A stretch of DNA of 64,000 nucleotides, taken from contig CP087208.1 of NCBI GenBank assembly GCA_020912385.1, forward strand, positions 1 to 64,000, in the 5' to 3' direction. The translations under genes and the position numbers were made by a program. Positions within the stretch are counted from its first letter, which is position 1. Each line of letters begins with the position of its first letter. Below the pieces are notes generated by a model that made no database searches, was not told the origin of the DNA, and was given only the letters and a program-made list of their open reading frames with translations. Positions 1 through 64,000 of the stretch are shown piece by piece. The stretch is from Neofusicoccum parvum. Its lineage: Eukaryota > Ascomycota > Dothideomycetes > Botryosphaeriales > Botryosphaeriaceae.

Positions 1-123
1 CCTAACCCTAACCCTAACCCTAACCCTAACCCTAACCCTAACCCTAACCCTAACCCTAACCCTAACCCTAACCCTAACCCTAACCCTAACCCCTAACCCT
101 AACCCTAACCCTAACCCTAACCC
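1..123. repeat. Telomere repeat array (CCCTAA)n
   Basis: About twenty copies of CCCTAA read from base 1, with one CCCCTAA variant near position 90. The C-rich strand reads 5' to 3' from the end inward, as it does at a left chromosome end. The array stops at about 123, where degenerate subtelomeric sequence begins. The window therefore starts at, or inside, a true telomere rather than at an internal telomere-like patch. Confidence 0.97.
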
Positions 124-180
124 AAATTACTAACCCTCACCCTAATCTAAAATTACTAACCCTCACCCTAGTCTAAAATT
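124..180. repeat. Telomere-adjacent degenerate repeat (about 25 bp unit)
   Basis: Two or three copies of a unit of about 25 bp, roughly AAAATTACTAACCCTCACCC plus CTA. Each unit contains a mutated telomere hexamer. The same unit recurs at 2137-2270, at the outer edge of the second subtelomeric block, so it marks the telomere-side boundary of each block. Confidence 0.75.
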
Positions 181-869
181 ATCAACTCTTATTCTACTTT
201 TACTACCTCTATTTCTATTATATCTTTTACTTTCTTTCTATTTAATTTCTTCTCTTTTATACTCTTCTTCTTCTTCTTCTTCTACCTTCCTTTATTTAGT
301 TCTAGTTCTTCTAGTTCTTCTAAAATTCTACTTCTATTTCTAGTTCTAACTTTTAATTCTAGTTACTTCTACTTCTTTCTAGTTCTTCTAGTTCTTCTAG
401 TTCTTCTAATTTTATTTCTACTTCTACTTCTACTTCTACTTCTACTTCTACTTCTACTTCTACTTCTGGTTTTAACTCTAGTTTTAACTCTAGTTTTAAT
501 TCTAGTTCTAGCTTTAATTCTAGTTCTAGTTCTAGTTCTAGTTCTAGTTTTTTTTTAAAATCCATCTTTTACCTCTTCTATATATATTACTTAATATTCG
601 TATTTAATTCCACTCAATTCTATTTATATAGTAATACTTATCCAGCTATTATTATTTCTAAAATAAACTGGTACTTACTATTTATTTATTTGTTTATTTA
701 TTTATTCATTTATTCTTTTTAAATCCATCTTTCTTATTTATTTCTACCTACTCTTTTTCAACTATTACTTCTTTCTCTATTAGTTCTAAAATTTTACTAG
801 CTCTCTCTACCTACTAGCTAGTCCTATCCATCTATTTCCATTAGCTCTATTACTTTCCTACCCCTCTTC
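181..869. repeat. Pyrimidine-rich low-complexity block (TTCTAG/TTCTAC arrays)
   Basis: This block is dominated by C+T on the + strand, with runs of TTCTAG, TTCTAC and AGTTCTTCT at 300-560 and AT-rich sequence after that. It matches the block at about 2480-3128 in order and sequence, so it is the outer copy of a duplicated subtelomeric unit. Translating it gives only Glu/Leu/Lys or Leu/Val repeats, so it is not coding. Confidence 0.8.
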
Positions 870-1775
870 CTACTCCTCTATTAAGCTCTCCACCCTTCCT
901 GTCAGCCATAAAAACTCTCGAGCCAAGTTATTGCTCTCAAGCTCGTCCTTCCTCCATGCCTGTCCAAGATATCCTAGTAGTCTATCTTTATCTTCATCTC
1001 CATCTCCATCTCCATCTCCATCTCCATCCTCTACCGCTGCCGCCACTGCCGCCGCTACCACTCCTCCTACTACTTCCTTCTCTCCTAGCCGTAACAACCA
1101 CCTCTTCCACACCCTTTGATACCCGTGCTTGATCCCGTACAACGTACCAATCATCACCCCGAAGAACTGGCACTCGCTGCCCTGAACCTGCCGCCACCCC
1201 TGCCTACCATTACTCTCCCACCTGTTGCAGATTGCCTGTGGTACCCCGCAGCGAAAGCAGCCCGAGTACCTCTCAAACCTGATTCTTCCCTGCATCTCGC
1301 GCCTCTCCCCATCTGCCTGCCTACCCCGCTCTGTTGGACAGTGGCTAACACTGTGCTGGTCTTCCCTACCCGCTGCCTTGCACACTAAACACACCCTCTT
1401 CCACCTCTGCAGCTTTCTCTGAAGCAGTTCTGCATCTGTATACACCTATTATGTCTGCCTGGCCTGCCTTACCCTTATTCCTACCTGCTGCTGCTGCTGC
1501 TGCCTTCGAAACTCCTACCTGTCTAATTCTCTTTATTACGTACTCTGCTCTTCCTTCCAACTTCCCTGCCGACTTTCCTGCTGATTTTCCTGCTGTATTC
1601 TCTACTGCTCTTCTTGCTACGTCCTCTGCTGCTCTCTTTACTACTGCTCCTACTACTACTGCTGCTTTCTTTACTGCTCCCTTTGCTGCTACTGCTCCTA
1701 CTGCCACTACTGCTTTCTTTACTACTCCCTTTGCTGCGTCCTCTCCTGCTCTCTTTGCTGCTGCTGCTGCTCCCT

Positions 1776-1807
<32 letters not shown>

Positions 1808-2136
1808 AGTAGTGCTCCCTCTGCTGCTACTGCTACTGGTGCTCCCTCTACTGCTCCCTCTGCTACTCCCTCTACTACGTCCTCTCCTACTCCCTTTCCT
1901 ACTGTAGTTGCTGCTGCTCCCTCTGCTACATCCTCTCCTACTCCCTTTGCTATTACTGCTGCTAGTGCTTCCTCTACTACTAGTCCTGCTGCTATCCTAG
2001 CTGCTACTACTACCATCGTTGCCCTAAGCTGCTGCCAGTCCTACTACTATCCTGGCTACTACTACTACTGCTGCTGCCGCTGCTGCCGCCACTGCTGCCA
2101 CCGCCACTACCACCACTACCACTATATACATCACCC
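870..2136 (-). pseudogene. Truncated, mutated 3' copy of the telomere-linked helicase gene
   Basis: On the minus strand, positions 1445-870 encode 191 residues nearly identical to the C-terminal zinc-finger region of the intact helicase at 3129-8819. Shared motifs include CLVCKAAGREDQHS and YSGCFRCGVPQAICNRW. Upstream of this (1446-2136) is the CTG-rich stretch that corresponds to the Gln-rich region of the intact gene. The intact copy reads CAA CAG at the matching place, while this copy reads TAA TAG (1446-1451, minus strand), which is a RIP-type change. The RecQ motor and everything upstream of it are missing; the copy ends in telomere-like repeats at about 2137. It cannot make the helicase. 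Confidence 0.85.
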
Positions 2137-2275
2137 TCACTCTACTCAAAATTACTAACCCTCACCCTACTCAAAATTACTAACCCTTACCCTACTTAAA
2201 ATTGCTAACCCTCATCCTACTTAAAATTACTATCCCTCACCCTACTCTTACTAACTGTTAAAAACTCCTATATTA
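2137..2275. repeat. Internal copy of the telomere-adjacent repeat
   Basis: Five or so degenerate units resembling AATTACTAACCCTCACCC plus CTACTCAA, the same unit as at 124-180 beside the telomere. Its place between the two subtelomeric blocks suggests that this point was once the chromosome-end side of the inner block, and that the outer block was added later. Confidence 0.7.
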
Positions 2276-3128
2276 AATTATTACTCTCTACTTTTAAATC
2301 TATTATTCTTCTTCTAGTTCTTTTAGTTCTAGTTTTAGTTCTACCTCTAGTTTTAACTCTAGTTCTAGTTCTAGTTCTAGTTCTAGTTCTAGTTCTAGTT
2401 CTAGTTCTAGTTCTAGTCTTAGTTTCTAATTCTAGTTTTAGTTCTAGTTCTTCTAATTCTAGTTCTACTTCTTCTAGTTCCTTCTAGTTTTTTTTTTTTT
2501 TTTTTTTTTTTCTTTTTTAATTCTTCTAGTTCTTCTAGTTCCTTTAGTTCTACCTCTAGTTCTAGTCTTAATTTCTAATTCTAGTTTTAGTTTTAGTCCT
2601 TCTAATTCTTTTTTAATTCTTTTAGTTCTTCTAGTTCTTTTAATTCTAGTTCTACTTCTTCTAGTCCTTCTAGTTTTTTTTATTTTTTTTTTTTTTGTTT
2701 TTTTTAATTCTTCTAGTTCTTCTAGTTCTTCTAGTTCTTCTAGTTCTTCTAGTTCTTCTAGTTCTTCTAGTTCTTCTAGTTCTTCTAGTTCTTCTAGTTC
2801 TTCTAGTTCTTCTAATTCTACTTCTACTTCTAGTTTTAATTCAAGTTTTAATTCTAGTTCTACCTCTAGTTTCAACTCTAGTTTTAATTCTAGTCCTAGC
2901 TTTAATTCTAGTTCTAGTTCTTTTAAATCCATCTTTCACCTCTTTTATATATCACTTTATATCTGTATTCAATTCCATTTAATTCTACTCATATAGTACA
3001 TCCAGTTATTATTATTCCTAAAAATCTATCTTTCTTGTTTATTCCCACTCTTTTCAACTATTACTCCTCTATTAGTTCCATCTTACTAGCTCTACCTACT
3101 AGCTAGCCCTATCTATCTATTAGCTTTA
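2276..3128. repeat. Pyrimidine-rich low-complexity block, inner copy
   Basis: Arrays of TTCTAG (2336-2420), AGTTCTTCT (about 2704-2815) and T-runs, followed by AT-rich sequence that matches 560-869. It lies directly downstream of the intact helicase stop codon. Almost all purines are on the minus strand across about 600 bp, a strong strand asymmetry. Confidence 0.8.
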
Positions 3129-6100
3129 TTATCTCCCTACTCCTCTCTCCTCTATTAAGCTCTCCACCCTTCCTATCAGCCATAAAAACTCCCGAGCCAA
3201 GTTATTACTCTCGAGCTCGTCCTTCCTCCATACCTGTCTAAGATATCCTAGCAGTCTATCTTTATCTTCATCTCTATCCTCTACCGCCGCCGCCGCTACT
3301 CCCGCTCCTACTACTTCCTCTCCTAGCCGTAATAACCACCTCTTCCACACCGTCTTATACCCGTGCTTGATCCCGTATAATATACCAATCATCACCCCGA
3401 AGAACTGGCACTCGCTGCCATGAACCTGCCGCCACCCCTGCCTACCATTACTCTCCCACCTGTTGCAGATTGCCTGTGGTACCCCGCAGCGAAAGCAGCC
3501 CGAGTACCTCTCAAACCTGATTCTTCCCTGCATCTCGCGCCTCTCCCCATCCGCCTGCCTACCCCGCTCTGTTGGACAGTGGCTAACACTGTGCTGGTCT
3601 TCCCTGCCCGCTGCCTTGCACACCAAACACACCCCCTTCCACCTCTGCAGCTTTCTCTGAAGCAGTTCTGCATCCGCATACACCTGTTGTGTCTGCCTGG
3701 CCTGCCTTACCCTTATTCCTACCTGCTGCTGCTGCTGCCTTTGAAACTCCTGCCTATCTAATTCTCTTTGTTGCGCACTCTGCTCTTCCTCCTGCTGTCT
3801 TTCCTGCCGACTTTCCTGCCGACTTTCCCGCTGATTTTCCTGCTGCTTCTCTCTTTGCTGCTGTCGTATCCTCTGCTGCTGCTCTCTTTGCTGCTGATTT
3901 TCCTGCTGCCGCATCCTCTGCTGCTGCTCTCTTTGCTGCTGCTCCCTCCACTGCTGCCCCTGCTGCCGCTGCTGGTACTGGTCTACCCTCTGTTCTTCCT
4001 CTACCTCCCTGTCTACCTCTTCCACCTCATCTACCTCTTCCACCTCATCTACCTCCTCTACCTCCTCCTCCTCATTATTATCATCATTATCATCATCCGT
4101 GATCTCTCGCCTAGACTCCCTGCTCCTTCTACAAAAATCACACTTTTCTTCCCCCTCCTCCTGCCTGCATTCTATCCGCCTAAAACTACCATCTAAAAAC
4201 TCGTCCATCACCGTTCTCCTACACAGTCCCCCATCCAGATACTGCCTTACCAGCCGGTCATCGCTCTTCTCCCCCCCCTGAACCATCACTGCTCTGCTGG
4301 CCAGTCCATCCCTTCCCGCCCTGCCGCTCTCCTGCGCGTAGTCCAGAAAATCCCGCGGCTCATCCGTGTGGATGATGAGCCTGATGCCTGGAATGTCAAT
4401 CCCCATGCCCAGCGCGCTGGTGGCCACCACTACACGCACCACTCCCGCCTTGAAGTCCTCTAGCACCTCCTTCTTCCTAGCTTCTGACATCTTGCTGTAA
4501 AATGCCTCGCACTGGAACAGCCCTGCGTCCACCAAGCTCTTCACCCTGGTCACTGTGTTGCAGTAGATGACCACCTTTCCTTCCACCGTTGCCTGTAGTT
4601 CCTCTTCCACCATCTCTTCTATTTTCCTATTCTGCGCCTCCTTCCCTCCTTGTCTTCCTCGCCATCCTCCCCCTCTCCCTCCTCCCCCTCCTCTCCCTCC
4701 TCTCCCTCCTCTCCCTCCTCTCCCTCCTCTCCCTCCTCTCCCTCCTCCATTCTCCACCTCCACCTCCAACTCCACCCCCACCACCTGGTAGCTGATGTTT
4801 CTGCGGGTGGTGACCGCCCTGAACACCACCACCTCGGCCGCAGTCCAGCCCATCCTGCGCCACAGCTCCGCCTCTTTGCTGGGTGGCAGCGTCGCTGTGA
4901 GCAGAACCATCTGCGTTTCTGCCGCCATGAGCTTCCCCAGCTGCTGCAGCTGCTTGCGGAAGTCCACCTGGTCGTTCAGCACCACGTGGCACTCGTCGAT
5001 GATGATCCTGTCCAGCTGCCTCATCGCCCTGAGCCGGTTCAAAAACGTCATGAACTCGTCGCTCAGTGCTGCCTCTGGCGTGACCAGCACGATGGACTCC
5101 GCGTCTGGTGGCCGCCTCGCCTCCCATTCTGCACAGCTGATGCCCAGCTTGCTGCAGCGCTCTTTCATGTCCGCTCGCAGCGCGATGAGCGGTACCACCA
5201 CCACCGTTGTTCCTCCTGGCTCCGTCCAAGCCGGCAGCATGAACAAGATGCTTTTCCCAGCCCCAGTCGGCATCACTGCCACCACCGGGCTCACTCCAGC
5301 CTGGATGGCGGTCACCGCCTCTTCCTGGATGCTGCGGAACTCGGCTTCCTTTCCCATCAATCTTTGCAGCTGCTCCTTCACGTTGGCCCTCTTCAGCCTT
5401 GCCCAGCGGTCCAGCCGCTCCTCGTCAGCGTCATCCTCAAACGGGCAGCGCTTCCTCTTCCTGGAAGCAGCCGGTTCCTGGCTTTTAAATGCCGACTGGA
5501 AGCCCAAGAAGCGGTGCCAGTCGGTACTGGAAGCACGGAACAGCAGCCTCTTCTCCGCCACCACACCTGCCTGCTCCATCATCCCACGCGCGTAGATCAA
5601 GCCTGCAGTGTGGGAAGTATGTCCTGCCTGGGCGTCTGCAATGGCTGCTGCTGCCCGGTCTTCTCCCACCTCCATCTGCTGCTGCTCCTGCTCATTCCCA
5701 TTCTCTCCCCCCTCCTCGTCTACCCTGAACGCGCTGGAGCCGCGCATGAACCGCCTGCTGATGCCGATAGCGACGTCCCTGTACGCCCTGACCGTCAGCT
5801 CCTGGCCTAAGCCGATCCTGCTCTCCTTCTTCATCGCCTCCCTCATGCGCTCCGTCGTCCACCTCTTCTCCCCCGCCTCCGCCGGCCACATGTGGGCTGA
5901 GATCTGCTCGCTCCCACGTACTGCTGCCAGCATGCGCTGGTGGAATGGCAAGACTAGCCATAGATACCACACCACCAGCTCGCCCACCTCCCTGGGCAGA
6001 TACCTGTGGATCACCTTGACATCCCCGGACATGGCGTAGCCCTTGTGGTAGCGCGTGACGAACACAACCAGCCCATCCTCCACGAAGATGTTGCGGTGCC

Positions 6101-8502
6101 CTCCCTTGGCCGTATTGCTATGCCTGATGCTGAGAATCTCCGGCCCTCTTGCCGGCTGTCCACCGGTAATGTGCATCAGCAGTAGCAGCTTCTCCCTAAA
6201 CTCGGCCACCTGCGCTGCATATGCATCTACCGCCTGCCTGCTGATACCTGAGCTCGCGTTTTCCCTGGTGAACCTCTTCCTCGCAGCAGTGATTCCCATG
6301 ATCCTGTTGAACAACCAAGTGTTCCCGTCTGCTGGCAGCCTGGTGCGCTGGTCCTGCAGAAAGCTCCACCCTCTGCGCTCCTCAGCTGGGTTGTCCCTGA
6401 TGGAATGCCACGGCACTGCTGGCACGTCCATTTCCCTATGCTCTTTCTTGTGGCTGCTGTAGCCGCCAAACAGCAGCTCCTGGAGCAGCAGCTGGCGAGT
6501 GTCGTTCAGCAAGCCGTGCACCATGCCCCTGAACTTGGCCATGGTGAACTGGATGCCCTGGTACAGCAGCTGCTCCCGCCCATTCCATCCCACATGGCCC
6601 TTGGTGGTGGTGTTGTAGTGGATCTTCATCCCGTAAGTGCGCAGATCCAGTATCCACTGCATGGGACTGTGGCTGCCTCGGATCATGAAGCTGTCCATCA
6701 TCTTGGTCACCAGCTCTAAGCAGCTCATCTTCATCTGGCTGCGCTGGCTGCGCTGGCTGCGCTGGCTGCGCTGGCTGCGCTGGCTGCGCCCACTGCTGTC
6801 CCTGGCGCTGCCCTGGCCGCTGTTCCTGCTGCTGCCCTGGCCGCTGCTGGTCCTGCTGCTGGCGCTATCCTGGCCACTGCTGTCCTGGCCACTGCTGCTC
6901 TGGCCGGCGCTGCCCTGGCTGCTACTGCTCCTGCCGCCCTGGCTGCGCCCGCTGCGCCCACTGCTGTCCCTGGCGCTGCCCTGGCCGCTGTTCCTGCTGC
7001 TGTCCTGGCCACTGCTGCTCTGGCCGGCGCTGCCCTGGCCGGCGCTGCCCTGGCCGGCGCTGCTCCTGCCGCCCTGGCTGCTGCTGCTCCTGCCGCCCTG
7101 GCTGCTACTGCTGCTGCTACTGCTGCTGCCGCCAGCATCGCCTCCACCATAACCGCCAGCGCCGTCCTCCTCCTCCTCCTCCTCCTCCTCCTCCTCCTCC
7201 TCCTCCTCCTCCTTCTCAAAGTCCCATGCGCTGCCCCCACTGCTAAACTCCTCCCTACCATCCTCCTCCCCTTCTGCTGCTGCTGCTGCTGCTGCTGCTG
7301 GACCCGCCATCTCCAGCGCCTTCTGCACCACCATGAAGCGCCCCACCTTGATGATGGCCGACAGAATCGCCGTGTACAGACCCGGCTCCCTCCAGCCGGT
7401 GGGCGTGACCCCCTGCACCGCCAGAGCGCAGACCAGAGCGCTGTCGTACTCGCGCTGCGTGATCCTCTGGTTCAGCAGTTCAATGCAAAAGTCCAAGCAC
7501 GCCTTCTGGATCCCGGACAGCTTTGGTGGCAGCTGCTGCTGCTGCTGCTCTTCTAAACCAGCTCCTTCTTCTTCTTCATTATCATCATCATCATCACCAT
7601 CACTTCTTCCTCCCTCTTCTTCCTCGCTTTCTTCTTTATCTCTTCCTCCCCCTTTCCCTTCTTCTTGCTTCTTTACAGCTTGCTCTGCCTCCTCCATCAG
7701 CCTGGTGAATGCCCTGGACTGCCTGCGGGTGAACCTGTACTCTGGGCTTCTCCAGTCATGCTCCTGCTGCGTCCTGACGAAGAACATCAGCACCTGCTTC
7801 CACGCCCTCGACCTGTCCGCGACCGCGTTTTCCTCCATGTACGGCTGCAGCGGGTGGTACCGGTTCTGGTGCTTCTCCGTCCTCATCAGCTCCATGCGGA
7901 TGAATATGCCGACCTGCTGGGTCACCGCCTGCTGGCCGATGCGCGCAACCTCGTCCATGGCTTTCCAGATGGCCGCTGCCGCCGGCTCCTCCTCCTCCTC
8001 TGGCCTGTCCGGGTTGGCGTTGGGCTCCTCAACCGACGCTAGCAGATCGTCGCGGTCCAGCCGCGCCAGATACGGCAGCCACTGCGTCCTGTCCAGCCAC
8101 GGGCTGACCTCGTCCTTCTCTCCTTCCTCGATGGTGGCCCGGGCCCGCTTCTCCAGCTCCTCCCAGTTCTGGTTCGCCTTGTTCCACGCCTGCTGCCACA
8201 GCTGCTCCCCTCCTCCCTCCCCTCTCTCCCCTCCCTCCTGGGCGGGCTGCGCCTGGTCCTCCTGCTGCGCTTGCTCCTCTGGCTGGCACACTTCAAAGTA
8301 CTGCGAGCCGTGGAAGGTGGGGAAGAAGCGCTGGCAGTAGACCTGCTTTACCGCCTCTTGGAACCTCTTATTCAACCCCTCTTCCACCATCCTGCTCTGC
8401 CGGCCTTTGCCTCCTCCAATCGACCATCCGTGCTCGGTGCGCCAGTGCTCTTTCATCATCCTTTCATTCCTGCAGACGTACTGGCAGCTGCTACTATTAC
8501 TG

Positions 8503-8548
<46 letters not shown>

Positions 8549-8819
8549 GGTCCTTCTGGCACAGCAGCCCGTCCTTGAACAGTGGCAGCTCTGTGACGGG
8601 CCGTTGCACCCGGGCTGGCACTTCCAGCTCGCTCGAGAATGCAATCAAGCCATGCCAGCTTCTAACCTCACCACCGACCAGCTCCGCCTGCTTCCGGCCC
8701 ATCCGGTGGTGTTTCCCCCGCAGATGGCCTTCCACCTGGTCCGGCCAGACGGCGTGCCGGCACTCCCTGCAGATCGCGAGCCGGTATTCCGCCTGGTGAT
8801 AAAAGTACGCTGTCGCCAT
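3129..8819 (-). CDS. Telomere-linked RecQ-like helicase with OrsD-type zinc fingers and an embedded tyrosine-recombinase-like domain
   Basis: One open frame of 1896 aa, starting at ATG 8819. An N-terminal OrsD/DUF3505-type zinc-finger region (C17, C20, H32, H37) is followed by a second finger interrupted by poly-Ser (about 85-131). Residues 560-730 are Ser/Gly/Gln and poly-Glu repeats. Residues 880-1080 carry tyrosine-recombinase landmarks: R891 (QPARGPEIL), K926, R1011xxR1014 (VRAYRDVA) and H1067 to Y1076 (HTSHTAGLIYAR). The RecQ motor follows: Walker A TGAGKS (about 1185-1190), DECH (about 1274), motif VI QESGRAGRDG (about 1498), then a RecQ-type Cys cluster ending CDFC. The C terminus is Gln-rich with two further zinc motifs (from C1731). 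Telomere-linked helicases are known fungal subtelomeric genes; their cellular role is unsettled. Unlike its outer truncated copy, this frame has no stops. DNA recombination or telomere maintenance activity is inferred from motifs only. Confidence 0.9.
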
Positions 8820-9120
8820 TTGGTGCGCTAGCTAGTATTGTCTTGCTAATACTGAAAGTTGCTAGAGAGAATGATGCTGGTGTGAGAAAGCTCGTAAATG
8901 CTGCTGCTACTACTACTGCTACCGCCGCTGCTGCCGCCGCCGCCGCACGGATCACCCTTACCCCATCAAAAAACCTCAACCCTAACCCTACTCTTACCCC
9001 AAGTGGCTGGTTTTCTCACGACGCAGCGGTCGGATTTTAAGGTGGCTCATATAAAAAGTGGTCGCAGAGCCACGCTTGGAAATCTGACCGAGTGTAGACT
9101 CGATCCGAGCACCTCGCTCC

Positions 9121-9148
9121 AAATCCAGTGCGGTAAATCCAGTGCGGT
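9121..9148. repeat. Tandem 14-mer iterons upstream of helicase
   Basis: AAATCCAGTGCGGT occurs twice head to tail, and a third related copy, AAATCCAGCGCGGT, forms the left arm of the palindrome at 9189. In the relic at 38137-38412 two degenerate 14-mers sit at the matching place with the same 14-bp spacing. This layout resembles a binding site for an oligomeric protein; the binder is unknown. Confidence 0.55.
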
Positions 9149-9188
9149 GCGCGTCCAGCCCACCCGACGATTCTTTCCCACACAATCT

Positions 9189-9214
9189 AAATCCAGCGCG
9201 GTCGCGCTGGATTT
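9189..9214. promoter_or_regulatory. 26-bp near-perfect palindrome
   Basis: Twelve-base arms (AAATCCAGCGCG and its complement) flank a central GT. The same palindrome with 11-base arms occurs at 38371-38394 in the relic upstream region; there an arm base changes from A to G and its partner from T to C. It may be a protein-binding or recombination site; no function is shown. Confidence 0.5.
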
Positions 9215-9231
9215 GCGTCTTTCGGTTAGGG

Positions 9232-9647
9232 TTTACCTTGAGTGGGTACAAGGTAGGGGGAGAGAACAAGTGTGAACGAATACACGTGACTGAGCACTGC
9301 GTGCGAAGGCCGTGTTACTAATCAATGGTGTAGATTGATTATTGAAGTTGACCACGAAGGTCAAAGCTATACTAAGGAGTGTAGTTTATATACGTAGGAG
9401 AGTTCTATACAATCTATGCGCTCAATAGTCGTATCCTGCTCAGAGGCGCGTGGTCTTCTTGAGCGGTTGTCATGACCGAGCAGGATGGCTCAGTAGGTGG
9501 GATCCGCTCAGACAGCCTTGGCATTCTGAGCGGGTGGGTCTGGTTGAGCGCGAGGTCACGTGACCTCGGATCTTCATGACCCCGACTTCTGTTATTCCGG
9601 CGGGGCTGATCCCTATCCTCAACCACCGTGGAGGCTGCGCCGTAACA
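9232..9647 (-). repeat. 3' LTR of G1
   Basis: About 416 bp, matching 16848-17263 without visible differences. It ends at TAACA (TGTTA on the element strand). It contains the 18-bp palindrome CGAGGTCACGTGACCTCG at 9551-9568, about 180 bp upstream of the antisense gene start at 9746. Confidence 0.9.
9551..9568. promoter_or_regulatory. CACGTG palindrome in G1 LTR
   Basis: A perfect 18-bp palindrome, CGAGGTCACGTGACCTCG, centred on the E-box CACGTG. The same site is in the 5' LTR (17167-17184), and the core is kept in the diverged LTR at 21161-21575. Fungal bHLH factors such as Cbf1 bind TCACGTGA-type sites, so a role in LTR transcription is plausible but inferred. Confidence 0.5.
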
Positions 9648-12600
9648 CTATCCCCCCTTTTAAGGATCTTCGGCCCGAAGATTCTTCCGTGTCGCCTATT
9701 TCCTTGTGCGTCCTTTCCGACTTGCTTCCTTTCCGTAAGTCCATCATGTCCAAGCGAAAACGGGATACTACGGAGGAGCGGCGTCGTTTAGCGGCCCTCG
9801 TGGAGTCTCTCTCCTTCCCCGCGATTCGTCCCTGTTTTGATTGTGAACTGAACGGTAGGCCGTGCAAGGTTGCTCCGGAGCACGATCGTTGTGGTGCCTG
9901 TATTGCGAAGGGTACCACGATGTGCGACGCGAAGAAGATATCGCTTTCTGGAGGTCGGTAGTCCTTCTTCTGTCCGGGCTGCTTGCTTACGCTTTTTAGC
10001 CTTGAGTCTTCGTCGCGAGCAAGAGAAGTTGAAGGCCAAAGAGGCCGAGGCTCAGGAGAAGTTCCTGGCTTCTCTAGCTGATCTTGATAGGCTCCGCGCG
10101 GCTCAGGAGGAAGAGCGAGTGCGCTTACAGCGGGAGCAGGAGGAGATGCATCGTCGTCATGAGGAGGTCTTACGATGCCAGGAGAAAGAGCTAGGGACTG
10201 TTGCTGCTCGTTTGAAACGATTACGAGCCAACCAGCGTTTATTGGAAGAGCGTGGTTACAAGGCTCTTCTCGCTGAGTCTGGTAGTTTGGCTGCGTTGGA
10301 TGAGCGTGATCGTCGGGAGGCGGAGGAGCTGCTGGTTGCGCTGGCCGAGGATGAGGGGTACGTTCCTGACCCTGAGAGTTCTGAGGGTCCGTCCGCGTCA
10401 AAACGGCCACGTCACGAGGTGGTGGGTCCCGCTGTGCCGCAGTCGGCTGAGTCTGCCGGGTCTGCCGGTGAGCCCGTAACTGGTACGAAGTCTCCTCATT
10501 CGCCTGAGTTGGTGGATTCTGCCCGCTTGGTTCTTGATCCTGCGCTTCCTGAGGGTTTGCCGTCGTTTGTTTTCGAGGGCGACCTCGTTTCCGTGGGAGG
10601 TCAGGGTTCTGGCGATGGAACTCTGTGACCAGTTCTGGATGTATGTCGTCCTTGGGTATCCACTGGTTATCCTCATTCCCGTATCCTTCCCATTTGACCA
10701 GGTACTTAAGCTGATGACCGAACCGTTTGCAGTCTAGGATTTTCTCTACCGGGTACTGTTTTTCCTCGGCGTCCGGGTTCTCTGGTACAATTTCTTCTTG
10801 AGTTTCTGGGATGTTGGCGTTCTCGGGTGCTGGCTCGAGCAGTGAGACGTGGAAAGTGGAGTTCATCCTCGTGTTTGATAGTTTGAGTCGATAGGTGACT
10901 TCTCCGAGTTTCTCTTCAATCTTGAATGGGCCAATTTTTTTGAAATCCAATTTATCGTTTGGTCGTTTGGTCTTGATGTTTTTCCTGAGGAGATAGACCT
11001 TATCCCCCCTCTTCAGGTTCGGTGCCGCCTGGTGCCGTCTGTTGTAGTATTTGGACATCATGATTCGGACGTATTCGAGGTCAAGGCTGATAGCCTTGTG
11101 GAGTTCCTTCAGCTGCTCGGCTTTAAGGATACCACTTTGCGCTAGCTTTCTACTTGGGATCGTTTCCCTGTAGGCTTCCGGTTCGAACCCGTAGTTGGCG
11201 AAGAACGGTGACTCGTTCGTGGATTCCTGTTTGGAGCTGTTGTAAGCGAATTGGGCCATGGGTAATAGTTCTGCCCAGTTTTCCTGTGGGTAGTTGATAT
11301 AACAGCGGAGGTATTGTTCAAGAGTCCGGTTCATTCGTTCTGTTTGACCATCTGTTTGCGCGTGTGCTGTGGTAGCAAGCTTACTCTTCGTTCCTAGTTG
11401 GCGCATAACTGTTTGCCAGAATTCGGAGGCCATGAGCTTGTCTCTGTCCGACACCATTTCTTCCGGCATTCCGTGGTCCGCGAAGATGGTTCGGAGGAAC
11501 GTGTAGGCGAGCTGTTCTGCGTTGGATGCCTCGAGGTAGGGCAGGAAGTACGCATACTTCGTGAGTCGGTCGACGAAGACGAGAATCGAGTCGTACGAGA
11601 CTCCTGTAAGGGGATCTTTCGACCTGGGTAACTTGGTGACGAAGTCCAGTGTGATGGACTGCCATGGTCGCTTTGGTGCTTCCAGCGGCTGTAGGAGGCC
11701 ATAAGGTGCATGTGTCGCGGCCTTGCTTCTGATGCAAAGATCGCACTGCGAGACTACACGCTGTACGGTTTTCCTTAGTCCTGGGAAGTAGTAGTTCCTC
11801 GTGATTCTTTCTGTTGTCCTGTCGATGCCCTGATGTCCGTGTGCTGGGGCTTCGTGGATATCTTTTACCAGTGCTTCTCGTAACCGTGTTGGGACATAGA
11901 TGAGTCCTTTGAAGAGAAGCGTTCCTTCTCTGTCTCGAGCAATACGCGGATCGTCCTCAAGCGCTAAAAGTTCCTGCGCGAAGGGGTCCTGAGCGTATGC
12001 TTCTCGGATCTTCTGATGCCATGGGTTGGCTTCGATGCGTAGTATAGGTAGAGTCTGTCTGGTAAGGAGAAGCGATCCATCGCTATCCGCTGTAAAGATT
12101 GCAGGGTGCGGCTCGGTTTTTCCTTCCATATAATCCACTCTTCGGCTGAGCGCGTCAGCTGCAGCGTTATCAGATCCCTTTCTGTAGGTGATCTTGAAGT
12201 CATAGGAGGCCATTTCTTCTGACCAGCGAACCTGTCGTCGGTTCAATTCCTTGGTCGTGGTGAAGCGTGTGAGATTCTGATGATCACAGCGTACTACCAC
12301 CTGGTGGCTTGCTCCTTCGAGGTAATGCCTCCATTGCTTAAAAGCTGAGACAATGGCCAGAAGCTCCTTATCGTGAATGTCGTAGTTGAGCTCTGCCGGG
12401 GTGAACTTTCGTGAGTAGAACGCGACTGGGTGCCATCTGCCTTCTTCATCAGGCTGGCTGAGGCATGCTCCAAGGGCGAATCCTGACGCATCAGTTTCCA
12501 CTTCGGTGGGCTTGTCGGGATCGTATATCCCAAGCACTGGGGCTTCGCAAAACATCCGTTTGAGCGAATCAAATGCCCGTTGCTGATCGTCTTCCCATTT

Positions 12601-14874
12601 AAAGCCATGCTCCTTTCGCGTAAGCCTAGTTAAAGGTTCCGTGACTCCGGAGTAGTTCCAGATGAACTTCCTATAGAAGTTCGCGAATCCTAGGAAGGAC
12701 TGTACTTCCTTGATCGTCCTTGGTACTGGCCATTCTCTAATAGAATCCAGTTTCGAGTCGTCCATGCCGACGTGACCTGGGGTGATAATAAAGCCTAGGA
12801 ACTCTGTCCTCTGGACGTGCCATTCGCATTTCTCGGGTGCGATGGATAGGTTCTTTGCTTGGAGGGCTTCTAGGACCTTTCTAACATGCTTCTTGTGTTC
12901 CTCAAGGGTTTCCGAAAAGATGAGGATGTCGTCGAGATAAGCCATGCAGAAGATATCCAGGTATTCTCGCAGTGTGTCGTTGACGAGATTCTGGAATGTT
13001 GCTGGAGCGTTGGTAAGCCCAAATGGCATTACCGTGTACTCGTAGAGTCCTAGCCTCGTTCTAAAGGCTGTTTTCCATTCTTCTCCTTCTTTGATCCTAA
13101 CTAGATGGTATCCTTCCCGGAGGTCCAGCTTCGTAAAGTACTTTGCTTTCCTTAACTTGTCCTGGAGCTCGTCGATGCGAGGGAGAGGGTACCGGTTCTT
13201 GATCGTGATGTCGTTTAGCTGTCGGTAATCGACACATAGGCGTAGTTTGCCATTCTTTTTCGGGACAAAGAGGATTGGGTATCCGGCTGGTGACGTCGAA
13301 GGTCGGATATATCCTCGTTCAAGGTTCTTCTCGATATAGTCCCTGAGTGCTGTCATCTCCTTCTCTGATAAGGAGTAGATGGGTTTGTAGGCTGGCTTCG
13401 TGCCTGGTTTGAGTGGGATTTCGTGGTCCCACGGCTGATGCTTAGGCAAGTCCCCTTTTCCTCTTTCTTGGCAAACGGCCTTCAGATCCCAGTACTCGCT
13501 GGGTACCGTTTCCATTTCGGGTATCGGAGGATATCCATACGGGTTGTTCCATATTTCCAGACTGCCGTGTTGTCCCCTTACGATCCTCGCAGGATCGTCG
13601 CCTCCTATAGGAGCGGGAATGTCCTCATTCTTTAGCCTTTCTCTTTGGGCTTTGGCTAGTGCTCTTTGTTGCACCGTCGGTGAGGCTTTGATGTACATAA
13701 GGCAGACCTGATGCCTTTGGCGTCTCATGCGCTTGAATGCCTCTCCTGAGATTATCTGGACGTCGATCTGAGGTTCTAGGGCTGCTAATTGCTTTCGTAA
13801 AGCCTTACTTTTAGTCTTACGCCGCTTTCTCGTAGTCCTTCGTGTCGTGTGTTGTACTTCTAGTTCCTGAGAAGTGTCGGTCCTGGTTGGTCTTACTCCG
13901 CTCGAGGTGTTGCATTTTACCGAGGAGGCCTCGTTGCTATCCTGGTTCTGACTTATTCCGTCCTCGAGGTGGCCGTTGATGTTGCCGTCGCTGGGTCTTA
14001 TGCCATCCTGATTGACCGTACTAGTGGGGGTATCGTTTCGCTCAGTAGGGCTTATTCCTGCCGATGGGTTGCATTTTACCAAGGAGGCTTCGCTGCTTGC
14101 GTTGCGGTCCTGGTCCTGACTTGCACCACTGTCGGAGTTGCCTACACAGTTGCCACATTCAGGCCTTACACTGGCTACTTCCCGTGTTGATGCTGCTAGG
14201 AGTTTCCTTAGGGTGTCTAACAACCCGTTCTCTTTCTCCAGCCCTTGTTTTCGTAAGAGGTTTTCAAGGTCCTCTTGAAAGATGATGGAGTCTCCTCTTC
14301 CAAAGTCGAAGATTGGTTTCTGTGTCCTAATCCAGGGCATTCCTAGAATGATATCATGCCCGGGGACGCGTTGGACGTCGAGGGAAATCCGTTCCTGATG
14401 GTTCCCTATCTGGAGGGTTGCTTCCTCCGTTTCTATATTTACCCAGCCTTCTCCATAGGCTGCTTGGGAGCCATCAAACCCGCTAAGAGGGTAGGGCTCC
14501 TGTTTCTTATGGTAGGGGATGTTCATTTTCTGTACAAGCTCGTTGTGAATGAAGTTCCCGCATGATCCTGTATCGATCAGGATCCTGATAGACACTCCGT
14601 TAAGTGTCCCTTGTGTCTTGAATTGTTTCCATAGGTTTGGTCCGGTGAGAGCTTCCGTGTTCGAGGTGCGTGATACCATATTGAGGGACCTAGACTGCGG
14701 CCCCTGCTGTTGTCCCTTGGCTGCAGGGCCGTCTAGTTTTTTGACTGGTGCCTTTGGCCTTCCCAGAGTAGGAAGAGGTTGTTGCGAGTCCATCCGCTTG
14801 GTCCCCATCCCTCTATTTCCCATTCCTCGATAACTCGGTGCGTCCCATCTTGCTGTACGCGTACCGGAAACCAA
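9619..14874 (-). CDS. pol: G1 Pol polyprotein: protease, RT, RNase H, integrase, chromodomain
   Basis: The open frame spans 1751 codons; true translation should begin by -1 frameshift from gag at 14736-14742. Domains in order: aspartic protease (LIDTGSCGNF, about residue 100), reverse transcriptase with AYLDDILIF (about 646), RNase H (VETDASGFALGA), integrase with an H-H-C-C zinc finger and D, D, E residues (LDFV, VSDRD, QTERMN), then a C-terminal chromodomain (LVKWEGYGNEDNQWIPKDD, about 1362-1415). The chromodomain places it with chromoviruses, which target heterochromatin. The last 340 or so codons (10630-9619) are low-complexity and lie opposite the antisense gene, so the real Pol may end within or near the chromodomain tail even though no stop occurs. 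No inactivating mutation is seen. Confidence 0.92.
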   Translation of the reverse strand: MVSGTRTARWDAPSYRGMGNRGMGTKRMDSQQPLPTLGRPKAPVKKLDGPAAKGQQQGPQSRSLNMVSRTSNTEALTGPNLWKQFKTQGTLNGVSIRILIDTGSCGNFIHNELVQKMNIPYHKKQEPYPLSGFDGSQAAYGEGWVNIETEEATLQIGNHQERISLDVQRVPGHDIILGMPWIRTQKPIFDFGRGDSIIFQEDLENLLRKQGLEKENGLLDTLRKLLAASTREVASVRPECGNCVGNSDSGASQDQDRNASSEASLVKCNPSAGISPTERNDTPTSTVNQDGIRPSDGNINGHLEDGISQNQDSNEASSVKCNTSSGVRPTRTDTSQELEVQHTTRRTTRKRRKTKSKALRKQLAALEPQIDVQIISGEAFKRMRRQRHQVCLMYIKASPTVQQRALAKAQRERLKNEDIPAPIGGDDPARIVRGQHGSLEIWNNPYGYPPIPEMETVPSEYWDLKAVCQERGKGDLPKHQPWDHEIPLKPGTKPAYKPIYSLSEKEMTALRDYIEKNLERGYIRPSTSPAGYPILFVPKKNGKLRLCVDYRQLNDITIKNRYPLPRIDELQDKLRKAKYFTKLDLREGYHLVRIKEGEEWKTAFRTRLGLYEYTVMPFGLTNAPATFQNLVNDTLREYLDIFCMAYLDDILIFSETLEEHKKHVRKVLEALQAKNLSIAPEKCEWHVQRTEFLGFIITPGHVGMDDSKLDSIREWPVPRTIKEVQSFLGFANFYRKFIWNYSGVTEPLTRLTRKEHGFKWEDDQQRAFDSLKRMFCEAPVLGIYDPDKPTEVETDASGFALGACLSQPDEEGRWHPVAFYSRKFTPAELNYDIHDKELLAIVSAFKQWRHYLEGASHQVVVRCDHQNLTRFTTTKELNRRQVRWSEEMASYDFKITYRKGSDNAAADALSRRVDYMEGKTEPHPAIFTADSDGSLLLTRQTLPILRIEANPWHQKIREAYAQDPFAQELLALEDDPRIARDREGTLLFKGLIYVPTRLREALVKDIHEAPAHGHQGIDRTTERITRNYYFPGLRKTVQRVVSQCDLCIRSKAATHAPYGLLQPLEAPKRPWQSITLDFVTKLPRSKDPLTGVSYDSILVFVDRLTKYAYFLPYLEASNAEQLAYTFLRTIFADHGMPEEMVSDRDKLMASEFWQTVMRQLGTKSKLATTAHAQTDGQTERMNRTLEQYLRCYINYPQENWAELLPMAQFAYNSSKQESTNESPFFANYGFEPEAYRETIPSRKLAQSGILKAEQLKELHKAISLDLEYVRIMMSKYYNRRHQAAPNLKRGDKVYLLRKNIKTKRPNDKLDFKKIGPFKIEEKLGEVTYRLKLSNTRMNSTFHVSLLEPAPENANIPETQEEIVPENPDAEEKQYPVEKILDCKRFGHQLKYLVKWEGYGNEDNQWIPKDDIHPELVTEFHRQNPDLPRKRGRPRKQTTANPQEAQDQEPSGQNPPTQANEETSYQLRAHRQTRQTQPTAAQRDPPPRDVAVLTRTDPQNSQGQERTPHPRPAQPAAPPPPDDHAHPTQPNYQTQREEPCNHALPINAGWLVIVSNEQQQSLALSPGIVRPPHDDDASPPAPAVSALALPPEPRGAYQDQLEKPGTSPEPRPLWPSTSLARDEDSRLKSVSKQPGQKKDYRPPESDIFFASHIVVPFAIQAPQRSCSGATLHGLPFSSQSKQGRIAGKERDSTRAAKRRRSSVVSRFRLDMMDLRKGSKSERTHKEIGDTEESSGRRSLKGGIVLRRSLHGG
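9746..10628 (+). CDS. Antisense retrotransposon gene: Zn2Cys6-like coiled-coil protein (spliced)
   Basis: Two exons, 9746-9953 and 10000-10628, give 278 aa. The 46-bp intron begins GTCGGT and has a CTTAC branch-like site before TTTTTAG; only this splice joins the two open frames. The start MSKRKRDTTEERRRL is basic. Cysteines 30, 33, 40, 49, 52 and 60 have the spacing C-x2-C-x6-C-x8-C-x2-C-x7-C, which fits the Zn2Cys6 binuclear cluster rule. Residues 73-160 form a highly charged coiled coil; the C terminus is acidic and Pro/Ser rich. The gene lies inside retrotransposon G1 between the pol chromodomain and the 3' LTR, on the strand opposite to gag-pol, so its promoter would be in the 3' LTR. 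The opposite strand is also open here, but that translation is low-complexity. The spliced model is inferred. Confidence 0.65.
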
Positions 14875-16706
14875 TGGTTTTCATTCTTCTGACGCCTGTG
14901 CGTCCTGCACTGATGGTCGATGCATGAGATCCATGCAATCTGCCGATGCTTCTTATGCCGGGGGTTGAGGCGTTCGTCGTCTTCTGGGAGGATCTGGTGA
15001 CTCGGCCTTGGGATCTGTCGGAGGGCTTTCCACTTAAGGCCTGGAACAGCTATTTCCATACTAGGAAACATCCTTGCCCTTTCTTCCTCTTGGGCGAGTG
15101 TCCTCTGGGTCGCTAGATTATCTTCAGGAGTGACTTCGTCTGTCTCCGTGTGACGATCCTCATAGACACGCGTCTCCCACAGCTGATCCTCCTGTACCTG
15201 CCAGGTGACTAACGCGAGTCCTGGCTGGTTGTCTGGGATCCAAATGCCTTGCTCCGACTCGCCGTGGTGGAAGGGAATCTTAGCGATGATGCCGTGTTCC
15301 TCTACTTTCTCAAGGAGCCTATTAATAGCGCCTGCCAATGGGCTCTCCTCCACTTGTGCGAGGTCCTTTTCGTCGGAGCTGTCTTCTTCGGCTTCTGTAC
15401 TATCGTAGAATTCGCCATTCTCACTGTTGACAATCTCGTCGTCGTGCGGGAATGACTCGATGATATCGTCGAGGTCGAGTACTTCCTCGTTCCTGGTAAG
15501 CATGGCGATGCCTCTTGGCTTCTTCGGGTACCATCCTGTAGCGTCTTTGTCGCTTTGATGGGTTCGACAGTCGTCATTGAAGCAGGCCGTCCAGCTTAGC
15601 GCGTCGTGGTCCTCCTGGCGAGATACGGCCGATGCTTCGCGTTGAGCGCTTGAGGTCTGCTTCCCTTCTTTCCTACGAGGGTTCTGCGGGCACGTAGGCG
15701 AGAAATGCTTGTCGCTACCGCAGGTAATGCAGAGTCGATCCTTGTAGCGTTGCTTCTGTTCGTCTGTCCAGTTCGGATTCGGGCCTTTAGGCTTCTTGTT
15801 GTAGTTGTTCCGGCCCTTGTTATCCTTTTTCTTGTCCTGACGGTTGGCGGCGTCGAGAGCCATGGCGTCTCCTCCTTCCAGCGTGGTACGTTCGCGGCGT
15901 GGCTTGTTCGTGTTTGCTTGGTAGCCACCCTTCTTCTCGAACCACCTGTTGGTGCGCCTCCTATCCATATCGGTGGCTAGGCGGACTAGTTCCGAGAGCG
16001 TTTCGGGTTCGTCGTGGTAAGACATAGCCTCTTTGATTTCGTCCTTCAGGCCTCGGTAGTACAGCTGTCGGAGTGTGTAGTCTGAGTGCTCTCCGGCGAC
16101 GTAGGCTGCTTCCTGGAATTCAGCCGTGTAGTCGAGTACTGACTTCTTCTGCTGGATCCTGAAGAGGATTTGGTTGGCACGCTTGGCCTCGTCAATGGCG
16201 TTGAACGCTTCCTGGAGCTGCTTGGCGAAGGTCCTGTAGTCGGAGAAGATGGCCTGAGTCTGAGGCGACCATTGCCAGTGCGGCTTCTCCTGAGTCTCTC
16301 TCTTGTGGGGCCTGAACCACTTCTCTGCTGCTCCTCGGAGGAAGGTGCTAGCGTAGCGAACCTTATCTGCGTCGTTGCCGAACTGTCCTTTGGCGAAGTG
16401 TAGATAGTCCTCTAGCTGCATGAGGAAGCTTTGCGTCTTGGTACGCTCTCCATGGTAAAGGTCCGGCTTCGGCACCTTGACCTGGGTGGATGGTTTCTTT
16501 GCGGCATCTGGCCCGGTGGCCTGATCCTGTCGGTTCTTCAGGATGCGGTTCTCGTCTCGCAGCTCCTGGATCATCTGCATGAGTTCTCTCATGGTAGGCT
16601 CCGTTTGCTCCTGGTGAGCAGGCTGAGCGGCCTCTTGAGCCGGTGTCTGAGGAATCGCTAGACGATCCTGTCCTGCGCTAACGTCCTCCATATTGACCGT
16701 ACTCAT
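14733..16706 (-). CDS. gag: G1 Gag protein with zinc knuckle
   Basis: 657 aa from ATG 16706. It has an N-terminal coiled-coil segment (MRELMQMIQELRDENRILKN), a retrotransposon-gag core (FLMQLEDYLHFAKGQFGNDA and FLRGAAEKWF) and a CCHC zinc knuckle (CITCGSDKHFSPTC). The C-terminal third is acidic and of unknown role. The stop TAG (14733-14735) directly follows the heptamer A AAA AAC, and pol is open in the -1 frame with an overlap of about 140 bp, so Gag-Pol is made by -1 ribosomal frameshifting. The frame has no internal stops, unlike the related gag at 17264-19167. Confidence 0.92.
   Translation of the reverse strand: MSTVNMEDVSAGQDRLAIPQTPAQEAAQPAHQEQTEPTMRELMQMIQELRDENRILKNRQDQATGPDAAKKPSTQVKVPKPDLYHGERTKTQSFLMQLEDYLHFAKGQFGNDADKVRYASTFLRGAAEKWFRPHKRETQEKPHWQWSPQTQAIFSDYRTFAKQLQEAFNAIDEAKRANQILFRIQQKKSVLDYTAEFQEAAYVAGEHSDYTLRQLYYRGLKDEIKEAMSYHDEPETLSELVRLATDMDRRRTNRWFEKKGGYQANTNKPRRERTTLEGGDAMALDAANRQDKKKDNKGRNNYNKKPKGPNPNWTDEQKQRYKDRLCITCGSDKHFSPTCPQNPRRKEGKQTSSAQREASAVSRQEDHDALSWTACFNDDCRTHQSDKDATGWYPKKPRGIAMLTRNEEVLDLDDIIESFPHDDEIVNSENGEFYDSTEAEEDSSDEKDLAQVEESPLAGAINRLLEKVEEHGIIAKIPFHHGESEQGIWIPDNQPGLALVTWQVQEDQLWETRVYEDRHTETDEVTPEDNLATQRTLAQEEERARMFPSMEIAVPGLKWKALRQIPRPSHQILPEDDERLNPRHKKHRQIAWISCIDHQCRTHRRQKNENHWFPVRVQQDGTHRVIEEWEIEGWGPSGWTRNNLFLLWEGQRHQSKN
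14736..14742 (-). promoter_or_regulatory. -1 ribosomal frameshift slippery site in G1
   Basis: On the minus strand, gag codons read TCA AAA AAC TAG, so the canonical heptamer A AAA AAC is in the gag frame right before the stop codon. A one-base backward slip enters the pol frame (KKLDGPAAKG), which is open from here to the end of pol. Confidence 0.8.
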
Positions 16707-16840
16707 TGCTGTTTCCTAAACTCGTTAGGGGGTGATACCTTACCCGATGTTCTCTTACCCTTCCTTGCAAGGATGGTGGTCAAAGTGTAACGGCGGGCCT
16801 CTGCCTCCAAGGATCAAACACCAAAGAGGGTGGTAAGCCG

Positions 16841-17263
16841 TGTAGGGTTTACCTTGAGTGGGTACAAGGTAGGGGGAGAGAACAAGTGTGAACGAATACA
16901 CGTGACTGAGCACTGCGTGCGAAGGCCGTGTTACTAATCAATGGTGTAGATTGATTATTGAAGTTGACCACGAAGGTCAAAGCTATACTAAGGAGTGTAG
17001 TTTATATACGTAGGAGAGTTCTATACAATCTATGCGCTCAATAGTCGTATCCTGCTCAGAGGCGCGTGGTCTTCTTGAGCGGTTGTCATGACCGAGCAGG
17101 ATGGCTCAGTAGGTGGGATCCGCTCAGACAGCCTTGGCATTCTGAGCGGGTGGGTCTGGTTGAGCGCGAGGTCACGTGACCTCGGATCTTCATGACCCCG
17201 ACTTCTGTTATTCCGGCGGGGCTGATCCCTATCCTCAACCACCGTGGAGGCTGCGCCGTAACA
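16841..17263 (-). repeat. 5' LTR of G1
   Basis: 423 bp, from TGTAGGG to GTAACA on the + strand. On the element strand it carries a TATATAAA box within ACGTATATAAAC. The CACGTG palindrome is at 17167-17184. It abuts the truncated gag of the older element G2 at 17264. Confidence 0.9.
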
Positions 17264-19167
17264 TAGGGCTTCTATCCTTCGATTTCCCACTTCTCAATGA
17301 CTCGATGGGTTCCATCTTGCTGTACTCTTACAGGGAACCAACGGTGGTGCTCTTTTTACCTTTTATGGATCCTGCATTGGTGATCTATACACGAGATCCA
17401 CGTAATGCGCTTGTACTGTCGGTGCTGAGGGTTGAGGCGTTCGTCGTCCTCTGGGAGCATCTAGTAGCTAGGGTAATTGACCTGGCGTAGAGCTTTCTGG
17501 TCGAGACTAGGGATGGCGATTTCCATGTTTAGGAACATCCGAGCTCGGTCTTCTTCTTGCTTCTGCCCTATCTGTGTTGCTAGGTTAACGTCCATAGTGA
17601 CTTCATCGGTCTCCGTGTAGCGATCCTCGTAGATCCGTGTCTCCCGTAGCTGATCCGTTTATACCTGCCAGGTAACTAGCGCGAGTCCTGGCCGGTTATT
17701 AGGAATCCAGATGCCTTGCTCCGACTCGCTTTAGTAAGAGGGAATTTTGGCGACGATGCCGTGCTCTTCTACCTTCTAGAGGAGCCTATCAATGGCGCCT
17801 GTCAGTGGGTTCTCCCCTACTCTTACGAGGTCCTTTTCGTTAGAGCTATCTTCCTCGGCTTCCGTGCTATCGTAGAACTCGCCGTTCTCGCTGTTGACGA
17901 TCTCGTCGTCGAACGGGAGTGATTCGACAATATCGTCGAGGTCGAGTACTTCCTCGTTTCTTGTAAGTATAGCGATGCTTCTTGGCTTCTGAGGGTACCA
18001 TCCTGTAGCGTCCTTGTCGCTTTGATGGGTTGTGCAGTTATCGTTGAAGCATGCCGTCCAGCTTAGCGTGTCGTGGTTTTCCCGTCGGGACGCAACTGAG
18101 GCTTCTCGTTGAGCGCTAGAGGTTTGCTTTCCTTTCTTATTGCGGTTTTCCAGGCACTTAGGTAAGAAGTGCTTCTCGCTGCCACAGATAATACAAAGTC
18201 GGTCTTTGTACCGCTGCTTCTGCTCGTCCGTCCAGTTCGGATTAGGCCCCTTAGGCTTCTTGTCGTTGCGTCTGTTATTGTTGCCTTTCTTAGAGTCCTG
18301 CCTGTTAGCGGCGTCGAGTGCCATTGCATCTCCTCCTTCCAGCGTAGTGCGTTCGCGGCGTGGCTTGGTCATGTTTGCCTAGTAGCCACCCTTCTTCTCG
18401 AACCACCTGTTGGTGCGCCTTCTGTCCATATCGGTGGCTAGGCGGACTAGTTCCGAGAGCATTTCTGGTTCGTCGTGGTAGGACATGGCCTCTTTGATCT
18501 CGTCCTTCAGACCGCGGTAGTACAGCTGTCGGAGCGTGTAATCTGAGTGTTCTCCGGCGACGTAGGCTGCTTCCTGGAATTCGGCCGTGTAGTCGAGTAC
18601 AGACTTTTTCTGCTGGATCCTGAAAAGGATCTGGTTGGCACGCTTAGCCTCGTTAATGGCGCTGAAAGCGTCCTGCAGTTGTTTAGCGAATGTCCTGTAG
18701 TCAGAGAAGATGGCTTGAGTCTGAGGCGACTATTGCCATTACGGCTTCTCTTGGGTTTCTCGTTTATAGGGTCTGAACCACTTCTCTGCTGCTCCTCGGA
18801 GGAAGGTACTGGCGTAGCGGACCTTATCTGCGTCGTTGCCGAATTGTCCTTTGGCGAAGTGTAGATAGTCTTCCAGCTGCATGAGGAAGCTTTGCGTCTT
18901 GGTACGCTCTCCGTGGTAAAGGTCCGGCTTCGGCACCTTGACCTTAGTAGGTGAGTCCTTTGCAGGACTGGGCCCGGTGGCCTGATCCTGCCGACCCCTC
19001 AGGACGCGGTTTTCGGTTCGCAGTTCCTGAATCATCTGCATGAGTTCTCTCATGGTAGGCTCCGTTTGCTCCTGTTGAGCGGGCTGAGGGGCCCCGGGAG
19101 TCGGTGTATAAGGAACAGCTGGATGATCCTGTCCTGCGCTGATATCCTCTATGTTGACCGAGTCCAT
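17264..19167 (-). pseudogene. G2 gag, RIP-damaged and cut off by G1
   Basis: On the minus strand from ATG 19167 (MDSVNIEDISAGQDHPAVP) this is a diverged homologue of G1 gag: the same coiled coil, gag core and zinc-knuckle region (CIICGSEKHFLPKC). Several in-frame stops break it, for example near 18735 and 18375 where G1 has Trp or Gln codons. Open pieces remain at 19167-18739 and 18372-17776. Homology ends at 17264, exactly at the G1 LTR; no G2 pol or 3' LTR is in the window. The element is therefore half lost and inactive. Confidence 0.85.
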
Positions 19168-19203
19168 TGTTGTTTCCTAAACTCGTTAGGGGGTGATACC
19201 TTA

Positions 19204-21059
19204 ACGTAGTTTACAAGCGAGCCGCCACTCCAAGCGAGCCGCCACCCTCATCAGCTTTCTACGCCTTCACACGCATATCGTTCAACAACGCATTGAAATA
19301 TAATAAGAACAACAACTATCCTAGCTTAAGAAGCCTCCACAGTATCTTTTTGGCACGTACGAGAATTGTGCCCTGGCTCCCTACAGCGCCTACAGCGCGC
19401 TATTTACTGCCTACTCACACTAGATCGCGCCTTGCCTCGACGCATTTCGCCCTCAAGTTGCTCATTAACGTCCTTTTGAGCAATAATTTCCTCACCCTCT
19501 ACCTTTGTTAAGGTGCCTCGCTTCTAGATCCGCTTTCTTTTGCGCTATTTACGCTTCGTGGCAGCCTCATTTGCCTTCTGAAGGCTGGAGACCTGATCGC
19601 GTAATAAGACCATCTCATGCACCATCAGCTGAGCCCCCTTGGTAAGCCGATTAAGCGACTCAATCATTGAAGTAGGCGATAAATCTTGGTGCCTTTAAAT
19701 CCGATCGCGAATTAGGGTTGATTGGGACTCTAGTTCTCGCGCGTTGCTTGGTGTTTTCGACTCCTATAGAGCAGCCTCTAGGGCAGCTGGTGGTATTGGC
19801 GTACGAAGCTTCACCTCAAGCTTTAATAGCACCGCATCTGGGTCGTACGGTACTAGCCCAGCTCCTCGAAAGCTTGCGCAGATGTTAGCCTTTGTAATTG
19901 ACTTATCAAAGGCTGCTTTAAAGGCTGGTAGGAACTCAAGCTTGGTGATATAGTTGATATGGTTGCGCGCTAAGCCTCCAATCTGATCCCTATACGCGCG
20001 CTTCAACGGCGAGAAGCAGCCCACATCAAGCGGCTGGAGCAGATGCGACGAATGTAGAGGTATGCAGAGGGTGATAATCTTCTCCTCCTTACAGATCGCC
20101 TAGAATTCAAGCGAGTTGTGGCTCTCGTGGCCGTCGATAATTAGCAGCTAATACGTCCCCACCGTACGCGCCTTCGTATGCTTGTTGAAGTGTTTTAGCC
20201 ACGCAACCCTAAGCTCATTCGTTGTCCAGCCGTTGTTACTAACTGCGATGGCCCAATCGCCAGGTATATCGTCGTCCCCATACCAGGCAGAGAGGTGGTG
20301 CTTAGCCGCGAAGATAATGAATGGTGGAATCGCCCACCTAGCAGCGTTAATTCCTTGGATGACAGTCACCCACTCACGGTCGCCTGGCTGTACCGCCTTT
20401 GGTCGATTGCGCCTCTCCGAGCCTGTAACAACGAGCTGAGCCAATATCTTGCCTATCATAAAGCTAGTCTCGTCGAAGTTGTGGGTGTCTTCGTCAAGGA
20501 TGCCGTACTTCTCCTTCGTACGCTGTACAAGCTTAAACCACTCGCTAAGGACCTTAGGATCCTCACACAAGGCCCGCTGGCGATCATACGGTCGATTCAA
20601 TTGAGTTTTGAGTTGCGGAGTCCGCCCAACAAAGTTCCTTGGCTAATACGTGCCAACCTGCCCAGCAGCGCGCTCAGCAAGCAGTTTATTAGCCATATCC
20701 CGCACTACATCCAACGTAGGCGCAAAGCCTCGCGAATCTAGGTCAAGTATGTGTTGAATAATTGCCTCCTCCTCGGATTTTGTAAGCTTCTTTGAATTGG
20801 GCTCGTAATCGCGTCGTGAGGCGACTCCAGCGCGTCGGTCGCGGAGCGTGGTTCGGGGGATGTTGAACGTTGATGCAGCGCGCTTTACGCTCCGGATCTG
20901 CTTCTTATCAATAGCTGAGATAGCGAGGAAGATATCTGCTTCGTTGTAGGTTGATCGAGTAGTAGTTGGTTGAGCCATTGTAGTCGAAAGGTGACGCGTC
21001 GCGTAAAGTTGGTGAGGGTGGCGGCTCGCTTGGAGTGGCGGCTCGCTTGTAAACTACGT
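19204..21059 (-). mobile_element. pogo/Fot1-type DNA transposon with long TIRs
   Basis: Terminal inverted repeats of about 48 bp start ACGTAGTTTACAAGCGAGCC at both ends, and the element is flanked by a TA duplication (19202-19203 and 21060-21061). The uninterrupted target is visible in G1 as TACCTTACCCGATG, so the insertion went into the leader of G2. Inside each TIR the unit AAGCGAGCCGCCAC occurs twice in direct orientation, 17 bp apart. TA targets and the CENP-B-like transposase fit the pogo branch of Tc1/mariner. Confidence 0.92.
19326..20978 (-). pseudogene. pogo-type transposase, several stop codons
   Basis: From ATG 20978 one frame encodes an N-terminal psq/CENP-B helix-turn-helix region (SVKRAASTFNIPRTTLRDR), then a DDE domain with FDETSFMIG, LLIIDGHESHNS and LLQPLDVGCFSPLKR, then a basic tail and a CCHC knuckle (CRRCREPGHNSRTC). 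The frame is broken by stops at 20643 and 20148 (TGG to TAG type), one shortly after 20148, one at 19764, and others further on. These are typical RIP changes. The element could move only if another copy supplied enzyme; its TIRs are perfect. Confidence 0.88.
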
Positions 21060-21160
21060 TACCCAATGTTCTCTCGCCCTTCCTTGCAAGGATGGTGGTC
21101 AAAGTGTAACGGTGGGCCTCTGCCTCTAAGGATCTAAACACCAAAGAGGGCGGTAAGCCG

Positions 21161-21575
21161 TGTAGGGTTTACCTTGAGTGGGTACAAGGTCGGGGTTGAG
21201 AACGAGTAACAAGATACACGTAACTGAGCACTGCGTGCGAAGGCCGTGTTACTAATAATAACTCGATTATTATTGAAGTTAACCACGAAGGTCAAAGCTA
21301 TACTAAGGAGTGTAGGTTATATACGTAGGAGAGTTCTGTTCAATCTGTATGCTTAGTAGGCATGTTGCGCTCAACCGCTATCCCTTTGAGCCTGGTGGAA
21401 CATCTGAGCGGCAGCGCTCAGAGGCCCTATTCGCTCATTTGTCTTGGCGAATGAGCGGGTGGGTCCAGCTGATCGCGGAGGCCACGTGACCTCGGCTCCT
21501 TAGGACTCCGACTTCTGTCGTTCCCTGCGGGGCTAATCTCCAACTTCTTCGACCTGTGGAGGCTACGCCGTAACA
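21161..21575 (-). repeat. 5' LTR of older element G2
   Basis: 415 bp from TGTAGGGTTTACC to GTAACA on the + strand, clearly homologous to but diverged from the two G1 LTRs. It still has the CACGTG core (21483-21488). It is the start of G2, whose leader and gag lie to its left on the minus strand. Confidence 0.88.
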
Positions 21576-21817
21576 ATTAGGTATAGTGCCGAGTTTGATG
21601 ATAAGTCGGGCACCTCTCCTGCCTCCCCTCACACGGCATGCCAAGAATCGTACCACATTCTGCTTCTCGTCAGTTTCCAACAAGTGTCTGCTGGATTGTT
21701 TGCATGCTGGATTCACGACCGACCCATCATAAAATTTATGCGATTGAAATGAAGATCATACTAGCGGTACTAAAGCTTGAGAGGAAATTACACGCCTTTC
21801 ACGGATGCACTAGTATC

Positions 21818-23739
21818 CTAGCAAATTTTTCCATTAGTACGTGACCTGGAACGGCGTTTCTTGATCCACGCATGCAATGTTACTCGATCATGAGCCATTT
21901 GCCCTTCCTTGGTTTTCCTCATTCTAAGCCAGTGGTAAATTCTCCAGCAAACGAGTACTAGAAGCGTTAAGGGAACGGTGAGCGCCAACCAGAACCACCA
22001 GAGGCCCGAAACCTGCAAAGAGCTGTCCCGCGATGAAAAAAATATCCCTGCGTCAAGTACCGTCTGTTGAATTATTTTAGCTTCTCCATGCCAAAAGGTG
22101 ATTCGATATATGAGGAGAGCTTACAGCGGTGAAGGTTCCAGGAAGGAAGACCATGGTCAGCGTGGCGATGGCGCTCATGCTTGAACTATCTCTACGCATG
22201 TCGCGTGCAATGAGCAGGTTATTCTCGGCGTCGTTCTGAGTAACGAGGTTATAGACCAAGCTCATAGCACCATCTTTGCGGCTTTTATAGTTGATGAACC
22301 ACATCTTCTGCTTCTTCAGTGAAGACAAGATGTATTCAGTGGCATTTGAGGTGCTCTCGTACGCGTTTTGCGGGATACCAAGCATGTTGTGGAGCCGTTT
22401 GTGGGCGTTCTGAATTCCTTGTGCGCACATTATGGCAACTTCCGCATTTGCAATATGAGAATCTGCGTTTTGGGAAATGCGCTGCAAACCGGCAGTCAAT
22501 TTGCCCAGTTTAGCTCGATCTGTCTCCATGATGCCCTGCAAGTGATCCTCGACTTGGTTCATCTGTGGAAGTAAGCTCAGAACGTCATTCATTCTTTCGA
22601 TTTTTTTTTTTTCAGGTTTGCTTACCTTTGAATACATTTCGCGCCGAAACTTCTCCACATGGCATTTTGAAGCCTCAAAAGACAGTTTGGACATCATGAG
22701 ATGGATATGAAAGGGATCATCCAGCAAGGCTCGAACCAGCTGCGGGCGTTCAATGCTGAGCTTTAGAAGTCTCTTGAGAGCATCGATGCTATGGTCGCTC
22801 TCTTTGTGCGCGAGGATATACACAGTCAGATTCCAAGAGTGGACATATTTCATGTAGACGGAAAGCGGAGACCCTTGAATGTTTAGATGCCATCGAGGGT
22901 GTTGGCAAGAGAATTCTTGAAAGGATTAGTTCTTCATTGGGAGACCTGGGGTGTCACATCTTACCGAAGGCCTCGAGATCACCAGCTTGATTCAGAGAAA
23001 TTTGAGCATCTGGAGCCCAATAGTCGGGCCGGCCAAGCATGTTCTTCACAAATGACGAGTCAATATTGAAGCCTGAGAACAGCGCCCTCACACTCGCGCT
23101 TGTCATGAACGTCTTGCAGCCGTATGATGTAGGCGGCTTATCTCTTGGTGATCGTGGTATCAAGCTACCGAAAAGAGGTTAGCTTAAGTACGCAAGCTTT
23201 ATTGATCCTTTTTCACTGACAAACAAAGAAGCTTTCTTTCCCAGTGACTATTTCTGTGCTTGACCGAGGAGTAAATCTGGTCAAGGCGTGATCAGATTTG
23301 ATAGTTGCTGTCGCCAGAACTCACTTCGGTCTCACCGATATTTTCCCTTCAAGGGACTTTTGATTCAAGGTAGTAAATTCTGCACGTCGTTAGGCTTTGG
23401 TTAATCCGAAAATGGTGCTACAGGCTCACCTCGATGGTCATCGCTCATTTCAAAACAGTCGATGGTTGTATCACTACCAAAATTTGAGTCATTCGAGAGA
23501 AGAGCTTCAAATTCTATACAAGCCATGAGGTCGGGAAGCGATTGTGATTCCGTGAAAGGATAGCTGTCGTGGCAGAGAGAGAAGTCGAGATCGAATTCGC
23601 GCATGCTATGATCCTCGACAGTGGCATGTCGGGAAACGTTGCCGGCCCCTCTTGACATCGGCCTTGGTACATTGGGGGTACTGGCTATTGTCGCCTCAAG
23701 TCGCGAGGCTGGCATGTCTGATGACTCGATGGAGGGCAT
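21818..23739 (-). CDS. CorA-like membrane transporter (fungal CorA/ZntB family), 6 exons
   Basis: Exons 23739-23430, 23379-23325, 23276-23217, 23164-22965, 22873-22125 and 22063-21818 join in frame to 539 aa. The introns are 50, 48, 52, 91 and 61 bp with GTGAGC, GTGAGT, GTGAAA, GTAAGA and GTAAGC donors. A long cytosolic part includes FNIDSSFVKNMLGRPDYWAP and YMKYVHSWNLTVYILAHKES, common in this fungal family. The membrane end has RDMRRDSSSMSAIATLTMVF, FLPGTFTA (451-458) and a second hydrophobic segment ending in a basic tail. Family members move divalent metal ions or act as membrane-anchored sensors; the exact substrate is not visible. The gene lies 308 bp downstream of the Apa2-like gene on the same strand. 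No disabling mutation is seen. Confidence 0.85.
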
Positions 23740-24046
23740 GATTCACTCCTTGTGTTAGAACTACTCAGGATGGAGGACGAACGGAGATCCAGAGGAAACT
23801 TGCATGGTTCTCTCCGATGTTTGCGACCGAGGGGAACTTGGAAAAGGATGGGCCATTTAAATACATATCGGATGTCGCTTGCAGCCTTGGCTAAGCATGT
23901 CAGCGCCAGTGGCTGATTGTCTTGGTTGAGAGTATTCGAGCCTGAGACGGCGTAGATCAAACAGAAGCAGGTGTATAAGAAGGCTGAGAGATTCCTCCAA
24001 TGTTCTTCGCCTGCGACTCGCACATGACTGGGAGGCGTTGCAGGGA

Positions 24047-24972
24047 TCAAGCTGCTGCCTGGTCCTGTGCAACACCAAGCTGAGAAAGAGTCCATCTTGG
24101 CCCCAAGGATTTCCACTGTTCCAATTTTGCCTCGTCCGTGACCCAGACCATTCCCAGCATTCCAGCCCCATTTGCGCTGACCCCATTCACGTTCGATTTC
24201 CTGCGGGGGATGACCAGCATCCACTCTTTTACAAGAACCACATTGTGCGGACATGTCTTAGCCTGACTCGAAGACTCCGTGCTTAAAGTACATGTAGCGT
24301 CTGACAGAAGTTTCTTATAAATGTCCAGGAGTTCGCGGGCTGAGGGTGATGCAGAGCCAAATCGTTGAAGGAAGTAACGGTATGGTACCTTCGCAGCATC
24401 CCCCAAATGGCGATCAGGGAACAAGGAAAAGTCAGCCGGAACATCGAAAATCTGTAAGTGCTTATGCCTTCGGCTGGACCCAGCTGGCTCCATGCAGTTG
24501 TACAGCGCATAGTGATGTCCCTGTAAGCGTGCTGAGACATCCAAAACGGCCTGGAAGTCATCAAAGTCAAGGGGTTCATCTTGGCGGCGATAAGAGTCCG
24601 TTGTAAGCAGTATGTATTGTGGCCGGAAAACGCAGAATTTGTTCAAGATAAAGTGGTGGGTTTCGTTGATAGTGGCAATCAGAAGCCTTTCGTCGCCGAA
24701 CTCAAGGTCGCTGCCAGGTCCGAATGTTCTGGTTTCCGTAGTCTCGGGTTCGTCCTGTAGCTGTGGCTTCTTCGACAGCGCATGACAAATGCGGAACTGG
24801 AACTACAGGCGGCTCAGCTTCCAAGACCAACACAGCCTTGTTTCCAATCACTTACGGAAAGCCCGCCGTCATCGAGGAGTATTGCTTCCGATTCCCCATA
24901 TACAATTTTTCCCTGCTTGCGCAGATCATCGAACGTAGCCAAAATCGCGGTTCTATTCAACGGATCCAACAT
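24047..24972 (-). CDS. ATP adenylyltransferase / Ap4A phosphorylase (Apa2-like), 2 exons
   Basis: Exon 1 (24972-24856) and exon 2 (24802-24047) flank a 53-bp GTAAGT...TAG intron and give 290 aa. The start is MLDPLNRTAILATFDDLRKQ after a CACC context. The middle has LNKFCVFRPQYILLTT, EPLDFDDF and the active-site segment GSSRRHKHLQIF with H152 and H154. The C-terminal part contains WMLVIPRRKS and GMLGMVWV, as expected for the Ap4A phosphorylase C-terminal domain. The enzyme converts diadenosine tetraphosphate plus phosphate to ATP plus ADP in the cytosol. The length is slightly below the usual 300-330 aa. It appears functional. Confidence 0.88.
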
Positions 24973-25711
24973 GGTGGATGAATGTTAAGTCAGGATCGGT
25001 ACTCTAGTCATGAAAAGAGTGAATATCGAATATCGAAGAGTGGGACTGTGGAGGAAGGCCTGGCGTATGTGTAGCATTCGCGCGTGAAACACGACATTGG
25101 TGACAGCTTTTCATGTGCGGGGTAAGCTAGGCAACTACTTTGTATTGCGTGGCGTGTCAGCTGATCGCTCAGCTTTCCAGCCGCCTGACAGCCCATCTAC
25201 GACTACGCCTTTTGGTCGCACCGCGCATTCGAACGTACGAGTAGAGGCTACGCGTAACACGAGCCATATTCAAAGTCACGACTAATAATAATATACTACT
25301 CTACGTTATTCAGTAGCCCTTAAGTTTCATGGAAGAACATTCTGCGTGAGAAAGAACGCGCGGTAGGGTTCAAGACAATAGCCGGGGGCGTATGGGGAAA
25401 AGGAAGTCTTGCGGGTTGTCAAGAATAGTTGGGCTAATACATTCAAGGCTTGGAAGATACATCTGCTGTTCAAGGGCTAGTAAGATCATCAAATGCCGCT
25501 CACTTAGAATTTTCCTGTATGTCAACCACATTGGCCCGCAATCACGTGTTTTGCCTCCTTGTTTTACACGCGTTTTACTACTTGCCTTGTTACTACACCA
25601 TACACCCCTATTCAGTGTGTGGGCCTTGGATGAACCGGGATCCCAATGTAGTTTAGCGCAGATTTAGCGATATTGTCCCTATGGCCCGCAGAGGCCGACG
25701 GGGTGTATGAA

Positions 25712-25747
<36 letters not shown>

Positions 25748-25790
25748 ACCATACACCTACCCCTGCACAACTCATTCACCCTAGTTATGC
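24973..25790. other. Intergenic, with a repeated block and an ACT microsatellite
   Basis: No gene is seen. An (ACT)n run lies at about 25711-25746. The stretch 25610-25745 occurs again, inverted, at 48257-48375. A direct repeat ACTACACCATACACC flanks this block (near 25599 and 25740), which suggests a small unrecognised repeat element. Confidence 0.6.
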
Positions 25791-26356
25791 GTATTTCCAT
25801 AAATCCGATCATTACACCAATATAGCACTATTCTGTAGAAACAATAAGAAAAGGATTCAAGTCATATCTCTACCGATTCAATCATACTACCTCGGATAGA
25901 TGCCACTGTTCAGGAACAGCCGCACAAACCCCAAGGCATCTTCTACTAAAGTGTCCAATAATGAGGCCCTACCGGACCTTATTTGTCGACGCTCTAGAGA
26001 ACCTTCACCCAGAATTCAAAGATCTATTCTCTACGCCACGAGGAATTTTAGCTACAGTTAAATTCCTTAAAATCACCAAGATATCTACGCGCCGGTGGAT
26101 TCTAAACGACTCTCCTGACGAGGAATAAAATACGTCCGACGCACCACACCTTAGTTCCCTACGTTATCCAGGATTCTCCAGTATTTCCTTTAAGGGTCAC
26201 CCCTTAGTTCGAGCGTTTAACGCCTACCGTTCCTAGTACCTTCCTTGAAATCACTCAATGTCTTTAGATAGACGCAGCTAGCCTCGGCCTAACAGCCCGT
26301 CTTTCATAGTCTCAGACTCAAAAAGGACGTTAAACTGAATAAATAAATAAATAAAT
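25790..26356 (+). mobile_element. LINE-B 3' fragment with AAAT tail
   Basis: The translation at 25855-26128 has the LINE C-terminal pattern CHCSGTAAQTPRHLLLKC, then an untranslated region ending in (AAAT)n at 26331-26356. The same 3' end occurs inverted at 42056-42140. It is a 5'-truncated copy of a Tad1-like LINE and has no working enzyme. Confidence 0.75.
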
Positions 26357-26365
26357 ACTACGCTA

Positions 26366-28533
26366 TGATAACCCCTCTAAGACAGACATCCTCTCCAGCC
26401 AGTTCTTCCCTCCTTCTAGGGACACTGACCTCTCCGACCTTGAGGGGTTTATATATCCAGAACCAGTCAACATCTCCCAGGATATCACTGAAGAACAAGT
26501 CCTCCACACTATCAGACAGCTTTCCCCAGACAAAGTACCAGGCCCAGACAAGATCATCAACAGGATCCTAAAGCAGTGTGCACAGACACTAGCAGGACCG
26601 CTCACCAGGCTCTTCCGGAGATGCCTGGCACTCTCATATCACCCCAACCAGTTCAAATGCTCAACCACTGTAGTCCTCAGGAAACCACAAAGAGAAGACT
26701 AACACCACAGCAAAGTCATTCAGACCAATTGCCCTGCTTAACACGCTAGGCAAGCTGCTCGAGAGAATTATAGCAGAAAGAATCTCGCAAGCTACTGAGG
26801 CCTACAACCTACTCCCTGACTATCAGACAGGAGCAAGAAAAAACAGATCAGGAACCACCGCACTTGACCTCCTTACCAAACAGATCCACACAGTCTGGGC
26901 ACAGGACCCAGGGCTGGTGGCCTCGGTCCTTAGCCTAGACATCTCAGGAGCATACGACCATGTATCATACAAGAGACTCCTATATAACATAAGAGTCGCA
27001 CAGCTTCCAATCCGGATAGAGAAGTTCACTCACTCCTTCCTCCAAGGCCGCACTACACAGCTCAGCTTTGGAGACTACACTAGCCCACCAATCCAGACCT
27101 CGACCGGCATCCCTCAGGGGTCCTCACTATCTCCAATCCTCTACCTCTTCTTTGCCTCTAACCTCCTTACAAGACTCCGTACGGGTAGTACCTTTCCCCT
27201 AGGCTTCGTAGATGACACCAACATCCTCACCTTTAGCAGGTCCACAGAACAAAACTGTAGGACACTAGAGGAAGCAAATAGGACCTGTATACAGTGGGCA
27301 GCAACCCATGGATCAACCTTCGCACCCGATAAATACCACCTCATCCACTTTACAAGAAGACCGAAGAGATTCAATATGGCAGTAAAGATTAATATCCCCG
27401 GATTCAAAGGAAACCCGGAGCAGACAATTAAAATCCTAGGCATCCATGTAGACAGTAAACTAAGATGGGGCCCCCATATCAAGGAAACTGCCTTAAAGGC
27501 TACCAAGCAGTGCACCTCCCTCTCTAGACTTACAGCCTCCACCTGGGGAGCATCATTCACCAAGGCGCGCCACATCTATACAGCAGTAGTCAGACCAGTC
27601 CTCTCCTACGGCTGTGGGGTGTGGCACACCCCAGAGGAAACTCCAGGCTGGAGGAAGACAGCAATAAAACCACTAGAAAGGATCCAGAACCAGTGCCTAC
27701 GCACCATCTCAGGGGCATACAAGTCCACGAATATAAAGGTCCTAGAGCATGAAACAGGGATACCCCCCCTCTCAATCCACCTTGATGAGCTAACTCTGAC
27801 CCATGCACTCCGGTCTAGAGAAGGTCCCACAGCTATAGTGACTAGAAAAACCTGTCAGGACATTAAAGATATCGCAAGAGCGGTACTAGATGCAAAGGGA
27901 AAACCTAGCCTAGCTAGAGGAACACTGCTACAAAGAAGGGCCAACACACTCCTAAATAGTAGCCCTCCCACCACAAAAAAGCTTCCTGAAAGATCTAGGC
28001 TCCGTAGAATAATCAAAAACATCTGGAAAGAAAGATGGACAGCCTAGACAAGCCAGGCGAGGAGAAGCAAACCAGTTGCCCAAGACACGCAGTGGAACCG
28101 AAAGCTCAGACATCTCCACCATGGGCTATCTAAGCCACAAAGCACAATCACCACCTTACTACGCACTGAAAACATTGGCCTAGAGGACTTCCTCTTCAGA
28201 CGTAGGGTGCTGGGCCACCCTAGCCCAGCCTGCCTATGTGGCTGGTATAGATAGACCCCAAAGCATATCCTTCTCTTTTGCCATCACTTCCAGCAGAACA
28301 GAGCCCAGATGCTCCAGGACGCAGAAACCACCGACTTTCACACACTTCTCTCTACAAAGAAGGGGATCAAGGCAGCGACAGCATGATTCCTACGCACAGG
28401 ACTTCTAAACCAGTTCAGCCTAGCCAGGGAAATGCTTCAGGAGGATCACCAGGAGGACCGCCAGGAGGACCACCAAGAGGACCACCAGGAGGACCACTAG
28501 GAGGACTACCAGGAGGACCGGTACGAAGACTGA
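26366..28533 (+). pseudogene. LINE-A ORF2 fragment: reverse transcriptase to C-terminal zinc motif
   Basis: RT motifs run in order: SPDKVPGPDKI, FRPIALLN-like, SLDISGAYDHV, GIPQGSSLSPILYL and GFVDDTNILTF. One extra base near 26700 shifts the frame. An open piece spans about 26700-28047. Beyond it are TAG stops where sister copies have CAG or TGG, then the Cys/His motif (CLCGW...HILLFCHHF) and a C-terminal EDHQ repeat. The endonuclease and ORF1 are absent. RIP and truncation leave it inactive. Confidence 0.85.
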
Positions 28534-28754
28534 AAGGATACACTAGAGATTGAATGAAGGGCTGCCACAGCAGCCACTACCGGTAAACAGGAAAAACGGA
28601 ACAAGTAGAGGAAGACATACCTGAATAGAGAGGAGGGGTTTTTACCTGGTGAACAAGGTTTTCCCCCTCGTGTAAAGTAACTGCAGATAGCCAACCCCGC
28701 ATGGACCCGTAAGGGAGCTATATCGGGAAGAAATGAATTTATCTATCTATCTAT
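26366..28754 (+). mobile_element. LINE-A copy 1 (Tad1-like), 5' truncated
   Basis: The copy runs from within the reverse transcriptase N-terminal part to a (TATC)n tail at 28737-28754. It is homologous to 31947-37010 and 55904-57126 on the other strand. It lies directly behind the LINE-B tail. No target duplication is seen. Confidence 0.85.
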
Positions 28755-28989
28755 AGGTTCGCTGTGCCAAGCCTCTGAACTTATGAACGAGTGGGGCGTA
28801 CGTGGTTCGGGCGCTTCTGTTTCTTCCACGTGTGCATACCCATCCTTTTTGCCTTTCCTTCCGGCTATTGTTCCCGTGCGGTCCTCCTACCCTTAGGGTT
28901 GTAAAGCCCGTGCAGTCTGAGGTTCGTAATAGTAACCTGTTTACCTCTTATACGAGTGATTGTGGCTAAGCTATGTGATGTGATATAAG

Positions 28990-29627
28990 GAGACCTTGAA
29001 ACACGTGATATCTAACATTAAGATATTCCTTCTTATCGCCCTTAAAGATTTATATGTTAGGAAGCTTCTCGCTAAGCTTTACCTTATATTATAAGGCCTG
29101 ATCCTGATGCTGGCTCGTAGCGAAGCTATTTCCTGGCCTCGCTAATAGGGGTACGTGGCTGAATCCTCCAGCGGGTGGCTGCTGTCTCTTGTAGGTATCT
29201 AATTGTCCTCTCAGTGTTTCTTGCATTGCGCGTGCGGTGTTCAACTCGTTGGTAAGGCTGTTGATGCTGTTCTGAGCGGACTGGAGCCGAACCTCGAGGG
29301 TTGCTGCGTGTTCATGCTGTTCTTTTGACCAGGTGAGGAAGCGCTAGGCCTGGTCGCTACCCATAGTAACGTAATCGACGAGTGTCTGGGCGTTAGTGAT
29401 GTTGATAGGATCAAGGCTAAGCCAATTGAAGCCGAAGGTGTCATGGCTCTGTTGGTGGATGGTTGCTGGGCTCTCGCTCTCAAGCGGTAGGACGTGCGAT
29501 AAAGGTCTCGTAGGTGACGAATCGTATAGGTGACGGTGTGACTCTCTCTAGGCGTCGTCGCCTGTGACGTCTGGGTACATTCCTGACATGATGGAGGACG
29601 GTAACGGTCACTGTGGGCTTCGGACAC
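28990..29627 (-). pseudogene. Fragment of a gypsy-type gag, stops present
   Basis: In minus-strand frames the segment 29600-29110 reads SLDPINITNAQTLVDYVTMG and then a coiled-coil stretch (AATLEVRLQSAQNSINSLTN, ELNTARAMQETLRGQLDTYK), which fits the N-terminal part of a retroelement Gag. At least two in-frame TAG/TGA codons break it. No LTR or pol is attached. Assignment to gypsy rather than LINE gag is uncertain. Confidence 0.45.
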
Positions 29628-29677
29628 CTAGCGTGGCTCTGACTTGCTGTGAAACGGTGAGGCTCTGCGTGAGACTC

Positions 29678-29832
29678 GACGATGGTGACAGTGACGGTGA
29701 CGGTGACGGTGACGGTGACGGTGACGGTGACGGTGACGGTAACAGTGACGGTGACGGTGACGGTGACGGTAACGGTAACGGTAACGGTAACGGTGACGGT
29801 AACGGTAATAGTAACGGTAACGCGGGCTGTTC
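29678..29832. repeat. GACGGT/AACGGT hexanucleotide microsatellite
   Basis: About 23 copies of GACGGT or AACGGT, pure in the first two thirds and variable towards the end. It lies between the gag fragment and the LINE-C 5' part. Its translations (Asp-Gly or Val-Thr repeats) are by-products. Confidence 0.9.
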
Positions 29833-29879
29833 TAAGCCTGCTCGTGGCTATGAGTAAGATGAGCGGTGCGACCTAATAT

Positions 29880-31720
29880 AATGAGACTCGATGCTGCTAC
29901 AGAAAGGTCGCACGAAGTGTGAAAGTCTACATATACACGAGCGCTATAAAGTCGCGAAGCGAGTGACGTTACTGCATACCTGCGCATCTATTGCCTACGC
30001 GTCATCACGTGCCTCGCCTCAACACCAATCCTTTGTCCAGCCATTATGGAACAGAAAACCGCACCTACCGACTCTAGAAGCTCAAACGGAACACACACGA
30101 ACCTCGAACCCATTGCTTAGACCAAGAATGTCGGCGGACGAAGACGATAGGGGCGGTTATACTACCGTCGGCGCGTCGCGTCGCGCTACGCGTCGAGGGG
30201 CTCAACAAACCGACTATCGCGCCCTCCACACCGGCAAACCAACGAGACAGCGTAGGGCTCGCGCGACCTCCGCATCCGACCTGCCTAGCGACTCGACTCT
30301 GGACGACGTGATTGGCCTGCTTAATATTATCGTCACGTAGAACGACCGGCTTACCGAGCGTAACGAAGAGCTCGCGGAGCAGGTAGCCAGGAACGAAGAC
30401 GAGATTAGGCGCCTACGTAGTATGCTCGAGACGTCTAAGGAAACGCAGGCCAAGATGGAAGAGCGTATAGGGAAGATGGAGAAGCAGATTACCGCGCTGG
30501 TGGAGTCGACGCGTAGGAATCTAAGCTCACAGTCCTAGATCAACGCTACGTATGTAAACGTGCTCCGAGGAGGACCGCTGACGCCTACGAATAGCAGTCC
30601 ATCGTCCACTACCGCTGTCCCAGAACGCGCGAACCATACGACCGCATCTACGACTCGAACGATACCGCCCGCGATTGAGCTCGATCTCACGGATGCCAAC
30701 GTCGATAATATAAGCCCCGGGGATATCCGCGCGCGTCTGCAGACGGCGCTGGAGAGTCAGGAGACTATAAAGAAGGTCAAGTACTATGGGATTACGAAAA
30801 ACCCGAGCGATACGGCCAAGGTGCACGCTTTCTTCCGGACAGAAGAGGACAAAGAGCTCGCTAGGTCGAACCTCGGATGGCTAGAGACGGCCTTCCGGGG
30901 AGCGAGGATTCGGGGTCGGCAGTAGCACCCGGTCAAAGTAGACAACGTCAACAAGCTAGCAGTTCTAAACGATGACCGTACCACAGTATACGCCGATGCT
31001 GGCCAGATAATCGGCGCTGAGAACGACGTCGAAGTAGTACAAGTCCGCTGGCTAAGCAAGCCAAGCGGCCGCCTCTATAGGTTAGCGGTGGTCTATCTTA
31101 CCAAGAAGAGCGAGGCGGACGCACTCCTCGCTAGAAGGGTAATCGATGTAGGTAGAGAGGCGGCGTATACTAACGTATTCGAGCACTATCCGCGGCCAAG
31201 ATGCTACTTCAAGTACTAGAGCTACGACCACTTACAGTTCCGCTACCGAGGGGAAGAAAGATACGTAAATTGCGCGGGCATTGGCCACTGAGAAGATGGC
31301 TGCTCGTCGACAACGGTAAAGTACGCTACTTATGGCGGCCCGTATAGATCAGACGATAGAGGCTACCCGGAGTACGGTAAGCTCTTACGCGAAATACTCC
31401 GCTAGCGAAATGAGTAGGCCGCTAAAAGTAATCCACGCGAACCTGGGAAAGAGTAGAACAGCGCAGTATAGCCTACTAAACGACGAAGATCTTAGAGATT
31501 TTAGCGTTATTTTTATCTCGGAGCCGAGCTGCTTTCGCGAGCCCGGTAGCGAGACCGTAGCAGCACCTGTCACTCATTTATATTAGAAGTAACTACTACC
31601 GTCAACACCGCGGCACTATCGTTATCCCGTTCGTTCAATGCTCTAGATCCGTAAGGATATACAAGCCAGGTAGATAGTAGTACCCTCTACCGACATCGCA
31701 GCTGTAGTTATCACGCTATA
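29880..31720 (+). mobile_element. LINE-C 5' portion (ORF1 and start of ORF2)
   Basis: This is the 5' part of a third Tad1-like family, cut off at about 31720 where an LTR remnant begins. It keeps ORF1 (30128 onward) and the start of the endonuclease ORF (LKVIHANLGKSRTAQYSLLN and VIFISEPSCF at 31425-31535). RT and the 3' end are missing. Confidence 0.75.
30128..31331 (+). pseudogene. LINE-C ORF1 (gag-like), RIP-damaged
   Basis: From ATG 30128 (MSADEDDRGGYTTVGASRRA) the frame has a charged coiled coil (RNEDEIRRLRSMLETSKETQ), an RNA-binding-like part (LARSNLGWLETAFRGARI) and zinc-knuckle remnants near 31200-31300. TAG codons at 30338 and at about 30536, 30923 and 31217 replace likely CAG codons, and Cys codons of the knuckles read TAC. 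Both change types fit RIP acting on either strand. Confidence 0.75.
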
Positions 31721-31721
31721 G

Positions 31722-31946
31722 TGTTACGGCGCAGCCTACACAGAACCTGAGTAGAAGGAAAGGAAGGACAAGCGGGGCGTCTACACGCCCGTAAAAAGAA
31801 GATCCACCGGCGGGAAGTCACGTGACTCCCGGTTCAGCCGTTCAAAGCCTTGGCACTCTGAACTCCTGAACCGCAGGAGTTCAGACGTTCAACCGCTTGG
31901 CGGAATGAACCCATGAACTATCAGATTGTATAGACTCTCCTACGTA
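31722..31946 (+). repeat. Broken LTR related to G1/G2
   Basis: It starts TGTTACGGCGCAGCCTACAC, like the G1 LTR start on the element strand, and ends near ATTGTATAGACTCTCCTACG, which matches the region just before the G1 TATA box. A TCACGTGA core lies at 31818-31825 within near-palindromic arms. The rest was replaced by the LINE-A tail at 31947. It is opposite in orientation to G1. Confidence 0.75.
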
Positions 31947-32166
31947 TAGATAGATAGATAAATTCATTTCTTCCCGATATAGCTCCCTTACGGGTCCATG
32001 CGGGGCTGGCTATCTGCAATTATTTTACATGAGGGGGAAAACCTTGTTCACTAGGTAAAAACCCCTCCTCTCTACTCAGGTATGTCTTCCTCTCCTTATT
32101 CCGTTTTTCCTGTTTACCAGTAGTAGCTGCTGTGGCAGCCCTTCATTCAATCGCTAGTGTACCCTT

Positions 32167-35100
32167 TCAGTCTTCGTCCCGGTCCTCCTGGTAGTCCTCC
32201 TGGTGGTCCTCCTGGTGATCCTCCTGGTGGTCCTCCTGGAGCATTTCCCTGGCTAGGCTGAACTGGTTTAGAAGCCCCGTGCGTAGGAACCATACTATCG
32301 CTGCCTTAATCCCCTTCTTTATGGAGAGGAGGGAGTGGTAGTCTGTAGTTCCTGCCTCTTGTAGCATCTGTGCCCTTCCCTGCTGGAAGTGGTGGCAGAA
32401 GAGAAGTATGTGCTTTAGGGTCTGCCTCTACCACCCACACGGGCAGGCTGGGCTGGGGTGTCCCGGTACCTTACGTCTGAAGAGAAAGTCCTCCAGTCCA
32501 ATATTCTCTGTACGTAGTAGGATGGCGATTGTGCTGAGTGATTTAGATAGCTCCTTGTGTAGGTCTCTAAGCCTTGGGGTCTAATCCGTGTTCAGGGCTA
32601 CTGGCTTGTTTCTTCTTTCTTGATTGATATGCGTGGTCCATTGCTCCCTCCATATTTCCTTAAATACTATGTGGATTCTGGCTTTCTCAGGGAGCTTCTT
32701 GGTGTTGGGTTTGTTGCTTTCTATAAGGGAGTTGATTCTCTTGCGGAGTCGTACTCTCCTAGCTGGGCCAGCTGCGCCCTTAGCCTTTAGCACCGCTTTA
32801 GCTATGTCCTTGATGTCCTGGCATGTCCTCTCTGTTACTTTAGCTACCGGATTCTCCTTGGCGCGGAGTACCTGGGTGAGGGTAAGTTCATCCAGATGTA
32901 GTGGGAGAGGGGGGATTCCTGTTTTATATTCTAGGACTTTGGTGTTGGTGGATTTATACGCTCCAGAGATGTTGCGGAGGCACGTGTTCTAGATCTTTTC
33001 CAGTGGTTTGCTTGCCGTTTTACGCCATCCTGGGGTTCCCTCTGGGGTATGCCACCCCCCACAGCCGTAGGTGAGGACTGGCCTGACTACTGCTGTGTAG
33101 ATATGTCGAGCTTTCGCGAAAGAGGCCCCCCAGGTAGATGCTGTAAGCCTGGATAGAGAGGTATACTGTTTAGCAGCCTTTGTGGCAGTTTCTTTTATGT
33201 GGGGTCCCTATCGTAGTTTGCTGTCTACGTGAATTCCTAGGATCTTTACTGTTGGTTCCGGTTTTCCTCCAAATCCTGGGATGCGGATTTTTGCATTCAT
33301 ATTGAATTTCTTTGGCCTTCTTGTGAAGTGAGTAAGGTGGTACTTGTCGGGTGTAAATGTTGATCCGTGGGTTACCGCCTATTGTATGTATGTTTTATTC
33401 GCTTCCTCTAGCGTTCTGCAGTTTTGCTCTGTAGATCTGCTAAATGTAAGGATGTTGGTGTCATCAACGAATCCTAGGGGAAATGTGCTGCCCCTGCGTA
33501 GCTTGGTAAGAAGGTTGGAGGCGAAGAAGAGGTAGAGAATTAGAGATAATGAGGATCCTTGTGGGATACTATTTGAGGTTTTAATTGGCGGGCTGGTAAA
33601 GTCTCTAAAGGATAATTGTGTGGTGCGGTTCTGTAGAAAGGAGCGGGTGAATCTCTCTATCCAGACTAGTAGCCTTGCCATTCTAATATTGTGGAGGAGC
33701 CTCTTGTAGGAGACCCGGTCGTATGCCCCGGTTATGTCCAGGCTAAGTACTGATGCCACCAGTCCTTGGTCCTGTGCCCAGACTGTATGGATTTGTTCCG
33801 TTAGGAGGTTAAGTGCTACTATAGCAGATCTATTTCTTCTTGCACCCATTTGTAGGTCAGGGAGTAGGCTATGCATCTCAGTTACCTAGGAGATCCTATC
33901 CGCTACGATTTTCTCAAGTAGTTTGCCAAGCGTGTTGAGTAGGGTAATTGGTCTATATGCCTTAGCTTTGGTGTAGTCTTCTCTTTGTGGCTTCTTTAGG
34001 ACAACTGTGGTTGAGCACTTGAACTGTCTAGAGTGGTAGGAGAGTGTGAGGCATCCCTGGAAGACGTTAGTGAGGGGCTTTACTAGTGTGTGCGCACACT
34101 GTTTTAGGAATCTATTAACTATTTTGTCTGGGCCTGGCGCCTTATCGGGGGGAAGCCGCTTGATGGCATTAAGGATTTGTTCCTAGGTAAGATCCTAGAC
34201 TATTTCTACCGGTTCTGGATAGATGGTTCCATTAATATCGGAGAGATCGGCGGCTTCAGGAGGAGGGAAGAACTGGTTTACGAGGATTTCTACCTTGGAG
34301 GGGTTGTTATAACGCAGGACCTAGTCTGTCCCTTATAGAGGTGGGAATTACGGCGGGGTTGATGGTTCTAGTGCTTTAGTTCTAGCCCACTTCGCCAGTT
34401 TCCAGATTGCTGAGGGGTCGGCGGTAATTTCTACTACTGTTCTTCGCCATGCTTTTATTCTATCTCTTCTAATTTGTCTTTTCTTTCTGTTGACGGTAGT
34501 TTGATACGCAATCCAATCTTCCTCCTTTCCTGTATTGGTCCATTTTCTTCTAGCTGCTCTAGCCTGGTGGACTAGCTCTGAGCACTCTTTTGTCCACTGG
34601 ATAGATGCCCAGGGTGAGGGTTTTGTAGCTGGGATGGTTTCCTAGATGGTGTCCTGAATGGCCTTCTGTATCTGTTCGACGGCGGCGTCTAGCTCTATCT
34701 TAGTGCTTGGTTGGCTTGTTCTGATGCTCCTAAGCTTCATCTGGAGTGTTATGTTTACCTTCTTCTAGTCCGCTTTTTTCCATTGAGGTCTTGGAGTTTG
34801 GGGGAGTGTAGGTGTTAGGGTGACGTCAAGTGTTATAAGAATAGGTAGGTGATTAGATGATGACTCTAGTTTATAGCTAACTCTATAGTTTATAATTCTT
34901 TCCTCTATCTACTGGGAAGTGAAGATGAGATCTAGAGTGCTTTTACTATTACCTCTTCTTCTAGTGATAGTGCCTCTTAGGAGGGCTAGGTTTAGGTTTG
35001 CTGCAGTTATAGTTTCGATTAGGTGATTCGTAAGAGTATGGTGTGTAAGGGAGGTAATACCTCCCTAGAGGGGGTGATGGAGATTAAAGTCTCCGAGAAG

Positions 35101-35700
35101 GATATGTTGCCCCTGCATAGCAAGGGCTCTTGGTAGAATAGATAGGGTCCCTAGTTCCGTGCTTGTGTGGGCAGAGGGAGGGTTGTAGTAGTTATAGATG
35201 TGGATAACGTTGGTTGTAGTGGTAAGGGAGAGGGTAATAAGGTCTGGAGAGTAGATTGTTGTCTGCTAAGATTCTACGGTAATAGCCTTGCTTATGAAGA
35301 AGCAGGTCCTTGCTATTCCTTCCTAGGGGAAGATTATGTGGTAGGCTGGGTGTTTTACTATTGTTTTTGTCCTTGGGTTCCTCCATGGCTCCTGGATTAC
35401 GAGGATGTGGTGGGCTGTTGGACTGATATCCTGAAAGAGTGGGAGCATTACCCCCTTTGTATTTTTATTTACGTTGTACTGTAAAATCGAGAGGTAGCTT
35501 GTGTTTATTATTAGTTTCCTTCCATCTCTGTATCTGCCTGTAGAGTGGTAGGTATTTCTACCTGTATGTGGGGGTCTTCCTGGTTCTCGACCTTAGCTGC
35601 GTGTTAGGAGCTGTTAAGCCCTGGCTTTCTTCTCCTGGGTTCCTCTTCCCTTATTCTCTTCCGGGACCCTACCAGGGTCCATCCATTCTGTGTTGGCTTT
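32167..35700 (-). pseudogene. LINE-A copy 2 ORF2: endonuclease, reverse transcriptase, zinc motif
   Basis: Minus-strand remnants include endonuclease sequence near 35400-35100 (PHNLPLGRNSKDLLLHKQGY), RT (an open piece at 33876-33379 with SLDITGAYDRVSYKR and GFVDDTNILTF) and the C-terminal part (ending EDYQEDRDED before the stop at 32167). Many TAG/TAA codons and small frame changes interrupt it. It belongs to the Tad1-like LINE clade; no RNase H is seen in this family. Confidence 0.8.
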
Positions 35701-35779
35701 TAGGCTGCTTGGGGTTGTTCCCTGTAGTTTCCTAGCGCGGCTAGTCGAGCTTGAGTTGCTCTAGCCTGGTGGGCCTTAC

Positions 35780-37006
35780 GCGCTGAGCATAGGTTACTCT
35801 AGGCTGTATGTTTTTAGGAGTAGTTTGCACACTGCGTTTTCTCCTTTCCGTACTCTCTTGTATCGTGGCTACCTATACACTGACCGCACTTTTGCTCTTT
35901 CCTACAGTGGGTGGCAATGTGGCCATATGCCTGGCACTTGAAGTATTAGGTTACTGTAAAGTTCGTACTATAGTACTCTGCTGTATGTAGGGTAAAGTTG
36001 CAGATTAGTCCTTTAGCTATAATCTGGTTGGCTATCTCAGGGTCTATGGTACTGAGGATGATTGCGGAGTGTGTTTTCCCTTCTGGGAGCTTCTTCTTCA
36101 GCCAGGCTAGCTTGCTAATATACAGTCCTGGATGTAAGACCAGGTTTTGCTCCTGTAGGGCCTTGGTGGCCTGGGGATCCGTGGTGTTAATTCCCTTGAC
36201 AGGGACGTTGTGGACCAGTACTGAGTATAGTTGTTGATTTGGGCGGACCTCGTTTCCGAGTCTAGTGGTTCACTCCTGGTCCTGGAGAAGGGCTGTCCTT
36301 GTTTATGTGTCCGGAACAAAGATCCTGATATCCCCACTAGGGAGCTTTCTAGTAGCGAGTACCCTTTTACAAGCTAGGCCTTTTCCTACCTGGATCTTTT
36401 AAATGATGGTTTCGTTTGAGAGGTTTGTTAGTTCCTGTCTATTTGCTTCATCTAGGAGGTGGAGGGTGATTTCTATGGTAGTAGGCGGGGTAGGAGGCTT
36501 TAGGGCTGTTTAGGCTACGATGTATGCCCAGCTTGGGCTAGTTAGTGTAGGCGCTGCCTGGATACGGCTGACTGTTTTCTAGACCTGCTTGACTTCTCTT
36601 AGGATATCCTCCAGGTTTGGTTCCTTGGCTGCTGCCTCCTGGCGGAGGGTAATATGGTCCTGGAAGATTTCCTTGGCGGCGCCGAGAAAATTTTTTATCT
36701 GGCTGTTGAGGGCTGAAGGTCTACCAGCGATTATCTGGAGGGCTTATAGGATGGCATCTGCTGTTATAGCAGCTCTCTAGATATATTCTACGCTGATTTA
36801 GCTACGCTGCAGGCTTTTAGGTGTCTGCTGGGGGCGGGTAGAGGTGGGTACTGGGAGGGGTTGTTCAGCCCTTTCTATAGTCTCAATTCCAACCACCACG
36901 TTACTGCAGCTGCTAGGAAGGGTGTTGCTAGGGTTTTAAGGCCTGGAAGAGCCCCTAGGGGTTTCTTCCGTAGCCGTAGCTTGAGGTCGGATTTTTGGTA
37001 TGTTCA
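35780..37006 (-). pseudogene. LINE-A copy 2 ORF1 (gag-like with zinc knuckles)
   Basis: It begins at ATG 37006 (MNIPKIRPQATATEEAPRGS), only about four bases from the element 5' end. CCHC knuckle sequence (CQAYGHIATHC) lies near 35900-35950. In-frame stops are frequent, including TAA at 36399-36401, which is shared with the copy at 57958. Confidence 0.75.
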
Positions 37007-37011
37007 TGTTT

Positions 37012-37243
37012 GGAATCCAAGGATAAAAATAATAGTAAAACACTCGGCCTACTATATAATCTTCCCCTAGAAAGGAATAGTAAGGACCTACTTCTTTATA
37101 AGTAAGACTATTACTATAGAATCTTAGTAGATAATAATCTACTCTCTAGACCTTATTACCCTCTTCCTTACCACTATAACTAACGTTATCTATATCTATA
37201 ACTACTATAACCCTCCTTCTACCTATATAAGTACGGAACTAGG
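37012..37243 (+). mobile_element. LINE-A fragment (endonuclease part), continuation of the copy at 48846
   Basis: It matches, inverted, 35165-35390 of LINE-A copy 2 with many C-to-T changes. Its first bases, TGGAATCCAAGG, are the complement of the CCTTGGATTCC at 48846-48856, where the other half of this LINE starts. The two pieces are now about 11.8 kb apart in opposite orientation. Confidence 0.75.
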
Positions 37244-37424
37244 TGTCAGGGCTCAACCTCAGGATAATTACTGAAAGGTTTATTGCGCTATGTACGTTAA
37301 GCTAAGACTTAAAGAGAAGAAGAAGAAGAAGAATAAAGAAGAGAACTTAAATACAAAGAGGGCTTGATATTACGTAACTGCCGATAATCCTCTAAGGCTT
37401 CTCCTGAGGCTTTAGACTCTAATA
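37244..37424 (-). repeat. Solo LTR of the G3 family, RIP-mutated
   Basis: 181 bp, the same length as the G3 LTRs (49952-50132), but inverted and with about a dozen C-to-T/G-to-A differences. No target duplication flanks it (CTAGG against ATATT). The left flank is LINE-A endonuclease in + orientation and the right flank (37425-37468) is LINE-A C-terminal sequence in minus orientation. Confidence 0.85.
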
Positions 37425-37468
37425 ATATTTAGGGCTACTGGCTTGTTTCTTCTTTCTTAATTGATATG

Positions 37469-38136
37469 TGTTGAAAATTAGCGCGGTGCAGAATGTAGTA
37501 CGATTCTTGGTATGCTGTGTGAGGGGGGATAGGAGAGGTGCCCGACTTATCCTCAAACACGGTACTATACCTAATCTAGTAACTAACGTACACGTGATTT
37601 CCAATAGAGGCTTTCTTCATAACTCCGAGACTACTTCGTATAATAGGCGTAAAGATGTGCAACTACAGCGTTTCACGATAAGAGCTAGTGTTGTTTACAT
37701 CCCGAACAACCCTACATCCAATCTAGAACTATTACCTAGTGCTAGATGGTAGATTAGTAATTAGAAGTCACAGTATGGCTTATCAAGAAAGTTCGGTCGC
37801 ATATAAGGGATCCGGATGTCCAAGTCCCGCATTGCCGAGCGAATACGAATGTGTATCATACGGATTTATCCGAAAGCTCTCTACTCATCATGTCACGACT
37901 TCGTACTCGGAAGGTGGCTCGCTCTAGGGGCGACCGAAGTCGAACGTCCTGCTTGCACTCCTTATAGATGGCGAGCTAGTACTCCGTCTAATAATAGAAG
38001 TAAGCTACCGCTGCTACCATACTTACTAGTACTAGATTTCGCTGGTGTGCTATCGGTGTGGTAAGCTAAAAGCTGGCCGTAGTGATTAATCTATAAAACT
38101 CTTCTCCTTTCTTCTCCTCCTCCTCCTCCTCCTTCC
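37469..38136. other. Unassigned DNA with a block repeated at 21576
   Basis: Bases 37480-37578 match 21576-21670 in inverted orientation at roughly 85-90 percent by eye. The rest to 38136 shows no gene, RNA or repeat that I can recognise. Confidence 0.5.
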
Positions 38137-38412
38137 GCACGAGCCACTTCTACCCCATTAAACTTACTACAAGTCACCTTTTACCATCGATTTCCCTACG
38201 ATATAGCGTGTTGATTTTAAAAAGCTATATATAAAAAGTGGTTGGGAAGCTGGGCACTACGACCTGGTGGAGTTTCGGCCGGATCGACACGCTTCTATCC
38301 AAGTCCAACGCGATGAGTCTAGCGCGGCCGTACCCTAACTTACCCGACGATATTTTTCACTAGCGAGCCCAGTCCAGCGCGGTCGCGCTGGACTCGTACC
38401 TTTTGATTAGGG
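38137..38412. other. Relic of the helicase upstream region
   Basis: Homologous over its length to 8945-9231: it shares ATATAAAAAGTGG, two degenerate 14-mers, ACCCGACGAT, the GCGCGGTCGCGC palindrome (38371-38394) and a final TTAGGG. No helicase coding sequence is next to it. A subtelomeric unit therefore once lay here and was largely deleted. Confidence 0.7.
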
Positions 38413-39138
38413 CGCTGAGCGTGGCCCCATTGCTTGTATTAATAGAATGGTGATTCGGATGGAGAGCGAGACCCGAGTACGACATCTACGTGTAGTCGAC
38501 CGAAATTCCCGAGCACTCCTACGAAAAGACCGAGGACAATTACAGAGCGATGATCACGATGCGTTCTATTCGATCGATGAATCTTGCGGAGCAACAACAG
38601 CCTATCGACTAAGTACCTACCGGTGAAGCAATGAGAGTCTATCGGCCGAGACAGGCAGTACCTTCCGGTAACAAAATAATGATATTCTCCGCCGGAAGCG
38701 TGAATTACTAAGCATAGAATGCATCTACCCTCTGCTGGAAGAGTGAATTGCTAAGAAAACAATGTGTCTACCCTCCGCCGGAAGAATGCATCTACCCTCT
38801 AGTAGAAGTCCGACTACGTTTCGTTCATAGTGCGCGCTCCGCCATCGCACACCAACCTCTTGGCTCAATCTTTAACGTTTTACTAGTGATATTAGCAGTA
38901 CGCGCGCCTTGCTCCACCCGTTTTCAGGCTTGGTAATACCTCTTGACGTAATTGCACTGTCCTGAATCTATCGGCACGGAAGGAGCCGCCCTAGCTATTC
39001 CGCTATCATGGATTCCGATACTGGATGTTTCAGAAGCCATGGCCCTCCACGGCCTGACGGATCCTTCGGTTCCGATGTAGAGGAAGCTAAACATCCGTAC
39101 TTAAACTTCGTTCCCTTGGTAGCATTTTTCCATGGTCT
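38413..39138. other. Intergenic, upstream of the P450 gene, with imperfect tandem repeats
   Basis: Between about 38690 and 38810 a unit containing TCTACCCTCYGCYGGAAG recurs three or four times with variable spacing. No coding sequence is seen. The last 150 bp should hold the P450 promoter; no clear TATA box was found. Confidence 0.5.
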
Positions 39139-40990
39139 ATGAATTGCACTATAACTGCCAATATGAATATTATCGCCATTCTAGCGGTTCCGGCGCTTCT
39201 TTCCGTGGTGGTCCGCCTACTACAAATCGTCTACAGACTCTACTTTCACCCGCTGTCCAAATTTCAGGGTCTTCGGTCTGCTAGCATCTCACGCACATGG
39301 CTAAACCAGCAGGTGCAGAAAGGGTTTCCGGAAGAAGCGTTTGACAAATTGCATCGAAAGCTTGGTAAAGCCGCTGCCGGTGCGCAGAGAAATCTGCTTA
39401 CGCTAACTGTTCCAAGGCACGAAAGCCCTTCGCATCGGGCCCAACGAATTACACATCTCCGACGTCAGCCTCTACAAGGTCATCTACAGCCAGGTCAATC
39501 CGTTCCCCAAGCATGCGGGCTTTTATGACGAATTCAACACCCCGCACACGCTAGCAACCGAGACCAACCGCGACTTACACAAGGAGCGGAGAAAACTCCT
39601 CAATCCGCTCTTCTCCCGCGCTGCCGTGACGAAACTCGAACCCGTTATCCTGGAGAAGATCCATGCAATGGGTACGAAGATCAAGCGGATCAGCAACCTC
39701 GGTCCAATTGATATTGACGACGCCGTCCGGTAAGTGCCATCGCCCCATCATTTCCGGCCGACAAAGCATGAACACATGGTTTAACGGAAACCCTTTGTAT
39801 AGATGCATGGCCGCAGACATCATTTCTGAGTTCGCCTTTGGCCAATCATTCAACCTCATCGACGAGTCCCCGGATTCATTCAAGACTACGGTTCTCGAAT
39901 GCATGAACATAGCCACCAGGACAGTGGTTGAACTGTACCACAACAATGTCCAGCGTCTGGCTAACCGCCTGCTCCCTCGTTCTCTGGTTGGAGTGTTCGA
40001 TCCTACTATCAAAGCTTTGGCCGATCTCCTGGGTGTGCGTATCCCTTAGACTCGTTGGACAATCTGCGGAGAAGTCGACTGACTGATTATACATAGGTCG
40101 CCGCCCGAAGCGTTAAAACACACAAGCAGCGCACTAAAGCCACATCCCAACTCGTTGTATTCGACAAACTCTCGTCTTTACCAACTGAGCTACAGACAAC
40201 CCAGGCGGTGGAAATCCTCATCGCGGGCTCGGACACCACCGCTTTCACCATCTCCATGGCACTTTTCCACATCTTGCGCAACGAACGTATCAAGAATAGA
40301 TTGATCAACGTAGTGAAAGATGCTGTCAAGGATCCCGAGCATATGCCAAGCTACACGGAACTAGACCGTGTGGAGTATCTGGTGAGCGAGCATGCTGCCC
40401 CATCCTCGAGATCATGCTGATAAGTGCAGCACGCCGTCGTCAAAGAATCTTTGCGCATTGCCATGCCCGTGCCCGGCATGCTCCGACGCGTTGTTCCTGC
40501 GATGTCGACGCCGTTTATTGTTGATGGAAAAGTCGTTCCACCCGGGGTGAGCTCTCTCCCTGCTGCTACGCCCATGCATTCTGTCTAGTTCGCTAACTCT
40601 TACTTAAGACTGTCGTCGGCATGTCGGCATACACGATGCATACCGCTACGGAGATATGGGGCTTGGACGCTAAGGAGTTCAACCCGGACCGCTGGCTTGG
40701 CGATAAAGCCGCGGGAATGGAATCATATTTGGTTACCTTTAGTAAAGGATCCAGGACTTGCATTGGGATTAAGTGCGTATACCCCCTGTCTTACAGCTTC
40801 TACCCATAGTATCGAGTTGACGATGTTTTTCGTTAGCATTGCCTATGCCGAAGTCACGCTAGTTCTGGCGTATTTGTTCCGCGCGTTTAGTATGAACTTA
40901 AAGCCAACCAGGCTGAAATATGAGGATATGTTCACACTTAGGATAAAAGACTCCAGCGTGTTAGTTGACTTCGAGGTTCTAGAGGTTTAG
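39139..40990 (+). CDS. Cytochrome P450 monooxygenase, 7 exons
   Basis: Exons 39139-39364, 39417-39729, 39803-40034, 40097-40381, 40430-40546, 40609-40772 and 40837-40990 join in frame to 496 aa; the introns are 48-73 bp with standard borders. An N-terminal membrane anchor (IIAILAVPALLSVVVRLLQI) is followed by the proline-rich FHPLSKF hinge. The I-helix AGSDTT is at 300-305, the K-helix ExxR (ESLR) at 358-361, FNPDRW lies before the heme loop, and the heme-binding FSKGSRTCIG has Cys442. It is a complete class II fungal P450 of the endoplasmic reticulum. The substrate is unknown. It is flanked only by repeats, with no oxidoreductase or synthase partner nearby. ATG 39132 is an out-of-frame alternative. 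Confidence 0.9.
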
Positions 40991-41045
40991 TGTTGGAGGA
41001 AAACGGTGGATGTGCAGCGTGTAAAGGTCTGTTGAGAAAAGAATT

Positions 41046-41900
41046 GACTTGAGTTGAGTTGAGTTGAATTCATTTACCCTGACCCGTCGCCCTAAGCGAT
41101 ATGCAGGCTACAGACTATTCAAAGTGTTTCTCTAGTAATACATTGGTGTGTGACAAATTGGGAGGATGGAAGAATGGATAGGGAGGGCGGATAGTAGGTA
41201 GAAGGGATTGTTTGTAGGGAGTTCTCTACTCCATGGCTTCGTCTCTATTTATAAACCGGTGTATTTCTTTTGCAAAGCTTAGCACGGCCTGTAGCTGTTT
41301 ACCAGATATCTTCCACTTCTTTTCTTTTCCTTGTCTGGGATCAGTCTTGTTTGGAGGTTTCCCACCCAGTAAGGCTGATAAGCTGTTCTTCTCAAGTCCA
41401 CTATCTTCGTACATCTTTTGTCGGCCTTGTTGTAGCAACCGGCATTCGAGTAGGACGTGAGAGACTGATTCGACTTCTCCACATTCGCACTTATCGTTGT
41501 CTATCCGGCCCATCCGCCTACGGTGTTGGTTGAGCCAGCAGTGGCCGGTGCGTAGTTGGGCGAGAAGGCCGGCTTGGTTCCGTGGGAGCTTGTCATATAG
41601 ATGACGGACGTGTGGTCCTGGCTGTGCTGTGTCGATGTTGCGGAGGTGCTGGCCTTTCTCTAAGTTCTCCCACTGTGCTGCCCATTGTCTGTGTGCCCTT
41701 TCCTTAGCCGCCTGGACCTGGAGATGTGCTAGCGGTTGGTGATCGTGTTCCCTGAGGCGTGTGGTTGCAGCTTTAGCTAGCTTGTCTGCTTCTTCGTTTC
41801 CTCGAATTCAGGTGTGGCTAGGTATCCATTGGAGGGAGAAGGTGATTTGAAGGCTCTCTTTTAGAGACTGAGCTGTTATTAGGATAGACCTGACCGAAAG
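41046..41900 (-). mobile_element. LINE-D 3' fragment with RNase H, AACTC tail
   Basis: The tail (AACTC)n on the minus strand is at 41046-41066. Upstream, minus-strand sequence encodes an RNase H end (RGNEEADKLAKAAT) and the Cys-His segment CECGEVESVSHVLLEC (open 41513-41226). It is 5' truncated at about 41900, where a second LINE-D tail starts. Confidence 0.75.
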
Positions 41901-42055
41901 GTTTGAGTTGAGTTGAGTTGAATTCATTTACCCTGACCCATCGCCCTGAGCGATATGCAGGCTACGACTATTCAAAGAATTTCAATGCTAGTATACATGT
42001 TGTGTGTCAATTTGAGAGAAGGAGAAGGTAAAGGGAGGCGGAGAGTAAGGTGTTA
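41901..42055 (-). mobile_element. Second LINE-D 3' end (untranslated region only)
   Basis: It repeats the GAGTTGAGTTGAGTTGAATT tail and the next 80 or so bases of 41046-41130, then diverges. It is too short to encode anything and sits head to tail with the first LINE-D fragment. Confidence 0.65.
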
Positions 42056-42140
42056 TTTATTTATTTATTCAGTTTAACGTCCTTTTTGAGTCTGAGACTA
42101 TGAAAGACGGGCTGTTAGGCCGAGGCTAGCTGCGTCTATC
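42056..42140 (-). mobile_element. LINE-B 3' end, inverted, interrupted by hAT
   Basis: An (ATTT)n tail and about 65 bp match, inverted, 26270-26356. The match ends at GCGTCTATC, where the hAT terminus CAGTGATCGG begins. Confidence 0.65.
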
Positions 42141-42864
42141 CAGTGATCGGAATGGTCCGGTATGGTATGGTATGGAGGTCAAACCATACCATACCAGCAG
42201 CTTACATAATAACCGGTATGGTCTTACCGGTCCCACCGGTAATACCGCCAAGAGTTGGGGCTGAGATAGAAAGAGGATAAATTCGACTATAAACTACCAA
42301 CACCATCCCCGTCATTCTCACAATCCTCTTCATTACTACTGTCTTCAAACATGAGCTTTCCATACCATGCCCAGAGACATTCACATGCTTCTATAATGTC
42401 CGCCTTTAGCCTGCCACGGCGATCAACTACAGTAAGCTTCGCGCTACTAAAAAGGCGTTCGCACTCATCCGACATGGGCAAGATCGCAAATAAATCTAAG
42501 GCGAAGCGAGCGAGATCTCTTTGAGAGTCATAGCGGGATAACCAGTACGCAATGGCTTCATCGCAACCTGCGTCATCGTCATGGAGCCGGTCGGTAGAAA
42601 TATATTGTTCATATAAATCAGCCGTAGAGACCGGAGCGTCTATTCGAATACGCTTGTGTTCCCGTTGACGATCAAATGCCGGATCGAGGTCTCTTTCTTT
42701 TCTGGTTGGCGGTGGTAGCATCTCAACAGAGTATTGTCCCCTGTATTCCGTCTCCCAGAGATGCTTCACCGCCGATTGTGCGTCATTAAATGTCGGCTTT
42801 GTTGGTGAAGAGATGTGAGGTCAGAAAGAGAGTAGATTCTGCCTGTCTCTTGAGGGACAGGTGA

Positions 42865-44312
42865 TTTGTTTGTTTGTTGCATTAACGTCTATCTGTACTA
42901 GCTTTACAGCCAGTCTTGCCTCTTATGGGGCTTGTTGACGGGTGGAGTAGCCACCTTTTCGCTGGATAAATGAGATCCTCCGCTTCCTATCTAATTTTTA
43001 TCATAAAACCTGTCATTCACGGTTCCTCGCATCTCCCCCGGAACACCGCCGTTGATTCAAGGAGGTTTTGAAAAAGAAACCACCCCGTTGGTCCGAGGAG
43101 GTTCCTAATCTTCTCTGCCCTCGTCGCAGTTCCTGGATACTCCCAGCCCATTGCCAGGCGGCAGTCGATAAAGTGCCATTGCGCCTTCTCAGCGCCGCAT
43201 TTGCAGGTAAGTTCCGCCTTTTTATGCCCTAGGCGTCTGTGATACTCGGCGAAATCCCCGTGGCCGGTTCTTTCGGCTAGTAACCGGTACAGTGTCTGCC
43301 TTGATAGCGCTAGCTCGGGGTTCCTTCCCTTTCTTATCTTAAGGCCTAGGTGTCGGTAGGCTGGTATTTGGTGCTCTTCCCACCAGGCCTCGTAGACTCG
43401 CGACCTCTCCTCCCTGTTTCTCCGCCTTGCCCAGGATACGGTTGCCGGCCCCTGTTTATCGTTCTGTAGACCGATAGCTGCCTTCGCTAGCTGATCGGCC
43501 TCCTCGTTTCCCGTGATTCCTATATGACCAGGGCACCACCTAGTCTCTACTGGGATTCGGAGTTCCTGTCTCATGCTCTTTAGCCTCATGAATTGGCTCT
43601 GTGAGCTGGCCGGGGTGTGTCCGTCTATGCCCTGTATGACCGAGGTGTTGTCTATGCATAGCGTGACTTTCGTAGCCTGTAGGGCTTCTGCGTTAGTAGC
43701 CGCCCACGCGAGTCCTTCTGCTGCGCCTCGGATTTCCGCGTCAAACACCTCCGCCTTGTTTAGGCTTCCGCTTTGGGTGCGGATCCGCGTGCCGTGTCTG
43801 TAGGCTACGAAGGCCCAGGCGGTTTTCGAGTCCATGCTTGAGCCGTCCGAATAGATATGTATCGTTCCCGGTGGGTCTTGTTTCAGTGATTCTATAAATT
43901 CCTTTGCTCCCCTCTCTTTTCCCTGCGTTGTCCTTTGGGGGGTATTGGTGTAGCTCTGCTGTAGGAGCTAGGGTCTTTCGCATTCCTCTTCAAGCTGCGC
44001 CATTCTCTGCAGCCTTGTGACCTTTGGCTTTAGATTAAGGGTCTTTGGAGCTGAACCCCAGCGTCCTCTTATAATCATTGTCCGCCCAACGAGTGGGTGT
44101 GCCTTGTCTAACAGCCGTAAACGAAGTGATGCTCTTCTCTGGATCTGCTGTAGGAGCACGCTTGCCGGTGGGATCCCTGTTTCGCGGTGGAGTACCGGGA
44201 TCGGGGTCGTTCTCCATACGGGTATTACAGCCCGGGCTGCTGTTCGTAGCGCCCTATCTATAGTCGCCATATGGTACGAATGTCTCGGTACTACCGTCCC
44301 TTTATAACCCCG
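42865..44312 (-). mobile_element. LINE-E, 5' truncated, with 15-bp target duplication
   Basis: TTGAGGGACAGGTGA occurs at 42850-42864 and again at 44313-44327. The insert has an (AAAC)n-type tail at its 3' end (left side) and encodes RNase H in minus orientation. This is a clean LINE integration into the hAT element. Confidence 0.88.
43017..43835 (-). pseudogene. LINE-E ORF2 C-terminal part: RNase H and Cys-His domain
   Basis: 272 open codons with an RNase H domain (AWAFVAYRHG, EIRGAAEGLAWAA, LCIDNTSVIQGI, HIGITGNEEADQLAKAA), then a Cys-His motif (CKCGAEKAQWHFIDC). The upstream LINE sequence HRETGIPPASVLLQQIQRRA (44270-43968) is in a shifted frame. The RT and endonuclease are missing, so this is a truncated pseudogene with an intact RNase H frame. 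Confidence 0.8.
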
Positions 44313-44800
44313 TTGAGGGACAGGTGAGTAGGTCTGCTTATATACATGAATAAGAGCATAGCATAACCGAGGGAGTGTAGATATTTGAGGAAGTGTTGAT
44401 CCGAGGAAGTGTTGATCCGAGGAAGTTGGGCATGATTGATGCCTTCCATGTTTCCGTGAGAAGATTCGAGAAATGAGTGATACCTGAGGTAGTAAGGAAA
44501 TAGTCTGACATTAAACCACCTCTGTTTTTCTTCGTCGCCTTGAAGAGCCCACTCCTGCGTAAACCACGCCCACTTTCGATACGGATCGAGTATCTGGGCT
44601 GTATAGTACGCCGGCGGAAGATCAGTATCTTTAGGGAATCGGTTCTGCCAGTTGAGCTGTTGGTTGTTGTAGTACTCGGTGCAATCATGTTTTAGGCTCT
44701 CTACCTGTGCCTTAAGCACTTCGCCACAGGTGAAGGGGTGTGTTAGTATATAAGGCATAATAGCACACACTAGTAATAGTGCAGCGTCGTACTTTTACAA

Positions 44801-45347
44801 GTTCGACAATTTCTTTTTACCAACTCGACCACTATCAAACTCGACCGTGCGCTGCCCTAACTGACACCACACGAAGGGGGTGGGTATGTCATAGTATACA
44901 CGTATGTAGCTCCATAGTTTAGCTTAGTTAGCTGTGCAGGTTATTAAGCGGCCACCCGGCTTGCCACCCTCTTAGTCCTCATGCCACTCATTCCGGTACA
45001 TCTACAATACGATTCTTTATTCATATTGTACAACATTTATTTACTCATTTCTAACCTTATTACTCTCGTCGTTATTGAATCCAACGCTTTAGCTCAGGCA
45101 AACTGTTTGCGGTCAGTAATATAATATTTCCATAGTTATCTTAACATTTCTTTGTCTTAGGCTAATAATAAAACTTTCTTTTATGAATTTATCGTTTGCG
45201 GCACCAGGGATTTCTAGATACTTAACTTCTTTATTAGTGGTTTGTCAATAAATATGGAATAAAGAAACGCTGTTATATTTAAAGAATAGAATCGAATTCT
45301 ACTTTCTCTACTAAGACAACTTTACTACCTTTTTCTAAACATCGAAA
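44801..45347. other. AT-rich intergenic region upstream of the Crinkler-like gene
   Basis: No ORF, RNA gene or repeat family is recognised. The last 100 bp should contain the promoter of the gene at 45348; a CT-rich stretch (TTCTACTTTCTCTACT) lies just before the start. Confidence 0.5.
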
Positions 45348-47890
45348 ATGCCCGTAACTACGAGATCTATGAGTCGTCTTCTATCTATAGCACAAGCTAT
45401 TGAACAACCTTTTCAAACTCCAGAACCTACTGCTCCGAAGCAGCCCTACCAACTTGATGGAGCTCAATCTTCTACACAGAGGATACTAAAGGAGTCTCCC
45501 ACAGCTCAACATCCCAGCGATAAAACCCCATCTCAAGACCCTAGCAATCAACCCTCGCCTCAAGACTCCAGCAACCAAACCTTACCTCAAGACGCTAGCG
45601 AGAAGGAATCGGCTTAAGAAACTACCAAGTCTCATTTAGCAAGCCCTATTCCCAGCAATATCACGAAAGCTTTTTGGCCTTGCCAAAATTGCCCCTGTCG
45701 CGACGGAACCTTCAAGGATTTAGTCGACACCTGTCTCGTGTGCGGGCACTGTATGTTCGTTCATGAGCCACATCCCGAAGACGATTGGTACCATCGTTGT
45801 AACTATCCCTCCGAGCGAGACGAGCTAGTTACCTCCGTCCTACAACTCGCGCGTGACTGCGCCGTCGTAGTTATTCGCGCAACACCTATGGTTGGGAAAA
45901 CAATGCTGCTAAAACTACTTGGCCATCGTATTACTCATCATGAGTTGGACCTCGAGCCAGTGTACATTAAGTGGGAATTGAGACAGGACCGCATTGGTCT
46001 CTCATATCAGGAATACCTTACGCAGGAGACAACAAGATGGCAGTACCGGAATGCTAAATCCCGTCCTTATAATCCTAAAGCTCGGAAGATCTACCTTATC
46101 GATGAAGCTCAAAGGTCATATGAAGAAGATACTCTATGGTCGATGTTGAAGAACTTATATAACACGAGGGATGGGTCTTTGTATATCCTTGTCTGTGTCT
46201 ATGGTGCTGCCGGAGTCTCTATACAACGGGAAAAGTTGGTTGAATCCCAGGCGCGACTGATCCACGACATGCAACGTATCGAGCTACGTCCTTCTATGCC
46301 TGGGAGTCCATATATGCTGTTTAAGCAAGGCGATACGGACGCCATGCTTAGGAAGTTTGCCCTATACCACAGATGCCAGCTTAAGGATGGAGTTGTTAAA
46401 TACCTCCATCACGCTACAGGTGGTCATCCAGGTATACTTGGGGTGCTACTGTCGCACGTAAAAACCTTTTGTCAACAAGTAAGTCGTAATTCTATATGAT
46501 AGAGTTTGGGCTGTACTAACAGTTTAAAAGACTGGTGTTGCTATACCTCAGATGTTGTCGCCAGAGTTTCTTCACGAACTGATCGTCCAGCATGAACATA
46601 GCTTCGTGGACTGGCTTAGCATTCGGGATAGAGGTGTCTGGTCGCCTCGCTGCGAAGCCAACGTGGAAAGATATCTCCAACAACCAGAGTACGACCATAT
46701 TCGAATTCTGGATGTAAAAAAGGCGCTGCGCGAAGTCGCCATGCAACCAGATGGGCTAACCCGCCAACAAAAAGACTTTGACGCATTTGCGTTATGTCAT
46801 AAAGCAGGCCTACTACACACCGAAAAGCCAATAGTTGGGAGCGAAGACACGAGGTTTACCTTTCCATCTCCACTACATCGACGAGTCGCCTATCGCCGCC
46901 TTTTCCCAGGCTGAGAACCAGATGCTGTGTTGAAGGATCTAAGTCTCCAGCAGATTTGCACTAATGCAATTGCTCGATTCAGCCCAAGCACCCTCCAGAA
47001 CCGCCGATATTCCCAGTCTAGTAGAAGCTGGGGTATTCCGGAAGCTACTTTTCAAAATGAGCTGTACTGCTGTCTAAACCGGGAGCTCCATTATCTCCCT
47101 ATTCTATCCGAGTATTCCCACTCTAAAGACGGCCGAATAGATTTCTACATCTCTGACCGAAAGTGGGGGATCGAAGTACTACAGTGCGGAAGGAATACTG
47201 AAATCTCCGAGCATATTACTCAACTTGCTAGTGGTGGCAAGTATCAAAGATGGGAGATCATGGACGACTATATTATCCTCAACTTTTGTCCCAGGGCTGC
47301 GCTTCGAGAAGTCAAGATTCAAGGTAGGCTTCCTTACCATCTATTTTCTATTACAAGGATTTGTATACAATACTAACTAATTTCACTAATTAGATGAGAA
47401 AATCAAATCACATCTCTTTCATGTCGTTATAGAGCCCGAGGAGCTCACTGCAGAAATCTATATAAACGACATGCAGTTGTATAAGGCTTGGCCATTGAGC
47501 GAAGGGAGACAAAGAGTTAATACAGACTTCTACGGCTTCAACGATCCTGTTCCTGATACCGCAAATGATGGTGTTCTGTTCCATGAACCAACACAGAGGA
47601 TGGAAGGGACGACGGTGGAAATCGAGGAGATGAGGCTACAAATGGAGGAGATACAGAGAAGCATGGAAGAGAAGGAGCGAGAGATGGAGCGAGAGAGAGA
47701 GGAGATGAAGAGAGAGAAGGAGCAAGAGAAGGAGCAAGAGATGGAGCGAGAGAGGGAGGAGATAAAGAGAGAGATGGAGCGAGAAAGGGAGAAGATAAGG
47801 CTGTAAAGAGAGCAAGAGGAAGATCGAGAAGAGATAGCACAAGAGCAGGATAAGCCAGTGCTAGGAAGAGATAGAAAAAGGAAAAGGTGA
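45348..47890 (+). pseudogene. Crinkler-like P-loop ATPase with PD-(D/E)xK-type nuclease domain, three premature stops
   Basis: Three exons (45348-46478, 46531-47323, 47394-47890) with introns of 52 and 70 bp keep one frame over 806 codons. N-terminal: Pro/Ser/Gln-rich, then a Cys cluster (CQNCPCRDG...CLVCGHC). Next is a P-loop ATPase with ATPMVGKT (Lys about 184) and Walker B IYLIDEA (about 248-254). Then comes a restriction-endonuclease-like segment with DGRIDFYIS and WGIEVLQCG, where the usual Lys is not obvious. The end is a Glu/Arg coiled coil and RKRKR. Fungal ATPase-plus-nuclease proteins of the Crinkler (CRN) class have this order. In-frame stops at 45615 (TAA), 46912 (TGA) and 47804 (TAA) fit C-to-T RIP changes. 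Cellular role unknown; family members are proposed effectors or conflict proteins. Confidence 0.75.
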
Positions 47891-48397
47891 TGGCGTAAGA
47901 GGTGGGATAATGACTTAAGTAAATGGATAGTTAGTTCTTCTACTCTATACTCGATCGTAAGAGGCTTTCTTTTGATAATTAATAATGGTTGATGGAATTC
48001 GCGCTTGATCGGTCTGAATCAATGAATGAATAACTTGATTGCTTGGTTGCTGAGGCGCTTATGGTATTGCTTGTGGTATTAATCCCCAAGACGTCTCAGA
48101 ATGAATGACTAAGCTAATATGCTATCCAATAGTTAAGAGATAACGGAGGTGATTAAGCTAATTTTCTATCAGAATCATAAGATTCTTGCGGATACTAACA
48201 AGTTTTTAGCCCATATACTGTTCCCATTATTCTCGTAATCGGATCAAGTCAGCACAAGTAGTAGTAGTAGTATTCATACACCCCGTCGGCCTCCGCGGGC
48301 CATAGGGACGAGATCGCTAAATCTGCGCTAAGCTACATTGGGATCCCGGTTCATCCAAAGCCCACACATTAAATTGAAGTCGCTATCCTTCTTAAAA
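47891..48397. other. Intergenic, with the inverted copy of the 25610-25745 block
   Basis: Bases 48257-48375 match 25610-25745 inverted, including a short (AGT)n run. No coding potential is seen. The block ends where a LINE-A 3' fragment begins. Confidence 0.6.
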
Positions 48398-48402
48398 AGG
48401 GA

Positions 48403-48846
48403 AGGGCACAGATGCTGCAAGAGGCAGGAACTACAGACTACCACTCCCTCCTCTCCACAAAAAAGGGGATTAAGGCAGCGACAGTATGGTTCCTACGCAC
48501 GGGGCTTCTAAACCAGTTCAGCCTAGCCAGGGAAATGCTCCAGGAGGACCACCAGGAGGATCACCAGGAAGACCATCAGGAGGACCACCAGGAGGACTAC
48601 CAGGAGGACCGGTACGAAGACTGAAAGGGTACACTAGCGATTGAATGAAGGGCTGCCACAGCAGCTACTACTGGTAAACAGGAAAAACGGAATAAGGAGA
48701 GGAAGACATACCTGAGTAGAAAGGAGGGGTTTTTGCCTGGTGAACATGGTTTTCCCCCTCATGTAAAATAATTGCAGATAGCCAGCCCCGCATGGACCCA
48801 TAAGGGAGCTATATCGGGAAGAAATGAATTTATCTATCTATCTATC
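48403..48846 (+). mobile_element. LINE-A 3' fragment (last about 440 bp)
   Basis: It encodes the ORF2 C-terminal end (MLQEAGTTDYHSLLSTKKGI ... EDYQEDRYED, stop at 48622) and the (TATC)n tail. The sequence right after the tail, CCTTGGATTCC, is the target duplication partner of the 5' flank of LINE-A copy 2 at 37012. Confidence 0.85.
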
Positions 48847-48969
48847 CTTGGATTCCTCTATAGCTCCTGGATTACGAGGATATAGTGGGCTGTTAGACTG
48901 ATATCCTAAAAGAGTAGGAGCATTACCCCCTTTATACTTTTATTTACGTTGTACTATAAAATTAAGAGG

Positions 48970-49221
48970 TGTTGAACAATGAGGGTTCACAGCAGCGGTA
49001 TAGAGATAGTCCACGATGAGTCGTTCAATTCTTCTACCTGTTAGCCGCACACGGAAGATATACGTGTGCGTCATGTGCTACACTAAACCCCAATTGGCTC
49101 TCGCCAATCTGGTCCTTTTCGGACCTTTGGTTTCCCAACCAGATTGCTTCTCTACGAAACCAACTCGCTCTACAGCTGAAATCCACCCAGGTGCAGTAGC
49201 CCTTAGGCTGTTTGTTCAACA
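48970..49221 (+). repeat. Solo LTR, copia-like ends (TGTTGAACA...TGTTCAACA)
   Basis: 252 bp with TGTTG...CAACA termini, typical of Ty1/Copia LTRs, inserted in LINE-A copy 4. About 17 bp of LINE sequence are missing at the site and there is no target duplication. No internal region remains. Confidence 0.65.
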
Positions 49222-49395
49222 ATTAGTTTCCTTCTATCTCTATATCTACCTATAGAGTAGTAGGTATTTCTATCTATATATAGGGGTCTTTCTAGTTCTC
49301 GACCTTAGCTATGTATTAGGAGCTATTAAGCCCTAGCTTTCTTCTCCTAGATTCCTCTTCTCTTATTCTCTTCCGGGACCCTACTAAGGTCTATC

Positions 49396-49842
49396 TGTTA
49401 CGAACGCAGTCCGACTGGAAGTAGGAACTGCAGAAGACAAGGGAACGACCGGTAGGCAAACGCGGGGCAAAGAAGAATGCACGTGCCCGAAAGCCACGTG
49501 CGCCCCACACTGGATATCTCAATATCCAACCCTCACAAATCCACCCCCCTCAGATCCATGAGGGTCAGATCCAGACAGGACATATCCAGATTGTCATAGC
49601 TTTCCTACAGTATATAAGCACACTCACTTAGCTAGATACTTGACCCTTCGTGGTCAACTCAAAGTAGCAATCTCACTCATTGCTGGTAACGAGTCTTATC
49701 ACGTGCATTCCAGTCCTCACGTGAATATCCCACTTCTCTCCTCGCTTATCCTTACCCACTCTTGTCCTCAAGGTAAACCCTTCGGTTACCCAACTCCTAC
49801 CCGACGACTCCGAAGTCGAGTAGCAGAAGGCACTCCGTTACA
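49396..49842 (+). repeat. Solo LTR of a gypsy family related to G1
   Basis: 447 bp, TGTTACGAACG to CTCCGTTACA. It contains several CACGTG motifs, a TATATAAG box and CCTTCGTGGTCAAC, which is also present in the G1 LTR. About 100 bp of the host LINE are missing at the insertion point, so it was left by recombination with a deletion. Confidence 0.75.
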
Positions 49843-49951
49843 CTAGCCTAGTAGGCCTTACGCGCTAAGCATAGATTACTCTAGGCTGTATGTTTTTAGG
49901 AGTAGTTTACACACTACGTTTTCTTCTTTCTATACTCCCTTGTATTATAGC

Positions 49952-50132
49952 TGTTAGAGTCTGAAGCCTCAGGAGAAGCCTCAGAGGATCATCGGCAGTC
50001 ACGTGATACCAAGCCCTCTTTGTATTTAAGTTCTCTTCTTTATTCTTCTTCTTCTTCTTCTCTTTAAGTCTTAGCTTAACGTACATAGCGCAATAAACCT
50101 TTCAGTGATCATCCTAAGGTTGAGCCCTGACA
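49952..50132 (+). repeat. 5' LTR of G3
   Basis: TGTTAGAGTC to CCCTGACA. It contains TCACGTGA (49999-50006), a TATTTAA box (50023-50029), a CTT-rich tract, a likely RNA start at about 50066 and AATAAA at about 50091. Confidence 0.93.
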
Positions 50133-50134
50133 AT

Positions 50135-50145
50135 AGCTAAGACTT
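50135..50145 (+). promoter_or_regulatory. Self-priming primer-binding site of G3
   Basis: AGCTAAGACTT, two bases after the 5' LTR, is the exact complement of AAGTCTTAGCT at 50066-50076 in the LTR, about 40 bp downstream of the TATA box. In Tf1-type elements the RNA 5' end folds back on such a site to prime reverse transcription. No tRNA-type TGG site is present here. Confidence 0.65.
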
Positions 50146-50186
50146 CAAACCCACTGGACTTATTGGAACTGGATTATTGGCACAGT

Positions 50187-50290
50187 CTCGCACTGGAATC
50201 ACTAGAATCACTGGAATCACTGGAATCACTGGAATCACTGGAATCACTGGAATCACTGGAATCACTGGAACTACTGGAATCACTAGAAGC
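50187..50290. repeat. 9-bp minisatellite in the G3 leader (CTGGAATCA)n
   Basis: About ten copies of CTGGAATCA with a few variants. The array is open in the gag frame as a Thr-Gly-Ile repeat, upstream of the likely gag start. Confidence 0.85.
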
Positions 50291-50320
50291 AACACGAAGC
50301 GAGGGATTCTCAGAATGGTT

Positions 50321-51481
50321 AACCCACAGTATGAGGAGGAGCAACGGGCTCAAGAATCCTAAGAAATGAAGCAGATGCTACAGCAGATGATGGCTCAGAT
50401 AAGCGCACTGAATAGCAAGGTGGAACAGCTGGAAAAGGGGCAACAGACGTCCCAAACTGGAACTGTAATTTCCGAGCAACAACCGACCGAGCCTCCCCAA
50501 GCACAGGCCACAGCCCAGCCCCAAGAACACGCGCCTTCCTCTCAGAATAACAAGCCTACTAAGAACCTTGGCCCCCTCGCTGAGTTCTCAGGCAATAGGG
50601 ATGAACTCGAACCCTGGATCTCTCAGGCCTTGGCAAAGCTCTCCGTAGATTACAATAACTGTAACGAGGCAACCAAGTTCTTCATGCTCCACAATCGACT
50701 CAGAGGCGAGGCAGCGCGTCAGCTACAGCCCTGGATACAAGCCACCACCAACACAAGTAATATGACTGCTCAGTGCCTACTGGACCAACTACGCCTATCA
50801 TTTGGCGACCCCCATGTACAAGAAAAGGCCCAGCGCAAGCTGCACAAGCTACGCCAAACCAACAAGCCTTTCATGGAACACTTTACCGAGTTTCGCAAAC
50901 TGGTACTGGAGGCAGGAGGCACCCACTGGCCAGATGAGATCCTGAAAGCTTACTTAGAAGCAGGACTCAGTCAAGAGCTTCAGCACAGCATGATTAGCCT
51001 TGGAAGTACAAGCCAGTCCTTTGAGGACTACTGCACTGAGCTGAAACGCGTTAGTGATCAACTGGAGGCATTTCATGTGCGTAATAATGGCAAGAAAGCC
51101 CAACAGGGCTGGCAGGAAGGGTGGTGGCGTGGTCAGAATAAGGTTGGCTCGGCAGGGTCCACTAGCAGGCAGCCAGGGTCCAAGCAGCCAAAAACAACGA
51201 CGCCCCAACACGACAACATGGACTGGGAACCTACTGGGCCAGCTAAGGCAGCCCAAGGGCGCCGTGTCAAGTGGGTGAATGATCAAGAGATGCAGAAACG
51301 AAAGGAGGAACACCGTTGCCTACGCTGCGGCGACTCAACGCATCTAATTGCCCAATGCCCCTGGCTACCACCAAGGAGACCTACACGCTTTGCAAGGCCT
51401 GCTCAGCAGGAGGGACACGTGGGACCGCAACTGGAAGACATGGAGGATAATAAGACCTCCTCCCAGCAGTCGGAAAACTGA
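50321..51481 (+). CDS. gag: G3 Gag with zinc knuckle (early stop in frame)
   Basis: The frame opens at ATG 50321 ([15 protein letters not shown]), meets TAA at 50360-50362, and continues from ATG 50366 for 371 aa. The core contains [16 protein letters not shown] and a CCHC knuckle, [14 protein letters not shown]. The TAA may be a CAA-to-TAA change, or translation may start at 50366. The stop TGA (51479-51481) follows GGAAAAC, and pol is in the -1 frame. Apart from the early TAA the gene looks intact. Confidence 0.85.
51472..51478 (+). promoter_or_regulatory. Probable -1 frameshift site in G3
   Basis: The gag codons TCG GAA AAC TGA place G GAA AAC directly before the stop. This is a near-canonical slippery heptamer (AAAAC in the second half, GGA instead of three identical bases in the first). 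A -1 slip enters the pol frame, [18 protein letters not shown]. Confidence 0.55.
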
Positions 51482-54400
51482 AAGCTCCTGTTGGAAATCG
51501 CAGGCAGGAGCTAACAGTGGAGGAAAAGCAGGAAGCACAGGATGAATGGCGTAAACAGCAACCTAAATTGGAACAGGATTTACTTCTCACTTCAGTTATG
51601 ATCAATAAAGAGACTTTTGGAAAAGCTCTTGCTGATACTGGTTGTGAATTCTACGCTGTAATGAGCTATAAATTCGCTGAACGCTGTAACCTCCCGCGTA
51701 TTAAAATCTCACCAAGGACACTGGATGGACTGACACCAACTAGGTGGAAGATCAATGAAGTTGCCTGGGCTGAAGTCGACATTGGGGGTCATCATCAAAA
51801 GCGTATGTTCTTCTATATCGTCCCAAAACTCTCTGGATGCGATCTTATGCTAGGGAGCCCCTGGATGGTGCAAGAAAAAGCAGTACTTGACCAGAGCGAA
51901 CGAACCATCACCTTCAAGGATACTGGATTGACTGTAAAGCAAGACACTGATCTCCCTAAGTCTCAAGGCAAGCTAATTGGAGCTGCTGCCTTTTGCCACC
52001 TTATGAGGCTTGGAAAAAAGAAAGGATATCAGATCTTTACAGCCAGCCTCGCGGATATCAACAAGGCCTTACAGGAGAAGCCCCTTATGGATTTCCGAAG
52101 CCAGTTACCTAGCTGGGTAGACCCTAAACGGATCAGTCTATTTGACAAGAAAGAGGCGGAAAAACTCCCACCGCACCGACCTGGAATTGACCATCAAATT
52201 GAACTGGAAAAGGATACCAACGGCAAGATACCTGATGCCCCATGGGGACCTTTATATAATATGTCTCGTGATGAGCTTCTTGTACTAAGGAAGACTCTTA
52301 ACGAGCTACTAGATAAAGGCTTTATCCGTGTAAGCAACTCGCCAGCAGCAGCACCTGTCCTCTTTGTAAAGAAACCTGGAGGAGGCCTTCGTTTCTGCTG
52401 TGACTACCGGGCTCTTAATCGGATTACAAGAAAGGACCGCTATCCCCTACCACTGATCCAGGAGACACTTAATCGAATTAGTAAGGCTAAGTGGTTTACG
52501 AAGCTCGACGTGAGTGCTGCCTTCCACCGGATACGAATTGCGGAAGGAAGCGAGTGGTTAACGGCATTCCGAACACGCTTTGGGCTCTTTGAATGGCTGG
52601 TAACACCATTTGGACTGGTAAACGCGCCAAGCACCTTTCAACGGTATATCAACTGGACCCTAAAGGACTTCCTAGACGACTTTGTCTCAGCTTACGTTGA
52701 CGACATCCTAATCTTTACGGATGGATCGCGCCGGGAGCACCGCGAGAAGGTGAACAAGGTACTAGAGAAGCTGGACACTGCAGGCCTACAACTTGACCTA
52801 AAGAAATGCGAATTTGAAGTCCAGTCCACTAAGTATCTTGGGTACATCATCGAGGCCGGACAAGGCATCCGCATGGATCCAGAGAAGGTTAGAGCAATTC
52901 AAGAATGGAAAGCCCCAACGACTGCAAAGGGGGTACTTGGGTTCCTCGGCTTTGCCAATTTTTACCGAAGGTTTATCAAGGGGTTTTCAAACCTAGTATC
53001 TCCCCTGGTCTCCCTAACAAGAAAGAACACCGTTTTCCAATGGAGTCAAGAGGCCAATGCCGCATTTGAGAAACTAAAGAAGGCCTTTATCACTGCACCA
53101 GTCCTTATACAATTCGATCCAGAGCGAGAAACAATCCTCGCAACGGACTCATCTGGTTACTGCACAGGAGGAGTGCTCCAACAATTTGATAACGACGGCT
53201 TTCTACGACCAGTAGCGTTCTTTTCAAAGAAGAATCTCCCAGCAGAATGCAACTACCCGATCTATGACAAGGAACTACTTGCGGTGGTTAAGTGTTTACG
53301 CCAGTGGGATGCCGAACTAAAAGGACTTCATCAGTTTAAGATTTTCACTGATCATAAGAACCTGGAATACTTTACCACAGCAAGAAGGCTTTCTGAAAGG
53401 CAGATTCGATGGTGGAGAGAGCTTAGCCGCTTCTCCTTTATCATTGAATATACCCCAGGGAAAACTAATGGATTGGCAGACGCATTGACAAGAAGGGACC
53501 AAGACTTGCCTACAACAGATATGGATGAGAGACTTGAACAAAGAACGGCTCAATTGCTTCAGTTAATACCCCACGGATTGGTCCTCAACACTGGATCACC
53601 AGAGGACCCTGAAGAACAAGAATGGAGCAATGAAGAGTCACTTCTATCTGAAGAAGCCATGGCAGTTAAACCTCGACAAGCACGACCAGGACAACAGGTA
53701 CGAGAACCTCCTTCCCTAGAGGATCAATGGCAAGAGGCACTCCAGCAGGACCAGACGTTAAGGCAACTCCGAGAAGCAGTACAGCAAGGAGAAAGAACAT
53801 TTCCCCTAGAGTTTGCTACAAAGTTCAAGGTCTCAATCACTGAGTGCTCACTGGACAACCAAGGGAGCCTCCTCTTCAGGGATAGGAAATGGGTACCAGA
53901 CTCTGAGCTACTGCGAACGAGAATCATTCAAGAGATGCACGACTCCCCCCTCTCAGCACATCCTGGACGTATCCAAACAGTCTCTCTCGTGGCAAGGCAT
54001 TTCTTCTGGCCAGGATTTGTCAATGATGTCCGGAGGTTCTGCCGGAACTGTGATGTCTGTGGAAGGACCAAGGTCTGGAGGGACAGGAAGCAAGGGCTGC
54101 TCAAGCCGTTACCAGTACCAAGCCGTCAATGGAGAGAGATCTCTATTGACTTTACTGGGCCACTGCCATCTAGTAACGGTTGCGAAATGCTTATGGTAAT
54201 AACCGACCGCCTAGGAAAAGGAGTAATCCTTGAGGCCTGCCCAAATACTGAAACGGAAACCATTGCAAGGCTGTTCATTGGATGCTTCTACCGGAATCAT
54301 GGTGTCCCAGCAGCAATCGTATCTGATAGGGGAACGCAATTTGTGAGCCTTCTTTGGCAACGTATTTGTCAACTGCTTAAGATCAAGAGACGTATCTCAA

Positions 54401-55230
54401 CGGCCTACCACCCCCAAACGGATGGATCAACGGAAAGAATGAACACTGAAGTAGCAAGGAAACTCGCATTGTTTGTGGATCACCACCAGCAAGACTGGGC
54501 GGACTGGTTACCGGTTGTTCAGCTGGCCCTCAATGGAAGAACGTCAACAACGACTCAGGCAAGCCCCTTCTTCCTCTCCCATGGGTTCCACCTCGAGCCA
54601 CTGGAACTGCTTGAGGATATTCAACCCAATGACCCCCACAGGGACTCCCCAGTGGCAAGAGCGGAGGCAATTGTAGCCAAGATCAAAGAAGTCACGGACT
54701 GGGCGCAGATGTCCATGGCAGAGGCTCAACAGGAACAAGAGAGGCAAGCCAACCGGCAGAGAAACCCTTCACCTGCGTACAAAGTAGGTGACAAGGTCTG
54801 GCTACACCTACGGAACCTGAAGACGGATAGGCCAAGCAAGAAACTCGATGATAAGGCAGCAAAATTCACTATCATTGAGGTAGTTGGATCTCACAACTAC
54901 AAACTGGATATCCCTGGAGCAGTACACAATGTCTTCCACGTAGACCTCCTCCGGCCGGCAGGAATGGACCCACTACCAAGCCAAGTACAGGACGACTATC
55001 AACCCCCACCAGTCCAAGTGGACGGCCAGGACGAATGGGTAGTAGAGGCAATCCTAGGCGAGAGAATAGCAAAAAGACCGAGTCAACAAAGGCGCCAGCT
55101 ACAGTATCAAGTTAAATGGGAAGGGTATGCTCGGCCAACATGGGAACCCGCATCAGCACTGAAGGACACAGCAGCGCTGGACTCCTACCTGGAACAAAGG
55201 AACCAGCAACGAACCCCACAGGAACTCTAG
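51479..55230 (+). CDS. pol: G3 Pol polyprotein: protease, RT, RNase H, integrase, chromodomain
   Basis: Open from the frameshift to 55230 (about 1250 codons). Protease ADTGCEFYAV; RT with AYVDDILIF near 52700; RNase H LATDSSGYCTGGVL; an integrase zinc finger (H...H, CRNCDVC near 54050); catalytic D, D, E in SIDFTGPLP, VSDRGTQF and STERMNTE; C-terminal chromodomain (YQVKWEGYARPTWEPASAL, about 55105-55160). All catalytic residues are present and there are no stops, so with gag it should be active or recently active. Confidence 0.93.
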
Positions 55231-55707
55231 CACCAAGATTGGACTGACAGGCAACTGAACGAGAACTGGCAGTGAGCAAAAAGACAAGCGGTTTGGCCCG
55301 GCCGAAGCCGAGCCCGATCCAGGTGACATTGATCCTTCCTATGAACCAGCAGTGAACTGCGAGACGACAGTACTAGGTCACCTGGTCGGGCATTACAGAC
55401 CACTGGACGGAATCCGCCAGTACCGGAGAACCCTCTTCCTGTCAACAGACAGGCCCTCAATTCGACAGCCAGTTGACAAGCCTGTAACAGCCTATCAACT
55501 GAGAGATGTCACCACCTCAACGTAACGTACTACCATCGCATGCTGCCGGTCAGCCAAGTTTCCAACTACGCCATGTAGCCGTTTGATGTCAAAGTCCTTC
55601 GCTTTTTCACCTTGTATACCCCTCCATAATGGAAGAAGATCCGCCCCCACTGAGAATTGAACCCGACACTGTCTAAAAACGGAAAGAGGGGAAGGGGGGG
55701 GGGGTGA
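55231..55707 (+). other. G3 3' non-coding region with polypurine tract
   Basis: No plausible gene lies between the pol stop and the 3' LTR. The last 25 bp (GAAAGAGGGGAAGG plus a G run) form the polypurine tract for plus-strand priming. Confidence 0.75.
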
Positions 55708-55888
55708 TGTTAGAGTCTGAAGCCTCAGGAGAAGCCTCAGAGGATCATCGGCAGTCACGTGATACCAAGCCCTCTTTGTATTTAAGTTCTCTTCTTTATT
55801 CTTCTTCTTCTTCTTCTCTTTAAGTCTTAGCTTAACGTACATAGCGCAATAAACCTTTCAGTGATCATCCTAAGGTTGAGCCCTGACA
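55708..55888 (+). repeat. 3' LTR of G3
   Basis: 181 bp, reads identical to the 5' LTR. It is followed by the ATAGC target duplication, which overlaps the 12-bp duplication of the next LINE insertion. Confidence 0.93.
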
Positions 55889-55903
55889 ATAGCTGCCTAT
55901 ATA

Positions 55904-57126
55904 GATAGATAAATTCATTTCTTCCCGATATAGCTCCCTTACGGGTCCATGCGGGGCTGGCTATCTGCAATTATTTTACATGAGGGGGAAAACCATGTTC
56001 ACCAGGCAAAAACCCCTCCTCTCTACTCAGGTATGTCTTCCTCTCCTTATTCCGTTTTTCCTGTTTACCAGTAGTGGCTGCTGTGGCAGCCCTTCATTCA
56101 ATCGCTAGTGTACCCTTTCAGTCTTCGTACCAGTCCTCCTGGTAGTCCTCCTGGTGGTCCTCCTGATGGTCTTCCTGGTGATCCTCCTGGTGGTCCTCCT
56201 GGAACATTTCCCTGGCTAGGCTGAACTGGTTTAGAAGCCCCGTGCGCAGGAACCATACTGTCGCTGCCTTAATCCCCTTCTTTGTGGAGAGGAGGGAGTG
56301 GTAGTCTGTAGTTCCCGCCTCTTGTAGCATCTGTGCCCTTCCCTGCTGGAAGTGGTGGCAGAAGAGAAGGATGTGCTTTGGGGTCTGCCTCTGCCACCCA
56401 CACGGGCAGGCTGGGCTGGGGTGTCCCGGTACCTTGCGTCTGAAGAGAAAGTCCTCCAGTCCAATATTCTCTGTACGTAGTAGGATGGCGATTGTGCTGA
56501 GTGGTTTAGATAGCTCCTTGTGTAGGTCTCTAAGCCTTGGGGTCCAATCCGTGTTCAGGGCTACTGGCTTGTTTCTTCTTTCTTGATTGATATGCGTGGT
56601 CCATTGCTCCCTCCATATTTCCTTAAATGCCATGTGGATTCTGGCTTTCTCAGGGAGCTTCCTGGTGTTGGGTTTGCTGCTTTCTATAAGGGAGTTGATT
56701 CTCTTGTGAAGTCGTACTCTCCTGGCTGGGCCAGCTGCGCCCTTAGCCTTTAGCACCGCTTTGGCTATGTCCTTGATGTCCTGGCATGTCCTCTCTGTTA
56801 CTTTAGCTACCGGATTCTCCTTGGCGCGGAGTGCCTGGGTGAGGGCAAGTTCATCCAGATATAGTGGGAGAGGGGGGATTCCTGTTTCATGTTCTAGGAC
56901 TTTGGTGTTGGTGGATTTATACGCTCCAGAGATGTTACGGAGGCACGTGTTCTGGATCTTTTCTAGTGGTTTGCTTGCCGTTTTACGCCATCCTGGGGTT
57001 CCCTCTGGGGTATGCCACACCCCACAGCCGTAGGTGAGGACTGGCCTGACTACTGCTGTGTAGATATGTCGAGCTTTCGCGAAAGAGGCCCCCCAGGTGG
57101 ATGCTGCAAGCCTGGATAGAGAGGTG
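55904..57126 (-). mobile_element. LINE-A copy 5, 5' truncated, with 12-bp target duplication
   Basis: GCTGCCTATATA at 55892-55903 and 57127-57138 flanks a 1.2-kb LINE-A 3' part with its TATC tail on the left. It inserted after G3, because its left target copy overlaps the G3 target duplication. Confidence 0.9.
56118..57123 (-). pseudogene. LINE-A ORF2 C-terminal part, open but truncated
   Basis: About 300 open codons on the minus strand, with WHTPEGTPGWRKTASKPLEK, a Cys-His motif CPCGWQRQTPKHILLFC and the C-terminal EDHQ repeat. It lacks endonuclease and RT motifs because the copy is 5' truncated. This open frame is the best guide to the undamaged LINE-A C terminus. Confidence 0.85.
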
Positions 57127-57381
57127 GCTGCCTATATACTAACCGTACTTTTACTCTTTTCTACAGTGGGTGGCAATATGGCCATAGGCCTAGCACTTAA
57201 AGTATTAGGTTACTATAAAGTTCGCACTATAGTACTCTACTATATATAGGGTAAAGTTGTAGATTAGTCCTTTAGCGATAATCTAGTTGGCTATTTCAGG
57301 GTCTATAGTACTAAGAATGATTACGGAGTGTATTTTCCCTTCTAGTAGCTTCTTCTTCAGCCATGCTAGCTTGCTAATGTA

Positions 57382-57676
57382 TGTCACGACTCAAGAAGAA
57401 CAAGTCAGATTCTCGAAATTGACTAAAGTTTCTAAGCTAGAGAAAAGAAAGAGAAAAGAAAGAGAATAGAGAAGGAAGGAGGGAACTTATATATCCAGCC
57501 TAGGTGCTAGTTAGAAGTCGAATAGCCGGTCTTAGGCTTCCCTTTCCTACACGTTCCCGCTAAGTGTTTGCTCTCAGCAAACCCCGTGTCTTAGACATCT
57601 TATCTCAGATAAGTGCTTTAGCCTAATTAGGCTTAGTTTTCTAGAGAATGAGATGTTGACGGTCTGAATCGTCACA
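57382..57676 (+). repeat. Solo LTR with 5-bp target duplication ATGTA
   Basis: 295 bp, TGTCACGACTC to TCGTCACA, flanked by ATGTA (57377-57381 and 57677-57681) inside LINE-A ORF1. It is a clean solo LTR left by LTR-LTR recombination; its family differs from G1 and G3. Confidence 0.85.
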
Positions 57677-57957
57677 ATGTATAGTCCTAGATGCAAGACT
57701 AGGTTTTGCTCCTATAGGGCCTTGGTGGCCTAGGGGTCCGTGGTGTTAATTCCCTTGACAGGGACATTGTGGACCAGTACTAAGTATAGTTGTTGATTTG
57801 GGCGGACCTCGTTTCCAAGTCCAGTGGTCCACTCCTGGTCCTGGAGAAGGGCTATCCTTGTTTGTGTATCTGGAATAAAGATCCGGATATCCCTACTAGG
57901 AAGCTTTCTAGCAGCGAGTACCCTTTTACAAGCTAGGCCTTTTCCTGCCTGGATCTT

Positions 57958-58566
57958 TTAAATGATGGTTTCGTTTGAGAGGTTTGCTAGTTCCTGTCTA
58001 TTTGCTTCATCTGGGAGGTGGAGGGTGATTTCTATGGTAGTAGGCGGGGTGGGAGGCTTTAGGGCTGTTTGGGCTACGATGTATGCCCAGCTTGGGCTAG
58101 TTGGTGTAGGCGCTGCCTGGATACGGCTGACTGTTTTCTGGACCTGCTTGACTTCCCTTAGGATATCCTTCAGGTTTGGTTCCTTGGCTGCTGCCTCCTG
58201 GCGGAGGGTAATGTGGTCCTGGAAGATTTCCTTGGCGGCGCCGAGAAAATTTTTTATCTGGCTGTTGAGGGCTGAAGGTCTACTAGCGATTGTCTGGAGG
58301 GCTTGTAGGATGGCGTCTGCTGTTGTGGCGGCTCTCTGGATATATTCTACGCTGATCTGGCCGTGCTGCAGGCTTTTGGGTGTCTGCTGGGGGCGGGTAG
58401 AGGTGGGTACTGGGAGGGGTTGTTCAGCCCTTTCTATAGTCTCAATTCCAACCACCACGTTGCTGCAGCTGCTGGGAAGGGTGTTGCTAGGGTTTTGAGG
58501 CCTAGAAGAGCCCCTAGGGGCTTCTTCCGTAGCCGTAGCTTGAGGTCGGATTTTTGGTGTGTTCAT
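57958..58566 (-). pseudogene. LINE-A ORF1 N-terminal part (gag-like)
   Basis: About 202 codons from ATG 58566 (MNTPKIRPQATATEEAPRGS) to TAA 57958-57960. It is Pro/Ser-rich, then helical (QISVEYIQRAATTADAILQA and DILREVKQVQKTVSRIQA). The same TAA is present in copy 2 (36399-36401). The reading frame after the stop continues into gag-like sequence with zinc knuckles, so ORF1 is interrupted in both copies. Confidence 0.75.
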
Positions 58567-58619
58567 GTTTTTTTCCACCCCCATCTATTCATATAGTACT
58601 TACAAGTATTACTTCAGAC

Positions 58620-59520
58620 TTTCAACTCTTTTCAACAAACCGTTTCGACTCGAGTATATACCTTACTTTGATGAGTGCTGCAAGCAGCTACTTCAGGAAC
58701 AAGTGTATCTGACGGACTTATTACTGGTTCACCTCGTACGAATACGCCAAATAGCAATTAAAGTGCACGACACATTTTGGTAAAAGAGCGAGCTCGCTAG
58801 CGATAAACAATTTTGGACCATCCACGCTATAGCCATGGCTGCGATTGAAAAGGATCTGGATAAATTTACGGCTGACCTACCAGAGACGCTCAAATCGAAT
58901 AGTAAGTTGCTTTTTTATCTGGCTATACTAAGTAACTACTAAAGTCCTCGGTAGATCTCTTACGAAGCCATTGCGTTGCTACTCGTATCCGGTTATTCGA
59001 GCCTGCAATTCATACGAAAATAAGCGATAGTTTCGGACCACACCACTTACGATCTCGGATACTATGGGATTATTTATAGAACTCCTACATGCTCTTAGAC
59101 GCATTTCTTTCTATCCCAGTAGAGACGTATACCATGCTTAGCTTCGTCTCGATGCTCCATCTTGCCCTAGGCGTCATAAAATCCTTTGGATTTCTTTGTA
59201 GGGACCATGATGACTGGGACGTAGAAACGGCGAGGAGGAGCTTTGACTTTCACGGTATAATACAACAGTTGAGCGAACGCTTTAATGCAGCGAGTCGCAT
59301 TGCTGGTCCAAGAGGCTCGATTCTCATTGACGGCCGTCCCTCCTTGGCGGTATACGTAGAGAGACTCGAATGGATCAAGAGCTGGTACCTGTCCAAACAA
59401 GCTACCGGCGCAACGGATATGGACTCGACATTGATGGACCCAGTCTTTCCTCAAGGCTGCGATATTGACTTGGAGTTCTGGCAGCAGTTGTCGGATTCGA
59501 CCTTTGGACCTAATTTATAG
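58620..59520 (+). pseudogene. Fungal-specific transcription factor, C-terminal remnant
   Basis: + strand pieces read NKPFRLEYIPYFDECCKQLL and DKFTADLPETLKSN, then after a likely intron ATRIRLFEPAIHTKISDSFG and YMLLDAFLSIPVETYTMLSF, ending FWQQLSDSTFGPNL at 59520. This is the layout of the middle-homology region of Zn2Cys6 regulators. TAA at 58781-58783 and TAG at about 59076 break the frame (Gln-to-stop type). The DNA-binding cluster is missing because LINE-A lies immediately upstream. It may once have regulated neighbouring genes; now non-functional. Confidence 0.65.
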
Positions 59521-59942
59521 TCTTTCCAATGGGTATTCTGAGGAGAATTGTAGCTTATACTGTTAATAGCTCTTGTTCCCAAAAACAAAAACATAAATAA
59601 AATAAAAGAAGTTCAGCCAAACAGATTGGTAGCCAGTGCGGCCAGGTCCCGGGCGCTAAGAACATCTTCTTGCTTCTTTTTAGCCTCGCGTAACAGCCAT
59701 AACGAACGGAACAATCGCCCGGAACAGCACCGTTAGTACTGGGAACTAAGGCTATACCACCTACGGAGCTACGCTGCTGATAAGCACGGCGATTGAAGCC
59801 GCCGGATGCTCGAAACACAGAGTCTGGGGCCCGAGAAATCACAACAGCTAACTCGTAGTTTGTATGATAGGATGCCTTGACTCAAGCCGTGTTTAAACCG
59901 CTCTATATACTCTATTTAGAGGGTTATAGAAAGAAAAGCCTC
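59521..59942. other. Intergenic, between two convergent genes
   Basis: This is the 3' flank of both the broken regulator gene and the beta-glucosidase gene. An AATAAA-like run (ATAAATAAAATAAAA, about 59593) may end the + strand transcript. Nothing else is recognised. Confidence 0.5.
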
Positions 59943-62529
59943 CTATAAAAGGCTTACCTTAACTACGTCCTTTGAGGATCTTGAGCTAAACCCTACATGA
60001 ATCTCCATCTCACCGGCCGGAATCTCCCAATCCTGCGCTACCACGTTCCAAAAACTGACGTCCCTCCTTAACAGGTCAAACGTGACCGTCCGGCTCTCGC
60101 CCGGCTCCAAGTATACTTTCTCAAACCCTCTGAGCACGCGCTCGGGCGTGCCGGTCGGCGCAGAATCGGACGGCATAGCGAGATAGAGCTGCAACACCGT
60201 AGCGCCAGCAACGTCGCCCGTGTTTTGCACCGCCGTAGAAGCGCGGAGCACGGGGTCCCAGAGCGCCGGATTGCCGCCCGGCTCGCGGGAGGCGGCCGGG
60301 GGCGGGAAGGCCGAGACGGCAGAGGTGCCGTTCGTCGACGCGGTGTCGTCGGTGGCGGTCGCGCGAGCGACGATCAGAGGCTCCGTCAGCTCGAAGTCCG
60401 TGTACGACAGCCCGAAGCCGAATTCGTATAGCGGCGTAATGTTGCGGGCGTCGAAGTAGCGGTAGTCGATCAGGAGGCCTTCGGTGAAGTCGGACTGCCA
60501 GGCGACGGAGTTGTTCGCGTCTGCGGTGCCGGTGAGGTTGACGATAGGGATATCGTAGTCGGCAGCCTGCTTCGGGATGGTGTGGGGAAGGCGGGCCGAG
60601 GGGTTGACGTCACCGAAAAGGATGTCGACGATTGAGTTGCCGGTCTCTTGACCGGGGAAATAGGCGTTCAAGATGGCTGTGACGTTTTCATTGGTGGCCC
60701 AGGGCATGGTGGTAACACCGCCGGAGTGATTGATGACGACGGTGTTCGGGCAGCGGGCAGCGACGTTTTCCACAACTGTAGCGCCGTCCCAGTCATTTTC
60801 GAAGGTGGAGCGGTCCAGACCTTCTTTGGACCAGGCCTTGAGGAAGACGAGACAGACGTCCGGATCGGGGAAGATGGAGCGGAAATTGTTGGCAACGATT
60901 TGCTTGTTATCGAGAACGTATTGAACGCGGGCACCATATTCTTTGGCGCGCTCCTTGATGGCATCAATGGGGGAGACGATGTAGGTACTTCGGCCAGTTC
61001 CTGAGCCGCCCCCGACGGACAGGGTGCCCATTTCGAACCCAAAGTCTGAGCTTCCGCCTTCTGTGCCGGAGTAGAAAAGGCCAGATGTAACATCGGCGGC
61101 GTCGTTGCCAAATACGCCAATGTTCATTGGCTTGGAAAGTGGGAGAGATTTGTTGAGGTTTTTCAGGAGGACCGTTCCAGCCGCACCGATTTCTCGAATT
61201 AGCTTTGCGTGATCACCACGGACGTCGCGTGCAGCAGGGGCCGTGATTGGAAGCTGCATGCCATAGGTGGCGGCAAGGACCATCAAAGATGAGGGGTCCA
61301 CCGATGGATAGTCATCGTCCTGGGCGAGTGAGAAATAAGGGGTCATTATACGACGGATCATATCGTCCAGGCGTGACTCTGGAATGGTGCCATTGCTGAC
61401 CGCTTCCGTCAAGTTGGCTCCCCAGAAGCTCAATCCGAGCGGAATAGATGCCTCGTCTATAGCCCCGGGCATGTTCAGGTCGAGGCCTGCTTCGACGGAC
61501 TTCACCCCAGAGTGCACTGCAAAAAAGTCCGAGACAACGTACTGAATGGCAATAATGTGTATTAGCGGTGCTCTTCGGTGAAATTGCTATCAAACTTACA
61601 CCTTGAAAGGCTAGTTCATCCTTCAAGAGGCCGTTCAAAGCCTTGGAATTCTCGCAGGCGTACGTCTGATTGACTCTGTTGTAGCTGCACATGACGGATG
61701 CTACTTTGGCCTTTACTGCGTTGGCAAATGGCCACATGTAAAGCTCGTGCATGGTCCTGTCGTCAATATTTGAGGAGATTGCTTCGACCGTTGTCCCGTC
61801 CGCAAGAACAGTACTGGTTCTCTGGGTTTCCTGTTCGTTCCCAACAAAATGCTTCGCACACGCCTGAGCACCAGCTTCTTGAATGCCAAGGATCGAAGCA
61901 TTCATAGCTACACCACTCAGGTAAGGATCAGGAGAAAAGCCTTCCCAATTGCGTCCGCCTAAGGGGTGGCGTCCAAGGGCACCCGCAGAGGGTCTGTAAA
62001 GGGATATCAGAGATAAACAGAAAAGAAAGAAGCCCTAGGAATGTTACAACTTACCCAAGGGCAACATGAGCACCTTTTCCCTTGAACTCGGTTCCCATCG
62101 CATACCCGCGCTGCTTTATGAGCGCTTTGTCCCACGTGGCGGCAGTCGTCACTCCAGCAGGGAACGTGCTCGCAAGATCAGCAAGACGGTCGCCAAGCGG
62201 GCCATCCTGAAGACAGAAGCCGGTGAAATTAAGTCGATCGATAGGTGCAATATTACCAATGCAGCTTTCAGCCGAAGATCCGGTGACTATGGACACCTTT
62301 TCGGTGAGGTTGAGGCGCGATAGAAATTCATTCGCTTGGACAAGAGCACTTTCCCAGCCGCCGGCCCCCGTTGTATTTGCTTCATATCTCTGTCAGTACT
62401 GACGACACAAGTGGGACATGCACACTTACAAAGCAAGGAAGTATCGGGTGTGGTGAAATGCGCCTGAGCCCAGGCAAAATCCTTGCCAAACAGCAAGGCA
62501 GACGGCACGAGAGCCCTCAGGAAAAGCAT
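59943..62529 (-). CDS. Secreted GH3 beta-glucosidase, 4 exons
   Basis: Exons 62529-62430, 62379-62055, 61993-61600 and 61541-59943 give 805 aa; introns are 50, 61 and 58 bp, all GTAAGT donors. A signal peptide ([20 protein letters not shown]) starts the protein. The GH3 N-terminal domain shows [23 protein letters not shown] and [11 protein letters not shown]; the nucleophile Asp278 lies in [12 protein letters not shown]. The C-terminal GH3 domain has [27 protein letters not shown] and [15 protein letters not shown], then a fibronectin III-like end ([19 protein letters not shown]). It hydrolyses terminal beta-glucosides such as cellobiose outside the cell. The length is normal for the family and no defects are seen. 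It is the most centromere-proximal clear gene in the window. Confidence 0.93.
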
Positions 62530-62661
62530 GGTATCAGGAAGTCTACGAAGACGCCGCTTGAGTGATGCTGTGCCCAAATGACAGCTTTTCCGCACCCCTT
62601 TATAGTTGGATCTCAATGACGTGATCTGCAGGTAGTGTGAAACGAATACGCAAAAATACGA

Positions 62662-63231
62662 TTACGCAAGATCCATGTTGTCGCGATGCCGGGAGAGGCC
62701 CCGGCAATCTGCCAATAGTACTTTCAAAGCTTCAAGAGGACCACAAGTAATATGGACTGTCGGGCCTGTTTCCTGCGTCCCAAAGCACGAATCTCTATTG
62801 GTCTTGATCCTTAGTTGCGTTAGTGTAATGACACCGTGGAGACCGTAGGCTACGGCGGGCGTAGCGGCAAAGTGCGTTAAACCTCCGAGCAGCCTCGGGG
62901 TTTCAGCAAAATCGCCATCCGACTTCCTGCAGTGAAGCAAGCCACTTGGACTACCAGGTAAAACTGCCAGGCGTTGGATATGGATTGGCGCCGAAGCCTT
63001 CCTTACCTCGCCAAGCTTTGTAGTGATACTCGCTAAGAGATTGTACGAGAGGGTGCCGACTAGAGTTGAAGAGGTGGCTGGAGTACTTCCTGGGATGCGA
63101 GCCGTGAAGGGTATGACTTTTCTGGACTCGAAAAATACGCAACCCGAATGCGGATCAATCGGCAAGCGCAAAATTTCCTCCGTTTCCGTCCCTTGTTCCT
63201 TGTTCCTCCTAGAAAGTCTCTCGTTCGCCAT
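62662..63231 (-). CDS. Small hypothetical ORF upstream of the beta-glucosidase
   Basis: 189 aa from ATG 63231 (MANERLSRRNKEQGTETEEI) on the same strand as, and 133 bp upstream of, the GH3 gene. No domain, signal peptide or membrane segment is recognised; codon use is not clearly biased. It could be a lineage-specific gene, a decayed piece of one, or a chance open frame. Confidence 0.25.
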   Translation of the reverse strand: MANERLSRRNKEQGTETEEILRLPIDPHSGCVFFESRKVIPFTARIPGSTPATSSTLVGTLSYNLLASITTKLGEVRKASAPIHIQRLAVLPGSPSGLLHCRKSDGDFAETPRLLGGLTHFAATPAVAYGLHGVITLTQLRIKTNRDSCFGTQETGPTVHITCGPLEALKVLLADCRGLSRHRDNMDLA

Positions 63232-64000
63232 ATGATTCGAGGATTTTGACAGCTAAACATTATATACGTGGGGATTTAGAAAGCTATAGAGGGTGCTAGT
63301 GAAAGACGGCGGTTTTTACCTGTCCACGTGGAACATGGGAAAGGTGGGTGTTAAGATCGCTCCCGCTTTTCAGTATACAACTGGTGCGACGATGTACGGT
63401 CCGATGGCGCTAAGGAGGCGTGGAAGGGTTGGGGTGCGGGACTCGAGAGGGAGTTTGACTGCTGCTCTGCTGCTTGGAGGGACAAAAATTTAGTTCCTAG
63501 TTGTTGAACGGCGCGAGAAAGTAGACACCGCTGCCTTCTTTATTCATGCTACTTGGGTTTCTTATATACGCGTGCATAACGGGACTCGGAAGTGTACCTA
63601 TCCGTGCGCATAAAGGGGAAGTGTTACATGTAGTTGCAGGTGCGTTGCATAACAGTAAGACAGGTAGTGCTGGTACATGGATAAAACAGTAAAGAGACGT
63701 GTGTTTGAGAGGCGAATGTGGTTGACACTAGTTGATTGTTAAGCTACTATTCTCTTGGCTCGAAATTTGATGGTAACAGCGTAACAACAAACACCCGGAA
63801 GCTTTTAATCCAGCATAGGTCCGTTGGAACGATTTCAGCATCTTGTCATGAATGATCAATTCCTTCTTGGAAAATTAGTTTGGCGGTGCGAATCAGCACA
63901 ACTAATCAAACAACAAAACTAAATGCGCTGTGATATTTTGACTACAATGTTTAATGAAACATAAATCGATAGATTTGGGTTAGGTAAATAGAGACATGTC
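63232..64000. other. Featureless flank
   Basis: No convincing ORF, RNA gene or known repeat. Short open frames here lack family motifs. Confidence 0.5.

What the first reader, a model, noticed from the sequence alone, without database searches (positions are those of the whole stretch)
5400..6200. Tyrosine-recombinase active-site signature inside a telomere-linked RecQ helicase
Seen: between the zinc fingers and the RecQ motor, the protein has R891 in a helix ending GGQPARGPEI, K926 in a beta-hairpin-like stretch (RYHKGYA ... VIHRYLP), R1011-x-x-R1014 in LTVRAYRDVA, and GHTSHTAGLIYAR with H1067 and Y1076 nine residues apart. Established: tyrosine recombinases use R-K-(H/R)xxR-(H/W)-Y with the last H and Y nine apart; Cryptons are fungal transposons with such an enzyme. 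Inference: the helicase gene may be, or descend from, a mobile or telomere-end element with its own strand-transfer enzyme. The gap between box II and H1067 is longer than usual because of an acidic, Gln-rich insertion of about 30 residues. I cannot say whether this fusion has been described.
Basis: partly seen in the sequence, partly recalled or inferred. Interest (0 to 1): 0.88.

Follow-up and report, generated by a model that had tools for sequence, protein, structure and literature searches.

The report
Recombinase-helicase element capping fungal chromosome ends
A gene long known only as a helicase near fungal telomeres also carries what looks like an intact site-specific DNA recombinase, and in this fungus it behaves like a mobile element that replaces the ends of chromosomes at a precise cut point, which may explain how these ends spread and change.

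Summary
The 1896-aa telomere-linked helicase (TLH; window 8819-3129, minus) has a tyrosine-recombinase (YR) fold between its zinc fingers and RecQ motor: by the second-look aligner, the top structural matches of two models are recombinases, topoisomerases and protelomerases (plain Foldseek was weak). R891, K926, R1014 and Y1076 are invariant and H1067 is 36/37 in an alignment of 24% mean column identity. R1011, the 'HxxR' position, is not conserved.

The window's 44-Mb assembly adds more. A TLH lies at 34 of 36 contig ends, the terminal copy always read toward the telomere. Its inner end is one precise terminus (repeats 9121-9148, palindrome 9189-9214, CGGTTAG 9223-9229). The exact 28-mer of this terminus occurs 37 times, 37 in the same orientation, beside 31 distinct flanks: 99.8% identity before the junction, chance level after. 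Uninterrupted target copies found for 23 flanks carry AG at the join in 20. Distal target DNA is missing. In the window TLH cut a Gypsy LTR whose partner LTR is 100% identical, so the event is recent.

Best explanation: a YR-helicase mobile element with one site-specific end, the chromosome end being the other. That the YR does the cutting is inferred.

The parts
3129..8819 (-). TLH gene, one uninterrupted ORF of 1896 aa, read toward the telomere
   Evidence: OrsD, DEAD and Helicase_C by Pfam
8427..8804 (-). N-terminal OrsD (C2H2 zinc-finger) region, residues 6-131
   Evidence: PF12013 E 8.1e-18
5499..6614 (-). Tyrosine-recombinase catalytic fold, residues about 736-1107
   Evidence: AF2 model of residues 690-1140, pLDDT 78.8, pTM 0.77; ranks 1-38 in the VIA-align list are recombinases, topoisomerases or protelomerases
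6147..6149 (-). R891, box I arginine
   Evidence: 120/120 in close homologues; 37/37 in A5
6042..6044 (-). K926, beta-hairpin lysine
   Evidence: 120/120; 37/37
5778..5780 (-). R1014, box II arginine
   Evidence: 120/120; 37/37
5619..5621 (-). H1067
   Evidence: 118/119; 36/37
5592..5594 (-). Y1076, proposed nucleophile, nine residues after H1067
   Evidence: 119/119; 37/37; spacing also kept in the F. oxysporum protein P0282
4305..5333 (-). RecQ-type SF2 helicase, residues 1163-1505
   Evidence: PF00270 and PF00271; RecQ-family chains are the best solved relatives
9121..9148 (+). Two direct half-sites AAATCCAGTGCGGT inside the inner terminus
   Evidence: in subfamilies B and C half-sites and palindrome have changed together
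9189..9214 (.). Palindrome AAATCCAGCGCGGTCGCGCTGGATTT, 12-bp arms, 2-bp centre
9223..9229 (+). CGGTTAG, last conserved bases of the element; the junction lies here (TAG shared with this target)
   Evidence: 37 exact copies of the 28-mer in the genome; precise end at 35 read at length
9227..9647 (+). Gypsy 5' LTR cut off by the element (target of this insertion)
   Evidence: 100% identical over 421 bp to the 3' LTR
16843..17263 (+). Matching part of the 3' LTR, which gives the uninterrupted target ..GCCGTG|TAG|GGTTTACC
1..181 (+). Telomere (CCCTAA)n and 26-bp telomere-like repeats at the outer end
182..2132 (-). Truncated distal TLH unit (C-terminal part and 3' region; best stretch 84% identical to the complete unit)
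2133..2247 (+). 25-bp telomere-like repeat array between the truncated and the complete unit
8950..8999 (+). Telomere-like segment upstream of the gene, part of the element, present in the ten other left-end copies aligned

Best explanation
The telomere-linked helicase gene is the enzyme gene of a DNA mobile element that has one site-specific end; its other end is the chromosome end itself. The tyrosine recombinase recognises the inner terminus (direct half-sites plus palindrome, about 0.4 kb upstream of the start codon), cuts at GGTT-AG, and joins it to an AG(G) site elsewhere. What lay distal to that site is lost and is replaced by the element together with its telomere. The RecQ motor in the same protein most likely unwinds the donor end so that it is copied to the telomere, rather than swapped reciprocally. 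Shown: the predicted recombinase fold and its conserved active site, the precise terminus, its single orientation, unrelated flanks, the AG target rule, loss of distal DNA, and recent activity. Inferred: that this YR makes the joint, that the joint is made by copying, and the role of the helicase.
Against: No catalysis was tested. Three of 23 targets lack AG: C1L (AC), C2L (CT) and C4L (GG, from an 87%-identical copy); for 8 of 31 flanks no usable target copy was in hand. A 2-3 bp shared core is short for a tyrosine recombinase, and AG sharing could also arise from microhomology repair. Box II lacks a conserved H/R/K three residues before the arginine. Plain Foldseek hits are weak (best E 0.089; no recombinase in the 50 of 235 rows listed for the second model). 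Some flanks are members of the same repeat family, and some junctions are shared, hence ordinary duplicates: C2L/C17L/C10, C9int/C8R, C3R/C5, C8L/C14R, C10R/C12R. In 2 of 12 further copies no terminus motif was found in the piece read. A few interior TLH pieces point the other way (C15:1552433, C8:16737, C16:73074, C12:93896). In subfamily D the palindrome does not match the direct half-sites. Copying versus exchange is not shown.
Confidence: 0.72

Rival explanations
1. TLH copies are ordinary subtelomeric repeats spread by homologous recombination and break-induced replication between chromosome ends, like yeast Y' elements; the YR fold is along for the ride.
For: Shared junctions at some ends, a tandem truncated unit, and the published reading of TLH-like repeats in Colletotrichum higginsianum as sites for homologous recombination (PMC5576322, passages).
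Against: Homologous recombination would carry flanking sequence along and end anywhere. Here one base-precise element end meets 31 distinct flanks with an AG rule. This process can explain secondary duplications.
Confidence: 0.1
2. A free linear form with a fixed end is captured at broken chromosome ends by microhomology-mediated end joining; the 2-3 bp AG(G) is the microhomology.
For: Short shared AG(G) at the joint; distal DNA is lost; the inner end often reads like a telomere unit, GGTTAGGG.
Against: 34 of 35 junctions read at length end at GTTAG and the other (C7R) one base earlier; a telomere-ended linear molecule would leave variable numbers of repeats and end joining would trim it. Half-sites and a palindrome that change together between subfamilies A, B and C point to a recognised site.
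Confidence: 0.1
3. A Helitron-like or other transposase supplied in trans moves the element; the hairpin near the end is its terminator.
For: Palindrome 15-19 nt before the terminus in subfamilies A, B and C; precise single end.
Against: No Rep/HUH or other transposase domain listed for the ORF; all 37 exact termini in one orientation at chromosome ends is not Helitron-like (recalled); a second YR family has its own terminus beside its own gene.
Confidence: 0.04
4. The YR fold is domesticated as a telomere-end DNA-binding or topoisomerase-like domain, not as an integrase.
For: Structural similarity to topoisomerases as well; most copies sit at chromosome ends.
Against: Full R-K-R-H-Y set kept at about 25% identity; recent copies interrupt other sequences.
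Confidence: 0.04

Closest known systems
Fungal telomere-linked helicases (TLH; Magnaporthe, Fusarium, Ustilago, Metarhizium) and the C. higginsianum subtelomeric repeats
   Same: RecQ-type helicase at chromosome ends; in C. higginsianum with DUF3505 at all 24 subtelomeres, one orientation, separating the telomere from unique sequence (PMC5576322 passages; PMC12857005 passages)
   Different: No YR domain, inner terminus, target rule or transposition by a recombinase is mentioned in the passages read; the 2009 M. oryzae paper that reported a TLH-specific motif (recalled) is not held
Telomere-repeat-inserting YRs of endogenous nimaviruses
   Same: C2H2 zinc finger plus SAM-like plus YR, tied to telomeric sites (PMC10871703 passages)
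   Different: Virus genome inserted into (TAACC)n, flanked by repeats on both sides; no helicase fusion mentioned in the passages; no sequence link tested
Starship giant transposons (captain YR, DUF3435)
   Same: Recombinase gene lies directly inside one terminus and is read away from it; Pezizomycotina (recalled; Pezizomycotina also in the abstract of PMC12289983)
   Different: DUF3435 is not detected (E<=10); no second terminus found; the exact termini lie near chromosome ends only
Cryptons
   Same: Eukaryotic DNA elements that use a YR (recalled)
   Different: No second end or flanking direct repeat seen; helicase and OrsD present; no Crypton profile could be compared
Y' elements of yeast
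   Same: Helicase-coding repeats at chromosome ends (PMC4522978 passages)
   Different: Spread by homologous recombination (recalled); no recombinase or precise inner terminus known to me
Helitrons
   Same: DNA strand-transfer enzyme fused to a helicase, hairpin near one end (recalled)
   Different: HUH plus Pif1 rather than YR plus RecQ; inserts internally in both orientations (recalled)

Membership tests
Tyrosine recombinase superfamily | YR/topoisomerase IB catalytic fold | tested here: met
   ranks 1-38; ranks 1-15; plain Foldseek weak
Tyrosine recombinase superfamily | R, K, R, H/W, Y catalytic set in order, H and Y nine apart | tested here: met
   R, K, R, Y 37/37, H 36/37; spacing in F. 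oxysporum P0282
Tyrosine recombinase superfamily | H/R/K three residues before the box II arginine | tested here: not met
   A, Q, S, P mostly; R in 8 and H in 4 of 209 rows with a residue there; rank 197 of 373
Tyrosine recombinase superfamily | Cleavage and strand transfer through a 3'-phosphotyrosine | not testable with these tools
   needs purified protein
Telomere-linked helicase (TLH) | RecQ-type helicase gene next to telomeres (with OrsD/DUF3505 where reported) | tested here: met
Crypton | Two-ended insertion flanked by short direct repeats | tested here: not met
   37 of 37 exact termini near chromosome ends in one orientation; outer side is telomere where read
Crypton | Sequence kinship to Crypton YRs | not tested
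   no Crypton set at hand; no Pfam or PHROGs match
Starship | DUF3435 captain | tested here: not met
   no match at E<=10
Helitron | HUH Rep domain fused to Pif1-type helicase | tested here: not met
   no such domain listed; the helicase is RecQ-type
Telomeric retrotransposon (MoTeR, FoTeR) | Reverse transcriptase in the element | tested here: not met
   none listed for the ORF
Y'-type repeat spread only by homologous recombination | Homology continues past the element into the flank | tested here: not met
   25.9% mean identity just past the junction; some secondary shared junctions exist

The most novel reading that the evidence does not exclude
A one-ended DNA transposon class. A tyrosine recombinase fused to a RecQ helicase cuts a single terminus and an AG(G) target elsewhere, then drives copying of the donor's whole chromosome end through the telomere ('copy and cap'). 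Chromosome ends themselves become the mobile unit, in a protein family seen in several classes of Pezizomycotina.
Probability: 0.45. Interest if true: 0.96.

Novelty: new variant of a known kind. Interest (0 to 1): 0.9.

Why it matters
Telomere-linked helicases have been seen at fungal chromosome ends for over twenty years without a settled job. If they are recombinase-helicases that replace chromosome ends at AGG sites, then subtelomeres of many fungi are shaped by a specific enzyme and not only by chance recombination. It would also be a DNA-only route to capping and spreading chromosome ends, and it makes exact, testable predictions: one terminus, one target core, one catalytic tyrosine.

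Tried and rejected
Pfam, NCBIfam and PHROGs scans listed no match over the YR region, so kinship to a named YR family could not be tested by sequence. Profile searches of solved structures with A2 and A3 gave only chance hits. Searches of viral and prokaryote contigs found no relative. Crypton and Starship captain structures were not among the rows shown.

I first read the telomere-like stretch at 8950-8999 as the inner boundary. This was wrong: it lies inside the element and is conserved in the ten other left-end copies aligned; the true end is at 9229. I also first thought of insertion into telomere repeats; the inner flanks are not telomeric.

Family 2 copies on C9 and C12 match on the inner side, from the YR to their terminus, for 1735 bp (99.7%) and, beyond the YR, for 3617 bp (99.9%); the YR stretch between was not compared as DNA. 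Their outer limit was not resolved, so no complete family 2 element is claimed.

The AG rule was formed on 12 sites (10 of 12, whose output was cut). Four more were then fetched (4 of 4), and a compact rerun after drafting showed seven more from the cut part and later pieces (6 of 7; C2L fails): 20 of 23 in all. Left out of the 23: C10L, C15L, C9R, C10R, C5R, C1R, C18R (no other copy in hand) and C7R (tandem array, joint GGTTA|AGG). Duplicated junctions were counted once. Target copies are not all identical to the flank: C13L 79%, C6L 81-89%, C14L and C4L 87%, C9L 89%, C11L 91%, C3R_term and C2R 92%, C15R 96%, C11R 97%, the rest 99-100%. The 28-mer search sees only exact subfamily A termini. 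The shorter CTTTCGGTTAGG occurs 84 times against 7 control matches, and a few of these are internal or reversed (C3:3239681, C10:184272, C12:48928, C12:2084944); they were not followed. Of 304 and 302 protein hits only the best 120 were listed each time. Telomere repeats were looked at on 16 of 16 TLH-bearing right ends and 7 of 18 left ends.

Ten paper searches were run. One search found 0 papers holding both 'telomere-linked helicase' and 'tyrosine recombinase'. Six papers were looked into by passages; the others were seen as listings only. The library holds open-licence papers only.
Full report
CHECK OF THE OBSERVATION. The window starts with a telomere (CCCTAA repeats 1-145), and an uninterrupted 1896-aa ORF runs from 8819 to 3129 on the minus strand. 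Pfam finds OrsD (C2H2) at residues 6-131 and DEAD/Helicase_C at 1163-1505, and lists nothing between, even at E<=10. A search with residues 690-1180 found 304 homologues, of which 120 were listed. In 120 aligned rows R891, K926 and R1014 are 120/120, Y1076 119/119, H1067 118/119; R1011 is not conserved. Over 252 rows from 241 proteins, gaps aside, the counts are R 239/241, K 239/240, R 202/208, H 185/190, Y 186/186.

A HARDER TEST. Close homologues share many residues, so I went further out. The last protein search reached F. oxysporum proteins with OrsD and helicase domains (P0282, P0283; I take them for telomere-linked helicases) and proteins with OrsD and the YR but no detected helicase, for example P0253 from Talaromyces marneffei. 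In an alignment of 37 sequences with 24% mean column identity, 15 of 373 domain columns are invariant; R, K, R and Y are among them, H is 36/37, and the chance of all five falling in the 33 most conserved columns is 4e-6. P0282 is 24% identical to the window's domain and 25% to the alignment's reference P0238, and keeps all five, with H and Y nine apart.

THE GENOME. The window lies in an 18-contig, 44.0-Mb assembly; proteins named as Neofusicoccum parvum are 89-97% identical in this domain, so it is probably that species or a near relative (inference). The YR domain gives 71 matches or parts of matches. A copy lies next to 34 of 36 contig ends; these terminal copies are 97-100% identical in the domain and all are read toward the end. 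A few interior pieces point the other way (C15:1552433, C8:16737, C16:73074, C12:93896). The two ends without a copy (C16R, C17R) do not end in telomere repeats.

ONE PRECISE TERMINUS. Aligning the region upstream of the gene from other ends showed that identity stops at one place. The 28-mer GCGCGGTCGCGCTGGATTTGCGTCTTTC occurs 37 times (control 0): 19 on the plus strand, all at left ends, 18 on the minus strand, all at right ends, none more than about 25 kb from an end. I read all 37; 35 at length have 99.8% identity over 160 bp before the junction and 25.9% over 58 bp after it. They represent 31 distinct flanks; shared ones are taken as secondary duplications, and several distinct flanks belong to the same repeat families. 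The terminus consists of two direct half-sites AAATCCAGTGCGGT (9121-9148), a palindrome with 12-bp arms (9189-9214) and CGGTTAG (9223-9229). Three other subfamilies have different half-sites (B AAATCGACCGCGGT; C GCTGTGCGGT; D AAATCACGCCGCGGT). In B (one copy) and C the palindrome has changed with them while staying a perfect palindrome; in D (one copy) the inverted repeat is imperfect and does not match the direct half-sites. B and C point to a protein-recognised site.

TARGETS AND EMPTY SITES. Because many flanks are repeats, uninterrupted copies can be found. For 23 of the 31 flanks such a copy was in hand, and the bases just before the junction are AG in 20 (p 1e-21 at 1/16 and 7e-20 at the local frequency). 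Ten of the 11 sites that I had not seen when the rule was formed fit. The base after is G in 29 of 31 distinct flanks. Exceptions are C1L (AC), C2L (CT) and C4L (GG). Targets include retrotransposons and other TLH copies: at C5L an older TLH is cut inside its own YR domain and its distal remainder is missing there. In the window itself the cut target is a Gypsy 5' LTR; the 3' LTR at 16843-17263 is 421/421 identical and shows the intact site, so this TLH copy arrived after a recent retrotransposon insertion.

A SECOND FAMILY. Three copies 41% identical to the window's domain lie further inside. The C9 copy has an 897-aa open frame with an OrsD-like start and the YR; the frame closes soon after the YR, and no helicase was found in the 6.5 and 4.7 kb of outward DNA read from two copies. 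Their inner ends are also precise (..GGTGGATTTGAGCATATATCTTAG|, three copies, three flanks). A terminus next to a YR gene without a helicase supports the YR, not the helicase, as the enzyme that defines the end (inference).

HOW IT LIKELY WORKS. The facts are: one terminus, the telomere at the other end, single orientation, distal target lost, many near-identical copies. The simplest account is a reaction that needs one site-specific cut at the terminus and one at AG(G), after which the donor's end, through its telomere, becomes the recipient's end. Near-identical copies at 34 ends suggest copying rather than reciprocal exchange, and a helicase in the same protein would suit that; this step is inference. 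A reciprocal crossover followed by segregation, or microhomology repair at the target, is not excluded.

RELATION TO KNOWN SYSTEMS. Telomere-linked helicases are known; in C. higginsianum all 24 subtelomeres carry a RecQ plus DUF3505 repeat in one orientation, discussed there as sites for homologous recombination (PMC5576322, passages). In F. oxysporum they often lie beside FoTeR retrotransposons (PMC12857005, passages). Telomere-targeting YRs with C2H2 domains exist in endogenous nimaviruses (PMC10871703, passages), so such enzymes can be tied to chromosome ends. None of the passages read reports a YR in a telomere-linked helicase; one search found no paper holding both terms, and the other nine searches listed none that by title or abstract does. 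Most listed papers were not opened, and key subscription papers are not held.

VERDICT. I file the protein as a member of the YR superfamily by predicted fold and active site (one usual feature, the box II histidine position, is not met), and the element as a new variant: a YR-helicase element that caps chromosome ends. The mechanism is the part to test.

Noticed in passing
window 182-2132: A distal truncated TLH unit keeps the C-terminal finger region and 3' part but lacks the inner terminus; contig ends with the YR domain at about 7.6 kb instead of 5.4 kb seem to hold one more such unit.
   Followed up: partly
G000 copies listed: Many TLH copies carry in-frame stops that are mostly TAG, as expected from C-to-T mutation of CAG (RIP-like).
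   Followed up: no
G000 C9:36845-38011, C6:2572980-2574146, C12:2150552-2151718: OrsD-YR family without a detected helicase, with its own precise inner terminus; outer limit unresolved, with LTR pieces and further CGGTTAG-type junctions outside it.
   Followed up: partly
G000 C2:15454-15505, C17:15169-15220, C7R, C10R, C5R, C12R: Short tandem arrays (20-27 bp units with CTTTCGGTTAGG or GGTTAGGATACCTTC) next to element ends look as if born from the terminus.
   Followed up: no
window 9227-17263: Gypsy retrotransposon with LTRs identical over 421 bp, a very young insertion.
   Followed up: yes
P0273 (Pyrenophora tritici-repentis): Protein that joins OrsD and part of the region before the YR to a hAT dimerisation domain, probably a transposon inserted into a TLH.
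   Followed up: no
L047 (C18 left end): Subfamily C terminus in tandem: an element end joined 132 bp inside a like element, at TTTAG|GCC.
   Followed up: partly
G000 C15:1552433, C8:16737, C16:73074, C12:93896: Interior TLH pieces that point away from the nearest chromosome end, unlike the terminal copies; origin not worked out.
   Followed up: no
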